Assembly: GCA_016281335.1 (NCBI GenBank)
Contig: JAEEIK010000111.1
Span: forward strand, 1-64,000
DNA from: Lachnospiraceae bacterium
Lineage (GTDB): Bacteria; Bacillota; Clostridia; Lachnospirales; Lachnospiraceae
Length of the DNA stretch: 64,000 nt
Direction: 5' to 3'
Below, in pieces: positions 1 through 64,000 of this stretch (position 1 is its first letter; every line of letters begins with the position of its first letter). Under the pieces are notes generated by a model. That model searched no databases. It was not told the DNA's origin and saw only the letters and a program-made list of their open reading frames with translations. The position numbers and the translations under genes were made by a program.

Positions 1-579
1 AGGGCAAAATATATTCTCAGTATGACAATGTCTGTGGTGCTGATATTGTTTTTATACATCCTTGTCCATGAGACAGGGCATATGATCGTGATGCTTTCTG
101 CCGGGGCGGTGATTGATGATTTCAGTATCATCGGGGCTCATGTGAGCAGCCATGGCGGAGAGTATACCCCGGTATCGGCCATGTGGATGAATGCGAACGG
201 AGCATTCCTGCCGGTAGTGGTATCCCTGATATATATGCTGTTTTATAAAAAGGATTCGCAGAATTTAATATACAAAGTGTTTTCGCTTTTTGTGGCAATC
301 GTGCCTTTTTCGTCGCTGCTGGCCTGGGTGATCATCCCCTTTGTGTATATAGGCGGGCAGGCGCCGGCCGGGGATGATGTGACAAAGTTCCTGGATACAT
401 TTACACAGTATGGCCATCCGCTTGCAGTCAGCGCGGGAGCAGTGATCCTGATCGCAATCGGTGTATTCACGGCTGTGAAAAAGCAGATATTCGTAAACTA
501 TTACAGGGAGATCAGGAGCTTAAGAACAGAGCTTACACAGGATAGTAAGGAGAAAAACAGTGAAAGACAAAGCATATGA
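1..579 (+). CDS. M50-like membrane metallopeptidase, 5'-partial
   Basis: Small integral membrane protein with an HExxH zinc-peptidase motif (HETGH) inside its first visible transmembrane segment, as in site-2-protease-like M50 enzymes. Counting from the ATG at position 22 the motif is at residues 16-20. Further hydrophobic segments lie around residues 60-75, 85-112 and 132-150, followed by a basic, charged tail. A NANGAF stretch follows the zinc motif at about the spacing where M50 proteins carry an Asn/Gly/Pro motif. The reading frame is open to the first base of the window and the ATG at 22 has no ribosome binding site, so the true start probably lies upstream. The 3' end overlaps the PadR gene by 20 bp, so the two are co-transcribed. 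Substrate unknown; the peptidase call rests on the motif and its membrane position. Confidence 0.6.
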   Translation, partial: RAKYILSMTMSVVLILFLYILVHETGHMIVMLSAGAVIDDFSIIGAHVSSHGGEYTPVSAMWMNANGAFLPVVVSLIYMLFYKKDSQNLIYKVFSLFVAIVPFSSLLAWVIIPFVYIGGQAPAGDDVTKFLDTFTQYGHPLAVSAGAVILIAIGVFTAVKKQIFVNYYREIRSLRTELTQDSKEKNSERQSI

Positions 580-895
580 AAAAGATCTGCCTTTAACCGA
601 AGCTGTGTTTTATATACTGTTGGCAGTCAGACATCCGAACCACGGCTACGGCATCATACAGGAAGTGGGGGAGATGACCGGCGGACGGCTTGTGCTGGGA
701 GCGGGAACGCTTTACGGAGCGATACAGACTCTGGAGAAGAAGCATTGGATAAAGGTATACAGCGCGGAAGAAGGATCGCGTAAGAAGAAAGAGTATCTGA
801 TAACCAAAGAAGGCTTGGGCGTGTTCAGGGCCGAGAAGGAAAGACTTGCAGAATTACTGGAGAACGCACAGCTGATAGATGCCGTAGTTAAGTGA
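560..895 (+). CDS. PadR family transcriptional regulator
   Basis: A 111-residue winged-helix regulator of the PadR type. Residues 11-90 carry the family pattern: AVFYILLAVRHPNHGYGI, then the GTLYGAIQTLEKK recognition-helix segment, then a charged wing ending in YLITKEG. The start is GTG at 560, chosen because AAGGAG stands just upstream (546-551) and no better start exists. It overlaps the preceding membrane protein by 20 bp, and its stop is shared with a possible GTG start of the next gene. PadR proteins of this length usually control neighbouring transport or envelope genes and are often followed by a DUF2812 gene, as here. The ligand is not predictable. Confidence 0.9.
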   Translation: MKDKAYEKDLPLTEAVFYILLAVRHPNHGYGIIQEVGEMTGGRLVLGAGTLYGAIQTLEKKHWIKVYSAEEGSRKKKEYLITKEGLGVFRAEKERLAELLENAQLIDAVVK

Positions 896-909
896 AAGAG
901 AGGAAAAAC

Positions 910-1599
910 ATGACACGTTTTCGTATATATTTTGATAAGGATGAAGAAACGAAGTGGCTGAATATGATGGCTGCTAACGGCTATGCCATGGATAACTTCT
1001 TTCTGGGCTTCTATCAGTTTTCACCCTGCGAGAAGGGCGAATGGCAGTACCAGATAGACATAGGACACGGCTTTTATGCTGTGAACAATAACTATGCCGA
1101 ATTCATGGAAGAAATGGGAGTGGAGATAGTCCAGTCCTGGGGACCCTGGGTGATACTCAGAAGAAAGGCAAAAGAGGGACCTTTTGAACTGTTCAGTGAT
1201 GTGGACAGCCGGATCGAACAGTACAAGAAGATACTGCTGATGTTTAAAATAGTATTTATACTGGAGTTTTTGTGCCTGGCGCTTGAGGTGTACGGCGGAG
1301 TAAGGGGATCGGCTATGGCCTGGGTAGCGGCGTGCCTGATAGCTGCGGTAGTGGTCGTATTCAGCAATATGATCATCCGCACAAAGAAGAAAATATATGA
1401 ACTGCAGGAGCAGAAAGGGGAAGCACCTCCGGAATATAACAGGCAGCAGGTATCTTTGCTGATATCGATGGGCTTCCTTATAAATGCAGTAAATCTGATT
1501 TTACAGGATGCGATACCTTTGCCCCTTCGTTATATCATGCTCGGACTGTCCGTCGGACTCATACTTTACGGCAGTTTCAAAACGGCCCTGAGAAAATGA
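910..1599 (+). CDS. DUF2812 domain membrane protein
   Basis: About 229 residues. The soluble N-terminal part (roughly residues 1-95) resembles DUF2812 (TRFRIYFDKDEETKWLNMMA at the start, then an FYQF element). Four hydrophobic segments follow, in two pairs. DUF2812 proteins are typically encoded directly after a PadR regulator; the biochemical role is unknown. I prefer the ATG at 910, which has AGAGAGG at the right distance; a GTG at 892 in the same frame would overlap the PadR stop by 4 bp but lacks a ribosome binding site. Probably the regulated product, or a partner, of the PadR protein. Confidence 0.75.
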   Translation: MTRFRIYFDKDEETKWLNMMAANGYAMDNFFLGFYQFSPCEKGEWQYQIDIGHGFYAVNNNYAEFMEEMGVEIVQSWGPWVILRRKAKEGPFELFSDVDSRIEQYKKILLMFKIVFILEFLCLALEVYGGVRGSAMAWVAACLIAAVVVVFSNMIIRTKKKIYELQEQKGEAPPEYNRQQVSLLISMGFLINAVNLILQDAIPLPLRYIMLGLSVGLILYGSFKTALRK

Positions 1600-1666
1600 A
1601 AACTATGCAGTGGGCGTGATCTGAGTTATACTACGGATAAACTGTTTGAGGGGGAGAGAGTTTATC

Positions 1667-3082
1667 ATGAATAAAAGAATCACCGGATCGGCAGGTCTGA
1701 TCCTCATATCCGTTTTATTACTGGCCGCCTGTGGAAATAAGCAGGCGGTTGATACTGCTGGTGAGTCGAAGTCTGAACAGACTGCCGATCCTGTGACAGA
1801 CATTAAAGAAGATGTTTCGGAAGAGCCGGAAGAAATGAAGGCATCATACTTTGAAGCTTTAGCCGAAGACACCGACAGGATGATATTGGAAGCAAGGGCG
1901 CAGTATGAGGAAGAAGATCACACGCCTCTTGCTGAGCCGGTAAGATACAATGTGCTATGGCTTGGATTTACGCAGGTTTATTATGAGGATCTGGTTTTCA
2001 GGATGACAGACTTCGACCGGGAATACCTGGAAGCGGTGGCTCTGAATTATGAAAAGTCCGTCGAGAGTATCTCAGATCACAATATAGATATTTCGGTCGA
2101 TCTGCATTTTATCGAAGATTCAACACCATTGACAAAAACCGAAGGCGACGACTGGCTGTTTCTTGCACAGGAGACAGTTCAGCCTTTTATTGATCTCTAT
2201 GTAAATAATGAAACGGATACGGTGCTTACGACTGTACAGACGGCGGGGGATGAGAATGCCGAAAGAAATGAAGGCAGGGACGGATACGGTATCCATTATG
2301 TAATGCTGGGACTGGAAACGGCAGGGCTGTCTTCTTCAATGGGATATTCGACTTTTGACCTGCAGAAACCGGTGGAAGGCACTTATCCGCTTAAGGATCC
2401 GGAGATACCTTCTTTGTATGCCACAGCTGTAGCTGTGCACGAGTGGATGCATCAGCTCGAGAGTCTCGGAAGCATACTTGACATCGAGTATCCGAATACA
2501 CATGCATACATGGGGGCGGAGTCATTTCCGGGTTATCAGAAATATAACGCAGATGAGAATGATTATGATTTCTTTGAATTCTATAAGCTGGTGCTGAAGG
2601 GTGAGCTGCCTTATACGGGAGGCAGTGGGGTCAAGCACGTCGGCATGTATCCGAAGATGTGGCCGCTTATAAAACGCAATGTCTTTAATACCGGGAATTT
2701 TACGATCAAAGCAGCGGATAAGGATGTATATCTGAGAGGGCAGACTTCGGATCCTACATTGACTGTTTCAGAGGAACCATGTACCTGGAACATAAGATAT
2801 TGCGGAGAAGGCAGATTCAGCCTGTCACCGACAGAACTTCCTGACAAGCTGATCGACCTTTCCAACGCCTGGGATGCGGAGGACAACAACATCGGACTGT
2901 GGGTCTATACCGGATACACTGACGCGCAGAGCTGGTGCATCACCGGTAACGATGACGGCAGTTATTCACTGAAGACTCCTTATGAAAGCGGTCGTCTGAT
3001 AACCCTTCGGGACGGAGCCTTTCTCTGTACTGAGGGTGCGGAAGGCATACAGAAGTGGATCATCGAAGCAGCCCAAGACTAA
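1667..3082 (+). CDS. Secreted lipoprotein with HExxH motif and possible beta-trefoil tail
   Basis: Lipoprotein of 471 residues: basic N-terminus, hydrophobic core and lipobox LLAAC with Cys22 as the lipidated residue. After an acidic linker comes a domain with the zinc-peptidase motif HEWMH (residues 258-262) followed by a conserved-looking glutamate/histidine-rich stretch (LDIEYPNTH). The last 125 residues contain repeated LSPTE/LSNAWD-like blocks and two Q-x-W motifs (AQSWCI, IQKWII), the pattern of ricin-type beta-trefoil carbohydrate-binding domains. The ATG at 1667 is chosen because GAGGGGGAGAG precedes it. I do not recognise the peptidase family. A cell-surface metalloprotease with a glycan-binding tail is a reasonable inference, not shown. 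Confidence 0.65.
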   Translation: MNKRITGSAGLILISVLLLAACGNKQAVDTAGESKSEQTADPVTDIKEDVSEEPEEMKASYFEALAEDTDRMILEARAQYEEEDHTPLAEPVRYNVLWLGFTQVYYEDLVFRMTDFDREYLEAVALNYEKSVESISDHNIDISVDLHFIEDSTPLTKTEGDDWLFLAQETVQPFIDLYVNNETDTVLTTVQTAGDENAERNEGRDGYGIHYVMLGLETAGLSSSMGYSTFDLQKPVEGTYPLKDPEIPSLYATAVAVHEWMHQLESLGSILDIEYPNTHAYMGAESFPGYQKYNADENDYDFFEFYKLVLKGELPYTGGSGVKHVGMYPKMWPLIKRNVFNTGNFTIKAADKDVYLRGQTSDPTLTVSEEPCTWNIRYCGEGRFSLSPTELPDKLIDLSNAWDAEDNNIGLWVYTGYTDAQSWCITGNDDGSYSLKTPYESGRLITLRDGAFLCTEGAEGIQKWIIEAAQD

Positions 3083-3098
3083 CTGAAACATCGTGATA

Positions 3099-3535
3099 TA
3101 CACGCGGAATTGAGACATGTTGTAATCTGCGTGTAGAAGAATTATAGCCTATACACGCAAAGGGGAATGATACGTGAAATTGCGTGTAGTTGAGGTAGAG
3201 CTGTAGACACGCAGTAGAGAGAAAAGTGCCTGTGTACGTGTCGATGGAAGACGAGCTTCAGAGAAGCGACACGTGTACGGAAGAAAAAGTGCGTGATACG
3301 TGTCGATGATTTGAAAGGTCGACACGTAAGAGATGAAAAAGAGCCTGTGTACGTGTCGATGGAAGACGAGCTTCGGAGAAGCGACACGTGTACGGAAGAA
3401 AAAGTGCGTGATACGTGTCGAGGGTTTGAAAGGTCGACACGTAAGAGATGAAAAAGTGCCTGTGTACGTGTCGTTGGTAACAAGCGAAGAAAAAGACGAC
3501 ACGTACGGGAGCGAAAAGTGTTGCTGTACGTGTCG
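3099..3535. repeat. Array of alternating inverted half-sites with a 115-bp tandem repeat
   Basis: The 512-bp gap between two convergent genes is filled by short inverted half-sites in alternating orientation, every 21-32 bp. The first five are TACACGC(A)/TGCGTGTA (3099, 3129, 3152, 3181, 3207). The next eleven are ACGTGTCG/CGACACGT (3236, 3267, 3298, 3319, 3351, 3382, 3413, 3434, 3466, 3497, 3528). Neighbouring halves form hairpins with 7-11 bp stems; the best is 3464-3506, an 11-bp perfect stem. A 115-bp unit starting at 3236 is repeated almost exactly at 3351 and partly at 3466. Reading frames cross the array but are low-complexity products of the repeats. Function unknown. Confidence 0.85.
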
Positions 3536-3594
3536 TCGAAATAAAACTAAGGCTTATATGTCGAAATATACGGGCTAAGTATTAGAGATGAAGC

Positions 3595-4524
3595 TCAGGG
3601 TGTTAGTTCGAGTACTTCGCCGGGAGCTATGATGATGCGGCCCGGCACGTCAAAGCTTTCGGCAACGCTGCGGTCAAAGCCCGTATTGTCAGCGGGGATC
3701 ATATGATAAGGAATGGAGTGGGCGGCAGCAACCAGCTTAGCGCAGTCGATGGCTTCACTCATTCCCATATTGTAGACACCGTCGCAGCAGAAGAAAGCGT
3801 AATCAAGTTTTTCGGAAGCAAGCTCCGACATCTGATCTGTCTTGGAAGTGTCTCCGGAAACATAGAGCTTAACACCGTCTGAGAATTCAAGTATAAAACC
3901 GACACAGTTTGTAATGCTGTGGTTCTTATTGTTGCCGGCTTCTACAGCCGTAATCTTCACATCACAGTGTTCGAAGCTGTTGTGTTTTCCGCCTGCAAGG
4001 GCTTCTTTTTCGGTGATGACCAGACAGTCATCAGTCCTGTTCTTTATCATGTCAAGTTGTGAATGGTCGTAGTGGGAATGGGTTTCGAGTATGAGATCCG
4101 CCGCAGCTGAATAATCGCCATCAAAGAAGGGATCGATGTAGATGATCTTTCCTTCAGGAGTTGTAAGTTTCATGCTGGCATGTCCGAAATATGTGAGTTC
4201 TGCGCGCTTGATATTTTCTGTCATGGTTTCTTCTCCTTCCGTATCATTTGTATCTGTTTCGACATTGTCTGAATCTTTCGCGGGATTATCACCCGGCTGA
4301 GCCAAAGAGGTATCTTCCGGATCTTCGGATACAGCCTGTGAAGTTGCCGACTTGCCGGAATCTTCTGTTTCACTCTGTACAGCCGTAACGTCGATCTGTG
4401 TCGTAAGCGAGGGGGCGTCATTTGCGGGAGCGCCTGGCTCTTTATCCGCGCCGCAGCCATTAAGCAACAGGCAGGAAATGATCAGCAGAATAAAAGCTGC
4501 GGGGCCAAAATACGATTTATGCAT
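3595..4524 (-). CDS. Metallo-beta-lactamase-fold hydrolase, lipoprotein
   Basis: 309 residues. The N-terminus is a lipoprotein signal (LLLNGC, lipidated Cys24), followed by an acidic Ser/Thr/Asp-rich linker to about residue 105. The C-terminal 200 residues are an MBL-fold hydrolase of the UlaG-like type: TYFGHASMKL, IDPFF, the metal-binding HSHYDH (149-154) and a later SGDTSKTD metal ligand. It is anchored outside the membrane by its lipid, unusual for UlaG-like enzymes, which are mostly cytoplasmic. A good ribosome binding site (GGAAGGAG) precedes the ATG. It sits 15 bp downstream of the zinc-ribbon gene on the same strand and may share its transcript. Substrate unknown. Confidence 0.8.
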   Translation of the reverse strand: MHKSYFGPAAFILLIISCLLLNGCGADKEPGAPANDAPSLTTQIDVTAVQSETEDSGKSATSQAVSEDPEDTSLAQPGDNPAKDSDNVETDTNDTEGEETMTENIKRAELTYFGHASMKLTTPEGKIIYIDPFFDGDYSAAADLILETHSHYDHSQLDMIKNRTDDCLVITEKEALAGGKHNSFEHCDVKITAVEAGNNKNHSITNCVGFILEFSDGVKLYVSGDTSKTDQMSELASEKLDYAFFCCDGVYNMGMSEAIDCAKLVAAAHSIPYHMIPADNTGFDRSVAESFDVPGRIIIAPGEVLELTP

Positions 4525-4539
4525 AAACAGGCTCCTTCC

Positions 4540-5418
4540 TTACCAGTCCGAATCCCAGTCGCTGCCCCCGTAATCCCAGGAGGAAGAACTGTCCCAGGAA
4601 TAATCGGAATCCCAGGAGGAACTGCTCCAGTCATCATCGTCGTCATCCCAGTCATAGGAAGAACTGTAGCTGCCGCTGTCATACCAGCTGCTGTCTTCAA
4701 AGCGGCTGCCTTCGTGATCATAGGTAGCATAATCGGAATAAGTATCGTCGGTGATGACGGAATCAAGAAAGTCATCATCATAAAGATAATCCCAGGAATC
4801 ACTTGAAGCATCATAGGAGTACCAGTTTGATCCCTGGTAGTAGTAATCGTTGCCGTTGTAGTTGTAGTAACCCTTCTGAGGAGAATGATCAAAAAGCGAG
4901 AACAGGCCGACAATTGCTATCAGAAAGATCGACGAAAACAGAGGGCTCACCAGTGGTAACAGCAGAGGGAGTAAGAGTATATCCCAGATGGTCCAGCGTT
5001 TTTTCTTCTTTCCGGTATTTACGGAAGTGCGGCTAACGTTTGTGTTGGAGGCAGTCTTCTGGTTTGCTATCTCGGCACGCAGGCGCTGATACAGCTCATT
5101 TACCGCATAACCTTCATCTACACCCTGATAACGTATTGCACGTTCACCGTTTGCCTTGTTTTTATATACTACAAAATCACCGTGGTCATTTTGGTAGATG
5201 CCGAAGGCCCTGGGTTCTTTGATATCCTTCCCTATAAAGAATCTGGTGACATTCTCGGGAGGAAGATTGTGAGCAGTATACCACTGCTTAAGCTCTTCAA
5301 TGGTGCGGGGCTGCTCCGGAGCCACCCGGTTAGCAGTAGGCATGGATCCGCCGCAGTTGGGGCAGGAAGCCAGGCCTTCATCTATAAGGGAACCGCAGAA
5401 ATCACATTTTACTTTCAT
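4540..5418 (-). CDS. Zinc-ribbon membrane protein with Asp/Ser/Tyr/Trp-rich tail
   Basis: 292 residues. The N-terminal zinc ribbon has cysteines at 5, 8, 19 and 22 (CDFC...CPNC). Next come a compact soluble segment (about 35-120), one or two hydrophobic segments near 145-175, and an external tail of more than 100 residues made almost only of Asp, Ser, Tyr, Trp and Gly. The gene overlaps the PrsW-like protease gene by 4 bp, so the two proteins are made together. The pairing suggests, without proof, that the protease cleaves or is regulated by this protein. Start chosen by position and the overlap with the upstream gene. Confidence 0.7.
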   Translation of the reverse strand: MKVKCDFCGSLIDEGLASCPNCGGSMPTANRVAPEQPRTIEELKQWYTAHNLPPENVTRFFIGKDIKEPRAFGIYQNDHGDFVVYKNKANGERAIRYQGVDEGYAVNELYQRLRAEIANQKTASNTNVSRTSVNTGKKKKRWTIWDILLLPLLLPLVSPLFSSIFLIAIVGLFSLFDHSPQKGYYNYNGNDYYYQGSNWYSYDASSDSWDYLYDDDFLDSVITDDTYSDYATYDHEGSRFEDSSWYDSGSYSSSYDWDDDDDDWSSSSWDSDYSWDSSSSWDYGGSDWDSDW

Positions 5419-6152
5419 TTTGCAACCTCCTCGTTGTCCCAGGCATCGGAAAGGGTATATTCCATTCCGGGTATCACTGTGTCATTCTTTGACAGTTTCA
5501 GGAACTGTTTTACCGCAGAGGCAATGATGATGATCTCGTATATTACGAAGAGTATATAGAATACCGGCCTGTCGGCGCTCGTGCACAGATCGAAGAAGCC
5601 GTGCATCACCAGCGGGACGATGAGGGCTTCCAGCATATGGGTGCGCTCGGCTTTTTCATCTCCGGCCCCTTTAGCATAGCGGGCCAGGCCGTAGAAATAT
5701 CCCATGAATACTGCGTTCATCGCGTGGCCCGGTACTGAGAAAAGGGCTCTTATAAGAGTTCCGTTCATGCCGAATTTAATACAGTAGAGAATGTTTAGCA
5801 GAATGGCAAAACCCAGGGATACGCAGACACTGTAGACAACGGCATCAAAGGTATAGTTGAATTCCTTGTTTTTCCAGGTGATAAGTTTAAGAACAAGAAG
5901 CTTTCCGCCTTCCTGTACCAGCGCTGTCAGCAGGAAGCAGTCAAGGAGCATGAACCACAGAGATGAAGTGTTATCGAAAAGGGAGCGGAAGACTCTTAAG
6001 CCTCCGATCCTTAAGAGGATGGCGCTTACCACCGTCAGAGCTCCGAAGGCAAAGAGCTTGAAAAGAAGCTGCGGCGGTTCTTTTTCCACTGAATCAAATT
6101 TCCATACGATGATCAAGAGCAGTATGCCCGGTATGACAGCTAAAGCTAACAT
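5415..6152 (-). CDS. PrsW family intramembrane glutamic protease
   Basis: 245 residues with about seven transmembrane segments. The PrsW family pattern is present: a Glu/Lys motif (QEGGK, Glu81 and Lys84), a PGHAMNAVFMGYFYG segment with His143, and a late HGFFD motif (His184, Asp188). B. subtilis PrsW starts cleavage of the anti-sigma factor RsiW in the membrane. The usual EExxK is QExxK here, with the first glutamate replaced by glutamine. No sigma or anti-sigma gene is adjacent; the co-encoded partner is the zinc-ribbon protein. GGAGG lies at the right distance from the ATG at 6152, and a clear promoter is upstream. Confidence 0.8.
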   Translation of the reverse strand: MLALAVIPGILLLIIVWKFDSVEKEPPQLLFKLFAFGALTVVSAILLRIGGLRVFRSLFDNTSSLWFMLLDCFLLTALVQEGGKLLVLKLITWKNKEFNYTFDAVVYSVCVSLGFAILLNILYCIKFGMNGTLIRALFSVPGHAMNAVFMGYFYGLARYAKGAGDEKAERTHMLEALIVPLVMHGFFDLCTSADRPVFYILFVIYEIIIIASAVKQFLKLSKNDTVIPGMEYTLSDAWDNEEVAK

Positions 6153-6190
6153 ATGAACTGACCTCCTTTATGGGAAATGCGCTATACTAA

Positions 6191-6219
6191 AGTATATACT
6201 CGATCTTTGTATCAGTCAA
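6191..6219 (-). promoter_or_regulatory. Sigma-A promoter of the prsW-like/zinc-ribbon operon
   Basis: On the minus strand TTGACT (6219-6214) and TATACT (6196-6191) are separated by 17 bp and lie about 40 bp before the PrsW-like start codon. No other gene start is near on this strand. Confidence 0.7.
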
Positions 6220-6222
6220 CGC

Positions 6223-6280
6223 AAGGCTTCTCTCCACCGGGGAAAAGCTGTCGCCGTAAGGCGACTGATAAGGGGAGTCT
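6223..6280 (+). repeat. Dispersed palindromic element, copy A
   Basis: A roughly 58-bp element with two hairpins: CTTCTCTCC/GGGGAAAAG and GTCGCC-GTAA-GGCGAC, ending in CTGATAAGGGGA. The same arrangement, with compensating changes in the second stem, recurs inverted at 41117-41174. Conserved stems with changed bases point to a mobile or structural extragenic element. It sits between two divergent promoters. Confidence 0.65.
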
Positions 6281-6296
6281 GTACACTGTCATCAGA

Positions 6297-6326
6297 TTGA
6301 CAGCAGAAGAGTAATTGATATATAAT
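6297..6326 (+). promoter_or_regulatory. Sigma-A promoter of the yicC operon
   Basis: TTGACA (6297-6302) and TATAAT (6321-6326) with an 18-bp spacer, both perfect hexamers, stand 33 bp before the yicC start. This is the probable main promoter of the run of closely spaced genes from yicC to the NeuB-like gene. Confidence 0.85.
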
Positions 6327-6358
6327 ACGCTATGTATGTGTATCGACAGGGGGTTATC

Positions 6359-7237
6359 ATGGTTTATTCAATGACAGGCTTCGGCCGCAGCATCAGTGAA
6401 GACGAGAAGCGCAGATTTATAGTGGAAGTTAAGTCGGTAAATCACCGCTATCTGGATCTGAACATCAAGATGCCGAGGAAGCTGTATGCTTTTGAATCGG
6501 CTATAAGGACTTTGACAGGCAAGTATCTGCAGCGCGGCAAGGTGGATATGTTCATCACCCTTGAGAACAAGGCCTGCGGAGATAACAGCATACGATATAA
6601 CAGGGAAGCGGCAGCAGAATATCTTCAGTATCTTAAGGAACTGAAGGAGGAGTTTGACCTGGAGGATGACATCAGGCTCTCAACACTCTCACGTTATCCC
6701 GAAGTTTTCACTCTCGAAGAAGCCAAGGCAGATGACGAGGAGCTATGGTCGGTACTTGAAAAGGCCGTGAGCGGCGCTCTGGAGCAGTTTACTTCAAGCC
6801 GTGAAACGGAAGGCGAGAACTTAAAGAAAGACCTTATATCAAAACTCGAAGGCATGAAAGAGAAGGTGGCGCAGATAGAAGAACAGGCGCCCGAGGTGAT
6901 AAAGGCATATCAGGAAAGGCTCTTTGCAAAAGTTAAAGAGATGCTTTCCGATTCGAATATAGATGAAAACCGCATACTGATGGAGACTGCGGTATTTGCC
7001 GACAGGGTATGCGTTGATGAAGAGACGGTGAGGCTGAAGAGCCACATAGATCATATGATAAGCGAGCTGGAGAACGGCGGAGCTGTGGGAAGGAAGCTGG
7101 ATTTCCTGGCACAGGAGATGAACAGAGAGGCAAATACCACGCTTTCCAAGTCAAATGACCTGAATATCACCGGAGTGGCCATCGATCTGAAGACCGAGAT
7201 AGAAAAGATAAGGGAGCAGGTACAGAACCTGGAGTAG
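6359..7237 (+). CDS. yicC: YicC family endoribonuclease
   Basis: 292 residues, the usual length. It begins with the family signature MVYSMTGFGRS and contains VEVKSVNHRYLD near residue 25 and the C-terminal DFLAQEMNREANT segment followed by TEIEKIREQVQNLE. YicC (YloC in B. subtilis) is an RNA endonuclease linked to mRNA and small-RNA turnover. The ATG at 6359 is used because it has CAGGGGG upstream and matches the family start; an in-frame ATG at 6332 is too close to the promoter. It is the first gene of the operon, one base before remA. The order yicC-remA-gmk-rpoZ is typical of Firmicutes. Confidence 0.95.
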   Translation: MVYSMTGFGRSISEDEKRRFIVEVKSVNHRYLDLNIKMPRKLYAFESAIRTLTGKYLQRGKVDMFITLENKACGDNSIRYNREAAAEYLQYLKELKEEFDLEDDIRLSTLSRYPEVFTLEEAKADDEELWSVLEKAVSGALEQFTSSRETEGENLKKDLISKLEGMKEKVAQIEEQAPEVIKAYQERLFAKVKEMLSDSNIDENRILMETAVFADRVCVDEETVRLKSHIDHMISELENGGAVGRKLDFLAQEMNREANTTLSKSNDLNITGVAIDLKTEIEKIREQVQNLE

Positions 7238-7238
7238 T

Positions 7239-7481
7239 ATGGGAAAGCTCATAAACATAGGCTTCGGCAATGTGGTAAATGAAGATAAGGTGGTGGCCAT
7301 AGTCCATCCTGAAGCAGCGCCGGTAAAGCGTATGGTGAGCTACGCCAAGGAACACAACCTTATCGTAGACGCGACCCAGGGGCGCAAGACCAAGGCCGTG
7401 ATAGTGATGGATGAACAGAGGATACTGCTTTCGGCGCTCTTACCGGAAACGATAGCGGGACGCATGGAAACAGCTGAGTGA
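7239..7481 (+). CDS. remA: Extracellular matrix regulator RemA (DUF370)
   Basis: 80 residues. The start MGKLINIGFGNVV and the VDATQGRKTKAVIVMD segment are the hallmark of RemA/YlzA. In B. subtilis this small DNA-binding protein activates biofilm matrix and osmoprotection genes by forming ring-like assemblies on DNA. It is fixed between yicC and gmk in most Firmicutes, as here. Complete, with no anomaly. It is of interest given the several secreted and c-di-GMP genes in this window, but no direct link is visible. Confidence 0.95.
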   Translation: MGKLINIGFGNVVNEDKVVAIVHPEAAPVKRMVSYAKEHNLIVDATQGRKTKAVIVMDEQRILLSALLPETIAGRMETAE

Positions 7482-7503
7482 CCTTAGACTTAAGAGGTGC
7501 AAT

Positions 7504-8136
7504 ATGGAACATGATGGTATACTGGTTGTGATATCCGGCTTTGCCGGGGCAGGAAAAGGAACCATAGTAAAAGGCCTGCTTAAAGATTATGACAATTATG
7601 CCCTGTCCGTATCCATGACAACGAGGCAGCCGAGACCCGGCGAAGTGAACGGGGAAGCATATTTCTTCGTGAGCCGTGAGGAGTTCGAGAAGACCATAGA
7701 AGAAGGCGGCCTGATCGAACACGCGCAGTATGTTGATAATTATTACGGTACTCCCAAGGCTTACGTGGAAGAGAAGCTGAAGGCCGGGATGGACGTGATA
7801 CTTGAGATAGAGCTTCAGGGGGCATTGCAGATAAAGAAGCTGTATCCGGAAGCGCTGCTCCTCTTCGTGACACCGCCAAGCGCGGCTATACTTAAACAGA
7901 GACTTACGGACCGCGGAACCGAGACGGCCGAAGTGATAAAGAGGCGGATGGACCGGGCGGCTGAAGAGTCACAGATGATGGATAAATACGATCATATAAT
8001 CGTTAATGATAAGATAGAAGACTGCGTGGCATATACCCATTCGGTGATACAGTCTGCGCATTCGGCACCGGCAAGGCTTAAGAAGCTGACGGACAGCCTG
8101 CGAAGAGATCTTAAAGAAATGTCGGAACAGGGGTAA
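7504..8136 (+). CDS. gmk: Guanylate kinase
   Basis: Phosphorylates GMP to GDP with ATP. 210 residues. The P-loop GFAGAGKGT (12-20) is followed by the GMP-binding region TTRQPRPGEVNGEAYFFV, by GLIEHAQYVDNYYGTP and by the LEIELQGALQIK strand. The P-loop has Phe-Ala where most homologues have Pro-Ser. Start ATG 7504 follows AAGAGGTG. It is 22 bp after remA and 38 bp before rpoZ in the same operon. Confidence 0.96.
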   Translation: MEHDGILVVISGFAGAGKGTIVKGLLKDYDNYALSVSMTTRQPRPGEVNGEAYFFVSREEFEKTIEEGGLIEHAQYVDNYYGTPKAYVEEKLKAGMDVILEIELQGALQIKKLYPEALLLFVTPPSAAILKQRLTDRGTETAEVIKRRMDRAAEESQMMDKYDHIIVNDKIEDCVAYTHSVIQSAHSAPARLKKLTDSLRRDLKEMSEQG

Positions 8137-8174
8137 AACCCTTACCAATATACAGAAAAAGGAGATATAAAATC

Positions 8175-8411
8175 ATGATGCTTCATCCTTCTTACACAGA
8201 CCTTATGGAAGTGGTAAATGCGGATACCGAACCGGGAGAAACTCCCGTTGTCAATTCCCGTTATTCCATAGTTATGGCTACAGCTAAGAGAGCAAGACAA
8301 CTGATAGGCGGTTCACCCGCTACTATCCATGCGGTAGGAAAGAAGCCGCTTTCAATAGCAGTGAAAGAGCTTTGGGACGGTTCAGTCCGCATACTCGGTG
8401 ACGAGGCTTGA
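8175..8411 (+). CDS. rpoZ: RNA polymerase omega subunit
   Basis: 78 residues, matching omega subunits of Clostridia. LMEVVNADTEPGETPVVNSRYSIVMATAKRARQLIGG contains the conserved RYxxVxxxAKRARQL motif. Omega helps assemble RNA polymerase. The gene lies between gmk and rimO in a single transcription unit. AAAGGAGAT precedes the ATG; a second ATG one codon later is also possible. Confidence 0.93.
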   Translation: MMLHPSYTDLMEVVNADTEPGETPVVNSRYSIVMATAKRARQLIGGSPATIHAVGKKPLSIAVKELWDGSVRILGDEA

Positions 8412-9745
8412 GTGAAAAAGTAATGCTCGTATCCCTCGGGTGCGACAAGAACCTGGTGGATTCGGAAATGATGCTCGGCACACTAGACGGGGCGGGGTAT
8501 ATGCTTACGTCTGATCCGGAAGAAGCGGATGTGATAGTGGTCAACACCTGCTGCTTCATAATGGATGCCAAGGAAGAGAGCATCAATACACTCATAGAAT
8601 ACGGCAGATATAAAAAAGAGGGACGGCTGAAAGCGCTGATAGCTGCAGGCTGTCTCGCTGAACGTTATACGGAAGAAATCCACAGCGAACTTCCGGAAGT
8701 GGATGCAATAGTCGGCATCAGTTCTTTTGACAGGATAGCGGAAGTCATAGAAAACGTGCTGACCGGCAGGGGTTCAGATGCAAAGGACGCCAAGTCCAGA
8801 CTGATATACGGAAAGAAAAGAATGCTCTCTACAGGAGGGCATTATGCTTATCTGAAGATAGCAGAGGGCTGCGACAAGCGCTGTACCTATTGTGTGATAC
8901 CTTCAGTCAGGGGCCCTTACCGTTCGGTCCCGATGGAAGAGCTGCTGAAGGAAGCAGAGGAGCTTGTTCAGGGAGGAGTCAGGGAACTGATACTCGTAGC
9001 CCAGGAGACCACCCGTTACGGCGAGGATCTATACGGTGAGAAAAAGCTTTCGGAGCTGATCGAAAAGCTCTGCGCCATAGAAGATTTAGCCTGGGTAAGG
9101 CTTCTGTATTGCTATCCCGAGGAGATAGATGATAAACTGATAGAGGTAATGGAGAAGGAAGAGAAGTTCTGTCATTACCTTGATATGCCCATTCAGCACA
9201 GTGAAGATGAGATACTGAAGCGGATGGGAAGGAGAACGAACAGGAAAGAGATCGAGGAAAAGATAGAGAGCTTAAGGAAGCGGATCCCGGACATAGCTTT
9301 AAGGACCACGCTGATAGCGGGCTTCCCGGGAGAAACTTCGGAAGAACATGAAGCGCTTAAGGAATTCGTCGAAAAGATGCGCTTTTCCAGACTCGGAGTA
9401 TTTCCCTATTCGGCCGAAGAAGATACGCCTGCGGCGGCTATGGATGGTCAGATAGATGAGGAAGAAAAGAGACGCCGCGCGGATGTGATCATGGATCTGC
9501 AGCAGGGACTTGCCTTTGAAGCTGCAAAGAACATGAAGGGCAGGATCATACGCTGCATGGTGGAAGGAAGGATACCCGAGGATAATGCGCTGGTGTGCAG
9601 AAGCTATATGGATGCGCCCGATGTGGACGGCTATGTCTTTGTTGAGAACGGGCCGGATCTTATGAGCGGCAGCATGCTGGATATAAGGATCATCGGAAGT
9701 GACGAATACGATCTGATCGGAGAGATATATAATGAATCTTGCTAA
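8408..9745 (+). CDS. rimO: Ribosomal protein S12 methylthiotransferase RimO
   Basis: Radical SAM enzyme that adds a methylthio group to the conserved Asp of ribosomal protein S12. 445 residues. The N-terminal MTTase domain (VSLGCDKNLVDSEMM) has cluster cysteines Cys12, Cys48/49 and Cys82. The radical SAM motif is CxxxCxxC at Cys155, Cys159 and Cys162, and a TRAM domain ends the protein. The family start MxxxLVSLGCDKN favours a TTG at 8408 that shares the rpoZ stop (TTGA); an ATG at 8423 would trim the first strand. It overlaps pgsA by 14 bp. Confidence 0.95.
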   Translation: MSEKVMLVSLGCDKNLVDSEMMLGTLDGAGYMLTSDPEEADVIVVNTCCFIMDAKEESINTLIEYGRYKKEGRLKALIAAGCLAERYTEEIHSELPEVDAIVGISSFDRIAEVIENVLTGRGSDAKDAKSRLIYGKKRMLSTGGHYAYLKIAEGCDKRCTYCVIPSVRGPYRSVPMEELLKEAEELVQGGVRELILVAQETTRYGEDLYGEKKLSELIEKLCAIEDLAWVRLLYCYPEEIDDKLIEVMEKEEKFCHYLDMPIQHSEDEILKRMGRRTNRKEIEEKIESLRKRIPDIALRTTLIAGFPGETSEEHEALKEFVEKMRFSRLGVFPYSAEEDTPAAAMDGQIDEEEKRRRADVIMDLQQGLAFEAAKNMKGRIIRCMVEGRIPEDNALVCRSYMDAPDVDGYVFVENGPDLMSGSMLDIRIIGSDEYDLIGEIYNESC

Positions 9746-10268
9746 TAAACTGACATTACTCAGAGTGTTTCTGATACCGTTTTTCGTATTTTTTCTGATG
9801 AGCAATGTGTTCGGTGACTATGGTAAATGGTTTGCGCTTGCAGTCTTTATCATAGCTTCGCTGACAGATATGCTGGACGGACAGATAGCCAGAAGAAAAA
9901 ACATGATCACGACTTTCGGAAAGTTCATGGATCCGCTGGCGGATAAGCTGCTGGTATGCAGCGCAATGATATGCTTTGTGGCCCTTAACCGGCTGGCAGC
10001 ATGGATTGTGATCATCATAATAGGAAGGGAATTCATAATCAGCGGCTTCAGGCTGATCGCGGCGGAAAAAGGCATAGTGATAGCTGCAGGCTGGTGGGGG
10101 AAGTTCAAGACAGCTTTCCAGATGTTTGCGGTGATACTGCTGATAGCCGATATCGATAAGCTTTGGCTGCTGACACAGATACTGGTATACATAGCGCTTG
10201 CGCTTACGATCATTTCGCTGGTCGATTATCTGGTAAAAAACAAAGACGTGATGAAGGACGTAAAGTGA
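9732..10268 (+). CDS. pgsA: CDP-diacylglycerol-glycerol-3-phosphate 3-phosphatidyltransferase
   Basis: Makes phosphatidylglycerol phosphate from CDP-diacylglycerol and glycerol 3-phosphate at the membrane. 178 residues with several transmembrane helices. The CDP-alcohol phosphotransferase motif DG-x2-AR-x8-G-x3-D-x3-D is complete (DGQIARR ... FGKFMDPLADK). It starts inside rimO and its TGA overlaps the GTG start of cinA, so translation is probably coupled along the operon. Confidence 0.95.
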   Translation: MNLANKLTLLRVFLIPFFVFFLMSNVFGDYGKWFALAVFIIASLTDMLDGQIARRKNMITTFGKFMDPLADKLLVCSAMICFVALNRLAAWIVIIIIGREFIISGFRLIAAEKGIVIAAGWWGKFKTAFQMFAVILLIADIDKLWLLTQILVYIALALTIISLVDYLVKNKDVMKDVK

Positions 10269-10756
10269 GAGAAGAAGCGAAAAAACTTGTTGAGCTTTTA
10301 AAAGAAGAAGGATTGAAGATGACCTGCGCCGAGAGCTGCACCGGAGGCATGATAGCTGCGGCAGTCACAGACATCGCAGGTTCTTCGGAAGTGTTTGAAA
10401 GAAGTTTCGTAACGTACTGCAACAGAGCCAAGCATGAGATGCTGGGAGTTAAGAAGAAAACCCTGAAGGAGTACGGCGCGGTAAGCAAAGAGACCGTTAA
10501 GGAGATGGCTCTCGGAGCGGCAGCTGCGGCAAAGGCGGATGTGGCAGTATCGGTATCGGGTATCGCAGGCCCCGGAGGCGGCAGCGAGGAGAAACCGGTG
10601 GGACTCGTATACATGGGAGTATATGTGAAAGGCCGGGTGAAAACAAAGAAGTTCAATTTCGAAGGAGATCGTGAGGCAGTAAGGAATGCTGCTACCGAGG
10701 CAGCGCTAAAGCTTGTTATCAAGCAGATCAGGAAGTGTGATGAACAGGACGGTTGA
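10265..10756 (+). CDS. CinA C-terminal domain nicotinamide-nucleotide amidohydrolase
   Basis: 163 residues corresponding to the stand-alone CinA C-terminal (PncC) domain, which hydrolyses the amide of nicotinamide mononucleotide. The family motifs CAESCTGGMIAA, SFVTYCNRAKHEMLGV, SVSGIAGPGGGSEEKPVGLVY and the final NAATEAAL segment are all present. The competence-associated N-terminal CinA domain is absent. Start GTG 10265 overlaps the pgsA stop (GTGA). It is followed by an overlapping glycosyltransferase gene rather than directly by recA. Confidence 0.9.
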   Translation: MREEAKKLVELLKEEGLKMTCAESCTGGMIAAAVTDIAGSSEVFERSFVTYCNRAKHEMLGVKKKTLKEYGAVSKETVKEMALGAAAAAKADVAVSVSGIAGPGGGSEEKPVGLVYMGVYVKGRVKTKKFNFEGDREAVRNAATEAALKLVIKQIRKCDEQDG

Positions 10757-11681
10757 GCTGATAGTTCCGTGTTATAATGAAGAGGCATGCATAGGGCTTT
10801 TTTATGATGCGGCGGCTGAAGTCTTTAATAATGAACTGAAAGCTTACGGGCTGAGGTTGCTGTTTGTAGATGACGGCAGCAGTGATAAGACGCTTGAAAA
10901 GATAAAGGAACTGGGCGCTAAGGATACGCGCGTGCATTATATCTCTTTTTCCTGTAATCAGGGAAAAGAAGCGGCGATCTATGCAGGACTGGAATACAGC
11001 TGCGGGGATTATGTGGCATTGATGGATGCGGATCTGCAGCATCCGCCTGCAATGATTGCGGATATGCTTAAAGCCGTGACAGAGGAAGGCTATGACAGCT
11101 GTGCGGCAAGAAGGCAGAGCAGGAAAGGCGAGGGGCTTATCAAACGCGCAGGTTCCGTGCTGTATTACGCTATAGTGAACCGCATGACCATGGTGGATCT
11201 GGTACCCGGAAGCACTGATTTCAGGCTGATGACAAGGCAGATGGCAGAGGCGGTGCTGAAGCTTTCCGAACGCGAACGTTTTACCAAAGGTATTTTCCAG
11301 TGGGTAGGTTTTAAGACCAAGTGGCTGGATTATCCGAATGTGGAAAGGGCAGCGGGAAAGTCGAGCTGGAAGCTTTCGGCGCTGTTCCAGTATGCACTGG
11401 CAGGCCTGTTCTCTTTTGCAAAGCATCCTCTCCGCTTTGCAGTATGGCTGGGGAGCATCAATGTGATCGCGGCTGTTATATACGGCCTGGTGATGCTCAT
11501 TAACGATGAGGCGGACACAGGGAATGTGACCCTGTTCTTTATAATATTCTTCGGCGGTTTCCTGATGACCATACTCGGGATCATCGGTGAGTACCTGGCC
11601 AGGATATACATGGAAGTAAAACAGAGACCGATCTATATAATCAAAGAGACTGATATCACGAAGGGAGAAAGCAATGGCTAA
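10740..11681 (+). CDS. Family 2 glycosyltransferase, DPM1/GtrB-like, membrane bound
   Basis: 313 residues. The N-terminal GT2 domain has VPCYNEE, the nucleotide-binding DDGSSDKT and the metal-binding DADLQHPP. Two C-terminal transmembrane helices (about 235-255 and 268-292) end in a short cytoplasmic tail. Such enzymes transfer sugars to polyprenyl phosphate on the inner face of the membrane. The ATG at 10740 is chosen because the protein then begins MNRTVELIVPCYNEE, as in the family; it overlaps cinA by 17 bp. With the next, overlapping gene (NeuB-like) it forms a two-gene insert between cinA and recA. Donor sugar and acceptor unknown. Confidence 0.88.
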   Translation: MNRTVELIVPCYNEEACIGLFYDAAAEVFNNELKAYGLRLLFVDDGSSDKTLEKIKELGAKDTRVHYISFSCNQGKEAAIYAGLEYSCGDYVALMDADLQHPPAMIADMLKAVTEEGYDSCAARRQSRKGEGLIKRAGSVLYYAIVNRMTMVDLVPGSTDFRLMTRQMAEAVLKLSERERFTKGIFQWVGFKTKWLDYPNVERAAGKSSWKLSALFQYALAGLFSFAKHPLRFAVWLGSINVIAAVIYGLVMLINDEADTGNVTLFFIIFFGGFLMTILGIIGEYLARIYMEVKQRPIYIIKETDITKGESNG

Positions 11682-12555
11682 CGCAGTAATCAAAGTAGGG
11701 GATCGTGAGATAGGAAACAATGACATGCCTTATTTCATCGCAGAGATAGGCATCAATCACAACGGGGATATGCAGATCGCAAAGAAGCTGATGGATGCGG
11801 CTTTTGCCTGCGGCTGGGATTGTGTAAAATTCCAGAAGAGGAACCCTGATAAAGCCGTTCCCGAGGCACAGAAGGGTGTGATGAGACAGACACCCTGGGG
11901 CGAGATGACCTACCTTGATTACAAGAAGAGAGTGGAATTTGAAAAGCCCGAATATGATGAGATAGACAGCTACTGCAGGAATAAGCCTCTCATGTGGACC
12001 GCTTCCCCCTGGGATCTGGACAGTCTTGATTTCCTGATGCAGTACGATGTGCCTTTTATAAAGATAGCTTCTGCCGGAAACGGCATAGATGAACTGATCA
12101 AAGCCGCCTGCAAGACCGGTAAGCCGATCTTCATGTCGGACGGCATGACGACTCAGGAAGAGCTGGATCATGCGGTTAAGATTCTTGAGGATTTCGGAAA
12201 CGGGGATTATGTGCTGCTTCATACCAATTCGACTTATCCTGCAGCGGTTAATACCCTGAATCTCTCCTATATGCAGACCATGAAGGAGAGATATAACTGC
12301 ATAGTAGGTTACAGCGGACATGAGCAGAACCTGGAACCTACGGTTGCGGCCTGCATACTGGGCGCAAAGGTAATAGAAAGACATGTGACCCTTTCACATG
12401 AACTTTGGGGTACCGACCAGAAAGCCAGTCTTGAGATCAACGCAATGTACATGCTGAGAAACCGTTGCATGGATATACCTGCAATGCTGGGTGACGGTGT
12501 CAAGACCATGGATGAGGGTGAAAAGAAGATCAGGGAAAAGCTTAAAGGATATTGA
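11674..12555 (+). CDS. NeuB-like N-acetylneuraminate synthase family protein lacking SAF domain
   Basis: 293 residues. It has the NeuB TIM-barrel signature: FIAEIGINHNGD near residue 22, DCVKFQKR, IKIASAGN, CIVGYSGHEQ and the catalytic-loop segment ERHVTLSHELWGTDQKASLE. NeuB enzymes condense phosphoenolpyruvate with N-acetylmannosamine or related sugars to give nonulosonic acids. The protein stops soon after the barrel and lacks the C-terminal SAF (antifreeze-like) domain of full sialic acid synthases. No CMP-sialate synthetase or epimerase gene is nearby, so the product may not be sialic acid. It overlaps the glycosyltransferase by 8 bp. Confidence 0.82.
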   Translation: MANAVIKVGDREIGNNDMPYFIAEIGINHNGDMQIAKKLMDAAFACGWDCVKFQKRNPDKAVPEAQKGVMRQTPWGEMTYLDYKKRVEFEKPEYDEIDSYCRNKPLMWTASPWDLDSLDFLMQYDVPFIKIASAGNGIDELIKAACKTGKPIFMSDGMTTQEELDHAVKILEDFGNGDYVLLHTNSTYPAAVNTLNLSYMQTMKERYNCIVGYSGHEQNLEPTVAACILGAKVIERHVTLSHELWGTDQKASLEINAMYMLRNRCMDIPAMLGDGVKTMDEGEKKIREKLKGY

Positions 12556-12672
12556 TACTTGAAGCTTTAACAAAGCTGTGTTATCATATGCTTGTTTATG
12601 TTGTTCTGGGCCTGTATTAACGCAGGCATCTTGTGATATTGTTTTGGTCATGGATTTCATAAAAAAATTATG

Positions 12673-12701
12673 TTGACAAAATCGAACAAATGTTTTATTG
12701 T
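12673..12701 (+). promoter_or_regulatory. recA promoter
   Basis: TTGACA (12673-12678), 17-bp spacer, TATTGT (12696-12701), about 65 bp before recA. A LexA-type box fills most of the spacer. No clear terminator separates it from the NeuB-like gene upstream. Confidence 0.75.
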
Positions 12702-12721
12702 TTTAAAAGAACATTTGTTCG
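12683..12721 (+). promoter_or_regulatory. Two LexA (SOS) boxes at the recA promoter
   Basis: CGAACAAATGTTTT (12683-12696) overlaps the promoter spacer and AGAACATTTGTTCG (12708-12721) lies just after the -10 element. Both match the Gram-positive SOS consensus CGAAC-N4-GTTCG; the second is nearly perfect and palindromic. Their centres are 25 bp apart. Confidence 0.88.
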
Positions 12722-12766
12722 GGGTATTAGTATTACACATAAACCGAAAAGGAGAATGATACATTT

Positions 12767-13837
12767 ATGGAAAGAGAAGAAAAATTAAAAGCACTTGAAG
12801 CAGCAATGTCACAGGTAGAGCGTCAGTTCGGAAAGGGCGCGGTGATGAAACTCGGAGATCCCGCATCAAAGCTCAACGTGGAGACCATACCCACAGGTTC
12901 GCTGAGCCTGGACATAGCTCTCGGCCTTGGCGGAATACCCAAGGGAAGAGTAGTTGAGATATACGGCCCCGAATCATCAGGAAAGACCACCGTTACACTT
13001 CATATGATAGCTGAGGTACAGAAGAGAGGCGGCATAGCAGGATTCATAGATGCCGAGCATGCGCTTGATCCCGTATATGCGGCAGCCATAGGCGTAGATG
13101 TGGACAACCTCTACATCAACCAGCCGGATTACGGCGAGCAGGGGCTTGAGATAGCCGAGACAATGGTAAGGAGCGGCGCTATGGATATAGTAGTCATCGA
13201 CTCCGTTGCAGCTCTTACACCCAAGGCTGAGCTGGAAGGCGAGATGGGAGATTCCCACGTAGGTCTGCAGGCAAGGCTGATGTCTCAGGCATTAAGAAAG
13301 CTGGCAGGCGCTATCAGCAAGTCCAACTGTACGGTGGTGTTCATCAACCAGCTTCGTGAGAAAGTCGGTGTATTCTACGGCAATCCCCAGGTTACCACAG
13401 GCGGTAATGCGCTTAAGTACTACGCTTCGGTGCGTATGGAGATACGCCGCGTGGAGCAGCTCAAGAACGGCGGCGAATTCGTTGGTAACAGGACCAGAGC
13501 CAAGATAGTAAAGAATAAGGTGGCTCCTCCTTTCAAAGAGGCAGAGTTTGACATCATGTTCGGTGAGGGCATCTCTTACGAGGGCGACCTGCTGGATCTG
13601 GCAGCTGACATAGATGTGATCAACAAGAGCGGCGCATGGTATGCGTTTAACGGTGAGAAGATAGGCCAGGGGCGTGAGAATGCAAAGCAGTATTTAAAGG
13701 ATCATCCCGATATCTGCGCCGAGATAGACAGCAAGGTAAGGACACATTACAATATCGGCGGTTCACCTTCGGAGCTGGATATCAAGACCAAGAAACCGGC
13801 CAAGGCTTCTAAGAAGGCAGATGCGGATGAAGCGTGA
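12767..13837 (+). CDS. recA: Recombinase RecA
   Basis: 356 residues, full length. Walker [10 protein letters not shown] (67-75), then the [36 protein letters not shown] region described here by its parts: Walker [10 protein letters not shown], loop L1 [10 protein letters not shown] and loop L2 around [15 protein letters not shown]. It forms filaments on single-stranded DNA, promotes strand exchange and stimulates LexA self-cleavage. AAAAGGAGA precedes the ATG. It is controlled by the two SOS boxes upstream and overlaps recX by 17 bp. Confidence 0.98.
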
Positions 13838-14294
13838 AGATCTGAGTCCTGAAGCGTTGCTTAAACGTGCAAAGCAGAGACTGCTCTTTCTTCTGGACAA
13901 GCGGGATTATACGGCTTATCAGCTCAAGGAAAAGCTGAAGAAGGGCGGATATCCCGAAGAAGTGATAAACTCTGCGGTAGCATATGTGGTCAATATGGGT
14001 TTTGTAAATGACAAAAGCTACGCAAAACGCTATATAGAATCCAGGAAGCAGAGCAGAAGCCTAAGGCGGATAGAGCAGGATCTTTATCTTAAGGGTATCG
14101 GCAGGGAGCTGGTGAAAGAATGTCTGGAAGAAGCCGGTGAGGTTGATGAGAGACCGGGCATTATGAGGATGCTTGAAAAGCGGCGCTATGATCCTGAAAG
14201 TGCGGATCCGGCGGAGAAAAGAAAACAGTTCAGCTATCTGCTGGGAAAAGGCTATAAGCCTGCGGACATAAGGATCTGTCTGGAAAGCGTATAA
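13821..14294 (+). CDS. recX: Regulatory protein RecX
   Basis: 157 residues made of three-helix repeats typical of RecX, with [22 protein letters not shown] and [21 protein letters not shown]. RecX binds RecA filaments and limits their activity. The start lies inside the 3' end of recA (ATG 13821, or ATG 13827 two codons later), so translation is coupled. Its terminator lies inside the end of the convergent TetR gene. Confidence 0.9.
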
Positions 14295-14297
14295 GTA

Positions 14298-14834
14298 TTA
14301 TAAGTTATCAATGAGAGCGGGGAGGCTTGCTTCAAAGAAAGAAGCGAACTTTTCCCCGCTCTTTTCATTGGGTTCGGGCATGCCTGATTTGAGCCAGTCA
14401 AGCAGCAGGCCTTTTAAAGTCAGTTCATACATATGGCAGATATCATCGATATTGCCCGCCTTATTTCCCGAAGCGGCAGCTACGTATTTATGCACGAGAT
14501 CTACGGTTACTGTATCCAGGTATTTATAAAGTATGCCGGGATCCTTAGACCTGTAGATATGGAGTATGATCTTTTTATATTTAAAAAGCATGGAAGCACG
14601 AAGTCTGTATTCCTCCTGTATGGAGGTGAGAGGTTCCGACAGGATCAGGCGGATCTCGCGCCTGAAGATGTGATCCAGCACATCCATCAGATCCTCGAAG
14701 TGATAATAAAAAGTATTACGGTTGATGCCGCAGGCTTCGCAGAGTTTCTTCACATTGATCTTTTCAAGGGATTCCTTCTCCAGCATTTCAATGAAAGTGG
14801 AAAGTATTAGTTCGTAGGTATTCTCGTTAGTCAT
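14298..14834 (-). CDS. TetR/AcrR family regulator
   Basis: 178 residues. The N-terminal helix-turn-helix is recognisable (ILSTFIEMLEKESLEKINVKKLCEACG, then INRNTFYYHFEDLMDVLDHIF). The C-terminal half is a ligand and dimerisation domain like that of DhaS-type members. It is the second gene of a leftward unit with the other TetR gene, 26 bp apart, and ends 3 bp from the recX stop. Ligand unknown; perhaps a co-regulator of the MMPL divergon. Confidence 0.85.
   Translation of the reverse strand: MTNENTYELILSTFIEMLEKESLEKINVKKLCEACGINRNTFYYHFEDLMDVLDHIFRREIRLILSEPLTSIQEEYRLRASMLFKYKKIILHIYRSKDPGILYKYLDTVTVDLVHKYVAAASGNKAGNIDDICHMYELTLKGLLLDWLKSGMPEPNEKSGEKFASFFEASLPALIDNL
14314..14365 (+). terminator. 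recA-recX terminator inside the convergent TetR gene
   Basis: AGAGCGGGGA (14314-14323) pairs with TCCCCGCTCT (14353-14362), with an inner GCTTC/GAAGC stem and a T run at 14362-14365. It lies 20 bp after the recX stop, entirely within the last codons of the opposing TetR gene. Confidence 0.6.
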
Positions 14835-14860
14835 GTCCGTTCCCTTTCTTTAATTATCCA

Positions 14861-15439
14861 TCATTTCCTGTATTGTATAAGTATGGCGGAGATCGCCAGG
14901 AGCAGATGAGGCTTCAATTCTTCTATATTAACAGGCTCATTGCTTACGATGGCGCTGTAGGAGGCGCTGCCTGTAAGTTCCAGTATCAGGTAGAGCATGA
15001 TCTCGGGATCGCGGTAGGCTCCGCCGCTCATGGCAATGGCTTCTTCTAAAAGGCCGCTCTTTGATAAGGCGGAGTAGCCGAAGTTCTTGACAAGAAAGCT
15101 TGCCAGCAGCCTGTCTTCCGCCAGTATGTCCATTGACCGGGAGATAAGGCTAAGGAGCTTGTCTTCAAAACTCATGTCTTCCGTGATGCCGGATTCTTCC
15201 CAGGCGCGTTTAAGTATCTGTTCTGCCTTATGGGCGGTGATGCGGCTCCGCAGGTCGTACTTGTCCTTAAAATACAGATAAAAAGTTCCCTTGGCTACTT
15301 TGGCTTTTTCAGCGATCTCTGAGATGGAAGTGTTGCCGAAGCCCTGATTTGTAAAAAGTTCAAAAGCCGCATCCATCAGAGCATGCTGTTTGAGAGCTTT
15401 TTTCACTGTATTTTTCGGGCTTTCTTCTTTCTTTTCCAT
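14861..15439 (-). CDS. TetR/AcrR regulator of the MMPL divergon
   Basis: 192 residues. Residues 15-60 carry a clear TetR helix-turn-helix (LMDAAFELFTNQGFGNTSIS, EIAEKAKVAKGTFYLYFKDK). The C-terminal part is a helical ligand domain. It faces the MMPL transporter gene across a 118-bp region with two perfect copies of a TGACC-GTT-GGTCA palindrome, which makes it the likely repressor of both its own gene and the transporter operon. Ribosome binding site AAAGGAG precedes the ATG. Confidence 0.9.
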   Translation of the reverse strand: MEKKEESPKNTVKKALKQHALMDAAFELFTNQGFGNTSISEIAEKAKVAKGTFYLYFKDKYDLRSRITAHKAEQILKRAWEESGITEDMSFEDKLLSLISRSMDILAEDRLLASFLVKNFGYSALSKSGLLEEAIAMSGGAYRDPEIMLYLILELTGSASYSAIVSNEPVNIEELKPHLLLAISAILIQYRK

Positions 15440-15452
15440 TCTTTCTCCTTTC

Positions 15453-15474
15453 AGACACTTTTTAAAAAGTGTCT
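15453..15474. promoter_or_regulatory. Perfect 22-bp palindrome at the TetR/MMPL divergon
   Basis: AGACACTT and AAGTGTCT half-sites flank a TTTAAA centre, giving a perfect 22-bp palindrome between the TetR start codon and operator 1. Its sequence differs from the TGACC operators, so it may bind another regulator, for example the second TetR protein. Confidence 0.6.
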
Positions 15475-15475
15475 A

Positions 15476-15504
15476 TTGACCGTTGGTCATTTTTGAATTA
15501 TCTT
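15476..15504 (+). promoter_or_regulatory. Promoter of the MMPL operon
   Basis: TTGACC (15476-15481), 17-bp spacer, TATCTT (15499-15504). The -35 hexamer lies inside operator 1. Confidence 0.65.
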
Positions 15505-15533
15505 GAGTCTAACATAAAAATGACCGTTGGTCA
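15477..15533. promoter_or_regulatory. Paired TetR operators TGACCGTTGGTCA
   Basis: Two identical perfect palindromes TGACCGTTGGTCA at 15477-15489 and 15521-15533, centres 44 bp apart (about four helical turns). Each contains the -35 element of one of the two divergent promoters. Confidence 0.88.
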
Positions 15534-15534
15534 A
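15506..15534 (-). promoter_or_regulatory. Promoter of the TetR operon
   Basis: On the minus strand TTGACC (15534-15529), 17-bp spacer, TAGACT (15511-15506). The -35 lies inside operator 2, mirroring the MMPL promoter. Confidence 0.6.
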
Positions 15535-15557
15535 GAATGAAAAAAGAGGTGAGTTTT

Positions 15558-17666
15558 ATGCAGGATAAATTATCTAAAGGCATAGTAAAACACAGAAAGC
15601 TGATACTGCTGATCGCTCTTGTTCTGCTTGTGCCGATGATAATGCTCTATTTAAGAACGGGCGTAAACTACGATCTGCTCAGCTACCTGCCCCAGGATAT
15701 CGATACGATGAAGGGGCAGAACATCCTGGTGGATGAGTTCGGAACCGGAGCATTCTCGATGGTAGTTGTAGAGGGCATGGAAGAGAAGGATGTAGCAGCC
15801 CTGAAGAACAGGATCGCAGAAGTAGACCATGTAAAAAAGGTTCTTTGGTATGACAGTGTGATGGACCTTTCGATACCGATGGAAATGCTGCCGGATGAGA
15901 TCTACAAGGTTTTCAATAACGGGGATGCGACAATGATGTTTGTACTCTTTGACAATACATCAAGTTCCGATCCCGTTATAGATGCGGTCAGAGAGATAAG
16001 AAAGCTCTGCGATAAGCAGTGCTTCGTCTCGGGAATGACCGGTATACTTGCGGACACCGAGGATCTTACGGATTCGGAGACGCCGGTATATGTAGGACTT
16101 GCGGTACTCTGTTCGGTGATAGTCCTGGCACTGACCATGGATTCTTTCCTGGCACCCTTCCTTTTCCTTGCGAGCATAGGAATAGCGATCATTTACAACA
16201 TGGGAACCAACTTTTTCCTTGGTCAGGTTTCCTATGTAACCAAAGCTCTGGCGGCGGTGCTGCAGCTGGGAGTGACCATGGATTATTCCATCTTCCTCTG
16301 GCACAGCTATGAAGAACAGAAGCGCAAATACGAAAGCCATGATAAAGCGATGGAACATGCCATATCAGAAACCTTTACTTCGGTGCTGGGAAGTTCCATT
16401 ACGACGGTGGCAGGTTTCGTAGCACTCTGTTTCATGAGCTTCACACTTGGACTTGATATAGGAATAGTAATGAGCAAGGGTGTGCTCTTAGGAGTGATCA
16501 GCTGCGTGACAGTTCTTCCTTCACTGATACTGGTCAACGACAGGCTGCTTGAGAAAACGAGCCACAAGCCGCTGATACCTGAGTTTACAAAGCTTGGCGG
16601 AATCGTAATGAAATTCCATGTGCCTCTGCTGATACTCTACCTGATACTGCTGGTACCTGCAGTGTACGGAAACAACCATGTGGGCGTTTACTACAATCTT
16701 GATTCCACACTGCCGGAAACCCTGCCCAGTATAGTGGCTAATAAAAAACTTTCCGAAGCATTCAATACAGGATCGACACACATGCTGATGCTTCCGGCCG
16801 AGGTGGAAGAGAGGGATGTAAGAACTCTGGCAAAAGATATAGAAGCTATGGACGGAGTCAAATATGCCCTGGGCTTTAACACGATAAAAGCTGCAGGCAT
16901 ACCGGAAGAGATGATACCCGATAAGGCAAAGGAAAGCCTGATCAATGAAGACTGGCAGATAATGCTGATAGGAAGCGAGTATAAGGTGGCCAGCGATGAA
17001 GTCGGAAGACAGTGTGAGGATATATCAGCTGCTGCAAAAGAGATCGCGCCCGGATCCATGCTGGTAGGCGAAGCACCCGGTACCGCAGATCTGATAAAGA
17101 CCACGGATAAGGATTTCACGACTGTCAACACAGCATCCATAGGCATAGTATTTGTGATAATAATGCTGGTATTCAGATCGGCGTCCATACCGGTGATACT
17201 GGTGGCGGTAATAGAAGGCGGAATCTTCATGAACATGAGCGTTCCTTTCTATACGGGGACTAAGCTTCCTTTTGTGGCAAGCATAGTAATTGGTACCATA
17301 CAGCTTGGAGCCACGGTGGACTATGCGATACTGATGACCAACAGGTACCTGAAGGAAAGAAGGAGCGGAAAACTGAAAAAGAAGGCTCTTGCTACTGCGG
17401 TAGAGAGCTCCGCTAAATCAATATTCACGAGTGCGATGTCATTCTTTGCAGCAACCTTTGGTGTGGGAATGTACTCGAACATAGATATGATCAGTGCGCT
17501 CTGCATACTGATGGCAAGAGGGGCGCTGATAAGCATGGCGTGTGTGATCTTCGTGCTGCCCAGTTTCTTAATGCTGTTTGACGGGATCATATTAAAAACA
17601 ACAATAGGCCAGAGAAGAAAGCCGGTACATAAGGTTTTCGGACATAAGGCCTTAGCAGAAGTATAA
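15558..17666 (+). CDS. MMPL/RND family transporter
   Basis: About 702 residues, built as two similar halves. Each has one N-terminal transmembrane helix, an extracytoplasmic loop domain and a bundle of five more helices, the MMPL/RND-like fold used for export of lipids or hydrophobic compounds. Sequence marks include the family-typical ATMDYSIFLWH-like (GVTMDYSIFLWHSYEE) and GATVDYAILMTNRYLKE stretches in the two halves, carrying the Asp-Tyr pair linked to proton coupling. The ATG at 15558 is chosen because it has AGAGGTGAG upstream; an in-frame ATG at 15537 is only 3 bp after operator 2. It is the first gene of a two-gene unit with the heptad-repeat lipoprotein and is under TetR control. Confidence 0.88.
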   Translation: MQDKLSKGIVKHRKLILLIALVLLVPMIMLYLRTGVNYDLLSYLPQDIDTMKGQNILVDEFGTGAFSMVVVEGMEEKDVAALKNRIAEVDHVKKVLWYDSVMDLSIPMEMLPDEIYKVFNNGDATMMFVLFDNTSSSDPVIDAVREIRKLCDKQCFVSGMTGILADTEDLTDSETPVYVGLAVLCSVIVLALTMDSFLAPFLFLASIGIAIIYNMGTNFFLGQVSYVTKALAAVLQLGVTMDYSIFLWHSYEEQKRKYESHDKAMEHAISETFTSVLGSSITTVAGFVALCFMSFTLGLDIGIVMSKGVLLGVISCVTVLPSLILVNDRLLEKTSHKPLIPEFTKLGGIVMKFHVPLLILYLILLVPAVYGNNHVGVYYNLDSTLPETLPSIVANKKLSEAFNTGSTHMLMLPAEVEERDVRTLAKDIEAMDGVKYALGFNTIKAAGIPEEMIPDKAKESLINEDWQIMLIGSEYKVASDEVGRQCEDISAAAKEIAPGSMLVGEAPGTADLIKTTDKDFTTVNTASIGIVFVIIMLVFRSASIPVILVAVIEGGIFMNMSVPFYTGTKLPFVASIVIGTIQLGATVDYAILMTNRYLKERRSGKLKKKALATAVESSAKSIFTSAMSFFAATFGVGMYSNIDMISALCILMARGALISMACVIFVLPSFLMLFDGIILKTTIGQRRKPVHKVFGHKALAEV

Positions 17667-17681
17667 AGGAGGTAAAAGGAT

Positions 17682-20384
17682 ATGAAGGCAAAAAGAGTAA
17701 TAGCAATGATGTTAAGTCTGTCACTGACAGCATCGATGGTTGCCTGCTCTATGGCAGAGAAGAACGGTGCGGAACTGACTGAAGAAGAGAAGATAGAAGA
17801 GCGCGGAGAGGAAGCAAAACTGGTGGACCTTATGGGACAGGAGGCAGGTTCACACTCGGGCACTTCGGGAAAAGATGAAGTCGTATATGTGATAATGGAT
17901 GCCGACGGAGAGAATGGGAACGTGATCGTATCCGACCAGCTGAAGAACGGCGGAGGAAAAGAGAAAGTCAATGATATGACCGATCTTAAAGATATCTCCA
18001 ATGTAAACGGCTACGGGGATTATAAAAAGAATGATGACGGTTCCATTACCTGGGAAGCCGACGGCAGTGATATCTTCTACCGCGGCACCACCGACAAGGA
18101 ACTGCCGGTAGCCGTAAAAGTTTCCTACGAGCTTGACGGACAGAAAATGAGCGCAAAGGATATAGCAGGTAAGGACGGTCATGTTAAGATACGTCTTGAT
18201 TATGAGAACAGATCCAAAGAGACAGTGGCTGTAGACGGAAGCGAGTATGAAGTCAATGTACCTTTCATAATGGTAAGCGGCATGATACTTCCGAATGACA
18301 CATTCTCAAATGTAAGCGTGACCAACGGTAAGGTGATAGGCGAGGGCAATAATGAGATAGTGCTGGGACTTGCATATCCGGGACTGAAAGAAAGTCTGGA
18401 CTGGGATAATACCATAGCCAAGGCCAAAGACGAGGAGGCAAAGGAGAAACTTGAAGAAATAAACATTCCCGATTATGTGGAGATAGAAGCGGATGCACAT
18501 GACTTCGAACTCGGAATGACCATGACTCTGGCAGGCTGCGATATCTTCAATCAGGTGGATGCTTCAGATTCCGTGGATATGAGCGGCATACAGGAAAAGA
18601 TGGATGAACTCGGAAGCGGATCGAAAGCCCTGGTGGACGGCAGCGCAGAGCTTAAGAACGGTACTGCAGAGCTTTGGAATGGCACAACAGAACTTAAGAA
18701 CGGAACAGCTGAGCTTGCAAGCGGCAGCGCTGATCTGAAAAACGGAACTGCGGAACTCTGGAACGGTACAGCAGATCTTAAGAACGGCACTGCGGATCTG
18801 AAGAATGGCACGACCGATCTTAAGAACGGCACAGCCGAACTCAAAGACGGTACGGGCAAATTATATCAGGGGGCCGGTGATCTGAAGGACGGAAGCAGCA
18901 GATTAAAGAGCGGAGCCGGAGAACTTAAGAACGGCAGCAGTGATCTCTATGAAGGCAGCAAGAGCTTGAAGAGCGGTACCGAGGAACTGTATAACGGCAC
19001 CAGGAGTCTGAAAGAAGGGACTGCAGGTTTAAGCGCAGGCAGCGGTACATTATATGAAGGCATAGTTAATTATACCAACGGAGCAAGCAGTATCAGCAGC
19101 GGTGCAAAGCAGGTGGCTGACGGCGCGGCCGGCTTAAAGAGCGGAGCCGACGCCATAAAGGCAGGTATAGAAGATAATAAGCTGGTGGCCGGAGCTGCTT
19201 CCCTTGCGGACGGAGCAGGACAGATCAGCGCAGGTATCGATACGCTGACTCAGAGCCTTACCGGAACAACCAATGCAAGTGTTACTAAGATGAGAAATGC
19301 TGCAGCGCTTACCGCAAACTATGCGGACTGGATGCAGGCACAGCTTCAGAGCATGGCTTCCGGCGAAGGCTTAAGCGGTAACGATGACCTGGCTGCATTA
19401 AGCGATGAACTTCAGGCGGCAGTAAACTTAAGCTATGAGCAGTGTTATGCAACACTTAATCTTGCGGCAGGCGGAGACAGTACGGAGTGCATAAAGGCCA
19501 TTACTTCCTGCAGGACAGCAGCAGCTCTCTATACAGCGATCGCTGCAGAGCTTGAGAACAGTATGGCAGCAGTACCCGAGCAGATAGCGCCCCTTAAGAA
19601 CGGGGCCGATCAGCTGGCGGGAGGCGCTGCTCAGCTTGCAGGCGGACTTAAGAATTTAAGTGACGGAGTAAGTCAGCTTGATGCAGGTCTGGATAGTCTG
19701 TCACAGGGGGCAGCTTCACTTTCAACAGGTGCGGATACTCTGGTACAGAATAATGATGCACTGGTCAAAGGAGCGGCGGATCTGAAGGAAGGCGCAGGCA
19801 AGCTTGATGCAGGCGCAGGCAGCTTAATGAGCGGCGCAGGCAAGGTTAATGAAGGCGCGGGCAGTCTTTCAGCCGGAGCGGGAAAACTCTTCGAAGGAAG
19901 CAAAAGCCTCTATGAAGGTGCAGACAAACTTGATGCAGGCGCAGGCAGCTTAAAGGACGGCGTTGCAAAAGTTAATGACGGTGCAGGCAGACTGTATGAC
20001 GGAGCAGGAAAACTTGATGATGGAGCCGGAAAGCTGAATGATGGTGCATTTAAGTTATTTGACGGAGCCGGAAAGCTTAATGACGGAGCCGGCAGGCTCT
20101 GCGACGGAGTCGGCAAGCTTGATGAAGGAGCCGGCAAGCTGAATGAGGGCGCGGCAAAGCTGGATGAGGGCGCAGCAAAACTCCGTGACGGAATGATCAA
20201 ACTGGATGAGGAAGGCATACAGAAAGTAACGGAGCTGCTTGGCGATGATGCCACGGATGTACTGAACAGATTCAAAGCCATCCGTAAGGCAGGTGAAAGC
20301 TATACCAGTTTCACCGGAGCGATCGACGAAGACGGCGATTCGAACAGCGTAAGGTTCATATATAAAACAGGGGCGGTCAAATGA
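17682..20384 (+). CDS. Heptad-repeat lipoprotein, partner of the MMPL transporter
   Basis: 900 residues. The N-terminus is a probable lipoprotein signal (SMVAC lipobox near residue 22). Residues 30-310 form a globular part. Two long blocks of seven-residue repeats of the form L-x-x-G-[TSA]-x-[EDK] follow (LKNGTAE, LYDGAGK), at roughly residues 318-480 and 645-845, separated by an Ala-rich helical region. Such x-x-G heptads occur in YhgE/Pip-type export proteins and predict long parallel helices or a coiled rod. No C-terminal membrane helix is seen. It starts 15 bp after the MMPL gene, so it probably works with that transporter as an external periplasm- or wall-spanning part; this is inference. 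Confidence 0.75.
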   Translation: MKAKRVIAMMLSLSLTASMVACSMAEKNGAELTEEEKIEERGEEAKLVDLMGQEAGSHSGTSGKDEVVYVIMDADGENGNVIVSDQLKNGGGKEKVNDMTDLKDISNVNGYGDYKKNDDGSITWEADGSDIFYRGTTDKELPVAVKVSYELDGQKMSAKDIAGKDGHVKIRLDYENRSKETVAVDGSEYEVNVPFIMVSGMILPNDTFSNVSVTNGKVIGEGNNEIVLGLAYPGLKESLDWDNTIAKAKDEEAKEKLEEINIPDYVEIEADAHDFELGMTMTLAGCDIFNQVDASDSVDMSGIQEKMDELGSGSKALVDGSAELKNGTAELWNGTTELKNGTAELASGSADLKNGTAELWNGTADLKNGTADLKNGTTDLKNGTAELKDGTGKLYQGAGDLKDGSSRLKSGAGELKNGSSDLYEGSKSLKSGTEELYNGTRSLKEGTAGLSAGSGTLYEGIVNYTNGASSISSGAKQVADGAAGLKSGADAIKAGIEDNKLVAGAASLADGAGQISAGIDTLTQSLTGTTNASVTKMRNAAALTANYADWMQAQLQSMASGEGLSGNDDLAALSDELQAAVNLSYEQCYATLNLAAGGDSTECIKAITSCRTAAALYTAIAAELENSMAAVPEQIAPLKNGADQLAGGAAQLAGGLKNLSDGVSQLDAGLDSLSQGAASLSTGADTLVQNNDALVKGAADLKEGAGKLDAGAGSLMSGAGKVNEGAGSLSAGAGKLFEGSKSLYEGADKLDAGAGSLKDGVAKVNDGAGRLYDGAGKLDDGAGKLNDGAFKLFDGAGKLNDGAGRLCDGVGKLDEGAGKLNEGAAKLDEGAAKLRDGMIKLDEEGIQKVTELLGDDATDVLNRFKAIRKAGESYTSFTGAIDEDGDSNSVRFIYKTGAVK

Positions 20385-20398
20385 CCGTCCCTTTGCTT
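20370..20398 (+). terminator. Terminator overlapping the stop of the heptad-repeat lipoprotein
   Basis: GGGGCGGTCA (20370-20379) and TGACCGTCCC (20382-20391) form a stem with one G-T pair, followed by TTTGCTTTG. The stem begins before the stop codon and ends 12 bp before the stop of the opposing gene. Confidence 0.6.
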
Positions 20399-20402
20399 TG
20401 AT

Positions 20403-22343
20403 TTATACGCTTCTGTGCCTGCGGTGACGGACCTTATAATTATACATTTTTTCGTCAGCAAGACTTAAGGCATTATCAAGGGTTATCTCTCTGAAATCAT
20501 CGAATACCAGAATGCCTATGCTGGCGGATACGTTATAAGGCTTATTCAGCGTTCTTGACTTGGCTTCCATCGCATCGGTGAATTCCGTTGCACGTTCGGC
20601 TTCGTCGCTTCTGCTGTATTCGCCGATGCCGATCAGGAAGAATTCGTCACCGCCGCTGCGCACACAGATCTCATTTCTGCGCGTAACGCTGTTCAGTACC
20701 TGGCAGAGCATCTTCAGACCGAAGTCACCTTCGCTGTGACCGAAGGTATCGTTGATATATTTGAGACCGTCCATGTCGATGACACCGACGAAGAGAGCAT
20801 TTTTTTCAGTGGATGCAGCGGCAGCCATCAGCCGGAACTGCTCGTACATGCCTCTTCTGTTATAAGCCCGCGTCATTTCGTCTCTGACGGACATGGTCTG
20901 GAGGCGTTCTTTGGAACGGATCATCTCGAGACAGTTATTGATATATCGCAGCCAGGTACGGTAGACGATATTGAATAAAGACTCGTTAGAAAGTTCTCTG
21001 TGCAGCACCGCATAGCCTAAAAGAGCACCGTCATAATGAACAGGTGAGAAGTAGAATAAGCCGGGTTCCGGGCGGTCTTCATCAAGTTTCGGATGCATGC
21101 AGGAAATCCAGAAGGAGCGATCCGGATCGACTCCGCTGAACTTATCATCGTCAATGGTTGAAGCTGCAACATATGTGCGCATGGATTCGGGATAACCTTC
21201 ATAAGTATCTTCATCTATGTTCAGCCAGTCTTCTCTTAAACAGAGATAGAAATTGCGATAAGGCTTCAGCTGGTCTGCGTATTCATAAATCTTTTTAAGA
21301 CATTCCTCGGGAGAACTTGAAGAAGTAAAATCTTCCAGAGCGTAGCTTTCCATAAGCTGACCGATGCCTATGTGTTCGGCATTATCTTCATCGGCATGAT
21401 TGTATGAACTGATATAAAGCGAACCACGGAAGCGTCTCATGGAATGTATGGGATCGGTCTGACAGCCGCAGCTGGCACCGGGATGAAACTGGAGTTTGGT
21501 ATCACGGTCGTGGGGGAGGAGCTCTGCGCCGGGTTCTATAATACTTCTGATATGATCGACAGCATCCGCACCCATGGTCACATCACCGGGATCATAGGAA
21601 CTGAGGGTTGTCAGATTGACAGCCGCTTCGTCGGAAGCATCGAAGCCTATGACAAGTATATCTTCGGGAACCTGTATGCCGTTCTTGATCAGACGGTCCA
21701 TAAGACCGATAGCCATGCAGTCGCTGGCACAGATCACCGCATCGGGACGGGGGATCTCATTATTGACGATCTTCCTGGCAAGAGCATCGCCGCTGAAATA
21801 CCAGAAATCGCCGTAAACTATATGTTCGGGAAGTACATCAAGGCCGTGTTTTTTGATCTCATCAAGAAATACTTCAAGGCGTTCTTCGGAAACATTAACT
21901 CCTTTATGGCCGGTCAGAAGGCAGATTCTCTTTCTTCCGTGATCTTCTATGGTATGTCGTACCATTTCACGCAGTACGCCTTCATTGTCATTCTTGATAA
22001 GTTCCGTTCCTTCGGTAGGCAATTCAAGAGAACACTTGGGAAGATCCGGGTACTGCTCAAGACGCTTGACCAGCATCTTCAGACTGCGATCATCCGGATC
22101 GCCTGTCAGAGTGGTATGGTCAAGGATGACACCGTCAAGCTCAGCAAGATTGGCAAGCCTGAAAATGTTTGCTTCCCCTTTTACATAGTTTTCGTGATGA
22201 AAAGAAAGATGAATGCTTGAAGCAAAAACACAGAGGTCATAATCATATTTCTTACACTGTTCCATCGCGCCCTCGGTAATCCTTCTTACGTGTACTATCT
22301 CAGGATAGCCGAGGAATAATCCGATCCTTTTTCTTCTTTTCAT
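20403..22343 (-). CDS. Diguanylate cyclase with LacI-type sugar-binding sensor domain
   Basis: 646 residues. Residues 5-290 match the periplasmic-binding/LacI sensor fold (IGLFLGYPEIVHVRRI, DHGRKRICLLTGHKG, PDAVICASDCMAIGLMDRL, VPEDILVIGFDASDEA) but there is no helix-turn-helix in front, and no signal peptide or membrane segment. A middle region (300-480) resembles a sensor or linker domain. The C-terminus is a GGDEF domain with intact active site GGDEF (564-568); the position of the RxxD inhibitory site reads RRNE, so product inhibition may be lost. The protein should make c-di-GMP in the cytoplasm in response to a small sugar-like ligand. RBS AGGGG; own promoter upstream. Confidence 0.85.
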   Translation of the reverse strand: MKRRKRIGLFLGYPEIVHVRRITEGAMEQCKKYDYDLCVFASSIHLSFHHENYVKGEANIFRLANLAELDGVILDHTTLTGDPDDRSLKMLVKRLEQYPDLPKCSLELPTEGTELIKNDNEGVLREMVRHTIEDHGRKRICLLTGHKGVNVSEERLEVFLDEIKKHGLDVLPEHIVYGDFWYFSGDALARKIVNNEIPRPDAVICASDCMAIGLMDRLIKNGIQVPEDILVIGFDASDEAAVNLTTLSSYDPGDVTMGADAVDHIRSIIEPGAELLPHDRDTKLQFHPGASCGCQTDPIHSMRRFRGSLYISSYNHADEDNAEHIGIGQLMESYALEDFTSSSSPEECLKKIYEYADQLKPYRNFYLCLREDWLNIDEDTYEGYPESMRTYVAASTIDDDKFSGVDPDRSFWISCMHPKLDEDRPEPGLFYFSPVHYDGALLGYAVLHRELSNESLFNIVYRTWLRYINNCLEMIRSKERLQTMSVRDEMTRAYNRRGMYEQFRLMAAAASTEKNALFVGVIDMDGLKYINDTFGHSEGDFGLKMLCQVLNSVTRRNEICVRSGGDEFFLIGIGEYSRSDEAERATEFTDAMEAKSRTLNKPYNVSASIGILVFDDFREITLDNALSLADEKMYNYKVRHRRHRSV

Positions 22344-22381
22344 ATATAACCCCTATAATCGTGATGTTACCAGATATACAT

Positions 22382-22410
22382 ATTATATCGTTTATCCGGA
22401 GAGGCCGCAA
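22382..22410 (-). promoter_or_regulatory. Promoter of the LacI-sensor diguanylate cyclase gene
   Basis: Minus strand TTGCGG (22410-22405), 17-bp spacer, TATAAT (22387-22382), about 40 bp before the start codon and back to back with the rny promoter. Confidence 0.6.
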
Positions 22411-22424
22411 GCGTTGTTTAGTGC

Positions 22425-22454
22425 TTGACATAAGTTGGTTTGGAAGCTTATAAT
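22425..22454 (+). promoter_or_regulatory. rny promoter
   Basis: TTGACA (22425-22430), 18-bp spacer, TATAAT (22449-22454); both hexamers perfect. The leader to rny is about 55 nt. Confidence 0.85.
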
Positions 22455-22516
22455 ATTCGTGTTGTGTTGTCAACAAAATTTGCACAATGAAAACTAAATA
22501 AGGAGGTTCACGTACA

Positions 22517-24073
22517 ATGATGTACGCAGTAACAGCGCTTATTGCGGTCGTTGTCACGCTGATCATAGCAATACCGGTTGTATCAAAGGTTTCGGTGAAT
22601 AAATATAAGCAGGATACCGAAAAGAAGATCGGCAATGCGGAGGAGAAAGCGCGGGCGATAATCGATGATGCCTTGAAAACTGCTGAAGAGAAGAAGCGTG
22701 AAAGCCTGATCGAAGTGAAGGAGGAGACCATAAAGGTCAAAAACGATCTGGATCGGGAACTGAAGGAACGTCGTAACGAGATGACGAAATCCGAACGCAG
22801 GATACTTCAGAAGGAAGAGAACATCGACAAGAAAACGGAAGCAATAGAACGCAAAGAACAGTCTCTTGCACAGAAGGAAGCTAACCTCGCCAAGAAGAAG
22901 GAAGAGGTGGATGCGCTCGGTGCACAGAGAGTACAGGAACTGGAACGTATCTCGGGCTTATCATCCGATCAGGCTAAGGAATTCCTGCTGAAGACGGTTG
23001 AAGAGGATGTAAAGCACGAAACAGCAATGAAGATCAAGGAAGCTGAACTGAGAGCCAAGGAGGAAGCGGACAAGAAAGCCAGGGAATATGTGGTGACCGC
23101 TATCCAGAGATGTGCTGCAGATCATGTATCCGAGACGACTATTTCAGTCGTACAGTTACCCAGCGATGAGATGAAGGGACGTATCATTGGACGAGAGGGA
23201 CGAAACATCCGTACACTGGAAACAATGACCGGTGTGGAGCTGATCGTTGACGATACTCCTGAAGCAGTGGTGCTTTCCGCATTTGATCCGGTAAGAAGGG
23301 AAGTGGCAAGACTTGCGCTTGACCACCTTATCATTGACGGACGTATACATCCGGCAAGAATAGAGGAAACGGTCGAAAAGGCAAGACGCGAGGTCGAGAA
23401 CAGCATGAAGGAAGCCGGCGAAGCCGCTCTCCTTGATTGCGGAGTACACGGCCTGCACCCCGAACTGACAAGACTCATAGGACGCCTTAAGTACAGAACG
23501 AGTTTCGGACAGAATGCACTTACGCATTCCATAGAGGTAGCCCAGATAGCAGGTCTGCTTGCCGAAGAGGTAGGCATCGATGCAAGGGCAGCCAAGAGAG
23601 CCGGCTTGCTTCACGATATCGGTAAAGCAGTCGATCACGATATGGACGGATCCCATGTACAGCTTGGAGCTGAGCTCTGCAAGAAGTACAAGGAGAACGA
23701 TATCATCGTTAATGCGGTGGAAGCGCATCACGGAGATGTGGAGCCCAGGAGTCTGGTAGCCTGCATAGTACAGGCAGCAGATGCGATATCCGCAGCAAGA
23801 CCCGGAGCCAGAAGAGAAACTCTCGGTACCTATACCAACAGGCTCACACAGCTGGAGGAGATAACCAATTCCTTCGACGGAGTTGAGAAGTCCTTTGCCA
23901 TACAGGCAGGACGTGAAGTACGTGTTATGGTCGTTCCCGATAAGGTATCCGATGACGATATGGTCATACTTGCAAGGGATATCTCAAAGAAAGTGGAAGA
24001 CGAGATGCTCTATCCCGGTGTGATAAAGATCAACGTGATAAGAGAATCCAGAGTAGTGGACTACGCAAATTAA
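22517..24073 (+). CDS. rny: Ribonuclease Y
   Basis: 518 residues, the standard length. One N-terminal transmembrane helix (about 4-24), then a long charged coiled coil to about residue 200, a KH domain with [12 protein letters not shown], and an HD domain with the metal-binding [10 protein letters not shown] near residue 365. RNase Y is the membrane-attached endonuclease that starts much of mRNA decay in Firmicutes. AAGGAGG precedes the ATG. It is monocistronic here, with its own promoter and terminator, although rny often follows recA-recX directly; six genes intervene between recX and rny in this genome. Confidence 0.97.
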
Positions 24074-24078
24074 AAAGA

Positions 24079-24113
24079 TATCCGCAGACTGATAAAGGTC
24101 TGCGGATTTTTTT
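24079..24113 (+). terminator. rny terminator
   Basis: ATCCGCAGAC (24080-24089) pairs perfectly with GTCTGCGGAT (24098-24107), followed by a T run to 24113. It begins 6 bp after the rny stop. Confidence 0.9.
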
Positions 24114-24127
24114 CGCTGTTGAATGAA

Positions 24128-24155
24128 ATAAAAAAACCGGCGCATCTGCTCCGGT
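24128..24155 (-). terminator. Terminator of tRNA-Leu(CAG)
   Basis: On the minus strand ACCGG (24155-24151) pairs with CCGGT (24140-24136) and is followed by a T-rich run, directly downstream of the tRNA. Confidence 0.65.
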
Positions 24156-24161
24156 CTCTTA

Positions 24162-24245
24162 TGCAGGAAGAGGGACTTGAACCCTCATGAAATTGCTTTC
24201 ACACGGACCTGAACCGTGCGCGTCTGCCAATTCCGCCATTCCTGC
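24162..24245 (-). tRNA. tRNA-Leu(CAG)
   Basis: Reading the minus strand: acceptor GCAGGAA/TTCCTGC, anticodon stem CACGG/CCGTG with loop TTCAGGT giving anticodon CAG, long variable arm (class II), T arm GAGGG-TTCAAGT-CCCTC, discriminator A. 84 nt without an encoded CCA. Confidence 0.93.
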
Positions 24246-24266
24246 GCAACACAAAGATATTACCAT

Positions 24267-26387
24267 TTATGGTGTGCTCTTGTCAAGATTTTTTTCTATA
24301 CATTTTGAATAATAGTCTTTTGAGAGGATAAGCCTTGTATATTTCCATCTGTCACTGATGATGGCTTTTACCTCAGCTACATAATCATCGGAGACTTCAA
24401 TGCCGTCATTAGCTGTGAATACACGATTATATGCATCGTACTGACCGGCAGGCGTTACAAAGCTGTAGCCGCCGCTTACGGGCAGTATGACTAAGGGCAT
24501 AGTCTCGGAAGCTTCATCGGCTTCATAGTTTTCGGCAAAGATATCGTGCCCCGAATACAGCCTGGAGTCGTATTCGATGCCGAAGAGATTGGCCAGGGTA
24601 GGCATGATATCGATGGCTGAGCAGGGAGTATCAACGACTACCGGATCTTTCATTGAAGCGCAGTAGAGTATCAGGGTATTTTGATATCTGCTTATGGAAG
24701 CGGTGGTATCATCCAGGCCTGACATCTCGGCATAATAATCATGATCGGTCTGGACCATTGCATAGGGGTAATGATCGGCTCCCATACATATCACCGTATC
24801 TTCGAGAATGCCGGCTTCATCGAGTCTCTTCAGCAGATATTCAAGCGCGAGATCCAGCTCCTTATTGCAGGCTTTATAAGCCTGGATGGTGGGTGCATCA
24901 TCTGGGAAAGCTTCCATGGCTTCTTTCTTATGTTTGTTGCTCATGGCGTTGGCACCCCAGGAATAATTGCAGTGTCCGCTGACGGTCATATAGTAGGTAT
25001 GGAAAGGAATGCCGGTTTCCAGATAGCCGTTTATCATCTCATCAGTTGTGGCTTCCAGCATGCCAAGATCGGAATAGGGCCAGCCGCTGCCCAGATCCAT
25101 TACGAGACCGTTTCCGATGCCTTTATAATCATAGCCAAGATTGGGATGGGTCTTATCACGGTCATAATAGGCATAGCCGCTGTTGTGATAAGCCCGGCAG
25201 GTGTAGCCGGCGTTGCCGAAGAGATTGCCCGCCGCATAAGGCATATAGTCGCTGATGGATCTGATAAAGGAGTGTCCGCCATCCATCCACATGGGGATCA
25301 GGCCTGTCATGTTGGAAAACTCGCCGCCGGTAGTGGACAGGCCCCAGCCCGGCTGGTAGTAATCCGTGAATACAAAGCCCTCATTTGCCAGCTTGTATAA
25401 GGTCGGTGTGAAGTCCTTATCGACGGCATAGGGCGAAAAGGCTTCAGCAGTCAGTAACACAAGGTTTTTGCCTTCAAACATTCCGGTATATCTGTTTTGC
25501 TGTGAAGGCTCTCTTGAACCGAAATATTCATGCATATTTTTCAAGGTCGGATCCGTTTCGTTTTCTATAAGAGCAGCAAAATCAACGGCAACATTATAAG
25601 CGTACTCTACAGGCAGTTCTTCCGTATCCGCGGAGGCATTGCCGGATACGGTATTATTACCCGATATCGAATTGCTGCTTACAGAATTACTGCTTACCGC
25701 TTTTTTGGACGAAGTTTTATTCTCTGAGGCAGCGGGAGTCCAGAGCTCTGCGGATTTGCTGTCTGTTTTCTCTTCGGGCGTGCCGAAGAGAAGATAGCTG
25801 AGTTCAAGACGGAAGGTGGTTAAGAGACCTGTTGCCGGTACAGACACGGGAACAGAGAAAGCATAGGTATAGATATCAGCATTGGGGCCGAGTCTTGAAA
25901 AGAGTACGCCGCTTATAAAAAGAACTGCAAAGGGAATAAGTATCAGCGCTTTTTTCTTTGTTTTCTTATCTTTATCGGGAATGATCTTTTTAATAAAGAT
26001 AAAGTAGAAGATCAGCGGCAGTATAAATAACAGATCTTTTCCCAGATTGCTTAAGAACACTTCCGTTGCAAGGGAAGAAAAGGTCCCTATAACCTGTCTG
26101 CTCATGCTGATGGCATAAACGATGCCGTAATAAATCTTGTAGAAGGCTATGCAATTGCATTCGAAGAAATAGAGAAAACACAAGATACAAAGCAGGATTC
26201 CCGAAAGTATCCTGGAAAGCTTCTCGTTTTTTATCAGCAGAAAGACAAAAGCAAGCAGGAAACCTGCGGAAAGGGAGAAGAGAAATACCGGTATCAGCGA
26301 GATGCCGAAAAAGGGGTTCACTTCATCCAGTGCCCTTAACAGCAATTCCCAGTATAAGATAAGCAGGGGATAAAATATCAGTGCCAA
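24267..26387 (-). CDS. LTA synthase family phosphoglycerol transferase
   Basis: 706 residues. Five N-terminal transmembrane helices (to about residue 190), a Ser/Asn-rich linker (about 205-265), then an extracellular sulfatase-fold domain of the LtaS type: LVLLTAEAFSPYAVD, the nucleophile region LSTTGGEF (threonines 352-353), SGHCNYSWG and GADHYPYAM. LtaS-like enzymes move glycerol phosphate from phosphatidylglycerol to a growing polymer or a glycolipid. The start is TTG at 26387, chosen because GGGAGG stands at the right distance and no ATG or GTG fits. Monocistronic, between two tRNA-Leu genes. Polymerase or primase role cannot be told from sequence alone. Confidence 0.88.
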   Translation of the reverse strand: MALIFYPLLILYWELLLRALDEVNPFFGISLIPVFLFSLSAGFLLAFVFLLIKNEKLSRILSGILLCILCFLYFFECNCIAFYKIYYGIVYAISMSRQVIGTFSSLATEVFLSNLGKDLLFILPLIFYFIFIKKIIPDKDKKTKKKALILIPFAVLFISGVLFSRLGPNADIYTYAFSVPVSVPATGLLTTFRLELSYLLFGTPEEKTDSKSAELWTPAASENKTSSKKAVSSNSVSSNSISGNNTVSGNASADTEELPVEYAYNVAVDFAALIENETDPTLKNMHEYFGSREPSQQNRYTGMFEGKNLVLLTAEAFSPYAVDKDFTPTLYKLANEGFVFTDYYQPGWGLSTTGGEFSNMTGLIPMWMDGGHSFIRSISDYMPYAAGNLFGNAGYTCRAYHNSGYAYYDRDKTHPNLGYDYKGIGNGLVMDLGSGWPYSDLGMLEATTDEMINGYLETGIPFHTYYMTVSGHCNYSWGANAMSNKHKKEAMEAFPDDAPTIQAYKACNKELDLALEYLLKRLDEAGILEDTVICMGADHYPYAMVQTDHDYYAEMSGLDDTTASISRYQNTLILYCASMKDPVVVDTPCSAIDIMPTLANLFGIEYDSRLYSGHDIFAENYEADEASETMPLVILPVSGGYSFVTPAGQYDAYNRVFTANDGIEVSDDYVAEVKAIISDRWKYTRLILSKDYYSKCIEKNLDKSTP

Positions 26388-26481
26388 TGCTTCCTCCCGT
26401 AATTGTTTTTGTTTTCCACAGACATTTTAACACTATATCACTTCGGGCAGTCAGAAAAAAGAGTTTTTTTAATATAAGTGA

Positions 26482-26510
26482 TTGACATTTATTTTGAAAT
26501 CTGATAATAT
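26482..26510 (+). promoter_or_regulatory. Promoter of tRNA-Leu(AAG)
   Basis: TTGACA (26482-26487), 17-bp spacer, TAATAT (26505-26510), 11 bp before the tRNA. Confidence 0.75.
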
Positions 26511-26521
26511 ACCATTTGTTT

Positions 26522-26605
26522 GCGGGAATGCTGGAATTGGCAGACAGGCTAGACTAAGGATCTAGTGCTCGTTAGGGCGTGAGAGTTCAAGTCTCTTTTC
26601 CCGCA
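26522..26605 (+). tRNA. tRNA-Leu(AAG)
   Basis: Acceptor GCGGGAA/TTCCCGC, anticodon stem CTAGA/TCTAG with loop CTAAGGA, giving anticodon AAG with U33 in place. Long variable arm, T arm GAGAG-TTCAAGT-CTCTT with a final mismatch or wobble, discriminator A. 84 nt, no encoded CCA. A34 would have to be read as A or deaminated to inosine. Confidence 0.88.
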
Positions 26606-26607
26606 GA

Positions 26608-26635
26608 AAAAAGCAGCCGATCGGCTGCTTTTTTA
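26608..26635 (+). terminator. Terminator of tRNA-Leu(AAG)
   Basis: AAGCAGCC-GATC-GGCTGCTT followed by six T residues, 3 bp after the tRNA. A-rich on the other side too, so it may also end the leftward GGDEF transcript. Confidence 0.9.
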
Positions 26636-26654
26636 TTCCCTTTGAAAAGAGGTA

Positions 26655-27377
26655 TTACACATCGTATTTTTTTAAGAGCATGTCCAGGGCTTCGCGGAGA
26701 AGTATGGCTTCGCCTATGCCTTCGGCTTTGGACAGCATAGAGAGACGCTGCAGCTGGTCCTGGGTGTAATGGCTGGTCTTGGGAACCATCTTTTCTTCTT
26801 TGGCCATGGCGACGCGGTTGCCGCCGCTTCTCTTCGCGCGGAAGAGGGCACCGTCAGCCTTACGTACCAGTTCGGCATAGCGGGAAGCATCGGTAAAGGC
26901 CGTTGCCATGCCTATGGTGATGGTCTGGCGCACTCCGTCAGGCGTCTTTACGTCAAAATCATTCTTCAGTTCATTGAGCAGCAGGAAGATATCTTCGCGC
27001 TCGGTTTCTCCCTTAAAGATCAGGGCAAACTCATCTCCTCCGATCCTGTATACTCCCGTATCTTTCGAGACTTTTTTTCTTATATATTTTCCTGTCTCTA
27101 TCAGGATACGGTCACCTTCGTCGCTGCCGAAATCCGAATTGATATGATCGAAATTGTCGGAATCGATAAGGGCAATGACGATGGTCTCGCCGCTGTCCTC
27201 CGGGGTTTCGGCCAGGATGTCGCTTAAGTCTGCTTCAAACTGATCGCCGGTGGGGAATTTAAGCGCATCATTGACGGCTGTTTTTTTCTTCTCATTATTC
27301 CTGCGGTTCAGTTCCTTGTGATCGTCCACTGTGACGGGATGAAAGGTTTCTTCGTTAACAGCTTTCTTTCTTGCCAT
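26655..27377 (-). CDS. Diguanylate cyclase fused to a ribbon-helix-helix-like domain
   Basis: 240 residues, soluble. A short basic N-terminus is followed by a GGDEF domain (about 36-192) with ALIDSDNFDHINSDFG, active site GGDEF (113-117) and the late YAELVRKADGALFRAKRSGGNR element. The last 43 residues (198-240) read as a ribbon-helix-helix unit: a short strand KTSHYT, helix QDQLQRLSMLSKAEG, then helix AILLREALDMLLKKY, the ReAl-x-x-x-L pattern of Arc/CopG-type DNA-binding domains. So a c-di-GMP synthase appears joined to a DNA-binding module. The start ATG at 27377 follows AAAGGAGG. Four AT-rich direct repeats lie in its own promoter region. The RHH call is from pattern only. Confidence 0.78.
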   Translation of the reverse strand: MARKKAVNEETFHPVTVDDHKELNRRNNEKKKTAVNDALKFPTGDQFEADLSDILAETPEDSGETIVIALIDSDNFDHINSDFGSDEGDRILIETGKYIRKKVSKDTGVYRIGGDEFALIFKGETEREDIFLLLNELKNDFDVKTPDGVRQTITIGMATAFTDASRYAELVRKADGALFRAKRSGGNRVAMAKEEKMVPKTSHYTQDQLQRLSMLSKAEGIGEAILLREALDMLLKKYDV

Positions 27378-27393
27378 AGCAGCACCTCCTTTG

Positions 27394-27445
27394 ATAATAT
27401 TTTAGAAATAATATTTTAAAAATAATATTTCAGATGAATATTTTA
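27394..27445 (-). promoter_or_regulatory. Four AATATTTTA direct repeats upstream of the GGDEF-RHH gene
   Basis: AATATTTTA at 27396-27404, 27410-27418, 27424-27432 (one change, AATATTTCA) and 27437-27445, so at intervals of 14, 14 and 13 bp. The first two copies share ATAATATTTTA and the third begins ATAATATTT. They end about 17 bp before the start codon and cover the likely promoter. Tandem direct repeats are typical RHH repressor operators. Confidence 0.6.
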
Positions 27446-27506
27446 TAACACATATAATGATATGTGTCAATAGCAACCCGGGGAGAAGGAGAATAACCAA
27501 AAGCTG

Positions 27507-27535
27507 TTGATATGTTCCCTGTTATTTTGTATAAT
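27507..27535 (+). promoter_or_regulatory. Promoter of the flavodoxin leader
   Basis: TTGATA (27507-27512), 17-bp spacer, TATAAT (27530-27535). No other promoter is seen between it and the flavodoxin gene. Confidence 0.75.
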
Positions 27536-27542
27536 CTTTCTT

Positions 27543-27643
27543 ATGAAAAATAAGTATGAAAAGGTGCTGATATTTGATGCGGAAATGCTTATTTTGACAG
27601 TGAATGACTGCCGGTGAGGGATACTATCCTCACCGGATTTTTT
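27543..27643 (+). other. Flavodoxin leader: 24-codon frame and terminator (attenuator-like)
   Basis: About 7 bp after the -10 element an ATG at 27543 opens a 24-codon frame (starting MKNKYEKVL) that ends at the terminator stem. The stem CCGGTGAGG (27611-27619) / CCTCACCGG (27628-27636) is followed by ATTTTTT. The flavodoxin starts 55 bp further on without its own promoter. Either a short stand-alone RNA of about 100 nt or a conditional leader; no known riboswitch is recognised and the frame has no ribosome binding site, so it would be leaderless. Confidence 0.5.
27611..27643 (+). terminator. Intrinsic terminator before flavodoxin
   Basis: Nine-bp perfect stem CCGGTGAGG/CCTCACCGG with an 8-nt loop and a T run at 27638-27643. 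Confidence 0.88.
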
Positions 27644-27698
27644 ATGTAAACGAGGAAATGATTAATGAGACAGATAAAACAACAGAAAGGAGAACGGT

Positions 27699-28187
27699 AT
27701 GAAGGATCTTATCGTGTATTATTCTCTGGAAGGGAATACGGAATATGTTGCAGATAAGATAAGGGGCGAGACCGGGGCTGATGTATTAAAGCTCGTTCCG
27801 AAGAAGGCTTATCATGACAAGGGCTTTGCCAAGTTCTTCTGGGGCGGGAAAAGCGCGGTGATGGCAGAGAAGCCTGCGCTGGAAGAGTACAAGGTGGAGC
27901 TTGATGAATACGAACGTATCATCTTCGGCTTTCCGGTATGGGCATCAAACTTTACGCCGCCGCTGCGAACATTCATCACGGAGAATGCGGCTAAACTTAA
28001 AGGAAAGCGCTTCGCAGCCTATGCCTGCCAGAGCGGAGCCGGAGCGGAGAAAGCTTTTGAGAAGCTGGCTAAGTGCCTGGGTATAAACGGCTTTGAACAG
28101 ACAGCGGTATTCATAGACCCGAAGGCCAGAGCTTCAGAAGATAAAGATGCGCAGATAGCTGCGTTTGCAATATCATTAAAAAAGTGA
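27699..28187 (+). CDS. Flavodoxin family protein
   Basis: 162 residues. The FMN phosphate-binding start (IVYYSLEGNTEYVADKI) and the GFPVWASNFTPPLRTFI segment, which carries the aromatic residue stacking on FMN, identify a flavodoxin-like protein. Expected to carry electrons or reduce quinones in the cytoplasm. GAAAGGAGAA precedes the ATG. It is 10 bp before the start of the large secreted protein and may be co-transcribed with it, though functions seem unrelated. An upstream terminator may control it. Confidence 0.88.
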   Translation: MKDLIVYYSLEGNTEYVADKIRGETGADVLKLVPKKAYHDKGFAKFFWGGKSAVMAEKPALEEYKVELDEYERIIFGFPVWASNFTPPLRTFITENAAKLKGKRFAAYACQSGAGAEKAFEKLAKCLGINGFEQTAVFIDPKARASEDKDAQIAAFAISLKK

Positions 28188-28197
28188 GGAGATCAAG

Positions 28198-31100
28198 ATG
28201 AACGGACTGAGAAAGAAACTATTGGTATGGTTGACATCTGTAGCATTGATCGCAGGCGAATTCTCGACTGCGGCAATGCCTGTTTTCGCGGAAAACAGCA
28301 TGCAGACAGAGGAGTTGACTAACAGCGTTGATGATGCGGAGGAAAATGTAAAGGTCAGCGAAGAAGCGGCATATGAGCTGCTTACAGCAAATGATTTTAA
28401 GGATAAGGCTCTGTATGCGGCGCTGAAGGATGTACTCGGGGAGGACAAGATGACCTCCGATGATCTGGCGGGAATGCAGATTTTGCAGATAAAGGACGAT
28501 GCTGATTATTCAGTGGACGGTAATAAGTACTACGGGATCAAAAGCCTTGAGGATATAGCGGAAAAGATGCCTGCCCTGGAGAAGCTGCAGATAAACAATG
28601 AAGATATCAGCAGCATTGATCCCTTAATGGGAATGGAAAAACTTACGTATGTCTATCTGGAAAAAAATGATATATCGAAACTTCCGGATGATATGTCAGG
28701 CTGCAAATGGACCGTGTTGAATCTTAATGGCAATCTGCTTACGGAGGAAGAAATAAGGAGAGCGAAGGTACCTGAAACCGTTAATCTTTTAAATTCATAT
28801 GCTAACGAGACTTTCTATATAGGTCGCAGATTATATAAAATCCAGGATGAAGCCATGCCCTTCATGTTTAATTGTTATCGTTGCAAACTCGGAAAGTATC
28901 TTGATTTTGAGCTTACAATCGACGGAAAAACAGAAACGGTCTGTCCGGTGATGCGCTATGATATTTATTATTATCAGCTTGCAATACCCGATGTCAGAAC
29001 ATATTTTCCCGGGCTTGAAGCAGGTACCCATCAGGTAATGATACAGCTTAAGGGGGAGGACGGAAAGACCATTGCCAGATCAGAAGAGAGCGCTGTTACC
29101 TGGTCTGATGAGATGTTATTTACTGAAGAAGAGGAGATACACCAGTCTTTTTATCCGGACTTTGATTTTTATTATGCCGACGAACTTGCGGCGGGAGATG
29201 TAAGCGCCAATCTTGTAAATGCTGAAAATGAAAGCTGGAAGATGGATATAGAAATCTGGGAAGATGCGGAAAATGGCTTAGCGATCAGCGATATGCCGTA
29301 TTATGACAAGGACGGTCATCTTACCACAGTAAGTATTAATAAAGCTTCGAAAATTCAGATATATGCCGGTTATGACCCTAATTTAAAAGGAACTAAGAAG
29401 AAGATCGTGCCGGGAGATTATACCCTGAAAGTATCGATAAAAGGCGGTGAGGAAAAGGCGTTTACGGTACATTATTATAACTTCCCGGAAATCAATCAGA
29501 CATGGACCGGTGTAAACGACCAGTATAACTGGCTGGACTGCAGCGACGATGAAGTGTATGTGGTCCTGAGAGGTGACAGATTCGAAGCCGAAAAGATCAA
29601 AATGTATATTGCATCGGGCGCAACCGTATATGCCGAGAGCTATGGAGAAGCCATAGACAGGGACGGAGACGGAACCATGTTGTATACACTGAAAAAAAAT
29701 GATAACTGGGCAGAGCTGGAAGCGGCAGAAGATGACAGTTTATATGAGATAAGGATAGTATACGGCAATGATGAATACTACAAGGATTGCAGAAATGATT
29801 ACGGCTGTAAGTTTGTCAGGGCCGGAGACCTTAAGTATAATGCGGCGGCAACTCTCATTAACGCTTATCTGGTAAACAGGACTAAGACTCTGGATGTGTT
29901 CTTTACGGAAAACTCCGTAACAGGAACAAAGATGACGGTGAAGCTGTACAGGCGTATCTACGATAGAGAAGCGCACGAATATACCGGTGAAGTTTTTGCG
30001 GCTGAGGGCAGCGGTGAGATAGATAAGGATAAGCATATTGCTTTCAGCCTGAAGGATGCCGACGGAAATGATTATTATCCGCCTCATGCCAGCTATTTTT
30101 ACGAGCTTACTGCCGAAGGATATAACAGCGGAAAGCGGGATCTGGAATATGATGAGTATTCTTATATAGAATATGCCGGCGAAAATGAAGAAGATAACGT
30201 CTATTTTCAATTGGCTGATGACCAATATTATTATGTGAAGAATGATAGTGAAAAAGTCAGTTTCAGATTTAAGAAAATAGGAACGAAGGATCCCGGAAAA
30301 GTATATGCCTGTCTGTATAATTATGATGAAGAAGGCGACAATACACTGGTAGGCGAAAAGAAGGAACTGATCGCGGAAGAAAACGGTATTTACAGCGTAG
30401 CGGAATGGAGCCGGGCAGGAGGCTTTGAATGCGGAAAGTACTGGCTCACTATAGATATGGAAAATGTAGACGGATCGGGGAAATATGAAGATGCGCCCGG
30501 CTATGACCGGGGTTATGATGTGTGTGTTGTAGACGATCGTACCTGGATACGGAGATATAATGTTGAATTTGCCAATAAGGAGGATACTTCATTTGATCCG
30601 ACCTGCTGTAAACTAAATGTATCCCTTATATCCTTCGAGGCGGCAGATTATCAAGGTGAGGCTGCAATAGCATTTTTACAGGAGCAGGGCATCAGTCTTG
30701 AGGTTTATGAAACTGATGACCATGAAGATGATACATTTAAATGGCTTGATGTCGAAATTAAAGCAGCACGGGTAAGTAAGGATGGTATCACTTTTTATCT
30801 GAGCGGGCTTGGCGGTAACGGAGTGAACTACGGCTTTGTGATCAAAAAGAATGGCGAGGTGTTGCAGACACCGTACAGGTATTATACCGTATATGATGAT
30901 GACGAAAATGTTACTTATGGATTGAATGCATGCAGAGGCTTATTGGATGAAGACAGTACCGGAGATCTGAAGTATGTAAAGACAGAAGATAAAGCTTTTA
31001 TCAGCTTGTCAGCCTACAGCAATGATCTTCCTTATACTATAAGGATCTATGAGTATGGCAGGATGCTCAAGCCGATCAAGACCATAACGATAAGTGATCC

Positions 31101-32784
31101 CGCTAAAGTCGGACCTGACAGATTATATGATATCACCAAAGAGGTGGAAGGTCTTGACCAAAACAAAGTATATTACATAGCCGGATATGGCAGCGGAAAT
31201 GCACGCTTAGAGACTTGCGGTTATCTTATGGGAGATGATTCTATCTACATTAAGAAAGAAGAACCCAAGCCCCAGCCTGATCCCGATCCCAATCCTAATC
31301 CTAAGCCGGATACGGAGGAGGAAGAGGAGGAAGAGGAAACTCCTGCGGAACCCGAAGAGGAGGATCCGATACCGACAGCTGCTCCCGGAATGAATCTGCT
31401 TCTGTTCTATGTGAAGGGTGAACTTTATGAGACCATGCAGGTAAAGACAGGGGATGTTGCAGGCAGTCTTAAAAAAGGCGATCCTCAGGGTAAATTCATC
31501 GGCTGGTTTACAGACGGCAAAAAGCTCTGGGATCCTACGGCACCGGTGACAACTGACCTTAAGCTGATCGCGCGTTTTGCGCCTTCTTCAGCCAGCGAGA
31601 ATAAGACCGGTGAATCAGCCATCGACTCACAGGTAAGCCTTGACGGCACTGCGCTTTATCTTGTTAAAGGCCAGAAGTTTGATATCGGAGAGGGCTGGAC
31701 CTCATCCGAACCTTCAGTCTTAAGCATCAGCAAGGGCAAGGGCAAGGCGAAAGCAAGCGGCAAAGCAGTCCTTAAAAAAGACGGAACTCCTGATATAGTC
31801 GTTACCGTAACAGTTCCGGAGATGAAGAGCAAAAAGATGACTGTCTATGCGGGCGGTAAGGAAGAAAAGGCAAACTTCAGTTTTGATGAGAAGAATTACA
31901 AGGTATACTGGGATTCCGATACGCCGGATGTGGCAAAGGTTTCGGATGATGGATATGTATACGGTATCGCCAAAGGAAAGGCAGTGATATCGGCTTATAT
32001 CAACGGGATCAAGTACAGCTGCAAAGTGACGGTCAAAGAAGCGGATACCGCAAAGAGAGACTGGAACTCGGAAGTGAAGCTGGTACCGTTGCAGAAGATC
32101 AAATATAATGCGGCGGGCTTTAAAGCAAGCGCGGCGGAGTGGAGTTCGGTAAGCGGAAATAAAGGACAGCTTAAGAATAATGAAGTGGTAAATGACGGCA
32201 TAGTCAGTATCACAAAGAAGGGCGTTATAACAGCTGTAGGAGCGGGAAGTACTACCATTAACGTAAAGTACGGAAACGTTGAAAGGAAGTTAAAGATCAC
32301 TGTAGCAGAACCCGCACCCACTGTTCTTCATATGTCCGTAAAGAGCAATAAGAAGATCAAGCCTTATGGCGTAAGCGGTAAGGTGCAGTGGAAGTCCGAT
32401 AACACAACAGTCGTTTCGACGGACACTAAACGCATAATGGCCAATGCGACAGGCTGCGCGCATCTTACATATGAGTATGGCAACTTTACATATAAGATGA
32501 CGGTTTATGTGGAAGATCTTAGTCTTGAAGCTGAGGAACTCTACGGAGGCAAAGTCTCACTGACTAAGAGCGGTAAGAAGTATAAGCTGACCATGAAAAA
32601 GGGAAGCACAGGTATGCTGAAAATGAAAGGCGTATCCCAGAAGATACTGTTTAAGAGCAGTGACGACAGCAAAGCCTTCGTAGATGAGGCCGGCATTGTA
32701 AGCGCAAGGAATACCGGAAAAACAAAACTCAGTGCTAAGCTGAACGGAAAGACCATAAGCATAAGCGTGATAGTGGAGGAGTAA
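28198..32784 (+). CDS. Large secreted protein with leucine-rich, B-repeat and Big2-like domains
   Basis: 1528 residues. Signal peptide (about 1-31, cleavage near AMPVFAEN). Residues 85-200 form a leucine-rich region (KLTYVYLEKNDISKLPDDM). The long middle part (200-1015) has beta-rich, Tyr/Asp-rich repeats of unknown fold. A Pro/Asp/Glu linker (about 1020-1062) leads to one InlB-type B-repeat (about 1064-1130, FIGWFTDG) and to Ig-like group 2 (Big2) modules (about 1140-1527) such as WDSDTPDVAKVSDDG. No LPxTG motif or C-terminal anchor is seen, so it is probably released or held by non-covalent binding. Likely an adhesin or surface-binding protein; ligand unknown. GAGGAGATC precedes the ATG. 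Confidence 0.75.
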   Translation: MNGLRKKLLVWLTSVALIAGEFSTAAMPVFAENSMQTEELTNSVDDAEENVKVSEEAAYELLTANDFKDKALYAALKDVLGEDKMTSDDLAGMQILQIKDDADYSVDGNKYYGIKSLEDIAEKMPALEKLQINNEDISSIDPLMGMEKLTYVYLEKNDISKLPDDMSGCKWTVLNLNGNLLTEEEIRRAKVPETVNLLNSYANETFYIGRRLYKIQDEAMPFMFNCYRCKLGKYLDFELTIDGKTETVCPVMRYDIYYYQLAIPDVRTYFPGLEAGTHQVMIQLKGEDGKTIARSEESAVTWSDEMLFTEEEEIHQSFYPDFDFYYADELAAGDVSANLVNAENESWKMDIEIWEDAENGLAISDMPYYDKDGHLTTVSINKASKIQIYAGYDPNLKGTKKKIVPGDYTLKVSIKGGEEKAFTVHYYNFPEINQTWTGVNDQYNWLDCSDDEVYVVLRGDRFEAEKIKMYIASGATVYAESYGEAIDRDGDGTMLYTLKKNDNWAELEAAEDDSLYEIRIVYGNDEYYKDCRNDYGCKFVRAGDLKYNAAATLINAYLVNRTKTLDVFFTENSVTGTKMTVKLYRRIYDREAHEYTGEVFAAEGSGEIDKDKHIAFSLKDADGNDYYPPHASYFYELTAEGYNSGKRDLEYDEYSYIEYAGENEEDNVYFQLADDQYYYVKNDSEKVSFRFKKIGTKDPGKVYACLYNYDEEGDNTLVGEKKELIAEENGIYSVAEWSRAGGFECGKYWLTIDMENVDGSGKYEDAPGYDRGYDVCVVDDRTWIRRYNVEFANKEDTSFDPTCCKLNVSLISFEAADYQGEAAIAFLQEQGISLEVYETDDHEDDTFKWLDVEIKAARVSKDGITFYLSGLGGNGVNYGFVIKKNGEVLQTPYRYYTVYDDDENVTYGLNACRGLLDEDSTGDLKYVKTEDKAFISLSAYSNDLPYTIRIYEYGRMLKPIKTITISDPAKVGPDRLYDITKEVEGLDQNKVYYIAGYGSGNARLETCGYLMGDDSIYIKKEEPKPQPDPDPNPNPKPDTEEEEEEEETPAEPEEEDPIPTAAPGMNLLLFYVKGELYETMQVKTGDVAGSLKKGDPQGKFIGWFTDGKKLWDPTAPVTTDLKLIARFAPSSASENKTGESAIDSQVSLDGTALYLVKGQKFDIGEGWTSSEPSVLSISKGKGKAKASGKAVLKKDGTPDIVVTVTVPEMKSKKMTVYAGGKEEKANFSFDEKNYKVYWDSDTPDVAKVSDDGYVYGIAKGKAVISAYINGIKYSCKVTVKEADTAKRDWNSEVKLVPLQKIKYNAAGFKASAAEWSSVSGNKGQLKNNEVVNDGIVSITKKGVITAVGAGSTTINVKYGNVERKLKITVAEPAPTVLHMSVKSNKKIKPYGVSGKVQWKSDNTTVVSTDTKRIMANATGCAHLTYEYGNFTYKMTVYVEDLSLEAEELYGGKVSLTKSGKKYKLTMKKGSTGMLKMKGVSQKILFKSSDDSKAFVDEAGIVSARNTGKTKLSAKLNGKTISISVIVEE

Positions 32785-32789
32785 ATCAT

Positions 32790-33854
32790 ATGGCACGGGT
32801 AAGTGATCCCCTTACGATCAATAAGACGCTGTTAAAAAACAGAATGACCATGGCGCCCACCGTAAAGTTCGATTATGCAGGTGAAGACGGGAAAGTTACG
32901 GATAAGCATATCGAACATTACAGAAAGCGCGCGGAGGGTGGCTTAGGACTTATATGCGTGGAGGCAACTGCAGTAACTCCCGGCGGAAGATTCGCAAAGA
33001 ATCATCTGGGGCTGTGGGAGGAAGCGCAGGTCGAAGGGCACAGGGCGATAAGCGGAGTCTGCCATGAGAACGGGGTACCGGTGATCATACAGCTTAATCA
33101 TACGGGGATCATTTCCAATCCGGCCTGCGGTCCGGCTATCGGGCCATCGGCAGTGCCCACCAGAAATCCGGAAATACTGTCAAAAGAAATGAGTATAGCC
33201 GAGATACATGAGATGCAGGAACAGTTCGTGGCTGCCGCCGTGCGCGCGAAGAAGGCGGGCTATGACGGAGTGCAGCTTCACGGCTGCCACGGCTATCTGA
33301 TCAATCAGTTCGCTGCTAAGAAAACAAATCTCAGAAGCGATGAATATGGCGGGAGTACAGTGAACAGGGCTCGCTTTGGTTCCGAGATAATATCTGAGAT
33401 CAGAAAGAGCTGCGGAAGTGATTTCCTAATCTCTGTACGAACTACAGGTATAGAACCGGATATCGCTACCGCAATAGAGATAGCTGAAGAATATGTAAAA
33501 GCCGGCTGTGATTATCTGCAGGTGTCCACCGGTATAGAATGGGAAGATCCCACAGTGGATGAGAACAATGAACACTATAACAGATTCTGTTCGTTGGGAG
33601 TGAGATTCCATGAGCATTTCAAAGGGCGCGTGCCGGTGTCATGCGTAAACGGAATCAATGATGCTGCGCAGGTAAAATATCTGATAGAGAATGAACTGGT
33701 CGATACAGTCGACCTGGCAAGAGCGGTGCTGGCTGATCCGGCTTTTTGCAGCGCGGTGCTTGAAGATAAAACTTATAACAAATGTTTTGGCTGCCCGAGA
33801 TGTCAGTACGGGCCCGCTATGCCGCATAAATGCCCGGCGGGCGGAGGAATATAA
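32790..33854 (+). CDS. NADH:flavin oxidoreductase, Old Yellow Enzyme type, short form
   Basis: 354 residues forming one OYE TIM barrel: MAPTVKFDYAG at the FMN site, IIQLNHTG, GYDGVQLHGCHGYLINQF and the family mark LRSDEYGGSTVNRARFG. The C-terminus has a cysteine group C-x2-C-x2-C followed by a fourth Cys (NKCFGCPRC, HKCPA), which resembles the iron-sulfur site of 2,4-dienoyl-CoA reductase and bile-acid BaiCD/BaiH enzymes. The NAD(P)-binding second half of those 640-residue enzymes is missing, so electrons may come from a separate partner such as the nearby flavodoxin; this is speculation. The start is 5 bp after the previous stop and the next gene begins 3 bp after its stop. Confidence 0.85.
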   Translation: MARVSDPLTINKTLLKNRMTMAPTVKFDYAGEDGKVTDKHIEHYRKRAEGGLGLICVEATAVTPGGRFAKNHLGLWEEAQVEGHRAISGVCHENGVPVIIQLNHTGIISNPACGPAIGPSAVPTRNPEILSKEMSIAEIHEMQEQFVAAAVRAKKAGYDGVQLHGCHGYLINQFAAKKTNLRSDEYGGSTVNRARFGSEIISEIRKSCGSDFLISVRTTGIEPDIATAIEIAEEYVKAGCDYLQVSTGIEWEDPTVDENNEHYNRFCSLGVRFHEHFKGRVPVSCVNGINDAAQVKYLIENELVDTVDLARAVLADPAFCSAVLEDKTYNKCFGCPRCQYGPAMPHKCPAGGGI

Positions 33855-33857
33855 GAG

Positions 33858-34631
33858 ATGATAAGCAGCGAAGAAATTGAGCAAGCTGTAAAACAGCAGC
33901 TCTCATATGAGTTTAACTGCAGTATCGGGGCTTTTGAAGGGGAAGAGAATATAATCACCCTGCCAAAGCTGCATGAGAAGAGAAGGAAGTTTTCAGATAA
34001 AGAATTCTTTCTGCAGATGGCTACTTTCGGTACCAATGCAGTGATAACTGCGGATGAGAGGATACATCCCTGGCTTAAGGAATGGATAAAAGACAAGCGG
34101 GGATTCTGGCTCTTCGAACAGCATAACTATTACGAACTGGAGAAGAAGCTCAGGGAATACGGACAGAAGATGGCGCTGACTCATCATATGTTCATCCCAG
34201 AACCTGAGCTCATGAATATCAAAACAGATCTGAAGATCAAATGGCTGGAGCAGGCGGATATAGCGGAGTATTACGGCAGAGAGGAATTCCCGAATGCCCT
34301 CTGCGAATGCTTCAAGCCTGAGAGACCTGACGTGCTGGCTGTGATCGCCCTGGACGGCGATCATATCATGGGCATGGCAGGCTGTTCCGCCGATACGCCG
34401 ACTCTCTGGCAGATCGGCATAGACATTGATCCTGCATACAGGGGACGCGGAGTCGCAAGAACCCTTGTAAGTCTGCTGCGCGACGAAACATTCAGAAGAG
34501 GCGCTATTCCCTATTACGGCACAAGTCTTTCCAATATCGCATCCTGGAAGACTGCTCTTTCAAGCGGTTTTGTTCCGTATTGGATCGAGACGGAGAGCAG
34601 GGAGATCAAAGACGGGGAATTTGAGAAATGA
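33858..34631 (+). CDS. GNAT family N-acetyltransferase
   Basis: 257 residues. The C-terminal half has the GNAT acetyl-CoA site: IGIDIDPAYRGRGVARTLVSLLRDE (motif R-G-R-G-V-A shown within), preceded by a VIALDGDHIMGMAGCSAD strand and followed by GTSLSNIASWKTALSSGF. The N-terminal 130 residues are divergent. It starts 3 bp after the OYE gene and is probably co-transcribed with it. Substrate unknown. In the B-strand region it keeps the usual Asn/Ala-rich NIASWKTA signature seen in acetyltransferases acting on small molecules. Confidence 0.85.
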   Translation: MISSEEIEQAVKQQLSYEFNCSIGAFEGEENIITLPKLHEKRRKFSDKEFFLQMATFGTNAVITADERIHPWLKEWIKDKRGFWLFEQHNYYELEKKLREYGQKMALTHHMFIPEPELMNIKTDLKIKWLEQADIAEYYGREEFPNALCECFKPERPDVLAVIALDGDHIMGMAGCSADTPTLWQIGIDIDPAYRGRGVARTLVSLLRDETFRRGAIPYYGTSLSNIASWKTALSSGFVPYWIETESREIKDGEFEK

Positions 34632-34665
34632 ACAATAATACTGCAGATGGTTTGAGGAGGAGAGT

Positions 34666-37600
34666 ATGAAGCAGAAGGGGATGTTAAAGAGAATACTGGC
34701 TATGTTTATGTCGGCGGTGTTGCTGCTGGAGACCGTTCCGTTTACGGAGGTCCATGCCGAGCCGCCGGAAGGAGACGGTACTTCTGCTGAAACTGCCTTT
34801 GAGATAGGCTCAGAGGATGCAGGCGCTGCCTGGACTGCGCTGGCAACTGCATTGGGAGCAGACGGAACCCAAAGGGCCGACGGAGAGAGTGAGGAAAAGC
34901 CTACATATTATAAACTTACATCGGACTGTAAAAAATCCGAATACATAACACCGACTTTTCCCTCCGGAAGAAACGCAGTAATAGACCTCTGCGGTCATAA
35001 GATCGACTGTAATCAGAAGCTTAGCATGGTACAGCTGTACGGAAATCTGGTGATAAACGACAGCGTCGGAGGCGGGATGATAAGCAATGGATTAGTATAT
35101 GGAGCCGGCGGGGCTATATATGTCGGAAGCAGCGGGAATCTTACCCTGAACGGAGGATGTATCACCGGGAGTATTGCATGTATTGCAATAGCCAGCCAGA
35201 GCGTGTCAAAACGGGGCGGCGGTATATGTGTTGACGGCGGCAGTTTCACCATGAACGGCGGTTCAATTACGGGAAACCGGCTGGGTGACATGGATTCAGC
35301 AAATTATTTTGGAGGTTCTGCTGTATTTATAATCAACGACGGAAGCTTTACCATGAATGACGGCCTTATAAGTGAGAATATCTCAAATAATTATTTCGGG
35401 GCTGCCGTAGATGTCAGGGAAGGCAGCTTTACCATGAACGGCGGGGTAATCGCAGATAACACGGCTACTTACGGCAATAGTAGTTCTGTTTATGGTGCAG
35501 GTGTATCCGTGGGGGAAAAATCAGGCAGCAGGATCGGCAACTTTATTATGAACGGAGGAGAGATCAGAGGGAACCGCTTTACCAAAAAGCAGGGGTACGG
35601 TGCGGGTGTATGTGTGATGCACGGAAGAGTAACCATAAATGGCGGCAGCATCAGAGAAAATGCCAATAATGAGTTTTCTTCTACAGGCTACGGTGGCGGA
35701 GTATATGAAATCTATGGACAGCTCCTCACCCTGGGAGGCAATGCCGAGATCTGCGATAACGGAGGGGATGATATAGCACTTGGTTACTCCGGCTCAAATT
35801 CTGCGATGATACAGATCAAAGAAAAGCTGAATAACGAAAACACTATCAGGATCGCAGCAGGAGCCCAGGGGACTGTCGATTATTCTGTTATGAAAGGCAG
35901 TACGGAAACCGCCTATGAATTGACAACAGAAGATATGTCAAGGGTTTCTTCGGCTTATGATTATCGTTATCCCGGACTGGATGAGAGCGGGGTACTTCAT
36001 CTTACAAAGGAATATGCAACGATCAGTTATGCAAAGCAGGAAGGCGAAGGCAGTATGGAAGCGCAGAAAGTTGCCAAGGGACTGAGAAGTATTCTGAACG
36101 AAAACTGCTTTACACGGGACGGGTATAACTTTTTGGGCTGGAATACAAAAGCCGGCGGAACGGGAGGGGCTTATACAGACGGAGGCGTTATCAATGCTGC
36201 CGGTGATCTGGCGCTTTACGCACAGTGGAGCCCCAATCCGGTGGTGACTTTCGTACATAACGGAGGAAAGGACGAGAGCGGGGTACAGAGCGTTACACGA
36301 GGTGTTCCGACGATGCTTGAGGAGAATAGTTTTACCCGTGCTCACTATAACTTTAAGGAATGGAATACCAAAGCGGATGGAAGCGGGATTTCCTATGCAG
36401 ATAAAGCAGAAGTACAACTTGTGGAGAATCTGAAACTTTATGCGATATGGGAAAAAACCGCATATGTCGTTACTTTCAATAAAAATGACGGGAGCGGAAC
36501 GACAGAAAAGCAGTTCATTGCAATAGGAACAGAAGAAAAACTGGACAGCTGTCCTTTTACTCTGGATCATTATGTGTTTACCGGCTGGAATACCAAATCT
36601 GACGGGAGCGGCACGGCATACAGCGATGAGCAGCTCATCAGCCTGCATGACGATATTGTGCTTTTTGCAAAGTGGGCACAGAGTGAATGCGTGATCAGCT
36701 TCAATGCAGACGGCGGAACGGGAAGTATGGAAAACCAGATAGTCATGTATAAAACTCCGACGAAGCTGAATGCAAACGTTTTTACAAAAGATGGATATAC
36801 TTTTTTGGGTTGGCATTCTTTTGCCACAAGAGAGGATTATGCCGATGAGGAAATAATAAGTGCGTACATTAGTATGGATATGACAGCACGCTGGGGTAAA
36901 AACTGCAGGGTGACTTTTGAAGCGAATGAAGGGACCGGGACTATGGATCCCCAGGCTTTTATCGGCAACGTTGAGTTTACGCTGAATAAAAACCAATTTA
37001 CAAGAAAGGGATATATATTTGACAGCTGGAATACAGAAGCTGATGGGAGCGGTAGAGCATACTCAGATAAAAGAAGCCTGACATTGAATAATGATATTAC
37101 CCTGTATGCGCAGTGGGAGAAAGCTGTGAGCGTCAGCTATAACGGCAACGGGGCGCAGGGAACCATGGCTAAGCAGGAATACAGATCCGGAGAGCAATTT
37201 AAACTTGAGCCAAATTCTTATGATAAGAGTGACTCGTTCTTTAGTGGCTGGAATACAGAGGCAGACGGAAGCGGGACGCCATATAAAGAAGAGCAGTATG
37301 TCCGCTTTACCGAGGATGTGATCCTTTATGCACAGTGGAAGAGGGCGGTATTGATCAGCTTCGATGCCAATGTTGACGATACTGAAAGCTGTGAGGGCAT
37401 CATGGAGACGCAGAAGGCTGATGCTGAGAATTCTGTAATCCTGAATTTAAATACGTATACAAGAGAAGGCTATGTATTTGGAGGCTGGAATACAGAGGCA
37501 GACGGCAGCGGGGAGTCTTACGCTGACAGGGTGTCTGCCAGGTTTACTCAGGATACAATACTATATGCACAATGGAGAAAGATAATATGGATCAGTTTTG

Positions 37601-40600
37601 ATGCCAATGTTCCCGTAACGGAGAAATATGAAGGTATCATGGAAGACCAGGAGTGGGTAAGCGGTTACGAATACACGCTTTTTCTGAATACATATACCCG
37701 GGAAGGATATGAGTTTATAGGCTGGAACACCAAAGCAGACGGCAGTGGGATGTTTTACGGTGACAGGGAGTATGCCAGATTTATCAGTGATACAAAACTA
37801 TATGCACAATGGAGAAAGATAATATGGATCAGTTTTGATGCCAATGTTCCCGAAACGGAAAAATATGAAGGTATCATGGAAGATCAGGAGGGGGTAAGCG
37901 GTTACGAATGTTCGCTTAGGGTAAACACATATATCCGGGAAGGATATGTGTTTACCGGCTGGAATACCAAAGCGGACGGCAGCGGGGCGTCTTACAGTGA
38001 TTATCAGACGATTGCCTTTAGTGTCGATACTGTGCTCTATGCTCAGTGGAGTCCGATGATCAGTATTATCTTTGATAGAAATACAGGAGACGGGATCAGG
38101 AAACAAATCTATATATCAGATCCGGGTGCTGGCATTGTTATAGGCTCCGGGATCGATGAAGTACTCTCTCTGCGGGACGGTTATGCTATTACCGGGTGGA
38201 ATACGGAAGCTGATGGGAGCGGAAATTCATATGATAATTTCGAACGGATATTTCCTGATAAGAGTATGACTTTATATGCAAAATGGAGCAAAAAAGTAAA
38301 ACTTACACTGTATTCCGACAATGAGAAGAGGTATGAAACATTTGAAATACCGGGAAAATGGTTTGATACCGGGCTTATATCGGATGAAGAGGTGTCTGCA
38401 CCGGAAGGCTATGTAATAAGCGGATGGAATACGGAAAAAGACGGAAGCGGAATAGCTTATGATAGGAGCTTTGTGGTGTTACAGAGTGATATGGAACTGT
38501 ATGCCCAATATGCCGAAGAGGTGACCCTTACGTATTACAATGATGAAAATGATCAAAAGGGCGATGTTTATCATTATGCAAAAGGTGAAGAGGCAGTGAT
38601 CATACAGAGAAATCTTGTGGATGAATCGGTCCTCAGCTGGAATACGAAGGCGGACGGAAGCGGGATAGCTTATGCTCCGGAAAGCAGTATCATTTTAACG
38701 GATGATCTGGTGTTATACGGACAATGGGTGGAATCAGTTGGAATCTGTATTATAATAAATACAAGTGATCCGCCGAAGTTTAGTTGGCCCAAGGGGGGGA
38801 AGATCAATCTGGGAGATTATGCGTATCAAAATTACTATGTAACGCATTGGGACAGCATAATAACGGGGTGGAATACGAGACAGGACGGAAAAGGAACTGC
38901 TTATGAGGCTGATGCCGAATTAACAGTAACGGAAGACATCACGCTGTACGGACAGCTGGAAGAAGGCGGCTTAAGTATGGAACAGGAAGACAGTATATAC
39001 GGTGAGAAGATCAACCAACCGGTTTTTAAGGTTCAGGATATGATAGTTGACTGCGGCACAAGACTGGAGCTGCGGTATCGCGACAGAGATTCGGCAGGCA
39101 GGGGATCACTTCTGGTTCCGACTGAGGCAGGCCACTATACGGTATGTGCTTATAAAACGGGGATACATGATAAGAAGCTCGTGGCAAGCGCAAATTTCAG
39201 CATAGCTCCCAGACCGGTAAAGGTAAGCGGGATCACGGCAGCAGATAAAGAATACGACGGTACTGTGTCAGTCACTCTTGATTGTTCTAAAGCGGTGCTG
39301 GAAGGAAAACTTAAAAGTGATGAATTATCGGTAAAGGCAACGGGCAGATTTGAAAGCAGTGAAGTCGGCAGCGGAAAGAAAGTCATTATAAGTAATATAG
39401 AACTTACCGGAGAAGATAAAGACAATTATGTGCTGGCAGCTGATGGGCAGCAGAGTACTGCAACAGCGGATATCATTGAACAGAAAAAAGAAGAGAAAGA
39501 GGAACAGGAAGTTGAACCTACACCCGCACCGGTTATGGGTATTGAGATCGACTTTGATCCCGAGAGTATCTCCAGGAATTCTGCGGGTGAGTATGCAGCA
39601 GTATATACCGGAAAGAATATAGAGCCTGCTGTGATAGTTAAGAATAACGGGGAGATACTGATAGCCGGCAGGGACTATACTTTGAAATACTCCGGCAATA
39701 AGGAGGTTTCAAACAAAGGCGCTGCGGTGATCATCAGCGGTAAAGGAGCTTTTGAAGGTGAGGAAAAACTTGTCTTCAGTATAACAAAAAGAAGTATTGA
39801 TGATGAGAGCGTTATAGTAGGAAATACCATTTATAAGAAAGGCAGTGATGCTTCACCGGTAGTTGTCTTTAACGGAATGATCCTTAAGAATGATAAGGAC
39901 TACAGTTTGAAGCGTGACGGAAACACGGCGGTGATAAGCGGCAGCGGGAACTTTGAAGGTAATAGAAGTGTAGAGCTGGTCGAGCTGGATGAGGCGGCTT
40001 ATAAAGAAAAAGCCATAAAGCTCTCTATGAAAAAGATCAGCCGTGTCTATACCGGAGAGGCCGTAAGACTCAGCGCTGAAGAACTTGTGGTCAAAGATGC
40101 GGCAGGAAACATACTTAAGGAAGATACGGATTACATAGTGAGTTATTCCGATAATGTAAATGCCGGTACCGTAAGGTTAACGGTGACGGCTATCGGTATG
40201 TATAACGGAGCGGTGAGCAGGAGCTTTAAGATAAAGCCTGATAAAAATGCTTCCTTTAATGTCCGAATTGATGAAGAAAGCTATGAGTATGTTAAAGCAG
40301 GAGTAAATCCCGTACTGAGCGTAAGCCTTTCGGGAAAGAACACGGTGCTTAAGGAGGGCAGGGATTACAGACTTGCATTCTCGTCAAATAAGAAAGTGGG
40401 AAAAGGCAGATATAAACTGACTTTCATCGGAAATTATAAAGGCGCAAAATACAAGGGCGATAACAGCTTCACGATAGTTAAGAAAAAGGCAACTGAGAAT
40501 AACACGCTGGTGATCGCAGGAGATATGACATTTAAAAAATCCGGAAAATACCAGCCCAAGGTCTATGTGATCGTTGACGGGGAACTGCTGGCGAAGAGCG

Positions 40601-41055
40601 ATGTGACGGCTGATTATTCGGAAAAAGAAAAACTTGACGGAGCAAAAAACAACTGCACGGTCAAGCTGAACGTGAAGGGAAAGAAATATGCCGACGGTAC
40701 GGCTGGTAAGGGTATAAGTGTCAGCTATAATGTGGTAACTGCAGATGGTCGGATTGATGTAAGTAAAGGAAAGATTGCGCTTGTTTGTGACGGGAAGACG
40801 GTAAAAGATGTACCCTATACCGGACGGAAGATAAGCTTCTCATCAGGTGACCCTACAACATTGCAACTTAAGCTTAAAGGAAATACTGTTCTGGATTCCA
40901 AGCAGATAGCGGAAAACTTTGATATCTTCTATGCAGATAATACGGAGCGTGGGAAGGCTACGGTAATACTGAAAGCCAAGGCCAGATCCAAATATGTCGG
41001 AGCCGTAGCAGGGACCTTCAAGATAGTCAGCGGTGAAATGAAGGTCGCTAAATAG
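34666..41055 (+). CDS. Giant secreted protein with beta-helix, 13 B-repeats and MBG/YDG-like domains
   Basis: 2129 residues. Signal peptide to about residue 32 (VHAE). Residues 90-440 are Gly/Asn-rich repeats of the type GGSFTMNGGSITGN, typical of a right-handed parallel beta-helix. Residues 445-1440 hold 13 InlB-like B-repeats with core GWNTKADGSG-x-x-Y-x-D and LYAQW ends. A YDG/MBG-type domain follows (KEYDGTVSVTLD, about 1525-1605), then several related Ig-like modules to the end. No LPxTG motif. Two neighbouring repeats are near-identical at DNA level, 237 bp apart (37581 and 37818). GAGGAGAG precedes the ATG. Most likely a long fibrous adhesin. Confidence 0.8.
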   Translation: MKQKGMLKRILAMFMSAVLLLETVPFTEVHAEPPEGDGTSAETAFEIGSEDAGAAWTALATALGADGTQRADGESEEKPTYYKLTSDCKKSEYITPTFPSGRNAVIDLCGHKIDCNQKLSMVQLYGNLVINDSVGGGMISNGLVYGAGGAIYVGSSGNLTLNGGCITGSIACIAIASQSVSKRGGGICVDGGSFTMNGGSITGNRLGDMDSANYFGGSAVFIINDGSFTMNDGLISENISNNYFGAAVDVREGSFTMNGGVIADNTATYGNSSSVYGAGVSVGEKSGSRIGNFIMNGGEIRGNRFTKKQGYGAGVCVMHGRVTINGGSIRENANNEFSSTGYGGGVYEIYGQLLTLGGNAEICDNGGDDIALGYSGSNSAMIQIKEKLNNENTIRIAAGAQGTVDYSVMKGSTETAYELTTEDMSRVSSAYDYRYPGLDESGVLHLTKEYATISYAKQEGEGSMEAQKVAKGLRSILNENCFTRDGYNFLGWNTKAGGTGGAYTDGGVINAAGDLALYAQWSPNPVVTFVHNGGKDESGVQSVTRGVPTMLEENSFTRAHYNFKEWNTKADGSGISYADKAEVQLVENLKLYAIWEKTAYVVTFNKNDGSGTTEKQFIAIGTEEKLDSCPFTLDHYVFTGWNTKSDGSGTAYSDEQLISLHDDIVLFAKWAQSECVISFNADGGTGSMENQIVMYKTPTKLNANVFTKDGYTFLGWHSFATREDYADEEIISAYISMDMTARWGKNCRVTFEANEGTGTMDPQAFIGNVEFTLNKNQFTRKGYIFDSWNTEADGSGRAYSDKRSLTLNNDITLYAQWEKAVSVSYNGNGAQGTMAKQEYRSGEQFKLEPNSYDKSDSFFSGWNTEADGSGTPYKEEQYVRFTEDVILYAQWKRAVLISFDANVDDTESCEGIMETQKADAENSVILNLNTYTREGYVFGGWNTEADGSGESYADRVSARFTQDTILYAQWRKIIWISFDANVPVTEKYEGIMEDQEWVSGYEYTLFLNTYTREGYEFIGWNTKADGSGMFYGDREYARFISDTKLYAQWRKIIWISFDANVPETEKYEGIMEDQEGVSGYECSLRVNTYIREGYVFTGWNTKADGSGASYSDYQTIAFSVDTVLYAQWSPMISIIFDRNTGDGIRKQIYISDPGAGIVIGSGIDEVLSLRDGYAITGWNTEADGSGNSYDNFERIFPDKSMTLYAKWSKKVKLTLYSDNEKRYETFEIPGKWFDTGLISDEEVSAPEGYVISGWNTEKDGSGIAYDRSFVVLQSDMELYAQYAEEVTLTYYNDENDQKGDVYHYAKGEEAVIIQRNLVDESVLSWNTKADGSGIAYAPESSIILTDDLVLYGQWVESVGICIIINTSDPPKFSWPKGGKINLGDYAYQNYYVTHWDSIITGWNTRQDGKGTAYEADAELTVTEDITLYGQLEEGGLSMEQEDSIYGEKINQPVFKVQDMIVDCGTRLELRYRDRDSAGRGSLLVPTEAGHYTVCAYKTGIHDKKLVASANFSIAPRPVKVSGITAADKEYDGTVSVTLDCSKAVLEGKLKSDELSVKATGRFESSEVGSGKKVIISNIELTGEDKDNYVLAADGQQSTATADIIEQKKEEKEEQEVEPTPAPVMGIEIDFDPESISRNSAGEYAAVYTGKNIEPAVIVKNNGEILIAGRDYTLKYSGNKEVSNKGAAVIISGKGAFEGEEKLVFSITKRSIDDESVIVGNTIYKKGSDASPVVVFNGMILKNDKDYSLKRDGNTAVISGSGNFEGNRSVELVELDEAAYKEKAIKLSMKKISRVYTGEAVRLSAEELVVKDAAGNILKEDTDYIVSYSDNVNAGTVRLTVTAIGMYNGAVSRSFKIKPDKNASFNVRIDEESYEYVKAGVNPVLSVSLSGKNTVLKEGRDYRLAFSSNKKVGKGRYKLTFIGNYKGAKYKGDNSFTIVKKKATENNTLVIAGDMTFKKSGKYQPKVYVIVDGELLAKSDVTADYSEKEKLDGAKNNCTVKLNVKGKKYADGTAGKGISVSYNVVTADGRIDVSKGKIALVCDGKTVKDVPYTGRKISFSSGDPTTLQLKLKGNTVLDSKQIAENFDIFYADNTERGKATVILKAKARSKYVGAVAGTFKIVSGEMKVAK
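37581..38054 (+). repeat. 237-bp tandem duplication within the B-repeats
   Basis: The stretch beginning GATAATATGGATCAGTTTTG at 37581 recurs at 37818 (79 codons later), with few differences over about 90 bp and weaker similarity beyond, showing a recent in-frame duplication of one B-repeat. Confidence 0.85.
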
Positions 41056-41116
41056 TCGTATCACAGCGCCGACGCAGGGGCTTAATGCATCCTGTGATGG
41101 CGCGGGAGAGGAGAGC

Positions 41117-41174
41117 GAGCCCCTCATCAGTCAGCGCGGAGCGCTGACAGCTTCTCCCCGAGGGGGAGAAGCCT
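41117..41174 (-). repeat. Dispersed palindromic element, copy B
   Basis: Inverted copy of the element at 6223. On the minus strand: CTTCTCCCC-CT-CGGGGAGAAG, then GTCAGCGC-TCC-GCGCTGAC, then TGATGAGGGG. Both stems are perfect here. It lies between two convergent genes, overlaps the stop codon of the transglutaminase gene by 2 bp, and could act as a two-way transcription end. Confidence 0.7.
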
Positions 41175-43728
41175 AAAGCGACTTGCGGATGGATTTGATG
41201 AAAGTGATGACGGAGGTATATTTTGCGGCGTCAAGTTCGCGGCCGGAGTAGGCGGAGTAATTGACGGTGGCAGTCAGGTCTGAAAGTGCAGAAGGATCAG
41301 GAGCGGTATCTGCGGAAGCGGATGCCGCTTTTTTAATGATGTTTTCGATGTCCCTCGGAAGAGGGTTTTTGATGGTCAGCAGTTTCTTTGAACGAAGGAG
41401 TCTTAACAGGCGTTCGTATTCTACCAGCAGGGCTTCGTTGTAGAGGCCGCGTGAGGCATAGAGGGACTTTCTGATGATAAGGATGAGCTTCGCAAACGGA
41501 AGTCTCAGCAGCATCGCCAGTATCATTATTCCGAGAGTGATAAGGACGGGACGGAGTATGAAGTTCATGTTGCCTAAAGCGCCGGAGAGTGTTTTTGCAT
41601 CCGGCATGTTAATGTTGCTTACGGTGGTGTTAGAGTTGTCACCGGCGTTGCGCCTTGTCTGCTGCAGGAGGTCAAAGAAGCGGCTTAAGAAGGTGAGCCT
41701 GCTGTCAAAAAGTTCTCCCTCGGAAGGAGGAGTGGTCTCGAAAGGCAGCCAGCCGTAACCGTAAAGGTAGATTTCCGTCCAGGCATGGGCGGAACCGTCG
41801 GTCACCGTTACTTCTATAACACCGGCTTCGTCGGTTGCATCTTCTCCGCTTACCCAGGAACTTAAGTCGGAACTGAGCGCTTCGCCTTCGTCCATATCGC
41901 CGGGAGAAATATAGTAACCCTCGACGTATCTTGCAGGTATGCCGAGACGTCTGAAGATCAGCGTTGAAGAAGCGGCATAGTGGGCACAGAAGCCGCGGCG
42001 CTGGTCCAGCAGAAAATATTCGATCATATCACGGCCCCAGGGCGTGATACCAGGGGACATGGTATAACTGAAGTTGTCCATGAAATACTGTTTCAGCTTA
42101 TAAGCGGTATCAAGAGGATCGGAGACTTCGGCGAGACCGGCTTCTGCTATAAAGTTGTCTAATGCATCATATAAGCCTTCGGGTACCTGGAGATATACAT
42201 TCGATACCATATCTTCGTATTCCGGCGGGATCGAAGGATTGGTATGGAGTACGGCATCCGAGGAAAAGGGTATATAGAGCAGATCATAGCTGTCGGGCTC
42301 TCCCAGGGAATTATGAAGTATGTAGCGGTCTTCTTTGTCAAAGCGCTCGGCATTATCAATAAGACCGAAGCTGTCGGTGAAGTATTCCCGCGCACGCTTT
42401 TCCATTCCTTCAGTATAGCTTTTTTTTGAGTTTTCCCTGTTAGTGGTGCTGTAATAGGTATAGTAAGGGCTGTAGTCATATTCTGCGTCCGCATCCACAT
42501 TGTCGATATGCATGCGGCGGTATTCATCCTTACCCATATTTAAGAGGGGAGCGCATTCGTCTGCGGTCTTCAGATCTTCCTCAGACATCATGCGATATGC
42601 CGGATTGTCGGGATCGGAATGAGGAAGGAAGCGGGTATATACATCATTGTAGTATACGCCGGTGAAGGCTTTCAGATAGACACTGTCGCTTGCATCGGTG
42701 GCAAACTGTACGTAGAGATTGGGCTCGTAATCGGGGATCACGGTGCCGACACCGCCGAGTTTTCCTTTAGCCAGGCCGCCGGTGGAAGTATAGCGGCTTA
42801 AGAGGGAGGCCAGGCCGCCCTGCATTGCGGTTTTTACATATTCGTCAGTCCTGTCCTTTACTTTGTTGGATACCATACGGCCGTCAAAGTCTTTGGCAAA
42901 TATACTGCTGCATATGAGCATGAAAAGCGCAGAAAGTATCAGGCTGTATAAGGTGATGGTGAGCATGCCGCCGGAGCTGGCAAGATAGGTGAAGCTGTTT
43001 TTTTTGCGGCGGCGTTTGTGCTCAAACTGCTGCTCCTTACCGTGACGGTATGGAAGGGTATAATGACCGGAACGTCCGAGCACGGCCACGGTGATGTATA
43101 CGGCTATGAGCATCACCAGATAGTGCAGCGGCGGAATGATGTCAATGTAAAAGGCAACCTGCAGCGGCAGGAAGGTGACCAGAAAAGTGAGGGCGAGGCT
43201 CATGTAACCGGATATGGTAATGTTTAAAAGGATACAGAAGAACCAGCCCATAAACAGCATTGCGGCAGTGACGGTCAGGTAACGGTTGCTGATGAACTCC
43301 TCAGCTTCGCGGACCGAAGAAAGCCTGAAGTAATCGGAATATTTGTTGTAGACCTCATTCAGAAAGGCCTGGTAACCGGAGTTGACATAGAGGTACATGT
43401 ATATCGAAAAGAAGATAAAGCCTGCAAAAACCGCAAGGTATCCGATATAGAAAGTACCTTTGTTGTAATAAAGAAAAGCGGAGATAAAGGCCAGCACAAA
43501 GATGCCCAGGCCGACTGCGAGTTTGGAAAAGGGCAGATCGAAAGAGGTGACGACAGCGGCAAGCATGCCGTAGGCCGCCAGGAATATAAGTATGGCGCGC
43601 AAAAAGCACAGATAAAAACGGCCGGGCTGTTCCACGGGGCTGACAGCGGATAAGCCTGCTCCGTACAGTTCCAGTTCCTTTAGGTACTTCGGATCGGTTT
43701 TCTGTTTTTTCTTCTTTTCTTTTTTCAA
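41173..43728 (-). CDS. Membrane transglutaminase-like protein (TgpA-like)
   Basis: 851 residues. The N-terminal third has about seven transmembrane helices. A large extracytoplasmic part follows, with a transglutaminase core: catalytic Cys in RRGFCAHYAASSTLIFRRLG (near 579), His in AHAWTEIYL (near 646) and the third position in WLPFETTP (near 663). A further transmembrane helix (about 700-720) and a cytoplasmic C-terminal domain end the protein. This layout matches the TgpA/YebA family, which always travels with MoxR and DUF58 proteins, as here. It overlaps the DUF58 gene by 4 bp. Probably acts on the outside of the membrane in envelope assembly; substrate unknown. Confidence 0.88.
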   Translation of the reverse strand: MKKEKKKKQKTDPKYLKELELYGAGLSAVSPVEQPGRFYLCFLRAILIFLAAYGMLAAVVTSFDLPFSKLAVGLGIFVLAFISAFLYYNKGTFYIGYLAVFAGFIFFSIYMYLYVNSGYQAFLNEVYNKYSDYFRLSSVREAEEFISNRYLTVTAAMLFMGWFFCILLNITISGYMSLALTFLVTFLPLQVAFYIDIIPPLHYLVMLIAVYITVAVLGRSGHYTLPYRHGKEQQFEHKRRRKKNSFTYLASSGGMLTITLYSLILSALFMLICSSIFAKDFDGRMVSNKVKDRTDEYVKTAMQGGLASLLSRYTSTGGLAKGKLGGVGTVIPDYEPNLYVQFATDASDSVYLKAFTGVYYNDVYTRFLPHSDPDNPAYRMMSEEDLKTADECAPLLNMGKDEYRRMHIDNVDADAEYDYSPYYTYYSTTNRENSKKSYTEGMEKRAREYFTDSFGLIDNAERFDKEDRYILHNSLGEPDSYDLLYIPFSSDAVLHTNPSIPPEYEDMVSNVYLQVPEGLYDALDNFIAEAGLAEVSDPLDTAYKLKQYFMDNFSYTMSPGITPWGRDMIEYFLLDQRRGFCAHYAASSTLIFRRLGIPARYVEGYYISPGDMDEGEALSSDLSSWVSGEDATDEAGVIEVTVTDGSAHAWTEIYLYGYGWLPFETTPPSEGELFDSRLTFLSRFFDLLQQTRRNAGDNSNTTVSNINMPDAKTLSGALGNMNFILRPVLITLGIMILAMLLRLPFAKLILIIRKSLYASRGLYNEALLVEYERLLRLLRSKKLLTIKNPLPRDIENIIKKAASASADTAPDPSALSDLTATVNYSAYSGRELDAAKYTSVITFIKSIRKSL

Positions 43729-44744
43729 TCGTCAGACCTTTCGGGTATCAGCAGTTTGCCGCCGCTGATCCTTAAGACTCCGTACATCTCGGGATAGAGC
43801 GAAGAGAAGCGGTAATAGACTTCGCTTACTTCGCCTACGGGTTCGAGATAGAGTTTATAAAATGCTATATCCAGATCCGCGCGCGAAGATACTTTGACAA
43901 ATTCAAAATGATTGCCGTCATCGTGCCATATCGCAACCCGGAAACTTTCTTTCATGAACAGAAGGCTGTTAGCGGTTTTGTTGAATTCATTAATGCCTTC
44001 TTCAAGGGTTGAAGACTCCAGTTCGGGAAGTATCAGGAAATACAGGTCACTGGTGGTCTCATATTCTTTGACCATTATATCTATACTCCGGGCGGACTGT
44101 TTCCAGTGGATATCTTTGAGGCGGTCGCCCGGTCTGTATTCACGCAACTGTTTGATGTCGTTGGTCAGTTCGCCTTCCGCTGAGGGCTCGCTGTCTTCGC
44201 TTTCGACAGCGGCTTTCGGGAAGTAGGTATTTTCGAATCTCTCCTCGTCGGGTATCACCGGGATCATGACATTGATATCACTTTTTAATTCCCTGGTATA
44301 TAAATGCAGAAAATCGGTGACCAGAATACGTTCGATGCTTACCGAGAACATGCCTGCTTTCGTAACATCGAAGGGCAGGGAGAACTCTTTCTTTTTGCCG
44401 AGTTCCGCAGGTATCACTATCTCGGATACACCGGGGTTCGGATAATAGAGGTTTTCATACTTAAGCTCCACCAGGATGTTTAAGAGGGGAATAAGACCGG
44501 GATTGCGCACTCCAAGGGTATAACGGGCTATGCCGCCGGGGCACACGTTTACCTGCGGGCATTCAAGTGTTATCTCCAGACGTTTTGCAGCTATGTTCGT
44601 AAGGTAGATGGAAAGCGGAGGCAGTATGATGAACAGTATTATCAATACAGAGAGCAGAGACTGTCTGTAAAAAAGTACCCCGAGAAAAAATAAAAGGATA
44701 CACAGGATGTAAGTGATTATATATGGCAGATTGCGCAGCTTCAT
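43725..44744 (-). CDS. DUF58 domain protein
   Basis: 339 residues. Two N-terminal transmembrane helices (about 8-26 and 30-50), a beta-rich middle part, then the DUF58 signature LREYRPGDRLKDIHWKQSAR (about 198-217) followed by a von Willebrand-A-like segment (DLYFLILPELESSTLEEGI). DUF58 proteins work with MoxR ATPases. It is the middle gene of the moxR-DUF58-transglutaminase operon, 2 bp after moxR and overlapping the next gene. Confidence 0.9.
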   Translation of the reverse strand: MKLRNLPYIITYILCILLFFLGVLFYRQSLLSVLIILFIILPPLSIYLTNIAAKRLEITLECPQVNVCPGGIARYTLGVRNPGLIPLLNILVELKYENLYYPNPGVSEIVIPAELGKKKEFSLPFDVTKAGMFSVSIERILVTDFLHLYTRELKSDINVMIPVIPDEERFENTYFPKAAVESEDSEPSAEGELTNDIKQLREYRPGDRLKDIHWKQSARSIDIMVKEYETTSDLYFLILPELESSTLEEGINEFNKTANSLLFMKESFRVAIWHDDGNHFEFVKVSSRADLDIAFYKLYLEPVGEVSEVYYRFSSLYPEMYGVLRISGGKLLIPERSDD

Positions 44745-44746
44745 AC

Positions 44747-45673
44747 TCAGATCTTAGGTATCTTAACTTCTTTGAGAAGGTTATCTAGAGCCTGTGTGAC
44801 CGTAAGGCCGGCAGCCTTTGAACGGCTGTTTAAGCGGACCCTGTGATTGGCGATGCAGTGGAATACATCATGGATATCGGAAACCGTGACGTAATCCCTG
44901 CCCTCATAATATGCATAAGCGCGGGCCATGCGTGTCAGGGCTATGGAACCTCTGGGGCTTAAACCGAGAGCAAAGATATTGGCATCACGGCTGGCCTCGG
45001 TAAGCCGTACTACATAGTCATATATGCTCTCATCAATATGAAGGGCTTCAACTTCCTGCTGCATGCCGATCAGCTCATCGGAAGTGATGACTTCATTGAC
45101 GGACTTGAGATCCTTTGAGGAGTTGCCTTTCAAAATGTCGACTGCGCTTTCATGATCGGGGTAGCCTATGGAAAGGCAGACCATGAAGCGGTCCAGCTGG
45201 GATTCGGGAAGACGCTGGGTGCCTGAGGAACCGAAGGGATTCTGGGTAGCGATGACGAAGAAAGGTTCCGGAACTTCACGGGTCACGCCTTCTACAGTGA
45301 CATGTCTCTCTTCCATTACTTCAAGCAATGCAGACTGTGTCTTGGGTGAGGTGCGGTTTATCTCGTCTGCAAGGAAGAGGTTGGTATAGATGCTGCCTTC
45401 CTGGAATTTAAAGGAATTGCTCTCGCGGTCAAAGATGGAGAAACCCAGCAGATCCGAGGGCAGTACATCCGGTGTGAACTGGACTCTCCTGTACTTCATG
45501 GAAAGAGCTTTGCTTAAGGACAGGGCAAGGGTAGTCTTGCCGACACCCGGAATGTCTTCCAAAAGCACATGCCCACCGGCCAGGACAGCACATACGGTCA
45601 GACGTATGACCTCGTCCTTACCGTGGATAACTTTCTTTATCTCGTTTTCGACTAAGCGTGGTTTATCGCTCAT
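44747..45673 (-). CDS. MoxR family AAA+ ATPase
   Basis: About 308 residues. Walker A (LLEDIPGVGKTTLA), Walker B (NLFLADEINRTSPKTQSALL), sensor 1 (FFVIATQNPFGSSGTQRLPE) and sensor 2 (LGLSPRGSIALTRMARAYA) are all present. MoxR ATPases act as chaperones that mature or regulate partner complexes with DUF58/VWA proteins. The ATG at 45673 is preferred because TGAGGTG stands before it; a GTG two codons earlier is possible. First gene of a three-gene operon driven by a promoter at the edge of a large palindrome. Confidence 0.92.
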   Translation of the reverse strand: MSDKPRLVENEIKKVIHGKDEVIRLTVCAVLAGGHVLLEDIPGVGKTTLALSLSKALSMKYRRVQFTPDVLPSDLLGFSIFDRESNSFKFQEGSIYTNLFLADEINRTSPKTQSALLEVMEERHVTVEGVTREVPEPFFVIATQNPFGSSGTQRLPESQLDRFMVCLSIGYPDHESAVDILKGNSSKDLKSVNEVITSDELIGMQQEVEALHIDESIYDYVVRLTEASRDANIFALGLSPRGSIALTRMARAYAYYEGRDYVTVSDIHDVFHCIANHRVRLNSRSKAAGLTVTQALDNLLKEVKIPKI

Positions 45674-45701
45674 AGACACCTCACAATATTTTATTCATTG
45701 T

Positions 45702-45730
45702 ATTTTATAATAATATACGTTTAAGGTCAA
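45702..45730 (-). promoter_or_regulatory. Promoter of the moxR operon
   Basis: Minus strand TTGACC (45730-45725), 17-bp spacer, TAAAAT (45707-45702). The -35 hexamer overlaps the outer end of the palindrome at 45728. Confidence 0.7.
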
Positions 45731-45831
45731 TCAGGGGGACGGTTCCTCGGTTGAAAATTTCTGATTTTCAACCGAGGAACCGTCCCCCTGATTGACAACC
45801 GAGGAACCGTCCCCCTGATTGCCCCCGATTG
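45728..45831. repeat. Palindrome with 31-bp perfect stem plus partial third arm
   Basis: Arms at 45728-45758 and 45764-45794 are perfect inverted copies (core GGGGACGGTTCCTCGGTTG) with a 5-nt loop. A direct copy of 25 bp of the right arm follows at 45797-45821 and a 10-bp fragment at 45822-45831. This resembles extragenic palindromes with a GGGACGGTTC core that I know from many Firmicutes. No transposase gene is present. Confidence 0.9.
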
Positions 45832-45857
45832 AAAAACAAAACAGCCTGTGGTAAAAT
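45829..45857 (+). promoter_or_regulatory. Promoter of the GGDEF-EAL gene
   Basis: TTGAAA (45829-45834), 17-bp spacer, TAAAAT (45852-45857). The first bases of the -35 hexamer come from the end of the palindromic repeat. Confidence 0.6.
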
Positions 45858-45894
45858 ATATTGAATATTTTTGCTTACATAAAGGACAGGAAAA

Positions 45895-48171
45895 GTGGGA
45901 AAATACAGAAGAAGGAACAGAGGTTCAAGAGTGGTTATGTATGCCGGAGGCATAGCTTTATTGCTGTGCATCTGTTTCTGCATCTCTTTGTTCATATACC
46001 TTAAAGGTGAATATACCGATCTTGCCTGCGATGAGTTCTGCGATCAGCATATCAGCGCCGGTGAAGAACTGGGAAGGCATATCTATTCCCTTGCCTATGA
46101 TATGCGCGGCGGAGTAAGGGATCTCGGACGTCTGTACGGAAGGAACTTTGAAGAACGCCTGGATACTGTCACAAATGAACTTGTGGAGTTTGAATCTTTC
46201 AGCCATATCTTCTATCTGGGAAGTGACGGTATGTTCTATGGTGATAAGGGCACGAAGGTGCCCGAAAATCCCGAATATATTGAAAAAGCATATGCGGAAC
46301 TGGAAGGGCTTGATTATGAAGGTGATGACATATATGTTGGAATGAGGCTGTCAGCGATCGGCAGTCAGGCGGAACCGAGGATCATGATAGTTACGCCGGT
46401 GTACAGCAATAACGGTATCAGAGGTTATATTACCGGAATTGTCGATACCGACAGGCTGTTTGGCTCACCTCTTTTCGATTATCAGAAAACCAGGGGCAAA
46501 TGCTTTGTGGTGGATTCGGAAGGAAAAATACTGGCCGAAACGGCGTCCATATCTAATGAGGATACAGAATCCTTCAGAGAATCGGTGCTGAAAATATGCC
46601 GTGATACCGAGGAGAACAGAAATGCGTTAGCAGGCATAAGATATGCGCTGAATAATAATGAGAGCGGCTATGTGGTGGTAAAGACAAAGCAGGGGCTGGA
46701 GATGCAGATCAATTTCTGCCCGGTGGCAAATGTACCGAAGCTCAGTTACCTTTGCTGCTATACCCCGGGACTTCAGGATGAAATGTTCAGACCCATGCTG
46801 TTCTGGAGCGTACTGGCCTGCATATTCATCATGGTGCTGATGATCATATGTCTGCTGATGGTCTGGGCAAACGCAAAACGCATAAACATGACAGTGGAGA
46901 AGCTGGCCTATGAGGATCCTGTGACCAAGGGCAAGAACCTCAGCTATTTCAGGGAATTTGCTTTGGATACAATGGTAAAATCGCCTGATACCCCGTATGC
47001 GATCTACAGGTTCGATATCTCCAATTTCAGATATATCAACGAATCCTACGGACATATCAGGGCTGATTACATACTTGAATCATGCATAAGAAATTTTGAG
47101 GAGATATTCTCGGATAAGGAACTCTGTGTCAGGATGAACTCCGATCAGTTCCTTGCTCTTGTGATCAATGATGCCACGCTGGAAAAGCGGAAGAATGAGT
47201 TCAGGGCAGCGGTAAATGCGGATACAAGAAGCAGGAATATCAAATATCCGATACGTTTCAAGACAGGTATCTATATTGTAAAGAAGAACGATCATGATAT
47301 AGATACCATGATCGATCATGCCAATGTTGCGAGGAAATCCGTAAGCCAGGATACCAAAGATCTGCAGGCAACATACAGCGAGAAGATCGTAGATAACATG
47401 CGTAAGATAGACAGGATAGAGTCGCTGATGCACAAGGCTCTTACCGAACTTGAATTCAAAGTATATCTGCAGCCCAAGTGGGATATAGTGAATGACCGCG
47501 TCTGCGGAGCGGAAGCATTGGTAAGGTGGTGCAGACCTGACGGTACCATTATCCCTCCCGATAATTTCATTCCCATCTTCGAGAATAACGGTTTTGTGGA
47601 ACAGCTGGATTTCTATATGCTGGAGTCCGTGTGTTCATTACTTAAGGACACCATGGAAAAAGGCGGAAAGGTGCATGCGGTATCGGTAAACCAGTCGCGT
47701 CTTTTGCTTCACAGTCCCGATTACGTGGAAAACGTGACTTCCATTATTAAAGAATATGAGATACCGCCCGAACTGATAGAGCTGGAAATTACCGAGACCG
47801 TTTTTGAAAACGGCAGGGAAGATATGATACGAATAGTCGGAGAATTAAAGCAGCTGGGCGTAAGAGTTGCCATGGATGATTTCGGCTCGGGTTATTCTTC
47901 ACTGAATGTGCTGAAGGATGTTCCCTTTGATGTGATAAAGATCGACAGGGAGTTCTTTGCAGGCGCTGCCGACAACGAGGAAGCGGGCGTCATTTTAAGA
48001 AAGATAGTTGACATGGTCAATGAACTCGGCAAGCAGGTTGTCTGCGAAGGCGTGGAATATGCGGAACAGGTGGAACTGCTTCGTAATATGGGCTGCAGCT
48101 GTGTTCAGGGATACTTTTATTCAAAGCCCATACCCGCTCCGGAATTTATCGAAAGGTATTATAAGGCTTAA
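45895..48171 (+). CDS. Membrane GGDEF-EAL protein, probable c-di-GMP phosphodiesterase
   Basis: 758 residues. Transmembrane helices at about 13-34 and 298-322 enclose an external sensor domain (dCache-like: IFYLGSDGMFYGDKG, IMIVTPVYSNNGIRGYITGIVD). Next is a degenerate GGDEF domain (about 335-490) in which the active site reads NSDQF, so no cyclase activity is expected. The C-terminal EAL domain (about 505-750) is intact: GAEALVRW, ITETVFENG, MDDFGSGYSSLN, DVIKIDREF and VCEGVEYAEQ. It should therefore degrade c-di-GMP in response to an external signal. The start is GTG at 45895, preceded by AAAGGACAGG. queH begins right after its stop. Confidence 0.9.
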   Translation: MGKYRRRNRGSRVVMYAGGIALLLCICFCISLFIYLKGEYTDLACDEFCDQHISAGEELGRHIYSLAYDMRGGVRDLGRLYGRNFEERLDTVTNELVEFESFSHIFYLGSDGMFYGDKGTKVPENPEYIEKAYAELEGLDYEGDDIYVGMRLSAIGSQAEPRIMIVTPVYSNNGIRGYITGIVDTDRLFGSPLFDYQKTRGKCFVVDSEGKILAETASISNEDTESFRESVLKICRDTEENRNALAGIRYALNNNESGYVVVKTKQGLEMQINFCPVANVPKLSYLCCYTPGLQDEMFRPMLFWSVLACIFIMVLMIICLLMVWANAKRINMTVEKLAYEDPVTKGKNLSYFREFALDTMVKSPDTPYAIYRFDISNFRYINESYGHIRADYILESCIRNFEEIFSDKELCVRMNSDQFLALVINDATLEKRKNEFRAAVNADTRSRNIKYPIRFKTGIYIVKKNDHDIDTMIDHANVARKSVSQDTKDLQATYSEKIVDNMRKIDRIESLMHKALTELEFKVYLQPKWDIVNDRVCGAEALVRWCRPDGTIIPPDNFIPIFENNGFVEQLDFYMLESVCSLLKDTMEKGGKVHAVSVNQSRLLLHSPDYVENVTSIIKEYEIPPELIELEITETVFENGREDMIRIVGELKQLGVRVAMDDFGSGYSSLNVLKDVPFDVIKIDREFFAGAADNEEAGVILRKIVDMVNELGKQVVCEGVEYAEQVELLRNMGCSCVQGYFYSKPIPAPEFIERYYKA

Positions 48172-48834
48172 ATGAGCGACGAGGAAATGCTGCAGCTTAA
48201 GAAAGAGGATTACCAGGGAAAGCTGGACAGACTGATCGCGGCCTACGGGGGAGAAAGACGGCCCAGGCTGCTTCTGCATTCCTGCTGCGCGCCCTGCTCA
48301 AGCTACTGCCTGGAATACCTGCTTCCATATTTTGATATTACGTTGTATTATTATAATCCGAATATTACAGAGAAAGCGGAGTATGTCCACAGGGTAGCCG
48401 AGGTAAAGCGGCTGGCGGAAGAACTGCATAAGGACAGCGGATACCTTGCTAAAGTCAAAGAGGGTGAGTATGAGCCGGCGCGCTTTCTGGAAGCGGTAAG
48501 AGGCTACGAAGACCAGCCGGAAGGCGCCTTGAGATGTATTAAGTGTTTCAGGCTGCGGCTTGCCAAAACGGCCGAATATGCTGCGAATAACGGGTACGAA
48601 CTGTTTTCGACCACGCTTACGATATCTCCGCTTAAGAATGCGGCGGCGCTCAATGCCATAGGTCAGGAGCAGGCGGCGATTTACAAAACGGAATTCATGC
48701 CGTCCGATTTTAAAAAGAAGAACGGCTACAAGAGAAGTATAGAGCTTAGCAAAAAGTACGGGCTGTACAGGCAGGATTACTGCGGCTGTGCTTTCAGCAA
48801 AGCGGAAAGGGAAAGGCAGAAAAAGGAATTATGA
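48172..48834 (+). CDS. queH: Epoxyqueuosine reductase QueH
   Basis: 220 residues. Reduces epoxyqueuosine to queuosine in tRNA, the non-cobalamin alternative to QueG. Family cysteines are present: LLLHSCCAPCSSYCLEYL (Cys38, Cys39, Cys42), ALRCIKCFRLRL (Cys122, Cys125) and a late QDYCGCAFS. The CCxxC and CxxC groups bind the iron-sulfur cluster and a second metal. ATG directly follows the TAA of the GGDEF-EAL gene, and the end overlaps argS by 4 bp. Confidence 0.93.
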   Translation: MSDEEMLQLKKEDYQGKLDRLIAAYGGERRPRLLLHSCCAPCSSYCLEYLLPYFDITLYYYNPNITEKAEYVHRVAEVKRLAEELHKDSGYLAKVKEGEYEPARFLEAVRGYEDQPEGALRCIKCFRLRLAKTAEYAANNGYELFSTTLTISPLKNAAALNAIGQEQAAIYKTEFMPSDFKKKNGYKRSIELSKKYGLYRQDYCGCAFSKAERERQKKEL

Positions 48835-50642
48835 AAAAGTTTTTGGATGCTATCTCGGAGGAGATGAAAAAAGCATTTGAGGAGGCGGGGTATGACCGTG
48901 AACTGGGAAGGGTAAATATAAGCAATCGTCCCGACCTGTGTGAATACCAGTGCAACGGGGCCATGGCAGGCGCAAAGAAATACGGAAAGAAGCCCATCGA
49001 TATCGCAAATGAGGTGGCTGAGAAGCTGAAGGATTCCAAGGCCTTCTCGTCGGCGGAAGCGGTGATGCCCGGCTTTCTTAATCTGAAGCTGGACGACGCT
49101 TTCCTTACGGAATATGTGAATGCCCAGATGAAAGAGGAAAAGTACGGCGTGGAAGCGCCTGAGAAGGCGCAGAAGATAGTCATAGATTACGGTGGGGCCA
49201 ATGTGGCCAAGCCGCTGCATGTGGGTCATCTGCGTCCGGCCATAATCGGTGAGAGCATAAAGAGGATAGCGCGCTATGCGGGACATGAGGTGATCGGCGA
49301 TGTGCATCTCGGAGACTGGGGCATGCCCATGGGACAGGTGATCACAGAGATTGCGGAGCGTCAGCCTGAGCTTGCATATTTTGATGAGAACTATGAAGGA
49401 GATTATCCTACGGAGCCTCCTTTTACGATCTCCGATCTGGAAGAGATATATCCCACCGCATCGGGAAAATGCAAGACAGATGAAGAGTTTAAGAAGAAGT
49501 GCCTTAAGGCAGTGTACGATCTGCAGCACGGAAGACGCGGATATCTGGCTCTGTGGCATCATATAATGGATGTATCGGTAAAGGATCTTAAGCGCAACTA
49601 TGGAAATCTTGATGTGTATTTTGATCTGTGGATGGGCGAATCCGATGTAAACGATATGATACCCGATATGGTGGAGAAAATGAAAGCCGACGGCTATGCT
49701 CATATCTCCGAAGGGGCTCTTGTTGTGGATGTACGTGAGGACAGCGATAAAAAAGAACTGCCGCCCTGCATCGTGGTAAAGAGCGACGGCTCTTTCAATT
49801 ATGATACTACGGATCTGGCAACGATACTGTGGAGAGAGAACGAGATAGGTCCGGATCATATTATTTATATTACGGACAAACGCCAGGAACTGCATTTTAC
49901 CCTGGCCTTCCGTTGCGCGCGTAAATGCGGGCTTGCAAAAGAAGGAACGGTTCTCGAATTCATCGGAAACGGTACTATTAACGGTGCCGACGGACATCCT
50001 TTTAAGACCCGTGACGGCGGCGTGCCGAGACTTGAATATCTGATCAGGGATATCGAAGAGCGCATGCTCAAGAGAATACGTGAGAACGAAGAGTCAAGAG
50101 GAGAGACACCGCTTTCAGAAGAGGAGGCAAGAGCTACTGCAAAGATCACTGCTTTGGCAGCGCTTAAATACGGCGATCTTTCCAACCAGGCGGCTAAGGA
50201 TTATATCTTTGATGTGGAGAAATTCACTGCTTCGGAAGGTGATACCGGACCTTATATCCTTTATACCATGAGCCGTATCAAATCCATACTCAGAAAATAT
50301 CTGGGGGCAGCAGAGGGAGATTATTCACCCGTTAACATGAAAGCTTTGGAAGGCTTAAGCTGTAACGTTCCGGATTCCGTTCATGCCAAGGAGATAATGA
50401 AGGATATTGCGATGTTCCCGCAGATGGTGGAGGATGCGTTCAGTGAAAGGGCACCGCACAAGGTATGTTCATACCTCTTCGGACTTGCAAATGACGTGAA
50501 TTCATTCTATCATGATACCAGGATACTCACCGAAGAAGATGCGGATAAAAAGAACGGCTATATAGCGCTTATCAGGGATGCCTTAAAACTCTTTGAAGCA
50601 GGCATAGAAATGCTTGGTTTTTCGGCGCCTGAACATATGTAA
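48831..50642 (+). CDS. argS: Arginyl-tRNA synthetase
   Basis: 603 residues, class I. The N-terminal additional domain (1-110) is followed by the catalytic domain with HVGH at 130-133 (GGANVAKPLHVGHLR), the insertion and anticodon-binding helices, and the C-terminal ASEGDTGPYILYTMSRI tRNA-contact segment. As in many ArgS, no clear KMSKS is seen. It charges tRNA-Arg. The ATG overlaps the queH stop, so translation is coupled. Confidence 0.96.
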   Translation: MKKFLDAISEEMKKAFEEAGYDRELGRVNISNRPDLCEYQCNGAMAGAKKYGKKPIDIANEVAEKLKDSKAFSSAEAVMPGFLNLKLDDAFLTEYVNAQMKEEKYGVEAPEKAQKIVIDYGGANVAKPLHVGHLRPAIIGESIKRIARYAGHEVIGDVHLGDWGMPMGQVITEIAERQPELAYFDENYEGDYPTEPPFTISDLEEIYPTASGKCKTDEEFKKKCLKAVYDLQHGRRGYLALWHHIMDVSVKDLKRNYGNLDVYFDLWMGESDVNDMIPDMVEKMKADGYAHISEGALVVDVREDSDKKELPPCIVVKSDGSFNYDTTDLATILWRENEIGPDHIIYITDKRQELHFTLAFRCARKCGLAKEGTVLEFIGNGTINGADGHPFKTRDGGVPRLEYLIRDIEERMLKRIRENEESRGETPLSEEEARATAKITALAALKYGDLSNQAAKDYIFDVEKFTASEGDTGPYILYTMSRIKSILRKYLGAAEGDYSPVNMKALEGLSCNVPDSVHAKEIMKDIAMFPQMVEDAFSERAPHKVCSYLFGLANDVNSFYHDTRILTEEDADKKNGYIALIRDALKLFEAGIEMLGFSAPEHM

Positions 50643-50667
50643 TTACTATAACGAAAGGACAAGAACG

Positions 50668-50859
50668 ATGGAAAAAGTATTTTTGGAAGTAGCTGAGAAT
50701 CAGTATGATCTGGAGGCTGTAGAAGCAAAGGTCAAAGCAGACCTTAAGAAGAAGAGCCGTGCTGCGATCAAGGATCTGAAGATCTATATCAAACCCGAGG
50801 ACGGTAAGGCATATTATACGGCTAATGAAGATAAGATTTCAGGAGACGTAAACCTTTAA
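50668..50859 (+). CDS. Small DUF6465-like protein
   Basis: 63 residues, soluble and charged. MEKVFLEVAENQYDLEAVEAKVKADLKK... with YIKPEDGKAYYTAN near the end resembles the DUF6465 family seen in Lachnospiraceae, from memory. CGAAAGGACAAG precedes the ATG at 50668. It lies 25 bp after argS and ends just before a strong terminator-like hairpin. Function unknown. Confidence 0.75.
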   Translation: MEKVFLEVAENQYDLEAVEAKVKADLKKKSRAAIKDLKIYIKPEDGKAYYTANEDKISGDVNL

Positions 50860-50875
50860 GGCAGACAGCGCGGGA

Positions 50876-50902
50876 AATAAAAAACCGCCATTGCGGCGGT
50901 TT
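50876..50902 (-). terminator. Terminator of tRNA-Met, possibly bidirectional
   Basis: AAACCGCC (50882-50889) pairs with GGCGGTTT (50895-50902). On the minus strand the stem is followed by a T run (A-rich at 50876-50884). It can also serve the rightward argS transcript. Confidence 0.8.
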
Positions 50903-50905
50903 AAG

Positions 50906-50979
50906 TAGCGAGAGGGGGATTTGAACCCTCGACACCGCGGGTATGAACCGCGTGCTCTAGCCAACTGAGCTATCTCGCC
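50906..50979 (-). tRNA. tRNA-Met(CAT), elongator type
   Basis: Minus strand: acceptor GGCGAGA/TCTCGCT with a G1-U72 pair, D arm GCTCAGTTGGCTAGAGC, anticodon stem CGCGG/CCGCG with loop TTCATAC (anticodon CAT), T arm GAGGG-TTCAAAT-CCCCC, discriminator A. 74 nt, no CCA. The lack of the C1-A72 mismatch and of three G-C pairs excludes the initiator; it is like elongator Met in Firmicutes. Confidence 0.92.
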
Positions 50980-51003
50980 ATGTCTCTTTTGCAGACAAAT
51001 GGT

Positions 51004-51033
51004 ATTATAGCTCAAATATGTTGTGGTTGTCAA
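51004..51033 (-). promoter_or_regulatory. Promoter of tRNA-Met
   Basis: Minus strand TTGACA (51033-51028), 18-bp spacer, TATAAT (51009-51004). Confidence 0.85.
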
Positions 51034-51047
51034 ATGTTTTTTTGTGG

Positions 51048-51075
51048 TTGAATTATTTTATGTATTTGGTATACT
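51048..51075 (+). promoter_or_regulatory. Promoter of the zinc-ribbon repeat gene
   Basis: TTGAAT (51048-51053), 16-bp spacer, TATACT (51070-51075), about 75 bp before the start codon. Confidence 0.55.
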
Positions 51076-51152
51076 ATTAAGCGGGTCATTATGCTTTGAC
51101 CTGTTAGTACGTTTTGGGGTTTTTATTACTTGGGGCTTTACAAGGAGGCAGT

Positions 51153-52550
51153 ATGGCAAGTTTTGCATGTCCGCAATGTAAAAGATTTGTTGATGACACC
51201 ATGCGTTCCTGTCCGGGATGCAAGATGAACATCAAGAAATATGTTAAGGAAATGAAAAAGAACGGAATGTCCATCGGCGGACTTTCCTTAAACAGTGTTT
51301 ATAACAAAGCGGGTGAAGCGGCACCCGTTACACCGGCGCTGGATTTCTTAAGACCGGCAGCACCTGAGCCTATTGCACCTGTAGCAGCACCTGCACCGGA
51401 GTATACAGCGCCTGCAGCAACAGCGCCCGCAGCACCTGCGTATTCAGCACCCGCAGCACCTGCACCTGCTCCCGCGTATTCGGCGCCTGCAGCACCGACA
51501 CCCGCGCCTGCGTATTCAGCACCGGTAGCGCCGACCCCCGCGCCTGCGTATTCAGCACCGGTAGCGCCGACCCCCGCGCCTGCGTATTCAGCACCGGTAG
51601 CGCCGACAGCCGCGCCTGCGTATTCGGCACCTGCAGCGACGACACCCGCGCCTGCATATTCCGCGCCGGCAGCGCCTGCGCCTGCGGCACCCGAGGTGGT
51701 ATTCGAATCACCTTCACTTAACAGGAAACCGGATGCACCGAAATTCGTTGCTCCTAAATATGAAAAACCGATCAACCAGCAGGCAGGAGCAAATGTCGGA
51801 AACAGGACCAACAGCTCCACACCCTGGTCTGCTGCACCTGCAGCACAGGAAAATATCGGTAATGCAACCGGGCCTTTTGAATCGGCTATACTTAACAATA
51901 CTACGGTAGGAAGCGGCGGCGGAGCTCTTTCGGGTATGTTCTCCAAACCTACTGTAATGGAGCAGATAAGAGCAGAGAAGGAAAAAGAGAGAGCGGAAGC
52001 TTCCATCTTCGAGTCTGCAACATTGCGTGCTCAGGAGAAGGCTATCAACAGCGGTGAACAGCAGCCTCTTGGCGGTCTTCACGGCAATATGAGCATAGCG
52101 GAATTCATGGAGCAGCAGAAGCTTACCAACAGCTATAATAACAGAAGGAATTATACTGCAGCACCTGATGTTCCCAAGAAACCTGAAGAACCCACAGGTC
52201 CTGCACAGATATCCGATAAACCTACTTATGAGGAACTTGCGAAGGCATACGGCGGAGCGGCAGCACAGACATCTGCGCCCTCCAATCCTTATCTGCAGCA
52301 GCAGGTGATCACTTCGAGACCTTCGGGACCTTATAATTCAGCGAACCAGAATCCGTTCCTGGCACAGACTGCCCAGCCTGCAGCTCCGAGACAGACTTCC
52401 GGTCCGTATAATCCGACGAACAACAATCCTTTCCTGCAGCAGGGGGCACCCACTGCGCCGACGCCTACTTCGGGGCCGTACGGTCAGCAGCCTACTTCCA
52501 ATACTGTGCTGGGAGAGAATCAGAATCCGCTTCTCGGTGGCGGGGCATAG
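51153..52550 (+). CDS. Zinc-ribbon protein with Ala/Pro 12-residue repeats
   Basis: 465 residues. A zinc ribbon (Cys6, Cys9, Cys20, Cys23: CPQC...CPGC) and a short basic helix are followed by an Ala/Pro-rich stretch whose core unit is PAPAYSAPVAPT (12 residues, 36 bp), repeated several times. The second half is Gln/Asn/Pro-rich, mostly disordered, with SGPYN-x-x-x-x-NPF repeats at the end. No signal peptide or membrane segment. The ATG at 51153 has AAGGAGG. Zinc ribbon plus long disordered tail suggests a cytoplasmic scaffold; this is a guess. Probably in one unit with the next gene, ispF and cysS. Confidence 0.7.
   Translation: MASFACPQCKRFVDDTMRSCPGCKMNIKKYVKEMKKNGMSIGGLSLNSVYNKAGEAAPVTPALDFLRPAAPEPIAPVAAPAPEYTAPAATAPAAPAYSAPAAPAPAPAYSAPAAPTPAPAYSAPVAPTPAPAYSAPVAPTPAPAYSAPVAPTAAPAYSAPAATTPAPAYSAPAAPAPAAPEVVFESPSLNRKPDAPKFVAPKYEKPINQQAGANVGNRTNSSTPWSAAPAAQENIGNATGPFESAILNNTTVGSGGGALSGMFSKPTVMEQIRAEKEKERAEASIFESATLRAQEKAINSGEQQPLGGLHGNMSIAEFMEQQKLTNSYNNRRNYTAAPDVPKKPEEPTGPAQISDKPTYEELAKAYGGAAAQTSAPSNPYLQQQVITSRPSGPYNSANQNPFLAQTAQPAAPRQTSGPYNPTNNNPFLQQGAPTAPTPTSGPYGQQPTSNTVLGENQNPLLGGGA
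51511..51655 (+). repeat. 36-bp tandem repeats encoding PAPAYSAPVAPT
   Basis: The string CGTATTC(A/G)GC recurs at 51511, 51547, 51583 and 51619, exactly 36 bp apart, with almost identical sequence between. Array length is likely to vary between strains. Confidence 0.85.
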
Positions 52551-52569
52551 AAAGGTAATATAGAAATCC

Positions 52570-53058
52570 ATGGTAAACAGAGTCGACAACAGGTCTACGG
52601 TCGCCGCCGCTTATGAAAGTACGGCCAGGAAAAGAAAACGATCAGAGACTGATGCGCCGGCTTTTTTACTTGGAGATGAAGAAGGCGTGATCTGGGATCG
52701 CCGGGATAATAAAGAAAAGCCTAAAGCCAAAAAGGAAGAAAAAGAAAAGACCGAAGAGGTCGAAATAAAGGCAAAAGAAGAGAGTGCGGATACCGACGGT
52801 TTTGACGTATCCGGCGCTTTCGCGAAGATAAGGAAAAGCATTAAGGAATTCTTCGACAAGGTACTCAAACTGTTCTGGTACGGAGATGACGAGAAGATCA
52901 GGGATACGAAAGAGGCCGAGAAAGAGATCAGCGAAGAAGAAAAGGAAGAGATGAAGCTGCTTCATAATACTTCGATCCTCACCTGCTATGACAAAAAGGG
53001 AAAGCTTACCAAAATGGAGGGGCTTCCTTCTAAAAAGACTTACAGACAATATTTATAG
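52570..53058 (+). CDS. Charged hypothetical protein
   Basis: 162 residues, not recognised. N-terminal NRVDNRSTVAAAYESTARKR resembles a basic segment. The middle (about 45-80) is very rich in Lys and Glu, followed by an amphipathic or membrane-binding helix (AFAKIRKSIKEFFDKVLKLF, about 85-105) and a conserved-looking end (HNTSILTCYDKKGKLTKMEG). It starts 19 bp after the zinc-ribbon protein and ends 9 bp before ispF, so it is in the same operon. Only a weak ribosome binding site (AAAGGT) precedes the ATG. Confidence 0.65.
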   Translation: MVNRVDNRSTVAAAYESTARKRKRSETDAPAFLLGDEEGVIWDRRDNKEKPKAKKEEKEKTEEVEIKAKEESADTDGFDVSGAFAKIRKSIKEFFDKVLKLFWYGDDEKIRDTKEAEKEISEEEKEEMKLLHNTSILTCYDKKGKLTKMEGLPSKKTYRQYL

Positions 53059-53067
53059 GGAGATACG

Positions 53068-53607
53068 ATGCGTATAGGAATGGGATATGACGTCCACCGC
53101 TTAAAGGAAGGACGGGAACTGATAATCGGCGGGGTGAAGATACCGCACGAAAAAGGCCTGGACGGACATTCGGATGCGGATGTCCTTACTCATGCCATCA
53201 TGGATGCACTGCTCGGTGCTGCGGCTATGGGTGATATCGGTCAGCATTTTCCGGATACCGATGAGAAATATAAAGGGGCTGACTCCATAGAACTCTTAAA
53301 ACATGTGGAAGAACTATTGGACGAAGGCGGTTTCATCATCAGCAATATAGATGCGACCATAATCGCCCAGGCTCCGAAGATGAGGCCGTACATCGATCAG
53401 ATGAGGGAAAACATAGCAAAGGCCCTCAGAATAGAAATGTCCCAGGTGGGCATAAAGGCTACGACGGAAGAAAAGCTGGGATTTACCGGAAGAAAAGAAG
53501 GCATAGCCGCACAGGCAGTCTGTCTTCTGGAAGCTGCGAAGGAATTATATTCAGAGAATCTTACGGGGGGATGTAACGCCTGCCCGAGACGGATAAACGA
53601 TAAATGA
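53068..53607 (+). CDS. ispF: 2-C-methyl-D-erythritol 2,4-cyclodiphosphate synthase
   Basis: 179 residues. Fifth step of the MEP isoprenoid pathway. Family marks are [12 protein letters not shown] with metal ligands Asp8 and His10, [34 protein letters not shown] and the late [22 protein letters not shown]. The C-terminus extends about 20 residues beyond the usual end, with a CNACPRR tail. The stop overlaps a possible ATG of cysS. Confidence 0.96.
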
Positions 53608-53627
53608 AAACAGGAGAGAGATCGGAA

Positions 53628-55025
53628 ATGAGACTGTATAATACCAAGACAAAAAAGATTGAAAACTTCGTGCCGAGGGAGGAAGGCTTTGTAAGTATCT
53701 ACACATGCGGACCAACAGTATATCATTTTGCACATATAGGTAACCTGAGAACATATCTCTGCGAGGATGTACTGGTAAGAACACTGCGTTATGCGGGAAA
53801 TAAAGTCAAGCGTGTCATGAACATAACCGATGTGGGTCACCTTTCCTCAGACGCCGATACCGGAGAGGATAAGATGCTCAAGGGCGCAAAGCGTGAGCAC
53901 AAGACCGTGCTGGAGATAGCAAAGCAGTATACGGATGCTTTCTTTGAGGATTTCCAGGCACTGAACATGGTGATGCCCGACGTGGTGGAACCGGCAACAC
54001 ACTGCATACCCGAGTTCATACATATGATAGAGGTGCTCCTTGAAAAAGGCTATGCCTACAAAGCCGGCGAAAACGTATATTTTGATACCTCAAAGCTTGA
54101 TAACTATTATGTGCTGTCAAAGCAGAACGAAGAAGAACTGAAAGTCGGCGTGCGTGACGATGTGGATGAGGACTCTAATAAGAGAAATAAATCCGATTTT
54201 GTTCTGTGGTTCACGAAGTCAAAGTTTGAGGATCAGGAACTGAAATGGGACAGCCCCTGGGGCAACGGTTATCCCGGCTGGCACATAGAGTGCTTCTGCA
54301 TGAGCATGAAGCATCTGGGTGAATACATCGATATCCACTGCGGCGGCGTAGACAATATCTTCCCGCACCACACCAATGAGATAGCCCAGAGCGAGGCTTA
54401 TCTCGGACATCCCTGGTGCGAGCACTGGTTCCATGTTCATCACCTGGTTGAAAAAGGCGGAAAGATGAGCAAGTCAAGCGGCGATTTTCTTACCTTATCA
54501 CTGCTTAAGGAGAAAGGCTATGATCCGCTGGCATACAGATATTTCTGCCTGCAGTCACATTACAGAAAGCCGCTTGAGTTTTCCTATGATGTGCTGGATC
54601 AGATGAGCGGGGCATATAAGAAACTCGTGAATCGCTGTGCCCAGCTTTCTGCGGAAGGTGAGGTTGATCAGGCGGCGTTTGATAAGTATACCGAAGAGTT
54701 CAAGGCTGCGGTATGCGATGATCTGAATACTTCCAGTGCATTCACCGTGCTCTTTGATGTGCTGAAGTCAGACATAAATGATGCTACCAAGAGAAAGCTG
54801 GTTGAAAGCTTTGATACTGTCCTTGGTCTTGAACTCTTAAATGCTTCTGTCGAGGAAGAGACGGACAGTGAACTGGAAGCTTATGTGCTGGCAAAGATCG
54901 AAGAGAGAAAGGCTGCCAAGAAGGAGAAGGATTTTGCAAAGGCAGATGCGATAAGGGATGAACTTCTTGCAAAAGGCATTGCTCTGGAAGATACAAGAGA
55001 AGGGGTCAAGTGGAAGAAGGTTTGA
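53628..55025 (+). CDS. cysS: Cysteinyl-tRNA synthetase
   Basis: 465 residues, class I. YTCGPTVYHFAHIGNLRTY carries the HIGN form of the HIGH motif (36-39) and the zinc-binding Cys; GGVDNIFPHHTNEIAQSEA and KMSKSSGDF complete the active site. The ATG at 53628 is chosen because AGGAGAGAGA precedes it and the family start MRLYNTKTKK follows; an in-frame ATG at 53604 overlaps ispF but has no ribosome binding site. It overlaps mrnC by 16 bp. ispF-cysS-mrnC-rlmB is a common order in Firmicutes. Confidence 0.96.
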   Translation: MRLYNTKTKKIENFVPREEGFVSIYTCGPTVYHFAHIGNLRTYLCEDVLVRTLRYAGNKVKRVMNITDVGHLSSDADTGEDKMLKGAKREHKTVLEIAKQYTDAFFEDFQALNMVMPDVVEPATHCIPEFIHMIEVLLEKGYAYKAGENVYFDTSKLDNYYVLSKQNEEELKVGVRDDVDEDSNKRNKSDFVLWFTKSKFEDQELKWDSPWGNGYPGWHIECFCMSMKHLGEYIDIHCGGVDNIFPHHTNEIAQSEAYLGHPWCEHWFHVHHLVEKGGKMSKSSGDFLTLSLLKEKGYDPLAYRYFCLQSHYRKPLEFSYDVLDQMSGAYKKLVNRCAQLSAEGEVDQAAFDKYTEEFKAAVCDDLNTSSAFTVLFDVLKSDINDATKRKLVESFDTVLGLELLNASVEEETDSELEAYVLAKIEERKAAKKEKDFAKADAIRDELLAKGIALEDTREGVKWKKV

Positions 55026-55459
55026 GAGCTGAGGATATAAGAGAGGCCTTTAAGACCCACGAACAGGATATAAGGAGCTATTCCCCGCTGGCGCTGGCCT
55101 TTGTCGGGGATGCGGTCTATTCCCTGGCAGTCCGGACCATGATATTGGAACAGGGCAACACAAGAGTTGAGAAGCTGCACTCCAGGGTGAGCGCTTATGC
55201 CAGGGCTTCCTATCAGTCGGCAATGGCTGCGGCGATCGCGGATGAATTGTCCGAAGACGAAGCGGATATATACAGAAGAGGAAGAAATGCCAAAAGTCAT
55301 GCGGCACCGAAGAGTGCCACCAGCGGTGATTATCACAGGGCAACAGGGCTGGAGGCTCTCATAGGTTATCTTTACCTGAAGGGTGAGGAGAACAGAATAC
55401 TCGAACTGATACGAAAGGGCATGGAGATCCTTAAGGAGAAAGAAGATGGCATACAGTGA
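55010..55459 (+). CDS. mrnC: Mini-ribonuclease III
   Basis: 149 residues. A single RNase III catalytic domain with SPLALAFVGDAVYSLAVRT and GLEALIGYLYLKGEENR, lacking the double-strand RNA-binding domain. In B. subtilis Mini-III matures 23S rRNA. It starts inside the end of cysS and overlaps rlmB by 14 bp, so all are co-translated. Confidence 0.93.
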   Translation: MEEGLRAEDIREAFKTHEQDIRSYSPLALAFVGDAVYSLAVRTMILEQGNTRVEKLHSRVSAYARASYQSAMAAAIADELSEDEADIYRRGRNAKSHAAPKSATSGDYHRATGLEALIGYLYLKGEENRILELIRKGMEILKEKEDGIQ

Positions 55460-56189
55460 ATCGATGATAGAGGGCAGAAATGCTGTCATAGAAGCATTCA
55501 GATCCGGGAAGAGCATAGACAGGCTTTATGTGCTTGACGGCTGTCAGGACGGCCCGGTGATGACCATAAAGAGAGAGGCAAAAAAGAGCGGCTGCCAGAT
55601 CAAGTTCGTTACTAAGGAAAGACTGGACCAGATGAGCGAGACCGGAAAGCATCAGGGCGTGATCGCGGTAGCGGCCGCATATGAGTACGCAGAACTGGAG
55701 GATATAAAGAAAGCGGCAGAGGAAAGCGGCGAGCCGCCTTTCATCTTTATACTTGACGGTATAGAGGATCCCCACAATCTCGGAGCGATAATAAGGACAG
55801 CTCACCAGGCGGGAGCTCACGGGGTGATAATACCGAAGAACAGGGCGGTGGGACTTACAGCGACTGTGGCCAGGACCTCTGCGGGAGCGCTGAATTATAT
55901 ACCGGTATGCAAGGTGACCAATCTGACCCAGACTATAGAAGCTTTGAAAAAAGAGGGCTACTGGTTCGTGTCAGCGGATATGGACGGGACCCTGATGTAC
56001 GATCTGGATCTTAAAGGTCCCATCGGTCTGGTAATAGGCTCGGAAGGAGAGGGAGTCAGCAGACTGGTTAAAGAGAGCTGCGACATGCACGCAACTATCC
56101 CGATGAAAGGAAAACTGGATTCGCTTAACGCTTCGGTTGCCGCAGGGATACTTGCCTATGAAGTGGTAAGGCAGAGGATGAAAGCTTAA
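55446..56189 (+). CDS. rlmB: 23S rRNA (guanosine-2'-O-)-methyltransferase RlmB
   Basis: 247 residues of the SpoU/TrmH class. An N-terminal RNA-binding part (SMIEGRNAVIEAFRSGKSID) precedes the knotted methyltransferase domain with DGIEDPHNLGAIIRTA, IGSEGEGVSRLV and IPMKGKLDSLNASVAAGIL (motifs 1-3). Predicted to methylate G2251 of 23S rRNA or a TrmH-like target. The stop overlaps that of the convergent gene by 4 bp; its terminator lies inside the opposing gene. Confidence 0.92.
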   Translation: MAYSESMIEGRNAVIEAFRSGKSIDRLYVLDGCQDGPVMTIKREAKKSGCQIKFVTKERLDQMSETGKHQGVIAVAAAYEYAELEDIKKAAEESGEPPFIFILDGIEDPHNLGAIIRTAHQAGAHGVIIPKNRAVGLTATVARTSAGALNYIPVCKVTNLTQTIEALKKEGYWFVSADMDGTLMYDLDLKGPIGLVIGSEGEGVSRLVKESCDMHATIPMKGKLDSLNASVAAGILAYEVVRQRMKA

Positions 56190-57478
56190 GGATCTTCAGA
56201 AGAAGGAGCCTCAGAGGCTTCTTCTTTTTCGGGAAGAGTCAGGCGTACGCTGACTATACGGTTGTTATCAAGGGCTTCGACTTTGATAACGGTGCCGTCA
56301 TCAAGAACAACGGTTTCATTAGCCTCGGGGAGACGATCTCCGAGTTTTTCTATTATTATGCCGCTTATGGAGTCATAATCCTCACTTTCAAAGGAGGTGC
56401 CCAGCGCATCATTGATATCATCAAGATTAACGGAGCCGTCGACTATGTATTCCCGTTCTCCCACATTCATTATAAGTTCCGCTTCGTCGGCGTCATATTC
56501 ATCCCTGATCTGGCCAACCACTTCTTCCAGCAGGTCTTCCAGGGTGATCATGCCTTCCGTTGTTCCGTATTCATTCAGTACTATGGATACGGCCATGTTC
56601 TTTTGTCTCATCTCTTCCATCAGGTCAGCGAGGTTTTTGTATTCGTAAGTGTAATAGACCTCACGGATCAGCTTCTTTAAATGGAAAGAAGAAGCGTCTG
56701 CAAAGAGCAGATCCTTAACGTTCAGAAAACCGATTATCTTATCAGGTGTCTCATCATAGACAGGCAGACGTGTATACATGGTATCAAGATAGAGTTCCTT
56801 TATGTCTTCATAGGAACTGTGGATATCGATGGATACCATGTTTACGCGGGGGATCATGATGTCCTTGGCCTGGGCATCGGTGAACTCGAACATGTTGTGG
56901 ATCATCTCTTTTTCGCTGCTTTCGATCACGCCTTCCTCATGTCCGGTATCCACATAGTGGAGCAGTTCTTTTTCGCTGATGCTCATGACCTTGTTGTCGG
57001 GAGAAACATGCAGCATGCGAAGGAGCAGATTGGATATGATATCCGTGATCAGGATGAAAGGCAGCAGCAGATAAGTCAGAAGCCTTATCATAGGCGCATA
57101 GGCAAAAGCTATTTTCTCATTGTTGAGCATGGCGAGAGTCTTGGGCAGTATCTCCCCGAAAACAAGTACCAGCAAGGTCAGTATGCCGGTGAAAAGACCG
57201 ACGGCCCAGCTGCCCACCAGCTCGGTGACGATCACGGTCATAAGGGCCGAAGCCGAGATATTGACTATGTTATTTCCTATGAGTATGGCAGAGATCATCC
57301 TGCCGGGATCTTCGAGTATGCGCAGTACCAGAGCGGCCCGTTTCGAGCCCTCTTCAGCGAGGCTCTGCACCCGTGCGCGCCTGAGTGTGGTGAAAGCCGT
57401 CTCGGCAGATGAAAAAAAGCCCGAGAGCAGGAGCAGTACCACCAGTATTACAAGTTTTATTATATTCTCCGTGTCCAT
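56186..57478 (-). CDS. CNNM/CorC-type membrane protein with CBS pair
   Basis: 430 residues. An N-terminal CNNM (DUF21) domain with about four transmembrane helices (LSGFFSSAETAFTTL, AILIGNNIVNI, FGEILPKTLA) is followed by two CBS domains (about 205-330, MIPRVNMVSID and VSIVLNEYGTTEGMITLEDLLEEVVG) and a C-terminal transporter-associated CorC/HlyC domain. Such proteins, often called hemolysin-like, are linked to magnesium or other divalent ion efflux. The ATG at 57478 is followed by the hydrophobic segment directly. Monocistronic and convergent with rlmB. Confidence 0.9.
   Translation of the reverse strand: MDTENIIKLVILVVLLLLSGFFSSAETAFTTLRRARVQSLAEEGSKRAALVLRILEDPGRMISAILIGNNIVNISASALMTVIVTELVGSWAVGLFTGILTLLVLVFGEILPKTLAMLNNEKIAFAYAPMIRLLTYLLLPFILITDIISNLLLRMLHVSPDNKVMSISEKELLHYVDTGHEEGVIESSEKEMIHNMFEFTDAQAKDIMIPRVNMVSIDIHSSYEDIKELYLDTMYTRLPVYDETPDKIIGFLNVKDLLFADASSFHLKKLIREVYYTYEYKNLADLMEEMRQKNMAVSIVLNEYGTTEGMITLEDLLEEVVGQIRDEYDADEAELIMNVGEREYIVDGSVNLDDINDALGTSFESEDYDSISGIIIEKLGDRLPEANETVVLDDGTVIKVEALDNNRIVSVRLTLPEKEEASEAPSSEDP
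56199..56229 (+). terminator. rlmB terminator inside the convergent CNNM gene
   Basis: GAAGAAGGAGCCT (56199-56211) pairs with AGGCTTCTTCTTT (56215-56227), with wobble pairs, followed by T residues to 56229. It begins 10 bp after the rlmB stop, in the last codons of the opposing gene. Confidence 0.65.
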
Positions 57479-57571
57479 TTCTTCGGGGTATTATATCACA
57501 GCTTGCAGGCATCCGTCAAAAGCATCGGAACAGGCATAAGATATGCGGAAAAAAGGGGCATTTTATGGTGC

Positions 57572-57600
57572 TTGCTTTAAAATCATGTATGTGTTATAAT
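57572..57600 (+). promoter_or_regulatory. Promoter of scfA
   Basis: TTGCTT (57572-57577), 17-bp spacer, TATAAT (57595-57600). A small hairpin (TCGGGC 57610-57615 / GCCCGA 57622-57627) lies in the leader before the ribosome binding site. Confidence 0.75.
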
Positions 57601-57648
57601 CGTCAGCGGTCGGGCGGCTAAGCCCGAAAAGAATTTGGAGGAAACAAG

Positions 57649-57801
57649 ATGAAACACATTAAATCACTTGATACCAGAGATTTTAAGAAGAGCCTTGAGA
57701 AAGGCGGCTGCGGTGAGTGCCAGACATCCTGCCAGTCAGCATGCAAGACCTCCTGCACAGTAGGAAATCAGAGCTGCGAGCAGGTTAAGAAGGACAAGTA
57801 A
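57649..57801 (+). CDS. scfA: SCIFF ranthipeptide precursor (six cysteines in forty-five residues)
   Basis: 50 residues. The N-terminal leader MKHIKSLDTRDFKKSLEKGG is followed by a core with six cysteines (21, 24, 28, 32, 36 and 43) spaced C-x2-C-x3-C-x3-C-x3-C-x6-C. This is the SCIFF family, nearly universal in Clostridia. A radical SAM maturase makes sulfur-to-carbon thioether links from the cysteines. Strong ribosome binding site TTGGAGGAAAC. The maturase gene follows 63 bp later, then secDF, the conserved order for this system. The biological role of the mature peptide is poorly known; signalling has been proposed. Confidence 0.96.
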   Translation: MKHIKSLDTRDFKKSLEKGGCGECQTSCQSACKTSCTVGNQSCEQVKKDK

Positions 57802-57826
57802 TGTCTATCTAAACAGTAAGAAAGGG

Positions 57827-57853
57827 ACAGCGGTCCGAATTTTGGATCGCTGT
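57827..57853 (+). terminator. Hairpin between scfA and scfB (partial terminator)
   Basis: ACAGCGGTCC (57827-57836) pairs with GGATCGCTGT (57844-57853) with one G-T pair and a 7-nt loop, followed by only a short TT-GTT run. It probably lowers, rather than stops, transcription into the maturase gene, or protects the 3' end of the scfA RNA. Confidence 0.55.
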
Positions 57854-57864
57854 TTGTTGTGCGT

Positions 57865-59238
57865 ATGATACATCTTTACCAGAGCAACGGTTATAACATA
57901 GTTTTGGACGTCAACAGCGGCAGTGTGCACGTGGTTGACGAGCTTTGCTATGGACTGATACCCGCTGTGGAAGAGGCAGTGAACGCAGGAAAAAGCGATG
58001 CGGAGATAATCGCACAGCTCGGCGGCGGACTGGCTGATATAGAAAAGAAGGAAGCTTTGTCCGAGATACTGGAGCTTAAGAATGCGGGACGTCTTTTTGC
58101 AAAGGACGAGTATGAGGATCATATAGAGAACTTCATGCAAAGAGAGACCGTGGTTAAAGCAATGTGCCTGCATATCGCCCATGCCTGCAACTTAAGCTGC
58201 AAATACTGCTTTGCCGGGGAAGGCGAATACTTCGGACCCTGCGGGCTCATGAGTTTTGAGACAGGCAAGGCGGCGCTTGATTATCTGGTGGCGCATTCCG
58301 GAAACAGGAAGAATCTGGAAGTGGATTTCTTCGGCGGCGAACCGCTGCTTAACTGGGATGTGGTGAAACAGCTTGTGGAATACGGACGTTCTATAGAGAA
58401 GGAAGCCGGAAAGAATTTCCGTTTTACCCTGACCACCAACGGCACGCTTCTTAATGATGAGATCATGGAATTCGTCAACAAGGAGATGAGCAATCTCGTG
58501 CTTTCCATAGACGGCCGTAAAGAAGTGCATGACCGCATGCGTCCCTACCGTGACGGAAAGGGCAGCTATGACGAGATAGTGCCGAAGTACATAAAGGCGG
58601 CGGAAAGCCGTAACCAGATGAATTACTACGTACGAGGCACCTATACCCACTTCAACAGGGATTTCGCCCAGGATGTAATGCATATGGCGGATCTCGGATT
58701 TGAACAGATTTCGGTGGAACCCGTGGTGGCTGAGCCTTCCATGGATTACGCGCTTACGGAAGACGACATAAGTTATTTATGTGAACAGTACGATATACTT
58801 GCGGCGGATATGCTGAAGAGAAGAAGAGAGGGCAGGCCATACAACTTCTTCCACTTCATGATAGATCTAAGCTGCGGACCCTGTGTATATAAGAGGCTTT
58901 CGGGCTGCGGCGCGGGCTGTGAGTATGTATCGGTAACGCCCTGGGGGGATATCTATCCCTGCCACCAGTTTGTGGGACAGGAAGAGTACAAGCTGGGTGA
59001 TGTATTTACGGGCATAAAGAATGAGGAACTCGTGAAGCGTTTCCACGACTGCAACGTATATTCGAAGAAAGAATGTAAGGAGTGTTTTGCCAGATACTAT
59101 TGCAGCGGCGGCTGCATGGCAAATTCACAGCATTTTACCGGAGATATCTACGGCGCATACAAAGTGGGATGCGAGCTTGAAAGAAAACGTGTGGAATGCG
59201 CTGTTATGCTGAAAGTGGCAGAGAGCGAGGAAGAGTAA
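57865..59238 (+). CDS. scfB: Thioether cross-link-forming SCIFF peptide maturase
   Basis: 457 residues. The N-terminal 90 residues form a peptide-recognition (RRE-like) domain. The radical SAM domain has CxxxCxxC in HACNLSCKYCFAGEG, then FFGGEPLLNW. The C-terminal SPASM domain holds auxiliary-cluster cysteines (SCGPCVY, GCGAGCEYV, CHQF, KKECKECFARYYCSGGCM). CteB-type enzymes install thioether links in SCIFF. The ATG at 57865 gives the family start MIHLYQSNGYNIVLD; a GTG two codons earlier is possible. No strong ribosome binding site is seen, in line with low maturase level. It ends 15 bp before secDF. Confidence 0.95.
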   Translation: MIHLYQSNGYNIVLDVNSGSVHVVDELCYGLIPAVEEAVNAGKSDAEIIAQLGGGLADIEKKEALSEILELKNAGRLFAKDEYEDHIENFMQRETVVKAMCLHIAHACNLSCKYCFAGEGEYFGPCGLMSFETGKAALDYLVAHSGNRKNLEVDFFGGEPLLNWDVVKQLVEYGRSIEKEAGKNFRFTLTTNGTLLNDEIMEFVNKEMSNLVLSIDGRKEVHDRMRPYRDGKGSYDEIVPKYIKAAESRNQMNYYVRGTYTHFNRDFAQDVMHMADLGFEQISVEPVVAEPSMDYALTEDDISYLCEQYDILAADMLKRRREGRPYNFFHFMIDLSCGPCVYKRLSGCGAGCEYVSVTPWGDIYPCHQFVGQEEYKLGDVFTGIKNEELVKRFHDCNVYSKKECKECFARYYCSGGCMANSQHFTGDIYGAYKVGCELERKRVECAVMLKVAESEEE

Positions 59239-59253
59239 GGAGGAATTAAAGAC

Positions 59254-61695
59254 ATGAAGAAGTCAACAGGCGTCATTACCATACTGGTGATGATACTGGC
59301 ACTGGCGGGATGCGCTTATCTCGTGATGAACGGTGTCGGTGAGAATGGCGCAGGTGCGGCAAAGAATACCAAGCTGGGTCTGGACCTGGCCGGCGGTGTC
59401 AGCATCACCTACGAAGTAGTGGGAGACGAGGCTCCCTCCAAGGCGGATCTGGATGATACGGTCTTCAAACTCAGAAAGAGGATCGACCAGTATTCAACGG
59501 AAGCTAACGTTTATCCCGAAGGAACCAACCGTATAAGCATTGAGATCCCCGGTGTTACGGATGCCAACGCCATACTGAAAGATCTCGGTTCACCCGGATC
59601 TCTGTATTTCATACAGGCAACCTCACCTGTTACCGGCGAGATGAACTATGAAGCAAAGAAGACGGAAGACGGGAACAGCGTGTTTAAGGGTGATGACGGC
59701 CTCTTTGTAATGGTCGGAAATGTTGCTTATGTTTATGATAAGGATACAAATGCGGCAGCAACTGATGCAAGCGGAGCAAAGATACCGTTTGCCGGCGATA
59801 CCTCTACAGGCAAGACCTATTATGCGCTGACAAGACCTATAGAGGATATAGTTGCCGACGGCAGCGCGGTCCTTTCGGGAACCGATGTTGCTACCTCACA
59901 GGCTGCTTCACATAAGGATAATTACGAGAACATCGAGTATGCCGTAGATCTTACCTTTACAGAGGTGGGAGCAAGCATCTTTGCCGATGCTACAGGCAAC
60001 GCTGTAGGCAAGCCGGGACTTAACGGAACCATCGCTATCTACTATGATAATGAGATATTGAGCGTACCTACGGTTAATGAGAGGATAGCAGGCGGACGTG
60101 CACAGATCTCCGGCGGCATGGCTGATTTCAAAGAAGCTGAGATACTTGCGCAGAGCATCAGGATCGGTGGTCTGAAACTGGAACTCCAGGAGTTAAGATC
60201 CAACGTGGTAGGCGCACAGCTCGGTTCGGACGCTATACAGTCCTCATTGATCGCAGGTCTTATCGGTCTGGCACTGGTGGTACTCTTCATGATCGTCGTA
60301 TACAGACTGCCCGGTTTCTGCAGTTCCATCGCGCTGGTTCTCTACTGTATGCTGGTAATCCTGTGCATCAACATGTTTGAGATGACCCTGACACTGCCCG
60401 GTATCGCAGGTTTCATCCTGTCGGTCGGTATGGCGGTGGATGCGAACGTCATCATCTTCGCCAGAATAAAAGAAGAATTAAAGGCCGGAGCCAAGGTTCA
60501 CGAAGCCATCAAGGCCGGATTTGAAAAGGCTCTTTCAGCCATCATCGACGGTAACATCACAACCCTCATCGCAGCCATCGTGCTGATGATAATGGGAAGC
60601 GGAACCATCAAAGGCTTCGCATACACACTGGCAGTCGGTATCGTACTCTCCATGTTTACCGCTCTGTTCATCACCAAGTCACTGGTAAATGCCTTCTATG
60701 CACTGGGACTTAATAAACCCGGCTTATACGGCTACAGTGAGAAAGATGCGGAAAAGCCCCAGAAGATCTTACCTTTCCTTCAGAAGAAAAAGATCTTCTT
60801 TGCAATATCACTTTCCGTTATCGCTATCGGCATCATCGCTATGATAGTCGGTAAGGTAAGGACAGGCGATATTCTGAATTACAGCCTTGAGTTCAAGGGC
60901 GGTACCGCTACAACGGTTGCCTTCAATCAGGCAATGAGCCGTGAAGAGATAGAGGCTCAGGTAATACCCGAGCTGGAGCACATCACAGGTGATGCAAACG
61001 TACAGTGGCAGACAGTCAACGATACCAACGAGGTTATCTTCAAGACCAGAGTACTGAATGTGGATGAGAGACAGAAGCTCCTTGATACAATGGAAAGCAA
61101 GTTCGGTATCGGAGAATCACAGATCACCGAGGAGACCATAGGATCAACTATCTCCGGAGAGATGAAGAAAGAATCACTCACAGCCGTACTCGTAGCTACG
61201 CTGTGCATGCTGATCTACATCTGGTTCAGATTCAGTGATATACGTTTCGGCGCCAGCGCCGTATGCGCACTGGTTCATGACGTGCTGGTGGTCATCACCT
61301 TCTACGCACTGGTACGCTTAAGCGTAAGCTCCACTTTCATCGCATGTATGCTGACTATAGTCGGTTACTCGATCAACGCCACCATAGTCATCTTCGACCG
61401 TGTGAGAGAGAACTTAAGGGCTATGAATGAGAAGCGTAAGAAGACTGCAGAAGATACACTTGAGAACTGTGTAAATCAGAGTGTCAGCCAGACACTTTCA
61501 AGAAGTATCTTTACTTCACTGACTACGGTCATCATGGTCATCATGCTGTATATCAACGGTGTATCATCCATAAGGGAATTCGCTCTGCCGCTGATAATCG
61601 GTATCATCTGCGGTACCTACTCATCAGTCTGCGTGACCGGCGCACTGTGGTTCGTACTCAGGGAGAAATTCCCTCCTTCGGAAGAGGACGACTGA
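59254..61695 (+). CDS. secDF: Protein translocase SecDF fusion
   Basis: 813 residues joining SecD and SecF in one chain. The SecD half has GLDLAGGVSITYEV, an external P1-type domain (about 60-310) and six transmembrane helices with LPGIAGFILSVGMAVDANVI. The SecF half begins about residue 500 (LEFKGGTATTVAFN) and ends with a second six-helix bundle containing VGYSINATIVIFDRVREN. It uses the proton gradient to pull proteins through SecYEG. An early Cys in ALAGC is not a convincing lipobox. AAGGAGG precedes the ATG. Fixed neighbour of the SCIFF genes; whether it exports the peptide is unknown. Confidence 0.95.
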   Translation: MKKSTGVITILVMILALAGCAYLVMNGVGENGAGAAKNTKLGLDLAGGVSITYEVVGDEAPSKADLDDTVFKLRKRIDQYSTEANVYPEGTNRISIEIPGVTDANAILKDLGSPGSLYFIQATSPVTGEMNYEAKKTEDGNSVFKGDDGLFVMVGNVAYVYDKDTNAAATDASGAKIPFAGDTSTGKTYYALTRPIEDIVADGSAVLSGTDVATSQAASHKDNYENIEYAVDLTFTEVGASIFADATGNAVGKPGLNGTIAIYYDNEILSVPTVNERIAGGRAQISGGMADFKEAEILAQSIRIGGLKLELQELRSNVVGAQLGSDAIQSSLIAGLIGLALVVLFMIVVYRLPGFCSSIALVLYCMLVILCINMFEMTLTLPGIAGFILSVGMAVDANVIIFARIKEELKAGAKVHEAIKAGFEKALSAIIDGNITTLIAAIVLMIMGSGTIKGFAYTLAVGIVLSMFTALFITKSLVNAFYALGLNKPGLYGYSEKDAEKPQKILPFLQKKKIFFAISLSVIAIGIIAMIVGKVRTGDILNYSLEFKGGTATTVAFNQAMSREEIEAQVIPELEHITGDANVQWQTVNDTNEVIFKTRVLNVDERQKLLDTMESKFGIGESQITEETIGSTISGEMKKESLTAVLVATLCMLIYIWFRFSDIRFGASAVCALVHDVLVVITFYALVRLSVSSTFIACMLTIVGYSINATIVIFDRVRENLRAMNEKRKKTAEDTLENCVNQSVSQTLSRSIFTSLTTVIMVIMLYINGVSSIREFALPLIIGIICGTYSSVCVTGALWFVLREKFPPSEEDD

Positions 61696-61714
61696 AAATA
61701 ACCCGGATTCATCA

Positions 61715-61747
61715 AAGGCTGTCGCAAAAGCGGCAGCCTTTTTTTTG
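61715..61747 (+). terminator. Terminator of the scfA-scfB-secDF operon
   Basis: AAGGCTGTCGC-AAAA-GCGGCAGCCTT (one wobble pair) followed by a run of T to 61747, 20 bp after the secDF stop. Confidence 0.9.
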
Positions 61748-61749
61748 TT

Positions 61750-61787
61750 ATTGCCGGTCCCTGCACATATGTGTCAGAACCGGCAAT
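61750..61787. repeat. Inverted repeat with inner palindrome
   Basis: ATTGCCGGT (61750-61758) and ACCGGCAAT (61779-61787) enclose a perfect inner palindrome CACATATGTG (61764-61773). It lies between the secDF terminator and the antitoxin promoter. Function unknown. Confidence 0.6.
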
Positions 61788-61841
61788 GCGAAGCGGTCGT
61801 GGGTCTTAAGTGCCTGCTGCGGCGGAGACTAACACTCTTGA

Positions 61842-61870
61842 TTTACAATGTACTTATATTGTGCTACAAT
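61842..61870 (+). promoter_or_regulatory. Promoter of the RelB/YafQ-type pair
   Basis: TTTACA (61842-61847), 17-bp spacer, TACAAT (61865-61870). ACAAT/ATTGT inverted half-sites at 61845-61862 lie within it and are candidates for autoregulation by the antitoxin. Confidence 0.65.
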
Positions 61871-61893
61871 GTTATTACAAGGAGGGCGATGAT

Positions 61894-62151
61894 ATGAGTA
61901 GTACAATCACAGTAAGAGTAGATGAGAACGTTAAAAAACAGGCAGGAAATGTGTTTAAAAATGTGGGCATGGATATGTCAACAGCTATAAATGTCTTCTT
62001 AAAACAGGTGATCAGAAGTAACGGGATCCCGTTTCCAATATCTGCTGATATACCTAATGAGGTAACCATGAAGGCTATAAAAGACGCCGAAAAAGGAAAG
62101 ATGGCTTCGTTTTCTTCCATAGAGGAGCTGATGGAGGATCTGAATGATTAA
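61894..62151 (+). CDS. RelB/DinJ family antitoxin
   Basis: 85 residues. The N-terminus STITVRVDENVKKQAGNVFKNVGMDMSTAINVFLKQVI is the ribbon-helix-helix domain of DinJ/RelB antitoxins, described here by its parts TITVRVDENVKKQA and DMSTAINVFLKQV. The C-terminal tail would wrap around a YafQ-type toxin. The ATG at 61894 is chosen for its AAGGAGGG ribosome binding site. It overlaps the start of the toxin gene by 8 bp, the normal arrangement, but that gene is broken. Confidence 0.92.
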   Translation: MSSTITVRVDENVKKQAGNVFKNVGMDMSTAINVFLKQVIRSNGIPFPISADIPNEVTMKAIKDAEKGKMASFSSIEELMEDLND

Positions 62152-62424
62152 GGAGATCAAGCGTACCACACAGTTCAAGAAGGATTATAAAAAAGCTATC
62201 AAGAGCGGGTGTAGGGAAGAAGATTTATAGAGGTGCTGCAGTATCTGGTAGAGCAGAAACCTTTGCCTGAAAAATACAGGGATCATCCGCTTCAGGATTC
62301 CAAGGAATATAAGAATGTTCGTGAATGTCACATATACCCGGATTGGTTATTGGTATATAGAGTGTATAAGTCTGAGTTGATACTCGAGCTGATCCGGACA
62401 GGATCACATAGCGAATTGTTTTAG
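62144..62424 (+). pseudogene. YafQ family toxin, frameshifted
   Basis: The first 28 codons (MIKEIKRTTQFKKDYKKAIK) match the start of YafQ/RelE-type ribosome-dependent mRNA interferases and end in TAG at 62228. In another frame the rest of the family follows without gap: VLQYLVEQKPLPEKYRDHPL, then RECHIYPDWLLVYRV with the catalytic-region His/Asp, and RTGSHSELF at the end. Inserting one base near 62227-62229 restores a full 93-residue toxin. The sequence is otherwise well kept, so the mutation is recent, or a sequencing error. Confidence 0.85.
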
Positions 62425-62509
62425 GTGAGGAAAGAGCGGCAACTTTTTTCAAGATATGTCTACTGCAGTGAATTAAAAGGTGGGCATGCGGATGCTTTTT
62501 TGATGATGA

Positions 62510-63049
62510 GACACGCATTCAAATAACATCGATAAGATGAAGGAAGGCACAGACGTATCCGAGCTCTTTGGCTATAGTATAACTATAAGCAAAGATAAGG
62601 ATGCCGGCGCAACAGGGTATTTTACCGTTAAGGTCAAGCTTAATAGCAAGGCTGTAAAGAAAGCAAAGATAAAGGGCGATGACAAGAAAGCCCTGACAAA
62701 GCTTGTAAAGGAGCTGAACGATAAGCTTAAGGACACAAAGTTCGAGTATCAGATCGCTCCTCTTAAGCTTGCTGAGGCAGAGAGCGTAAGCATCAAGACT
62801 AAGCTTAAGAATGGTGCATTGCAGCTGGATGAGCAAGGAGGACTTAAAGGTCTTAAGAGTATTAAGGTAAAGATGAAGATCAAAGGCGTTAAGAAAGCAA
62901 AGTCTTTCACCTACAGTGCAAAGAAGGCGGCCAAGCTCTTTTAAGATAAGCGTCACGGATGCTGCTAACAGGAAAGCAGAATTAACGGCGCTTGAGGGCA
63001 CAAGCTTTAAGGGAACCAAGAACGGAATCACTATTACGAAATTAATTCG
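62510..63049 (+). pseudogene. Decayed C-terminal fragment of a secreted repeat protein
   Basis: A Lys-rich beta-type sequence (KMKEGTDVSELFGYSITISK onward, 62537-62944) without signal peptide or good ribosome binding site. Near 62938 the frame breaks, and the continuation KISVTDAANRKAELTALEGT runs on in another frame to about 63045. The upstream frame closes at 62507. The composition (many Lys, Val-Lys repeats) is like the ends of the two large secreted proteins in this window, so this is probably the remnant of a surface protein gene. No function expected. Confidence 0.6.
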
Positions 63050-63051
63050 AA

Positions 63052-63078
63052 AACACCCGGCTGCTGAAGCCGGGTGTT
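63052..63078. terminator. Hairpin after the decayed gene
   Basis: AACACCCGGCT (63052-63062) and AGCCGGGTGTT (63068-63078) form a perfect 11-bp stem. Only scattered T residues follow on the plus strand, and TTTTCGAATT on the minus strand, so it may end the leftward small gene. Confidence 0.65.
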
Positions 63079-63087
63079 GTATTACTT

Positions 63088-63291
63088 TTATGGTGCTTCC
63101 TCGAAAGGAATGCCGGATTCCGAGTCGCATATGGTCTGGGTTTTGTGGCGGGCTGTGTCATCCAGCTTTTCTTCAAGTCCTGTAAGGGCTTCGAAGGGAG
63201 CAAACTGGGCGGCACGCTTTTCGAGGCTCATCTGCGGATGCCGCTTCGACACATGATGCGGCATATCTAACATGTCGGAGTAATCGTTCAT
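63088..63291 (-). CDS. Small conserved protein with HHVS-x-x-HPxMS motif
   Basis: 67 residues. The sequence MNDYSDMLDMPHHVSKRHPQ is followed by MSLEKRAAQFAPFEALTG, a pattern I know from small proteins of Clostridia, sometimes encoded near Y-family DNA polymerases; function not established. The ATG at 63291 is chosen because AGAGGAAAA precedes it and the motif begins there. No polymerase gene is in view here. The C-terminus (SGIPFEEAP) is shorter than in the homologues I recall. Confidence 0.65.
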   Translation of the reverse strand: MNDYSDMLDMPHHVSKRHPQMSLEKRAAQFAPFEALTGLEEKLDDTARHKTQTICDSESGIPFEEAP

Positions 63292-63330
63292 GGTTTTTCC
63301 TCTGCAATGAAGTATTACAGTTATTATATA

Positions 63331-63364
63331 TAAAAAGAGTCCGGGCTGTCTATAGCCCGGACTC
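63331..63364 (-). terminator. Terminator of the trigger-factor-like gene
   Basis: On the minus strand GAGTCCGGGCT pairs with AGCCCGGACTC (plus 63337-63347 and 63354-63364), followed by TTTTTA. It is 26 bp after the stop of the partial gene. Confidence 0.9.
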
Positions 63365-63390
63365 AGTATGATCAAGCTGTTGTTTTAATC

Positions 63391-64000
63391 TCAGTCAGTG
63401 AGTTTAACTACGTCGCAGAGGTATTCGCAGACTTTGTCGTCGAGGATGCTCTGGGCCATGTAGCCGTAGCCGTAAGTCTTGACAGCTTCCTTGAAGGCTT
63501 CGTCATCACCTGTGTAGCCTGCTTTTTCCTTGATCTCGTCCTTGCTTATATCGAGACCTGCATGTTTGAAGACGTACTGCAGGCTCATGAGTTTCTCAGT
63601 CTTGGTCTTGGCGCGTTCCTGAAGAAGAGCATCGTATTCATCCTGCGAGGATACACCGTACATATCAAAGACGGTGCCGTACATAGCCTGGCCTGTGTAC
63701 TGCATGTACATCTGGTTGTAATATGTGAGGTTCTCTTCATCCTGGGCAGCAAGCACCTTGGTCTGATAATCCATAAACTTCTTGGGATAAGCCTTGTAAG
63801 CGCTGTTTAAGGATATGGAAGAGGAGATCTTGTTCTTTAAGCTTGCGCGGAATTTCTCATCGCGTACGGACTGGCGGAACTGATCAGCCGTGGTGCCGCG
63901 TTCGGGATAATATGTGGCAACGAAAGTATCGTTGAATTCGGGTTCTTCATAGATGCCCTTAACGTTTACTTCGAAATTAACGGTCTTGCCGGCATAATCC
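63391..64000 (-). CDS. Trigger-factor-like FKBP peptidyl-prolyl isomerase, partial
   Basis: The reading frame is open through the last base of the window; about 203 C-terminal residues are visible. The first part (YAGKTVNFEVNVKGIYEEPE) is the end of an FKBP-type domain as in trigger factor. The rest is the helical trigger-factor C-terminal (chaperone) region, with EFNDTFVATYY, then VLAAQDEENLTYYNQMY and a final DKVCEYLCDVVKLTD. Whether it is the ribosome-bound trigger factor or a secreted or lipoprotein paralogue depends on the missing N-terminus. It ends with a strong terminator. Confidence 0.75.
   Translation of the reverse strand, partial: DYAGKTVNFEVNVKGIYEEPEFNDTFVATYYPERGTTADQFRQSVRDEKFRASLKNKISSSISLNSAYKAYPKKFMDYQTKVLAAQDEENLTYYNQMYMQYTGQAMYGTVFDMYGVSSQDEYDALLQERAKTKTEKLMSLQYVFKHAGLDISKDEIKEKAGYTGDDEAFKEAVKTYGYGYMAQSILDDKVCEYLCDVVKLTD

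Follow-up and report, generated by a model that had tools for sequence, protein, structure and literature searches.

A predicted diguanylate cyclase fused to a ribbon-helix-helix domain, with a conserved operator-like element at its own promoter

Within a 64,000-nucleotide stretch of Lachnospiraceae DNA (hereafter the window), a single gene encodes a 240-residue protein in which a GGDEF domain is fused to a C-terminal ribbon-helix-helix (RHH) domain, the fold of the tail being assigned by profile match. In the genomes searched, relatives of this gene carry a conserved operator that keeps a constant distance from the promoter and is hardly seen anywhere else. We consider it likely that the gene specifies an autogenously repressed, predicted active diguanylate cyclase; DNA binding, repression and cyclase activity are each inferred, in the absence of binding or activity data. 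The features of the locus are listed in Table 1.

Table 1. Features of the GGDEF-RHH locus, in window coordinates
Feature	Position	Strand	Basis
Terminator-like hairpin AAAAAAGCAGCCGATCGGCTGCTTTTTT, between the gene and a convergent tRNA-Leu	26607..26634	.	Terminator scan
GGDEF-RHH protein gene, 240 aa, apparently monocistronic	26655..27377	-	ORF list and Pfam
C-terminal ribbon-helix-helix domain, residues 200-238	26664..26780	-	Pfam RHH_3
GGDEF (diguanylate cyclase) domain, residues 46-188	26814..27242	-	Pfam PF00990, 4.8e-23
GGDEF motif, residues 113-117	27027-27041	-	Sequence
Ribosome-binding site AAGGAGG	27385..27391	-	Sequence
Proposed operator, three pseudo-palindromic units at 14-bp steps	27393..27431	-	Repeats, matrix, pattern searches
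Predicted promoter TTGACA-17-TATAAA, TG one base before the -10 box	27442..27470	-	Consensus; conserved in relatives

Domain layout and conservation of the protein

An initial annotation, made from the sequence alone, had proposed an intact GGDEF site at residues 113-117 and an RHH segment at the C-terminus, and both claims held. The ORF begins with ATG behind an AAGGAGG, and GGDEF and RHH_3 are the only domains in its product that exceed a Pfam cut-off: the GGDEF match scores 82.1 bits (cut-off 23.8), and the RHH_3 match scores 27.8 bits over residues 204-238 (cut-off 21.6). Both domains were matched in all 47 members of the family alignment, the window protein included (E 0.01); this alignment takes in 47 of the 64 proteins. 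One scan of 84,980 genomes yielded 63 loci at 55-77% identity, every one of which matches the query as far as residue 239 or 240. Loci L057-L070, except L063, are missing much of the N-terminal extension, and L060 is truncated by a contig end.

Residues D72, D74, F76, N80, D89, G114, D115, E116, F117, R180 and K182 are identical in all 64 proteins, while position 113 varies (G in 58 proteins, S in 5 and A in 1). Roles were assigned from PleD, with D72, D74, N80, D89, G114, D115, E116 and F117 taken as the metal, guanine-contact and GG(D/E)EF residues. The inhibitory I-site is absent from the entire set, with no Arg at 104 and no Asp at 107 in any of the 64 proteins; the RxxD I-site is not universal among GGDEF diguanylate cyclases. 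As one part of the autorepression reading taken as a whole, we regard the protein as likely to be an active diguanylate cyclase, a prediction inferred from its sequence.

Structural evidence for the tail is weaker. An AlphaFold2 model of the full protein is confident for the GGDEF domain and weak from residue 191 onward (pLDDT blocks of 44-61), where it places two helices, at 206-218 and 222-238. Modelled alone as a monomer, the tail reached a pLDDT of 71 and again formed two helices and no strand. A Foldseek search with the tail returned 45 matches, none of them significant (best E 2.1); judging by names, about half were RHH proteins and 12 were coronavirus proteases, and five of the top seven were CopASO, VapB26, the PutA RHH domain, CdbA and CopG. 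The tail profile searched against the PDB likewise gave only two RHH chains, at non-significant E values of 0.25 and 0.91. Because the models are of low confidence and the structure matches insignificant, the RHH assignment rests on the Pfam match. The RHH domain is nonetheless the most conserved part of the protein, with a mean pairwise identity of 0.86, vs 0.62 in the GGDEF domain and 0.37 in the N-terminal part (L060 left out).

The proposed operator and its position relative to the promoter

Upstream of the relatives lies a 23-bp palindrome, GATATTATTTCnGAAATAATATC, which is present with five or fewer mismatches in 61 of 62 upstream regions and with three or fewer in 54, while the best of 1,240 first-order Markov shuffles came to 6 mismatches. 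These counts, like the positional counts below, omit the truncated L060 and L032, which has 48 nt upstream; L001 is the window itself and L009 is a copy of L026. The consensus was derived from the same sequences on which it was tested, which favours it somewhat, and the 64 proteins are not independent, since they form 55 clusters at 90% identity and 37 at 80%. We nevertheless think it improbable that this circularity and kinship explain the gap between real and shuffled sequences. L050 fails the 23-mer test, though it carries units of the array kind.

To define the unit, we used a half-site matrix trained on 60 upstream regions, with the window and L050 excluded. The matrix finds 4.7 units per region vs 0.45 in shuffles, and the units recur in preferred pairs: 86 convergent pairs at offset 12, and 39 and 16 same-direction pairs at offset 14. 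Among the eight commonest pairs in shuffles, only the offset-2 pair, which is inherent in the unit, exceeded 0.25 per set. The operator unit is thus an 11-bp pseudo-palindrome resembling AAATATTATTT, with 14-bp spacing, and the inverted pair is its commonest arrangement in relatives. Two or more sites at no more than four mismatches occur in 43 of the 62, some of them upstream of or over the -35 box. By eye, the operator of L042 and L063 extends to a palindrome of about 40 bp that overlaps the -10 box.

In the window, this matrix places units at 27421-27431, 27407-27417 and 27393-27403, and the array can also be described as two overlapping 21-bp sites, 27394-27414 and 27408-27428. The same DNA contains a 19-nt direct-repeat family starting AATATTTTA at 27396, 27410 and 27437, with a further copy at 27424 carrying one change. 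Since the window carries three units in tandem, these direct repeats are the operator element in a variant arrangement. The repeats that the initial annotation reported are therefore real, but its count of four did not hold: there are three units, and the fourth repeat, the copy at 27437, overlaps the -10 box TATAAA. Nor did direct repeats prove to be the general form, as the window is a variant, on the same spacing, of an element that is most often an inverted pair. Neither of the two outcomes named beforehand as refuting the proposal, a tail predicted to take a coiled-coil or otherwise non-RHH fold, or repeats missing upstream of close orthologues, was met, given the RHH_3 match in 47 of 47 members and the element in 61 of 62 regions.

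The window promoter has its -35 box TTGACA at 27465-27470 and its -10 box at 27442-27447, which puts the predicted transcription start at about 27434 and the operator units downstream of it; no upstream operator site was found in the window at four or fewer mismatches. A stricter promoter scan omits this promoter because it requires T at the sixth base of the -10 box. A palindrome in the promoter spacer, ACACATATcattATATGTGT, was considered and is not claimed as a site, since it overlaps the -35 box and the TG before the -10 box; it is partly conserved in relatives as TTGACATAT...ATATGTGT. The comparison of promoter conservation uses 59 of the 62 regions, L046, L058 and L064 being set aside for want of a 17-bp spacer or for a weak promoter.

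In relatives, where promoters were picked by consensus score, the promoter is a near-consensus sigma-A promoter with an exact TTGACA in 56 of 62. A downstream site at three or fewer mismatches is found in 54 of the 62, and all 54 are centred at +12 to +17. Measured to the predicted start, the position of this site has a standard deviation of 1.6 bp, vs 24.4 bp measured to the ATG, across leaders of 47-145 nt; this difference points to initiation, not translation, as the step concerned. The remaining eight (L042, L048, L050, L059, L063, L064, L070 and L071) have no downstream site at this threshold; L042 and L063 have a site at -1 and L048 has one at -18. Further operator sites cluster near -60, -48, -34 and -21. 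Judging from sequence position, the operator appears to act at the level of transcription, from a place where a protein bound to it would impede RNA polymerase.

The element is also nearly exclusive to this gene. Throughout the window's own 3.23-Mb genome, the only sites with at most one mismatch are the two overlapping ones at the GGDEF-RHH promoter, and 8 others with 2-3 mismatches compare with 5 for a reversed-pattern control. The search was extended to the genomes of 32 of the 63 loci, all carrying the gene, where 46 sites occur at one or fewer mismatches (reversed-pattern control, 1) and 42 of the 46 lie within 260 nt upstream of the GGDEF-RHH gene; two of the genomes, G056 and G060, have no site at this threshold. 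By comparison, 33 congeners without a detected copy (E 1e-25) have 3 operator sites vs 2 for the control. Across 527 kb of locus DNA, we saw no further site with two or fewer mismatches outside the gene's promoter, bar the window copies and L075, a locus that was fetched because of its operator match. Pattern searches of the own genome, the 32 gene-bearing genomes and the 33 congeners thus found no regulon. The four off-gene sites (G059 C98, G059 C153, G066 C76 and G039 C97) may be second targets or chance occurrences.

The proposal that the protein binds its own promoter is supported, because 42 of the 46 sites are at that promoter and the distance to it is fixed. That the protein of the GGDEF-RHH gene is the binder of the palindrome is an inference, for which there are no binding data.

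Distribution and genomic context

The relatives come mostly from Lachnospiraceae and Clostridia MAGs, many labelled as rumen or other herbivore gut samples. Locus labels comprise 37 Lachnospiraceae, 15 Clostridia, 6 Clostridiales, 2 Butyrivibrio, 1 Acetatifactor, 1 Oscillospiraceae and 1 Treponema, the last (L064) unconfirmed; L052 belongs to a cultured strain, Butyrivibrio sp. MC2013. Their spread is patchy: within the genus 2 of 35 genomes have the gene, and within the family 8 of 397, both counts including the window's own genome. L057 and L058 are two copies of the gene that share a contig, separated by about 6 kb, and both have operator sites of their own. A search of the window's own genome with the GGDEF-RHH query gave 36 matches at E 10 or better, the query itself among them.

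More distant forms exist. The tail profile matches 9 of 398 genomes drawn from the phylum (E 0.001), namely the window, three clear GGDEF-RHH proteins (L092, L093 and L094) and five weak matches; the four readable loci among the weak ones (L095, L098, L099 and L101) are short RHH ORFs without GGDEF. A fourth distant form, L090, lies within the family and has an RHH match under the Pfam cut-off. Wider sampling added little: a distant form turned up in 3 of the 8 genomes from the order of G805, one of them a fragment, in 1 of 38 in the order of G799 (G799 itself) and in 1 of 1 in the genus of G175 (G175 itself). The GGDEF motif varies among these proteins (SGDQF in L092, AADEF in L094, SGDEF in L090 and GGDEF in L093), and the guanine-contact Asn is replaced by Thr in L090, so strict catalytic conservation is shown only for the core family.

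The distant genes do not carry the AATATTATTT operator in the upstream regions of L090, L094, L093 and L104. At three or fewer mismatches, the operator pattern vs its reversed control gave 17 vs 24 sites in G175 and 179 vs 160 in G799, and the genomes of three other distant relatives had no sites. It is possible that the distant GGDEF-RHH genes have a second type of operator. AT-rich repeats are found near them (ACATATATATGT twice in L090; CATATATGATACACATATATG in L094), as are TATATA-rich stretches in L093 and L104. Separately, the RHH strand has Y in L090, L093 and L094 vs an invariant H203 in the core family.

We found no evident conserved neighbour gene: the largest neighbour family occurs in 6 of 59 sequences, many of which have short flanks. 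This clustering covers 59 of the 64, leaving out L021, L037, L046, L051 and L056. The initial annotation had also described the repeats as iteron-like, and this part failed, as the element sits on the gene's promoter in 61 of 62 regions and no plasmid match was obtained at E 1e-20. The iteron reading, of origin repeats beside an initiator gene, was likewise set aside on the five window neighbours scanned, which are a flavodoxin, an Ig-like protein, a sulfatase-family protein, RNase Y and a further GGDEF protein. The window's second GGDEF protein (20403-22343, minus strand) carries LacI-type periplasmic-binding-protein-like domains.

The terminator-like hairpin beyond the gene was listed on the plus strand, and its symmetric stem may serve both strands. 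The tRNA-Leu just downstream in the window was considered as an integration site and rejected, as a tRNA lies within 600 bp in only 4 of 63 loci. L111, which has the upstream sequence of L059, is a copy of the gene on a contig from a viral collection; the neighbourhood of L059 includes ORFs that match PHROGs of unknown function, as well as a TIR plus leucine-rich-repeat protein. Taken together, the patchy distribution, the loose context and the shared operator suggest that the gene and its operator are transferred together. Travel of such a portable unit between gut Clostridia is a possibility that we infer without a tree comparison.

Proposed autorepression, rival explanations and known systems

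In the mechanism that we favour, the RHH tails of the cyclase would dimerise, and RHH dimers would occupy neighbouring AT-rich units of 11 bp, with 14-bp spacing, over roughly +5 to +28 of the sigma-A promoter. The bound protein would hinder initiation or promoter escape, so that cyclase levels would be kept at a set point. An operator overlapping a strong promoter is what repressed genes usually show. As the I-site arginine is missing, transcription of the gene itself may be the level at which the cyclase receives feedback, and the protein's affinity for DNA may shift when its GGDEF domains bind GTP or c-di-GMP. This last step defines a bolder reading, a "trigger cyclase" in which the nucleotide state of the GGDEF domain gates the binding of RHH to operator, giving a self-contained c-di-GMP homeostat whose gene and operator are portable and in which transcriptional self-repression stands in for the lost allosteric I-site. 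We hold this joint reading tentatively and would lean slightly against it; the coupling of enzyme activity to DNA binding that the initial annotation envisaged remains an inference. That the RHH domain of the protein itself binds c-di-GMP, as in CdbA, is no more than an idea without supporting data.

Several rival explanations can be weighed against autorepression by an active cyclase. The protein could be a nucleotide-sensing repressor whose GGDEF domain serves chiefly to detect GTP or c-di-GMP and to control the RHH domain, with catalysis secondary. This rival keeps the same autorepression and so overlaps the favoured explanation, and the confidence placed in the two need not be shared out between them. 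Distant relatives with altered motifs (L092, L094 and L090) that have kept the fusion speak for it, but the core proteins show no variation at any of the catalytic residues checked (64 of 64), a constancy that a pure sensor would not need, and no second target gene is evident; we think it unlikely. A more radical alternative assigns the palindrome to another regulator, leaving the RHH tail with no role beyond dimerising the cyclase or binding DNA loosely. Binding of the palindrome by this protein indeed lacks direct evidence; RHH domains form dimers, and a dimer is required for GGDEF catalysis. Against it, 61 of 62 regions upstream of the gene have the site, which is otherwise nearly absent from 32 of the same genomes and from the 33 gene-less congeners (3 sites vs 2 for the control), no conserved neighbour offers itself as a candidate regulator (6 of 59 at most), and the RHH domain is nearly invariant. 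We judge this rival very improbable.

The remaining alternatives concern how the element acts. It might work in the mRNA, as a 5'-UTR hairpin controlling translation or decay, and most of the downstream sites are in fact transcribed inverted repeats. Its position, however, is locked to the promoter (standard deviation 1.6 vs 24.4 to the start codon), many copies near -60, -48 and -34 would not be transcribed from this promoter, and the units in the window are arrayed in tandem and do not make a single clean inverted repeat, all of which practically rules this explanation out. Positive autoregulation, as reported for PdeL, finds some support in a number of relatives with an additional site around -48 or -60, from which an activator could work. 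The constant site nevertheless lies on the downstream side of the predicted start, the promoter already comes close to consensus, and the window lacks any upstream site at four or fewer mismatches, so that we give activation very little weight compared with repression.

Parallels to the favoured reading, autorepression by a predicted cyclase, can be drawn from several known systems. CopG/Arc/omega-type RHH repressors bind spaced half-sites, often at their own promoters; they have no enzyme domain and several are plasmid proteins, unlike the GGDEF-RHH gene, for which there is no plasmid match at E 1e-20. CdbA of Myxococcus xanthus, a small RHH protein that binds many chromosomal sites (cf. PMC7156744), is not known to have a GGDEF domain. 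The initial annotation knew of no described protein with this architecture, and we recognised no GGDEF-RHH protein in the open-access literature searched, nor any c-di-GMP-making enzyme that regulates itself in the openly licensed literature searched. Architecture databases were outside that scope, and the combination may already be listed there without comment.

The closest comparisons are PutA and PdeL. In PutA, the trifunctional proline utilization A protein, an enzyme-fused RHH domain represses its own transcription (PMC5293562), and the likeness lies in an RHH domain joined to an enzyme with repression of the own gene, which is inferred here. PutA has an N-terminal RHH domain, oxidises proline and governs the put regulon, whereas the present protein has a C-terminal RHH domain on GGDEF, an operator at one gene and no proline dehydrogenase domain, only GGDEF and RHH_3 being above the Pfam cut-off. 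PdeL, a trigger phosphodiesterase of E. coli, joins an enzyme of c-di-GMP turnover to a DNA-binding domain, by which it recognises an imperfect palindrome at the promoter of its own gene (PMC5052742); it combines EAL with a LuxR-type HTH, both absent here by the same Pfam measure, degrades c-di-GMP and activates itself, whereas we find a predicted synthase with RHH and repressor-type sites. The anatomy of a trigger enzyme of the PutA or PdeL kind, an enzyme joined to a DNA-binding domain with a near-exclusive site at its own promoter, is met on sequence evidence, with binding inferred. Our best reading, by analogy, is therefore that of an architectural counterpart of PutA and PdeL. Self-repressing enzymes are known, and so is a self-regulating degrader of c-di-GMP in PdeL; the present case would add a predicted cyclase with what appears to be one dedicated operator, and it poses a question that can be tested with one protein and one DNA fragment, namely whether making or binding c-di-GMP alters the cyclase's grip on its promoter.
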